A DNA stretch of 11,383 nucleotides, from assembly GCA_003663345.1 (NCBI GenBank), contig QMZU01000010.1, forward strand, positions 1 to 11,383. The letters run 5' to 3'. Under the pieces are notes generated by a model. That model searched no databases. It saw only the letters and a list, made by a program, of their open reading frames with translations, and was not told where the DNA came from. Source of the stretch: Candidatus Aenigmatarchaeota archaeon. GTDB taxonomy: Archaea > Aenigmatarchaeota > Aenigmatarchaeia > PWEA01 > B50-G16. This document shows, piece after piece, positions 1 through 11,383 of the stretch. Numbering within the stretch: the first letter of the stretch is position 1; each line of letters opens with the position of its first letter. Made by a program: the position numbers and the translations under genes.

Positions 1-15
1 ATTTAATGCTTCTCC

Positions 16-24
16 TATTTATAA
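16..24 (-). promoter_or_regulatory. TATA-like box for a gene beyond the left edge
   Basis: On the minus strand this reads TTATAAATA and is followed at once by GGAG (12-15). With the usual 25-28 bp spacing, transcription would start just outside the window, so a further minus-strand gene probably begins off the left edge. The rest of 1-142 is AT-rich and I see no gene in it. The GGAG has no good start codon at proper distance inside the window, so it may be chance. Confidence 0.3.
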
Positions 25-136
25 CTATTGTGTTGTGTTTAACTTTAAGTGTATATTAAACAGATCCTCAATATAGAATTAGCAAGTAATTTCAAATAGT
101 TTTTTAAGATTTAAGTAATGTTCAATTTCATATTTT

Positions 137-152
137 CTATCTTTATAGATAG
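137..152 (-). terminator. Small inverted repeat at the 3' end of the basic orphan gene
   Basis: CTATC (137-141) and GATAG (148-152) are perfect inverted arms around a 6-nt loop, and they overlap the TAA stop at 143-145. A second copy of the left arm, CTATCT at 159-164, could pair with AGATAG at 147-152 instead, giving two mutually exclusive hairpins. The stem is only 5-6 bp and AT-rich, with no long U-run after it, so a terminator role is weak inference. Confidence 0.25.
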
Positions 153-1012
153 TAAATTCTATCTGGTGGTAATCCTAACCTTAATAAGTCTCTAACTATT
201 GTGTTATACATTACTTTATTCATTGCTTTACGTATTATGTACATCTTTATCAACTTTCCAGCAATTATTCCTCTTGGTGTTGTATCACCATTTATTCTTT
301 TCAAAAATGCAAAGTAGCCTAAGAGAGACATTACTGTTCTTGGAATAATTAAACTTTCACTCTTAATAATTTCATATAGTCTTTTCTTTAACTTTTCAGC
401 ACTAATTTTTTCACATTCAAGTCTCGATATAATACTATATGCAATATTGAGTTCATATAGATCCATCATCTTAATAAGTTCTTGAATCTTTTGAACAATA
501 GATAATGGTGTAAGTACTTTCCTAACTCTCTTACATGGTTTCTTAAAGTATTCAAACTTTTTCTTCAAGTTTGAATATATTCTCTTAGCTATTAACTGTA
601 TAGTATTTATTATTTCTCTTGGAGCTCTAGCTCTTAACTTAACTTTTCTCAACTTTGATGTAGCAGTTACTTCAGACGTAAATTCACTATAAACTACTTT
701 ATCATATCTTACAATGTGGAAAATTATAAAGTCATGTTTACCTGTACCTTTAGCTTTCTTATAAAGTACTTGAATCTTATTTTGTAAATATCTAATAACT
801 ATAACAATACCTCTATACGGAAGTAACCAAACAATTTGTTTCAAATAATCTTTAGTCTTTCTCATAACATAGAAGACAGCTTCATTTCTATATTTAGAGT
901 GAAGCTCCACTTTATACCACTCATAAGGTTTTCTAGGAAGTTCAAAAAGTAACTTAAGATCATTTCCCACTAATTCCTTCAACTTCTTACGGTAATATGT
1001 TTCTAAAAGCAC
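143..1012 (-). CDS. Basic protein of unknown function, 289 aa
   Basis: I do not recognise this protein. It is strongly basic, with Lys/Arg throughout and a cluster near residues 148-166 that includes C160. Residues 1-130 look mixed alpha/beta, with beta-rich stretches around 44-49, 68-75 and 93-110. Residues 130-289 look all-helical and end in a hydrophobic-basic segment. No membrane helix or catalytic motif is evident. The charge would suit nucleic-acid binding, which is inference only. The start is GTG at 1012: an in-frame TAA lies directly upstream, the next in-frame Met is residue 50, and a TATA-like box sits about 28 bp upstream, so the mRNA is probably leaderless. It is divergent from the methyltransferase gene, with which it shares a 99-bp promoter region. 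Confidence 0.75.
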   Translation of the reverse strand: MLLETYYRKKLKELVGNDLKLLFELPRKPYEWYKVELHSKYRNEAVFYVMRKTKDYLKQIVWLLPYRGIVIVIRYLQNKIQVLYKKAKGTGKHDFIIFHIVRYDKVVYSEFTSEVTATSKLRKVKLRARAPREIINTIQLIAKRIYSNLKKKFEYFKKPCKRVRKVLTPLSIVQKIQELIKMMDLYELNIAYSIISRLECEKISAEKLKKRLYEIIKSESLIIPRTVMSLLGYFAFLKRINGDTTPRGIIAGKLIKMYIIRKAMNKVMYNTIVRDLLRLGLPPDRIYYL

Positions 1013-1035
1013 TTACTTATATTTTAAATTAAATG

Positions 1036-1044
1036 AAATATAAA
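1036..1044 (-). promoter_or_regulatory. TATA box of the 289-aa gene
   Basis: The minus strand reads TTTATATTT, centred about 28 bp before the GTG at 1012. This is the archaeal spacing for transcription starting at or next to the start codon. No Shine-Dalgarno sequence precedes the GTG, in line with a leaderless message. Confidence 0.5.
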
Positions 1045-1073
1045 TCTTAATTATGCTAGTAAATTCATTAGAA

Positions 1074-1089
1074 GTAAAAACTTTTAATA
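1074..1089 (+). promoter_or_regulatory. BRE plus TATA box of the methyltransferase gene
   Basis: GTAAAAA (1074-1080) followed by CTTTTAATA (1081-1089) fits the archaeal BRE/TATA pattern. The TATA centre is about 26 bp before the ATG at 1112, so a leaderless transcript is expected. Together with the minus-strand box at 1036-1044 it forms a compact divergent promoter pair filling 1013-1111. Confidence 0.55.
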
Positions 1090-1111
1090 ATAGTTATTTG
1101 AAGATATCATT

Positions 1112-1666
1112 ATGAATTTTCAAGTACTAAAGAAGATTCTTCAAGAAGAGTCAAGAAAATTCTGTTGGGGTTTAATTCTCTTTGCTAGAGATGAACTTAG
1201 AAGAGAAGTAATTGCTAAGAAACCTAAACTATTGCTTGATATTGGGTGTCACAATAGGCTTCTTGAAGCTACTGTTAAGGAATGGTTAAAAACTATTAAA
1301 CATAGAGTTGAAACTGTAGGTATAGATGTTGTTAAGTATGAAGTGAAACCTGAAGTGATGTGTGATGGTGGATTATTACCATTTAGAAATAATGTTTTTG
1401 ACTTCATAACAATAGTTGAAACACTTGAACATATTCCAGATTATGTAAATTGTTTAAGAGAATGTTACAGAGTCTTAAAGAAGAATGGAATATTATTTAT
1501 ACAATCAGTATTATGTACAAGTCCAAATGCTTATGAAGGTGATGAATCTCATTTTCATGTACTACATGTAAATACATTATCAAGACTTCTAGAGTGGTTA
1601 AAAATGAAGATAAAAAAGAGAGGAATTATAAAAAATACATTCTACTTATTTGCAATTAAACCATAA
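1112..1666 (+). CDS. SAM-dependent methyltransferase, class I (Methyltransf_11-like)
   Basis: Transfers a methyl group from S-adenosylmethionine; the acceptor is unknown. The Rossmann motifs are in order: motif I LDIGC at residues 42-46 (SAM binding), the acidic end of strand 2 in GID at 70-72, CDGG at 84-87 followed by LPF at 89-91, FDFI at 96-99, EHI at 106-108, and RVLKKNG at 120-126. The glycine loop is reduced, LDIGCHN rather than GxGxG, as is common in UbiE/Methyltransf_11 members. At 184 aa it is compact and has little room for a substrate domain. This is the only plus-strand gene in the window, and its stop lies 3 bp from the stop of the convergent HhH gene. A role in methylating surface sugars is suggested only by the glycosyltransferase and hydrolase in the same window; a small-molecule or nucleic-acid substrate is equally possible. 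Confidence 0.88.
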   Translation: MNFQVLKKILQEESRKFCWGLILFARDELRREVIAKKPKLLLDIGCHNRLLEATVKEWLKTIKHRVETVGIDVVKYEVKPEVMCDGGLLPFRNNVFDFITIVETLEHIPDYVNCLRECYRVLKKNGILFIQSVLCTSPNAYEGDESHFHVLHVNTLSRLLEWLKMKIKKRGIIKNTFYLFAIKP

Positions 1667-1669
1667 ATA

Positions 1670-2770
1670 CTAATATACAGTTAGTCTTATCTTTACATTA
1701 TTTAAGTACTGTAAAGGTAATACTTCATTTATCTTTCTCACAGCTCCACATACTGGTGAACCATAGTATGAACATTTACATGGAACATTCAATTCTGGAT
1801 GTCTCCAAAAATCAACAAAAGGTTTATCAACAAGAGGTGGAATACACAAGTTTGTTAATCCATGTTTAACTTCATAAGGTTCTTTACATTGACCATACTT
1901 TAACATTTCTGCTACTCTATGAATACTTGATACTACAAGTTTAATGACTTTTCTATATGCTCTTTTTCTAATTACTGACTGTGTTACATTTTCATTCTTT
2001 AACTTAGCTCTATTACTATAATAATCTAGAAATCTATGAAGGTAAAGACTATAAACACTCTTACCCATATTTAACCTTTGAGCATACAGGTAAAGCTGTG
2101 ATTTAATGAATGGATCAAACTTTTTACTATCTGGATCACCTTTTCTTTGAGCTTTAATAATAACCTTAACTTCTCCTGTCTCTGGATCATTAATTATTTT
2201 TCTAGTTACTGACCAGCCTAGATATGTTAGTAATTTTGATTTTGTTGGAAATCTAGTGACATCTTTAACTTTAGATAAGATTATTCCCCACGTTACTGCT
2301 CCAAAACCTTCAAGTCTTGAAATATAGTATCTATAAAGTGGTTCTTTAGAAACAATCATTGAGATTATTGACTCATCAACATCTTTTCTCTGTTCATACT
2401 CTAGATACTTCTCAAGATAATCACTAACAATCCTTTGAGCAGGTCTTGGAAGCTTAAATACTACATCAGGTTTTTCAATAATAAACTTAATTATCTTTCT
2501 TGGTAATTCTTCCCCTTCACCAGTACCTTTTAATTTTTCAACAATACTATATCTCTTCAATATGTGAAATATCTTTAATGCATATCTTCTAGCTTCAACA
2601 GATGAATTAACAAAATCATTAACCCAATCTCTTAATACGTTTAACATATTTTCATTCCACTCACTCTTGAATATTTCATACTCTAGAGATTTAATATCAT
2701 ATTTTGTCTTTGTAATTATATCTACAATTACGTCTTTCATTGATTTTTTCTTACTTGACCTTCGTGGCAT
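1670..2770 (-). CDS. IS110-type Transposase_20 (HhH) domain protein lacking the DEDD half
   Basis: Residues about 150-290 resemble the C-terminal Transposase_20 domain of IS110/IS116/IS902 transposases. A helix-hairpin-helix region (EGFGAVTWGIIL, about 154-165) is followed by DVTRFPTKSKLLTYLGW (170-186), then RKGDPDSKK (209-217) where the family has its Lys/Gly/Ser/Arg motif (S215 is the candidate serine), and a helical tail. Residues 1-145 are helical and basic, beginning MPRRSSKKKS. They show no RuvC-like DEDD domain, which normally precedes this domain in IS110 enzymes. C331, C333 and C341 near the C-terminus might bind metal. No transposon ends or non-coding flank typical of IS110 elements were found. 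I infer a domesticated DNA-binding or recombination protein rather than a working transposase. The ATG at 2770 has a TATA-like sequence about 26 bp upstream. Confidence 0.7.
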   Translation of the reverse strand: MPRRSSKKKSMKDVIVDIITKTKYDIKSLEYEIFKSEWNENMLNVLRDWVNDFVNSSVEARRYALKIFHILKRYSIVEKLKGTGEGEELPRKIIKFIIEKPDVVFKLPRPAQRIVSDYLEKYLEYEQRKDVDESIISMIVSKEPLYRYYISRLEGFGAVTWGIILSKVKDVTRFPTKSKLLTYLGWSVTRKIINDPETGEVKVIIKAQRKGDPDSKKFDPFIKSQLYLYAQRLNMGKSVYSLYLHRFLDYYSNRAKLKNENVTQSVIRKRAYRKVIKLVVSSIHRVAEMLKYGQCKEPYEVKHGLTNLCIPPLVDKPFVDFWRHPELNVPCKCSYYGSPVCGAVRKINEVLPLQYLNNVKIRLTVY

Positions 2771-2790
2771 AGTAGAATATATTTTAAAAG

Positions 2791-2800
2791 ATTTATATTA
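2791..2800 (-). promoter_or_regulatory. TATA-like box of the HhH/Transposase_20-like gene
   Basis: The minus strand reads TAATATAAAT, centred about 26 bp before the ATG at 2770, which suits a leaderless transcript. A second AT-rich stretch at 2781-2790 lies too close to the start to serve. The consensus match is moderate. Confidence 0.35.
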
Positions 2801-2805
2801 GTTAA

Positions 2806-3240
2806 TTATCTCTCAATTGAAGGGAAGACAATTCTTGCTTTATTGTTTTCAATAGCTATAAGACCTAAACCCATGTTTGAGACATAATTTAAAACTAATC
2901 TATTTGAAAGTAGTGAATTCATAATAACGTCATAAGACTTGTTAATTACACCATAAATAAGGTTTGCAAATTTTCTTCTAACAATTAGTTGTATAATCAA
3001 CTTATCTAAATCATGTTCTTTTAATTCAATAATTAGTAATTTTCTAGTATTTCTACTTGAACGATAAATAATAGCTACATCACATTCAACATTTTTTCCT
3101 TGATATTCAATATATGCATGGTGAATTATTTTTTCCTCTTTTATGTTATGTATTTTTTTGATTAAAGGATAAGCTATAGGAAATAGATAGTCTTCAATAT
3201 ACCATTTTTCCTTCTTTCCCTTCTTTATCTTTACTTTCAA
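2806..3240 (-). CDS. Small PD-(D/E)XK-type nuclease, putative
   Basis: The protein has 144 aa. The fold-defining signature is readable: ECDVAII (residues 52-58, D54), then a turn, then the strand LLIIELK (68-74) with E72 and K74, then a helix with Q84 in DLDKLIIQLIVRRK (77-90), followed by the strand LIYGVI. This is the D-(x)n-ExK plus Gln layout of restriction-endonuclease-like and Holliday-junction-type nucleases. The N-terminus is very basic. The start is TTG at 3240: an in-frame TAG lies just upstream, the next Met is residue 107, and GGGG at 3247-3250 gives a Shine-Dalgarno-like site about 6 nt away. The gene begins one base after the hydrolase stop, so the two are likely co-transcribed and translationally coupled. 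It precedes the HhH protein gene. Substrate (host DNA, junctions, virus DNA) is unknown. Confidence 0.65.
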   Translation of the reverse strand: MKVKIKKGKKEKWYIEDYLFPIAYPLIKKIHNIKEEKIIHHAYIEYQGKNVECDVAIIYRSSRNTRKLLIIELKEHDLDKLIIQLIVRRKFANLIYGVINKSYDVIMNSLLSNRLVLNYVSNMGLGLIAIENNKARIVFPSIER

Positions 3241-3254
3241 TCTAGACCCCTAGA
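3241..3254 (-). promoter_or_regulatory. Ribosome-binding site in a small hairpin before the TTG start
   Basis: In the mRNA sense the sequence is UCUAG, GGGU, CUAGA: a 5-bp stem with a GGGU loop, directly before the TTG start of the nuclease gene and spanning the TAG stop of the hydrolase gene (3242-3244). The G-run is the only Shine-Dalgarno-like site there. Presentation of the G-run in the hairpin loop could tune re-initiation. This is a sequence observation; the role is inferred. Confidence 0.35.
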
Positions 3255-4021
3255 TATTTACGTATCCATGAAAAGACTTCTACAGGTCTCTTAGGTAAAT
3301 CTATTGTATTTGAAATAACTAATGCATCTCTTACATGTAGATGTTGTTTATGACCCTCAATCTCAATTGATTCAAAATCGCTACTAAAACCGTGATCTGA
3401 AAGTACTAGAAAATATTTTGGTTTAGCTAGCTCAATCAAGTGTCTAGCAAATCTAAATGCCATGTTATACCATCTGAATGCTTCATCAAGATTTTCTTTA
3501 GAACCTAGTGTTGGAAAGAAGAGATGATGTGCTTGATCAGGAATAGGATACCAAGTAATGTAGAGATCCCAATCTGAAGTTATATTTCTGACATTTATTG
3601 CATGTAGAACCTCTACCCAAAATTGAAAGTTATCTTTAGGTGGCAGAAAGAGATTAGCTAAAGGTATGTCTCTAACTTCAACATTAACAAATAGTGGTGG
3701 ATACTTAACAGGAACATTAACTAGCTTTACAATTAAATTTTTCTCTCTAGCAAGATCCCAAATATATTTTCCTCTATATGATCCTGCAATCTCTGTTGGA
3801 ATACCAATGAATTTGAAACCTTTTACACCATGTTCATTTGAGTATTTACCTGTAAAGAAGTTATGCAAAATGCAAGGTGTTATTGGTATATCATCTACAT
3901 ACATCATTCCTCTATGGTATTTATGCATTAGATCTTTAACATTATCCATATACCATAAAAACAAGTTACAAAAAACAAAAGAAGCTCCATCAAGAATTAT
4001 AACAAGTACTTTGTGGCTCAC
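3242..4021 (-). CDS. Alkaline-phosphatase-superfamily phosphodiesterase/sulfatase-like hydrolase
   Basis: It most resembles type I phosphodiesterase/nucleotide pyrophosphatases. Counting from the chosen GTG start (259 aa), the metal-site set is present: D11 in VIILDG; the nucleophile region ITPC (T48) followed by TGKYSNEHGV (57-66); DQAHH at 162-166 (D162 with H166); DHG at 209-211; and a His-rich C-terminal segment GHKQHLHVRD, where one of H224, H227 or H229 would complete the second metal site. The family usually has about 300-450 aa, so this is a minimal version. A longer reading from TTG at 4060 adds 13 hydrophobic residues, but a TATA box at 4044-4052 lies within that extension, so GTG 4021 is preferred. 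No signal peptide is seen, so action is probably cytoplasmic or on packaged or lipid-linked sugar phosphates. It lies upstream of the nuclease gene with a 1-bp gap. Confidence 0.8.
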   Translation of the reverse strand: MSHKVLVIILDGASFVFCNLFLWYMDNVKDLMHKYHRGMMYVDDIPITPCILHNFFTGKYSNEHGVKGFKFIGIPTEIAGSYRGKYIWDLAREKNLIVKLVNVPVKYPPLFVNVEVRDIPLANLFLPPKDNFQFWVEVLHAINVRNITSDWDLYITWYPIPDQAHHLFFPTLGSKENLDEAFRWYNMAFRFARHLIELAKPKYFLVLSDHGFSSDFESIEIEGHKQHLHVRDALVISNTIDLPKRPVEVFSWIRKYLGV

Positions 4022-4043
4022 ATAGTAATTAATTAAAACTTTC

Positions 4044-4052
4044 AATATAAAT
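4044..4052 (-). promoter_or_regulatory. TATA box of the hydrolase gene
   Basis: The minus strand reads TTTATATTG, preceded by GTTAAAA as a possible BRE, and is centred 27 bp before the GTG at 4021. It sits in the gap after the zinc-finger stop (4064-4066). This placement decides the hydrolase start in favour of GTG 4021 and suggests a leaderless message. Confidence 0.5.
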
Positions 4053-4063
4053 TTTAACAAACA

Positions 4064-4210
4064 TCATTGATTACAATGACTTTTCCGATAATGAATATAC
4101 AGTTCAAAAATTGTGTCAAAAATTTTATTACACTTTTTACATCTAAAGAAAAATCTTGGATTATATATATTATCTATTAAAACTTCACCAATAGATTCCA
4201 TATCTATCAT
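4064..4210 (-). CDS. 48-aa single C2H2 zinc-finger protein
   Basis: Translating the gap between the hydrolase and the 99-aa gene gives a 48-residue protein with one classical finger: C24-x2-C27-x12-H40-x4-H45, within FRCKKCNKIF and the following helix. It has the usual hydrophobic positions, including F31 and L37. The ATG at 4210-4208 overlaps the TGA stop of the upstream 99-aa gene as ATGA, the hallmark of translational coupling. An alternative in-frame ATG at 4201 would not alter the finger. The stop is TGA at 4064-4066. Single-finger C2H2 proteins of this size are common DNA-binding regulators in crenarchaeal viruses. I infer a transcription regulator acting with, or made alongside, the 99-aa protein. 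Confidence 0.85.
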   Translation of the reverse strand: MIDMESIGEVLIDNIYNPRFFFRCKKCNKIFDTIFELYIHYRKSHCNQ

Positions 4211-4506
4211 ACAGTAAACTTTCTTCTCCCTTTCATCATTGCTACTCTAATTGCTCTTTCAATCTTTATAGCTCTAATAATTTCATCAATAGCTTTGTTC
4301 ACATTTTCTTCATCAAGAAATTGTGAAAAAATTTCTTTTAAATCATTCACACACTCATCAATTTCTTTATCACCAGCAATTGTTGATTCTATAATTACAT
4401 TTATCATTGAAATTAAGTTAATTCTTTCAATACCCCTAATCTCGTTAGGAATATACTTGTTAACTATTGATGTAATATTTTGAGGTCTAGGAATCATGTT
4501 CTCCAC
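4207..4506 (-). CDS. Small helical protein of unknown function, 99 aa
   Basis: I do not recognise this protein. It looks all-helical: a hydrophobic helix around residues 29-44, an acidic helix at 46-64, a third at 67-88, and a basic tail with KGRRK at 92-96. No membrane helix or metal-site cluster is evident. Start choice: GTG at 4506 is first, and ATG at 4497 (residue 4) is preceded by GGAG only 3 nt away; the TATA box at 4525-4533 is 23 bp from the first and 32 bp from the second, so either is possible. Its TGA overlaps the ATG of the zinc-finger gene, so the two form a bicistronic unit. A regulatory pair is a reasonable guess, but nothing in the sequence proves it. Confidence 0.7.
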   Translation of the reverse strand: MENMIPRPQNITSIVNKYIPNEIRGIERINLISMINVIIESTIAGDKEIDECVNDLKEIFSQFLDEENVNKAIDEIIRAIKIERAIRVAMMKGRRKFTV

Positions 4507-4524
4507 TAATTTTTGTAGTAAAAT

Positions 4525-4542
4525 TAATAAAAACTTTTTTTA
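4525..4542 (-). promoter_or_regulatory. BRE plus TATA box of the 99-aa/zinc-finger pair
   Basis: On the minus strand GTAAAAAAAG is followed by TTTTTATTA (4525-4533), a good archaeal BRE/TATA arrangement filling the gap after the glycosyltransferase stop. It would give the 99-aa gene and the coupled zinc finger their own transcript. The U-rich TTTTTATTAATTTT could also help end the glycosyltransferase message. Confidence 0.5.
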
Positions 4543-5679
4543 CTACTCTTTAATGTACTTATCAAGAACTTGCTTTAACATCTTTCCAATACTTTCCCAT
4601 GTATATCTGCTTTTTATCTTATTCCAATATTCTTTAACTTTTGCTTTATATTCATCTAAATTTTCTATAACATCTTTCAATTTATCTATAGCTTTCTCAA
4701 CATCTAACTCATAACCATAACCACAATGAATGTGAAGTAAAGGATTAGCTTCTGGAAATACCTTAACTCTTCTAGCATAAGGTACTAATAAAAAGTCTGG
4801 TAGAAAGTCAGTCCATGACCCCTTATTACATGCAATGCATGGTAATCCTCTAGAAATAGCTTCAAGAAAGTTTTTCTCAAATCCCCCACCTGTTGAGAAG
4901 CCTAAATATATATCGCATGAATCGTATAGATCAACAAGTTCTTGCTCACTAAACCATTGTGTTGTCCATAATGTTCTTAATTGTGAAAGTAGTTTGAAGT
5001 CTCCACCACCTGCAAAACCTACTTTCAATACTAGATAAACATTGTTATACATTTTCTGTATCTCATTTGCTACTTGATAAACAAGATGTGCCCCTTTCCT
5101 TCTACCTGAATGTATCAAGAAGAATAGTAGATATATTGCTTTTTCTCTCTTCTTTTTTTCTCTCAATTCCTTAATGAATGGTGTAACTGCTGGTCTAGGT
5201 GGTTTAAAGTAATGTTCAGATAATCCATGAGGTACAACATATACAGGAATCTTTACTCCTGATCTTAAATATGCTTCCTTACTAAAGTTTGAGGGAACAA
5301 TTATTGCATCAAGGTAATGAACAAGATTAACTGCTCTTTTTGAAATCATGTCACTATCAGCTACATCAATACCTATCTTTGTCTCAAATTTATCAATAAT
5401 ATTTACAAAATATTGAGAGTAACGTGTAGCAATAAAGAAATATGGATGAATTATCAAATGTATCTTTCCATAAACATCAATAGATCCAAAAGCTAACTCA
5501 TCAATTTCATAAACTCTATAGTATTTCTTTAATTCTTGAACATGATAATTACCAATTAATGTGAACGATACCTTATGCCAAAGAGGATATACATACCAGA
5601 CAATAGGTCTATACCATTGATAACCCCTTACTTTATATACAGATGGTGTTATTAAATGTTCATGAACACTTCTACTCAT
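4543..5679 (-). CDS. GT-B glycosyltransferase, GT4-like (RfaB/WcaI type)
   Basis: Transfers a sugar from a nucleotide-sugar donor to an unknown acceptor. At 378 aa it has typical family length. The N-terminal acceptor half is aromatic-rich. The hinge region is DAIIVPSNFSKEAYLRSG (124-141) with VYVVPHGLSEHYF (146-158). The donor half follows: GRRKG at 192-196 (R193/K195 for the donor phosphates), VLKVG at 217-221, then GGGFEKNFLEAISRGLPCIA (264-283) where the EX7E motif belongs. E273 is the expected second Glu, but the position eight before it is G265; E268 sits nearby. The motif is therefore degenerate. No membrane segment is seen, so it is probably cytosolic. It lies between the fibre gene and the regulator pair. 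Modification of virion or host-surface glycans, or of virion glycoproteins, is the natural inference. Confidence 0.85.
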   Translation of the reverse strand: MSRSVHEHLITPSVYKVRGYQWYRPIVWYVYPLWHKVSFTLIGNYHVQELKKYYRVYEIDELAFGSIDVYGKIHLIIHPYFFIATRYSQYFVNIIDKFETKIGIDVADSDMISKRAVNLVHYLDAIIVPSNFSKEAYLRSGVKIPVYVVPHGLSEHYFKPPRPAVTPFIKELREKKKREKAIYLLFFLIHSGRRKGAHLVYQVANEIQKMYNNVYLVLKVGFAGGGDFKLLSQLRTLWTTQWFSEQELVDLYDSCDIYLGFSTGGGFEKNFLEAISRGLPCIACNKGSWTDFLPDFLLVPYARRVKVFPEANPLLHIHCGYGYELDVEKAIDKLKDVIENLDEYKAKVKEYWNKIKSRYTWESIGKMLKQVLDKYIKE

Positions 5680-5700
5680 ACATATACTCTACTCATCTTA

Positions 5701-5718
5701 ATATTTTAATTTTTTCCT
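5701..5718 (-). promoter_or_regulatory. BRE plus TATA-like box of the glycosyltransferase gene
   Basis: The minus strand reads GGAAAAAA followed by ATTAAAATAT, with the latter centred about 26 bp before the ATG at 5679. The spacing suits a leaderless transcript. The site abuts the TGA/TAG region ending the fibre gene. The TATA match is only fair. Confidence 0.35.
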
Positions 5719-6566
5719 TACTCTATAAGTTCAAATAGGCAAAATACATTAACATCTTCTGTTGATTTTACATATACCTTTCTTGGATCTTCAACTTTTA
5801 ACTCTAACTCATCACCTTCAAATAATGGAAAATCTTGTGATGTAGAATTACCAACATATAATACAGCTGTAGTTACTTTAGGCATTTTTAATAATATTCT
5901 CTTTACGTGAAGTTCATCAGCATATAGAGGCATTGGTGAAGTTGAAACTGCAAGTCTAAGAGACTTAACACCAATAGCAGGTTTTACATACTTTCTAATT
6001 TCACATAAGTAAGTTTGTATTAATGATATGTCTTGCTTAGCCTCATCAATAAATGCATATAGTTGTATAGGGTCAAAATCTTTTAAAACTCTCTTTCCCT
6101 GTACATATACATTATTATCAAAATATCCAAGTTCTGAATATATACTACTTGTCCTTACTTCTTTCTCAAATTCTCCACTTTCTGCTTGTACATTTTTTGA
6201 AGATACATAGTAGTCAAATAAACCATAATCTGAAGATAAAGTTTCAGTCTCAACTGACTTATCAAAACTTCCCCTAGAAGCATATACATTAATTGTCTGA
6301 ACATAATAATCAAACAATCCATAGTTAGAGTCTAAAACATTTGTCTCAACATGTTCATCAAAATATCCAAACAATGCATAAATTGAATGAAATCTCTTAT
6401 CTGAACTACCAATATCGAAAACACCATCTTCTGTAGGAATTAAATCTTGACCTTGAAAAGGTACACCATACCAATAGAAAAAGTCTAAACCTTCAGCTAC
6501 CCCCTGAAACCACCTCAAAGGTAAAACAATATATCCTGTAGGTTTAAATACACCAAATACACTCAT
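5718..6566 (-). CDS. Fibre-like virion protein with 16-residue repeats and beta-rich tip
   Basis: The protein has 282 aa. Residues 1-47 are aromatic-rich and could be the virion-attachment end. A motif DIGSSDKRFHSIYA (51-64) matches the 'GSS.KRF..IY' element widely seen in phage tail-fibre shafts. Residues 67-162 hold six repeats of exactly 16 residues with consensus G-x-F-(D/E)-x-x-V, starting at G67, G83, G99, G115, G131 and G147, as expected for a trimeric beta-spiral or beta-helix shaft. A helix follows (165-195, with C188), then a beta-rich C-terminal domain (200-282) containing AVLYVGN and FEGDELELKV, like small receptor-binding or capping domains. No signal peptide is seen. Its location beside the giant structural protein and a membrane protein supports a role in host attachment. 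Confidence 0.75.
   Translation of the reverse strand: MSVFGVFKPTGYIVLPLRWFQGVAEGLDFFYWYGVPFQGQDLIPTEDGVFDIGSSDKRFHSIYALFGYFDEHVETNVLDSNYGLFDYYVQTINVYASRGSFDKSVETETLSSDYGLFDYYVSSKNVQAESGEFEKEVRTSSIYSELGYFDNNVYVQGKRVLKDFDPIQLYAFIDEAKQDISLIQTYLCEIRKYVKPAIGVKSLRLAVSTSPMPLYADELHVKRILLKMPKVTTAVLYVGNSTSQDFPLFEGDELELKVEDPRKVYVKSTEDVNVFCLFELIE
6081..6368 (-). repeat. Six in-frame 48-bp repeats (16-aa fibre shaft units)
   Basis: Conserved Gly-x-Phe-(Asp/Glu) starts recur every 16 codons at residues 67, 83, 99, 115, 131 and 147 of the fibre protein. The second and fourth units are most alike (both GLFDYYV). DNA identity is lower than protein pattern identity, so the array is old and selected, not a recent slippage product. 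Confidence 0.85.
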
Positions 6567-6610
6567 TTCTTTTCTAGTAATTTATTAGTTTGTAATTTTT
6601 TTCTATTTTT

Positions 6611-6916
6611 CTACTCTTTAATTTTTCCTAAATAATATGAACCTAACATTAATGTAAAGATTGATACAAAACATATTAATAATGATAATGTATAGAAGAA
6701 ATCAAACCCTGCTGTCCAGTTTTTATAATCCCAACATATAACAAAGAATGGACTACACCATTTATATGTTTTAGCTTCATCTTCATCTATGAAAGAGGCA
6801 TTATAGTTCATTAAGTCCCATGAAGCCCAAGCAATAAGAATTAATGAACCAAAAATACCAATTATTCCACCAACAACTAATAATAATGCACATACTTCTT
6901 TCTTAATTAATTCCAT
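6611..6916 (-). CDS. Two-helix membrane protein, 101 aa
   Basis: I do not recognise a family. Two membrane helices are clear, about residues 8-31 and 72-96. The N-terminus has basic KK at 5-6 and the C-terminus ends GKIKE, so by the positive-inside rule both ends face the cytoplasm and the loop 34-70 faces outside. That loop carries two N-glycosylation sequons, N39-A-S and N66-W-T, and two cysteines, C54 and C61, which could form a disulfide. It sits between the giant structural protein and the fibre gene. A virion envelope protein, a host-membrane egress factor or a holin-like protein are all possible; the sequence cannot decide. The ATG at 6916 is the only good start; the AT palindrome centred 27 bp upstream could supply the TATA element. 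Confidence 0.7.
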   Translation of the reverse strand: MELIKKEVCALLLVVGGIIGIFGSLILIAWASWDLMNYNASFIDEDEAKTYKWCSPFFVICWDYKNWTAGFDFFYTLSLLICFVSIFTLMLGSYYLGKIKE

Positions 6917-6935
6917 AATTTAGTAACTATTTATA

Positions 6936-6951
6936 AAAAATTTAAATTTTT
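6936..6951. promoter_or_regulatory. Perfect 16-bp A/T palindrome, putative TATA element and U-tract terminator
   Basis: AAAAATTTAAATTTTT reads the same on both strands. Its centre lies 27 bp before the ATG of the membrane protein and begins 7 bp after the stop of the giant gene. On the minus strand it ends in a T6 run, as in archaeal U-tract termination. It may therefore end the giant-gene message and start the next. A better TATA string (TTTATAAATAG, 6928-6938) lies too near the ATG. Confidence 0.4.
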
Positions 6952-6957
6952 ATGAAA

Positions 6958-9900
6958 TTAGTAAACAGCATATCTTCTACGTCTTAATTTAGCTGTTCTC
7001 TTAATGAACATTATGTGTTCATCTCTTAATCCATAACCTCTAAGGAAGTTTAGTTCTCTTTCAAGTTCATCATCACTAAGTACACCTCTTGCATAGGACA
7101 TTATTAGTTCAGTAATGTATCTATCTCTCCATCTTCTTACTGATCTAATTCTTGCAAACTCTTTCCATAACTTCTTTAACGTTTCTTTTGTTTCTCTAGG
7201 TATTTCTGCGTCTTTCAGTAACTCTTCAATTCTTGACATTAGTATATCTAGAGCTTCCTTAACGTCTTCATACATATATGATAGTCTTGTAAATGATGGT
7301 ACAACTCTTCTAAGAACTTCAATGTTCCTTCTCAATAATGAGTTCTTAATTATTAATTCATATTCTTCCTTTGTAAGTCCAAATCCAAGAAGAGGTTCAA
7401 TTTCCTTTCTCAACTTATCTAGATCCATTCCCGCAATTATAAATAATGTCATAGTTGATGTTAACGTTCTCCTAACCTCATCATATAGTGGTCTTCTTAA
7501 TGCGTAGAGTCTCCAAACATTTATCCACTCTTCAGGTACTCTTCTCTGTTTCATAACGTTCTCAAATAATACCCATGCTTCAGGTACATACTCTAGAATT
7601 GTTATGAACATTGCTGGTGTTGGAATATATTGTCTTTGCTCTTCTCTCATCTCGTAATATTGTCTCCTAATTTCAGCTACTCTCTTTATGAACTGTAATT
7701 CTTTCTCTGTATATCCAAAATTTTCAAGCTGTTTTAGTGCTTTGCTAAATTCTTCAATACTTATGAGACCTCTTGCGTATGATGAGATAAGTGTTGACTT
7801 GTATAGCTTGATCTCATCAATTAATGGTTTAATCTCTATATATGTTTTCCAAATAGGTCTCCACTCAATAGGTACTCTTCTTGCTTCAAAAACATGATTA
7901 ACAAACTTTACTGCAATAGGGACAACTTCAACAATTGTAGCTAACTGCATAGGTGTTGGTATATATTCTCTACCTTCAATTCTCTCTTCATAATATTTTC
8001 TCCTTACTTCAGCAATTTTCTTAATAATTTCAATTTCCTTATCAGTCCAGCCAAAAGCTTTCAAGAAACCTAATGCAGATGTGAATTCTGCCTCAGAAAT
8101 TACACCTCTTGCGTATGCAGTAATTAATGCTGTTCTATACATTCTAAGTTCATCAACTAAAGGTTTAACAGTAACGTATTTTCTCCACATATCTCTATGA
8201 TGAGGTGGAACACCTCTCAGTTCCATGATTTCATCAATAAACTTTGAAGCTTCAGGCACAACTTCAGAAATAGTAGCTATCTGTGTAACAGTAGGTATAT
8301 ATCCCCTAACTTCATATTCAATTAATGCTTCAGCAATTGATTGTTCAATACCTAACTCTAATAACATCTTTAATGCCTCTTCTTTCTTAATAATCATTCT
8401 TGCTAGCTTTCTCAAAATAGCTCTCACAGTAATTTCACGTTCAGCTACTTCAGTAATCTTATGAGCAATAAATAGTAAAGTCTCTTTTTCTTTGTCTGTT
8501 AATTTTGCTCTCTTAACTATTTCACCAATAAAGTTCTCAACTTCAGCCTTAGAAATGTATCCACGCATTAATCTATAATAAACATTCCACATAATTCTAG
8601 ATAACCAATACCTTAATCTTCTGTATGTATATACATCTTTATATCTCTCAATTATCTTAGTGTAAACATTGTAATACTTCATGTCTAGAGTCAATTTTGG
8701 AAGTCTTTCTTCAGGTAGCCCAGTTATTTCTTTAATCTCGCTCTTAAAGAATGAGTCATTAATATCATTAATTACTGACTTCATTACGTTTATGTATTCT
8801 TCAATTTTTATTATATTCTCAAGAGCAGAATATAATGATTCTCTATGTGCATCTCTCATAATGTCTATAGCTCTATCCATGACTGCTCTTAACTGTAGTA
8901 ACTTCCTTTCACCTTCTAAGAACTTTACAGGAAGATCAACAGTATCTGTAACAAATCTTAAATTTGTAGAATCCCACTTTAAGATGGTAAACTTTAATCT
9001 AAAGAACTCTTTCATTAATGAATCCATAGTTGTTCTTTCCCAGAAACCTTCCTTGTACAAATTAATGATTCCAGTCCTTAAAAGTGTTCTTTCCTCTGCA
9101 TAGGCATTCCACATCTCAGCAAGTGTAACAAACGGTATCCATTCAGGGTGCATTCCTCTAGCTATGTTTATTCTAGCTAGCATTAATGCGTCAAAAGATT
9201 CACCAACAGTAGCACCTTCCCAACCTGCTTTTGCAATAGCCTTCATAATTGTAGGTGCTAAATTATTAACTGTCTCTCTACCGAGACCTGAAAAGATACC
9301 CCACTTCCACATCCATCTAGCGTCAATTCTTGTAGGTATATCTGCCATTAAGTCCATAATGATAGCTCTATCTGAAGTATATTCACCACCAACATCACTA
9401 GGACTTACCCATGAAGCAAAGAAGTAATCATGCCACCTTAGATACTTTCTAAGTGCTGAAAACAATACCTTACCCTCAATGTTTAAGTCTCTTGGTGCTT
9501 TAAAACTATAACCAATCTTGAAGTCTTTCATCATTGACTCTTCAACACTGTCAAGCGAAATTTGAGCTTCAGTTACCCATAACATACCTGCAAGACCTCT
9601 GCATGTAAATTCCCACAACTTTTCTGGACTTGGATATCTATAATGTAGTAAGTAATACATAAATGCAATGTCAGGTAAGTAACCCCTCATAGCAATTATT
9701 CTTGCAAAATCAACAGGAGAGTAGAAGATATCTCTAATCATCATTCTAACAAGTTCCGAATGTGTAGGTAAATCATAAACCCAAGATACTGGATAGAAAC
9801 GTTTTTGTCCAAATCTATCAAGAACTTCTATTCTATGTTCTTTAATTTCAGTAATAATTTTCTTATAGAGATCTGTCTCTACAAATGAAGCAAAGAGATC

Positions 9901-11383
9901 AACATTATAGTCACTAAAACCTCTAAGTTTCAATATCCATCTATAATGTTCAAATATTTCTGTAGCCTTATTTGTTGGTAAGAATCTTCTAACAAGTTCC
10001 TTACCTTCAGTCAATGTTGGTAATGCTACAGGTAATACATTTCTTAACGGCGGAACATTTGGTAAAATTGAAAATGCAAAGAATAATCTTGCAATAGGTT
10101 CAAATAAGTGAATTGCAAAGCCTAGAACAAAAGCGTCTCTAAACAATCCAGCAATGTGTTCAAATGTCTTAATAATTGTCTTAAATACTTGAGCAGGTCT
10201 TAAATGAACTCTTGCACTTGCACCAATACCAAATGGTCTCAAATCAACTTCTTTTTCGATTGGTGGTACAACTTTCAAAGCTTCCTCAATAGCTGTTGGT
10301 AACAATACAAGTGGAGCAAGAACTCTCAATATTGGTACTAAAATTCTTACCATAAACGTTACTTCACCTACAGGTTCATGTTTTGCAAGTTTTTCAGCAA
10401 GATCACTTACCTCTTCCCAAGCCTTTCTTGAAGCTTCAGGTGACTTAACAATTAATAAATCTAGAAATGGAAGAGCTAACTTATTCATGAAGAGACCCAT
10501 GAAAAATTCACCAGTAGCCCTAATTCTATCTATCATACCTTCAACAAAACCTTTCAAAATATCTAGAATAGAAAATACAAATCTAAATATAGGATCAATA
10601 AGTGGTTTAAATCCTCCCGATAAACCATCAAGTACAGTTCTAATTGTAGCTGAAATATTCATTGAGAAAAGATTAGTAAATAAACCAAAAATAACATTAA
10701 GAAAACCTAGCGGGTTAGTAATTGCCATGAATATATATTCCCACAAGTTTCTCAACAATGGTGCTAACTTACTTAAAAATTCTCTTACAGGTTCTGGAAG
10801 TTTCTCCCAAACCCAATCAATAAAGTCTTTAAATGCTTCAATCAATGGTTTCCATACTCTTTCCTTCAAGAAACCTATAGGATCTTTAAAGAAGTCTCTC
10901 AAATAATCATACCAATTCGTTAAGAAATCACCAAATTTTGTAATAATATCTTTTAACCAATCAGGTAATACTTCCCAGAATCTTTCAAATAGTTTAGCAA
11001 TATTTTCAGGTACTAGACCTCTAAAGAAATCAATTATATATTTCCATGCTTCTGACAAGTTCTTTAATAACCAATTGAAGAATTGAGATACAGGTTCAAA
11101 AATAGCTTTCAATCCTTCACTTAAAGATCCAAATAATGGTGAAATAACATCTCTTAACTTGTCAAAAGTTAAACCTTTAAGTGACAAGTTAATATCACTT
11201 AAATTCTTAACAACATCTTTACTAAATGTGTCAAACAATTTTGCAAAGAATTCAAATAATGATCTAAATATGTTAGTAGTTTTTAGAAGCTCTATAAAGT
11301 TCTTTATTAAATCTACAAAGTAGTTCCTAATATCAATTAGTGGATTAACAAAACCAAAGAAGGCTGATGATAAACCTGTAATA
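6958..11383 (-). CDS. Giant helical virion structural protein, N-terminus beyond the window (partial)
   Basis: At least 1,474 codons are open to the right edge; TTG at 11238 is an internal Leu codon, as 48 more in-frame sense codons precede it. The visible N-terminal part (to about nt 10450) is amphipathic with regularly spaced Trp/Phe, tape-measure-like, with several hydrophobic stretches. The part at about 9050-9800 contains PTHSELVRMMIRDIF and YRYPSPEKLWEFTCRGL, which recall a large phage structural protein type with 'PS..EL.RM..R' and 'P.......RG' motifs (from memory, not a search). Then comes a helical region and C-terminal 112-residue repeats. No enzyme motif was seen. It heads the run of fibre and membrane genes. 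A tail, baseplate or tape-measure-like virion role is inferred; giant proteins of large archaeal spindle viruses are an alternative match. Confidence 0.7.
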   Translation of the reverse strand, partial: ITGLSSAFFGFVNPLIDIRNYFVDLIKNFIELLKTTNIFRSLFEFFAKLFDTFSKDVVKNLSDINLSLKGLTFDKLRDVISPLFGSLSEGLKAIFEPVSQFFNWLLKNLSEAWKYIIDFFRGLVPENIAKLFERFWEVLPDWLKDIITKFGDFLTNWYDYLRDFFKDPIGFLKERVWKPLIEAFKDFIDWVWEKLPEPVREFLSKLAPLLRNLWEYIFMAITNPLGFLNVIFGLFTNLFSMNISATIRTVLDGLSGGFKPLIDPIFRFVFSILDILKGFVEGMIDRIRATGEFFMGLFMNKLALPFLDLLIVKSPEASRKAWEEVSDLAEKLAKHEPVGEVTFMVRILVPILRVLAPLVLLPTAIEEALKVVPPIEKEVDLRPFGIGASARVHLRPAQVFKTIIKTFEHIAGLFRDAFVLGFAIHLFEPIARLFFAFSILPNVPPLRNVLPVALPTLTEGKELVRRFLPTNKATEIFEHYRWILKLRGFSDYNVDLFASFVETDLYKKIITEIKEHRIEVLDRFGQKRFYPVSWVYDLPTHSELVRMMIRDIFYSPVDFARIIAMRGYLPDIAFMYYLLHYRYPSPEKLWEFTCRGLAGMLWVTEAQISLDSVEESMMKDFKIGYSFKAPRDLNIEGKVLFSALRKYLRWHDYFFASWVSPSDVGGEYTSDRAIIMDLMADIPTRIDARWMWKWGIFSGLGRETVNNLAPTIMKAIAKAGWEGATVGESFDALMLARINIARGMHPEWIPFVTLAEMWNAYAEERTLLRTGIINLYKEGFWERTTMDSLMKEFFRLKFTILKWDSTNLRFVTDTVDLPVKFLEGERKLLQLRAVMDRAIDIMRDAHRESLYSALENIIKIEEYINVMKSVINDINDSFFKSEIKEITGLPEERLPKLTLDMKYYNVYTKIIERYKDVYTYRRLRYWLSRIMWNVYYRLMRGYISKAEVENFIGEIVKRAKLTDKEKETLLFIAHKITEVAEREITVRAILRKLARMIIKKEEALKMLLELGIEQSIAEALIEYEVRGYIPTVTQIATISEVVPEASKFIDEIMELRGVPPHHRDMWRKYVTVKPLVDELRMYRTALITAYARGVISEAEFTSALGFLKAFGWTDKEIEIIKKIAEVRRKYYEERIEGREYIPTPMQLATIVEVVPIAVKFVNHVFEARRVPIEWRPIWKTYIEIKPLIDEIKLYKSTLISSYARGLISIEEFSKALKQLENFGYTEKELQFIKRVAEIRRQYYEMREEQRQYIPTPAMFITILEYVPEAWVLFENVMKQRRVPEEWINVWRLYALRRPLYDEVRRTLTSTMTLFIIAGMDLDKLRKEIEPLLGFGLTKEEYELIIKNSLLRRNIEVLRRVVPSFTRLSYMYEDVKEALDILMSRIEELLKDAEIPRETKETLKKLWKEFARIRSVRRWRDRYITELIMSYARGVLSDDELERELNFLRGYGLRDEHIMFIKRTAKLRRRRYAVY
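6961..8301 (-). repeat. Four 112-residue tandem repeats in the giant protein
   Basis: Units begin at YIPTV (8301), YIPTP (7965) and YIPTP (7629), exactly 336 bp apart, with a degenerate fourth unit from about 7293 to the C-terminus that carries a 4-residue insertion. Each unit has KPL-(V/I)-DE or a like motif, then YARG(V/L)(I/L)S, an acidic helix, a G-(W/Y/L) turn and a basic helix ending EVRR-like. The third unit has AGMDLDK in place of YARG. A still weaker unit (RGYISKAE) precedes the array. Confidence 0.85.

Follow-up and report, generated by a model that had tools for sequence, protein, structure and literature searches.

A 48-residue protein with a single C2H2 zinc finger and a 99-residue helical protein are encoded by overlapping genes in an 11,383-nucleotide stretch of DNA from Candidatus Aenigmatarchaeota archaeon, termed the window below. 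The chances are roughly balanced that these two proteins form a viral regulator in which the C2H2 finger stands in place of the usual RHH-like, DNA-binding subunit. The finger gene would come second in a bicistronic unit of a Tokiviricetes-like virus, and with ATGA-coupled translation directly after the helical protein, both proteins would be made together. The finger, folded around zinc, would supply the DNA contact, while the helical protein would supply oligomerisation or contact with other proteins, multiplying or positioning the finger. The resulting complex would regulate viral or host promoters, and the finger would fill the role that an RHH-like protein has beside the same helical family in relatives.

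Features of the window around the finger gene and the basis on which each was assigned
Feature	Position	Strand	Basis
48-aa ORF, one classical C2H2 finger	4064..4210	minus	ORF list, Pfam match 22-45, consensus, model
ATGA, four bases common to helical-gene stop and finger-gene start	4207..4210	minus	read from sequence
Helical protein, 99 aa (GTG 4506) or 96 aa (ATG 4497)	4207..4506	minus	profile, database, model
TATA-like TTTTTATTAA 5′ of helical gene	4524..4533	minus	by eye
TATA-like TTTATATT 5′ of phosphodiesterase GTG	4044..4051	minus	by eye
Type I phosphodiesterase-like protein, likely start GTG 4021	3242..4021	minus	Pfam, relative's start
Rudivirus-type glycosyltransferase, upstream of helical-finger pair	4543..5679	minus	PHROGs, phage records, protein database
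282-aa protein related to rudivirus proteins (phrog_7221)	5718..6566	minus	PHROGs, phage records
Giant protein, common to uncultivated relatives, open at window end	6958..11383	minus	matches to relatives

The finger ORF spans 147 bases including its stop codon. Its translation bears out the complete CX2CX12HX4H finger claimed when the DNA was read by itself (the sequence-only reading), with ligands C24-X2-C27-X12-H40-X4-H45. The classical phenylalanine at C+4 and the leucine ahead of the first histidine are both present, and the consensus C-X2-4-C-X3-F-X5-L-X2-H-X3-5-H, read from the sequence, is satisfied. The finger follows an N-terminal lead, and three residues remain as a tail after His45. 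The sequence-only reading named no strand; the plus strand within or across this stretch holds ORFs of 37 and 34 aa only. A search with the Pfam zf-C2H2 profile, proposed in the sequence-only reading, gave a mixed answer: all positions were covered (1-23 of 23) with an E value of 2.6e-4, but the score of 21.7 bits falls short of the gathering score of 25.2 bits. Single fingers commonly score under this threshold.

AlphaFold, run on the single sequence, gave a best model with a beta-beta-alpha fold and an extra N-terminal strand (mean pLDDT 83.5, with block means of 91-92 across residues 21-40), while the remaining four of five models had a mean pLDDT of only 57-63. Structural neighbours of the model include small archaeal ribosome chains and spliceosomal chains, tied with DNA-bound Kaiso. 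They fit a second reading of a real finger, in which its target is not DNA but RNA, the ribosome or a protein, and host translation might be tuned in this way. This is quite unlikely, and RNA or ribosome binding is the main alternative for a real gene besides the lone DNA-binding finger discussed below.

The coupling of the two genes was also read correctly: the finger gene opens with ATG at 4210-4208, the 99-aa ORF closes with TGA at 4209-4207, and the two codons have ATGA in common. The finger ORF does fill the apparent gap between the helical gene and the next gene, but the gap itself is larger than had been read. The next gene encodes a phosphodiesterase (PF01663, E 8.8e-10) whose start is probably GTG 4021 and not TTG 4060, because a 62% identical relative (L026) starts at the matching residue; the gap is therefore 185 bases. 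For the helical gene, the database gene call (P0100) has 96 aa, which fits a start at the fourth codon, ATG. TATA-like boxes could be seen by eye before the helical gene and the phosphodiesterase and none upstream of the finger ORF, an arrangement that fits a helical-finger bicistron. The box TTTATATT at the phosphodiesterase, likewise seen by eye, suggests a separate short unit that closes with the finger gene.

The finger ORF is very probably a real gene. The window was randomised 1500 times with a first-order Markov model; among ORFs of 40 aa or longer, the strict finger consensus turned up once and the bare spacing CX2-4CX12HX3-5H 8 times. These counts were taken before any demand for an ATGA start, the coding strand or a fit to the gap, and they argue against a chance ORF, that is, an accidental finger pattern in an untranslated intergenic stretch, which is improbable. 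In favour of such an accident is that this striking case was singled out from many windows, and codon usage points the same way. The finger ORF has a synonymous-codon score of -0.026 per codon; just 0.5% of in-frame windows from other genes score as low, 22% of out-of-frame windows reach this value, and 9 of the 13 presumed spurious ORFs in the window (40-90 aa) outscore it. Synonymous bias, which had been offered as a check on the gene, thus went against it: codon usage is unlike that of the window's genes and inside the out-of-frame range. Against a chance ORF, codon usage is often odd in captured genes and in microproteins rich in Cys, Phe and Ile.

The absence of homologues would also be in keeping with a chance ORF. 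None was found among 5.8 billion proteins in a search that requires shared 5-residue words, so that a 48-aa relative at 60% identity could escape it. None was found in phage records and none was accepted in viral contigs, where the sole match (L024) was rejected as a CxxC protein in a locus with other gene content. In 156 genomes of the phylum, matches beyond the window itself were at the level of the motif only (best 9.4e-4). The comparison with archaeal virus proteins, proposed as a check in the sequence-only reading, showed no significant similarity to AFV1p06 beyond the motif. The protein database returned the window's glycosyltransferase and helical protein but not the 48-aa finger protein, which also counts towards a chance ORF; gene callers apparently skipped the finger ORF.

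Relatives that keep the flanking genes while losing the finger would speak against the gene, and such loss was partly observed. No finger is present on the stretches fetched from two relatives that keep the glycosyltransferase, methyltransferase and phosphodiesterase (L026, L064), or on the stretch fetched from one that keeps the glycosyltransferase and the helical gene (L025). In these relatives the finger is missing and the frame is not decayed. Absence instead of decay, together with the differing gene order, means that the finger is better described as not conserved than as not real. It is most likely a real microprotein gene that is unconserved in the relatives compared.

Among 105 loci, strict fingers occur only in copies of the window (L001, L023, L099), in four cellular loci (L006, L007, L009, L014), in one viral locus (L071, whose contig is also present as L074 and L092), in AFV1 and in SSV1. 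Among the loci of relatives, L071 alone has a strict finger, at a different place from that of the window. It lies in a 165-aa ORF (L071:544-1041) on a 104-kb viral contig of the group, and profile searches of this contig stretch gave no helical-family match.

The window lies on a contig (C10) of a 951-kb genome bin in which no archaeal SSU rRNA was found, and its viral character is apparent from genes other than the finger. The glycosyltransferase matches 55 phage records, with 32-36% identity in the 20 listed of the 55; by first name word, these records are Sulfolobus (29), Betalipothrixvirus (10), Acidianus (6), Sulfolobales (4), and Saccharolobus, Stygiolobus and Metallosphaera (2 each). 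In the protein database, the closest glycosyltransferases (P0002-P0004) are 60-62% identical and come from metagenome contigs of up to 35 kb. For the 282-aa protein there are 42 matching phage records, of which the 15 listed belong to rod-shaped viruses, at 25-34% identity. The giant protein matches uncultivated contigs across most of its length. Its matches to phage records are weak and partial, reaching E 1e-4 over ~200 residues for SIRV-type viruses, which is no better than its matches to bacterial phage tape-measure proteins (up to 4e-6). Gene sharing with rudiviruses is thus found for the glycosyltransferase and the 282-aa protein, and weakly for the giant protein. These three proteins, together with the capsids of relatives, place the window as a Tokiviricetes-like archaeal virus on sequence grounds, though the 11-kb window has no SIRV-type alpha-helical major capsid protein. 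The relatives' capsid genes form one alignable family, and a member from another contig of the same bin (C19) matches rudivirus coats at 32-37% identity in the 30 listed of 42.

A virus of crenarchaeal type had been proposed from the start, and the relation to Sulfolobales viruses through the glycosyltransferase and the 282-aa protein agrees with this. The finger had also been taken for a strong marker of such a virus, which is not supported: 19 loci were fetched from further genomes of the phylum to which the bin belongs, and 5 of them have strict or near-strict fingers, within ORFs of 88-490 aa. It is the other genes that carry the virus call. The relatives came from viral-contig scans with alignment queries of the glycosyltransferase, phosphodiesterase, giant protein, capsid and methyltransferase, plus one genome-contig scan; viral-contig scans with a single-protein glycosyltransferase query and a single-protein helical query gave no matches.

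The glycosyltransferase at E <= 1e-10 is found in this bin alone among 156 genomes of the phylum, and the helical family in this bin alone among 95 relatives, at two places. The second place, on contig C19 (L095, 4137-5484), belongs to a second virus of ~42% GC, in which an RHH-like/helical pair and a rudivirus-type capsid gene are divergently oriented. The idea that C19 and the window belong to one virus was rejected on GC content (~42% versus 30%) and because C19 starts its own giant protein. Given this confinement to one bin and the presence of a second virus there, the contig may be viral DNA that was binned together with a cell other than the host.

The 99-aa protein shares an aligned pattern with small ORFs of the relatives. 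A 12-member profile built without the window matched it with 22.3 bits (E 4.8e-5 among 9173 ORFs, a set in which some loci overlap), a score equalled by none of 5000 shuffles (best 12.7). The match carries a 5.0-bit composition bias and is weaker than that of all 12 profile members, making this protein the most distant accepted member of the family, L088 aside. An initial profile of five members placed L026's giant protein above the 99-aa protein (1.2e-5 versus 7.5e-4) as a sum of weak pieces; its best single piece scored 5.5 bits against 15.5 bits for the 99-aa protein. Giant proteins, which match in many weak pieces, were treated as helical noise. Searching the protein database with an alignment of eight family rows, the window's among them, gave 10 proteins at E <= 0.01, including the window's own (P0100).

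AlphaFold, given a 21-row alignment, modelled the helical protein as four helices with a mean pLDDT of 86.5, in line with the earlier claim of a helical partner, and no PDB fold matched the model at E <= 0.001. This partner had been called unknown, a description that no longer fits: by profile, the 99-aa protein joins, as a distant member, a helical family that 12 other contigs carry and that otherwise adjoins a small RHH-like ORF. Two further candidates were considered. An 86-aa ORF after the glycosyltransferase in L027 was dropped at 14% identity, with E 2.6 against the L025 protein; L088 (4379-5532), whose weak helical match (E 0.0044) overlaps a 272-aa ORF, was not counted among the 12. 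In L088, the helical match and this upstream ORF share GTGA; the N-terminus of the ORF is RHH-like by eye only, and Pfam gave no support for RHH there.

The 12 contigs with a clear helical member (L025, L060, L065-L069, L077, L079, L084, L085 and L095, with repeat contigs dropped and the window excluded) have a recurrent gene arrangement. An RHH-like ORF of 46-64 aa lies directly upstream of the helical gene on the same strand in 11 of the 12, with gaps of -29 to +57 bases. The two genes overlap in four contigs, and in L095 they share GTGA. The pattern was first noted in six contigs, and it was present in all five that were fetched afterwards (L077, L079, L084, L085, L095). The exception is L025, in which the helical gene follows the glycosyltransferase, as in the window, and faces a 71-aa ORF that barely matches the profile of the small ORFs (E 0.72). 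A literature search over titles and abstract openings found no description of an RHH-helical viral pair, which is not proof of absence.

The small partner family looks RHH-like by sequence pattern and is probably DNA-binding, with weak formal support for the fold. Its profile matches CopG at E 0.41, with eight unrelated chains ranking higher, and 2 of the 11 members match RHH_1 (best E 0.018). A CPxCG zinc-knuckle-like motif is found near the C-terminus of two of the 11 proteins (L066:5188-5358 and L085:6594-6788), which may connect the RHH-like partners with zinc-binding ones.

When the RHH-like profile was run against every stop-to-stop frame of 20 or more aa in the window, no match was found (best E 1.4). 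The place directly upstream of the window's helical gene, where relatives have the RHH-like ORF, is taken by the glycosyltransferase. The coupled neighbour of the helical gene in the window is the finger ORF, which lies downstream. This order speaks against replacement of the RHH-like protein by the finger, as the finger is 3′ of the helical gene and the RHH-like ORF is 5′ in relatives. In addition, the window covers 11 kb and lacks a capsid gene, which leaves room for an RHH-like partner in another part of this virus. The likeness to the pair of the uncultivated rudivirus relatives thus consists of a helical homologue, tight same-strand coupling and a partner of similar size, while the type of partner (C2H2 instead of RHH-like) and its side (downstream instead of upstream) differ.

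Single-finger viral proteins are already known (AFV1p06, SSV1 A45), and the finger described here varies on them. AFV1p06 (ORF59a) comes from Acidianus filamentous virus 1, a member of the Tokiviricetes; like the window finger, it has one C2H2-type finger in fewer than 60 residues, and its gene overlaps the upstream neighbour, there by 8 bases. Genes often overlap in compact viral operons, so the ATGA of the window could also belong to a lone one-finger DNA-binding regulator of this kind, with the helical gene as a mere operon neighbour. A gene order unlike that of the RHH-like case would fit such a regulator, and AFV1p06 by itself binds dsDNA, with a GC preference (PMC3541406). A lone finger is nevertheless somewhat unlikely, because a single finger touches few base pairs and, in the view of the AFV1p06 authors, specificity in such proteins may depend on a partner or a further module (PMC3541406). 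The C-terminal loop-helix-strand extension of AFV1p06, with its conserved residues, is absent from the window finger, which has an N-terminal lead instead; the fourth ligand also differs, being Glu in AFV1p06 and His here.

Sequence comparison gives a 5-residue match only between the window finger and AFV1p06 (E 2.7), and a match to SSV1 A45 that covers just the finger motif (E 0.006 against a set of five proteins). As the extension is absent and similarity is confined to the motif, the finger was not placed in the AFV1p06 family, and it would work like AFV1p06 at most by analogy. The solved structure of AFV1p06 was absent among the sequence matches listed for the finger and among the 50 fold matches listed.

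Other archaeal viruses offer partial parallels. SSV1 A45 is a one-finger protein of 45 aa with an AFV1p06-like tail (by eye) that the window finger does not have. In SSV1, the RHH repressor gene C80 overlaps the finger gene A79 by 8 bases, and the one-finger gene A45 follows. AFV1 has a second strict finger (L096, minus strand) that shares the strict consensus and the virus class with the window finger, in a 112-codon open frame that is longer than the window's ORF. Small DNA-binding proteins that act as regulators of archaeal viruses include SvtR, AvtR, F55 and E73 (PMC5569661); these have the RHH fold, which the window finger does not.

It is possible, though doubtful, that the two-protein regulator proposed here is one case of a wider system. 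Rudivirus-like viruses of uncultivated archaea would then have a conserved two-protein regulator whose helical scaffold is combined with a small DNA-binding subunit that can be exchanged. This subunit would be RHH-like in 11 contigs, of which L066 and L085 add a tail resembling a zinc knuckle, and would be diverged and inverted in L025; in the window a eukaryote-type C2H2 finger would have replaced it outright, and the helical protein would be the partner predicted for single-finger archaeal viral proteins. If this holds, a conserved scaffold has exchanged one DNA-binding fold for another. Of wider interest is the pairing, seen repeatedly in uncultivated rudivirus relatives, of a helical gene with that of a small partner; here the finger seems to take the second part. 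Work on AFV1p06 raised the question of how a single C2H2 finger touching few bases regulates archaeal viral genes, and one answer put forward by the authors is a protein partner (PMC3541406). The window gives a finger that is ATGA-coupled to a concrete candidate partner, which makes the partner idea testable with proteins of 48 and 99 residues.

Several further observations concern the surrounding genes. A 101-aa ORF with two hydrophobic stretches (by eye) lies between the giant and 282-aa genes at 6611-6916; Pfam, PHROGs and the loci compared gave no match for it. A 366-aa protein at 1670-2770, amid viral genes, weakly resembles IS110-type transposases (phrog_4285, E 3.8e-6; Transposase_20, E 0.0015). 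The phosphodiesterase (3242-4021), a methyltransferase (1112-1666) and the glycosyltransferase (4543-5679) recur jointly in three relatives (L026, L059, L064) and resemble a surface-modification cassette. Finally, a relative's contig with capsid, RHH-like and helical genes contains six copies of a 42-base direct repeat at a spacing of 73-79 bases (L085:8350-8775), an arrangement like that of a mini-CRISPR.
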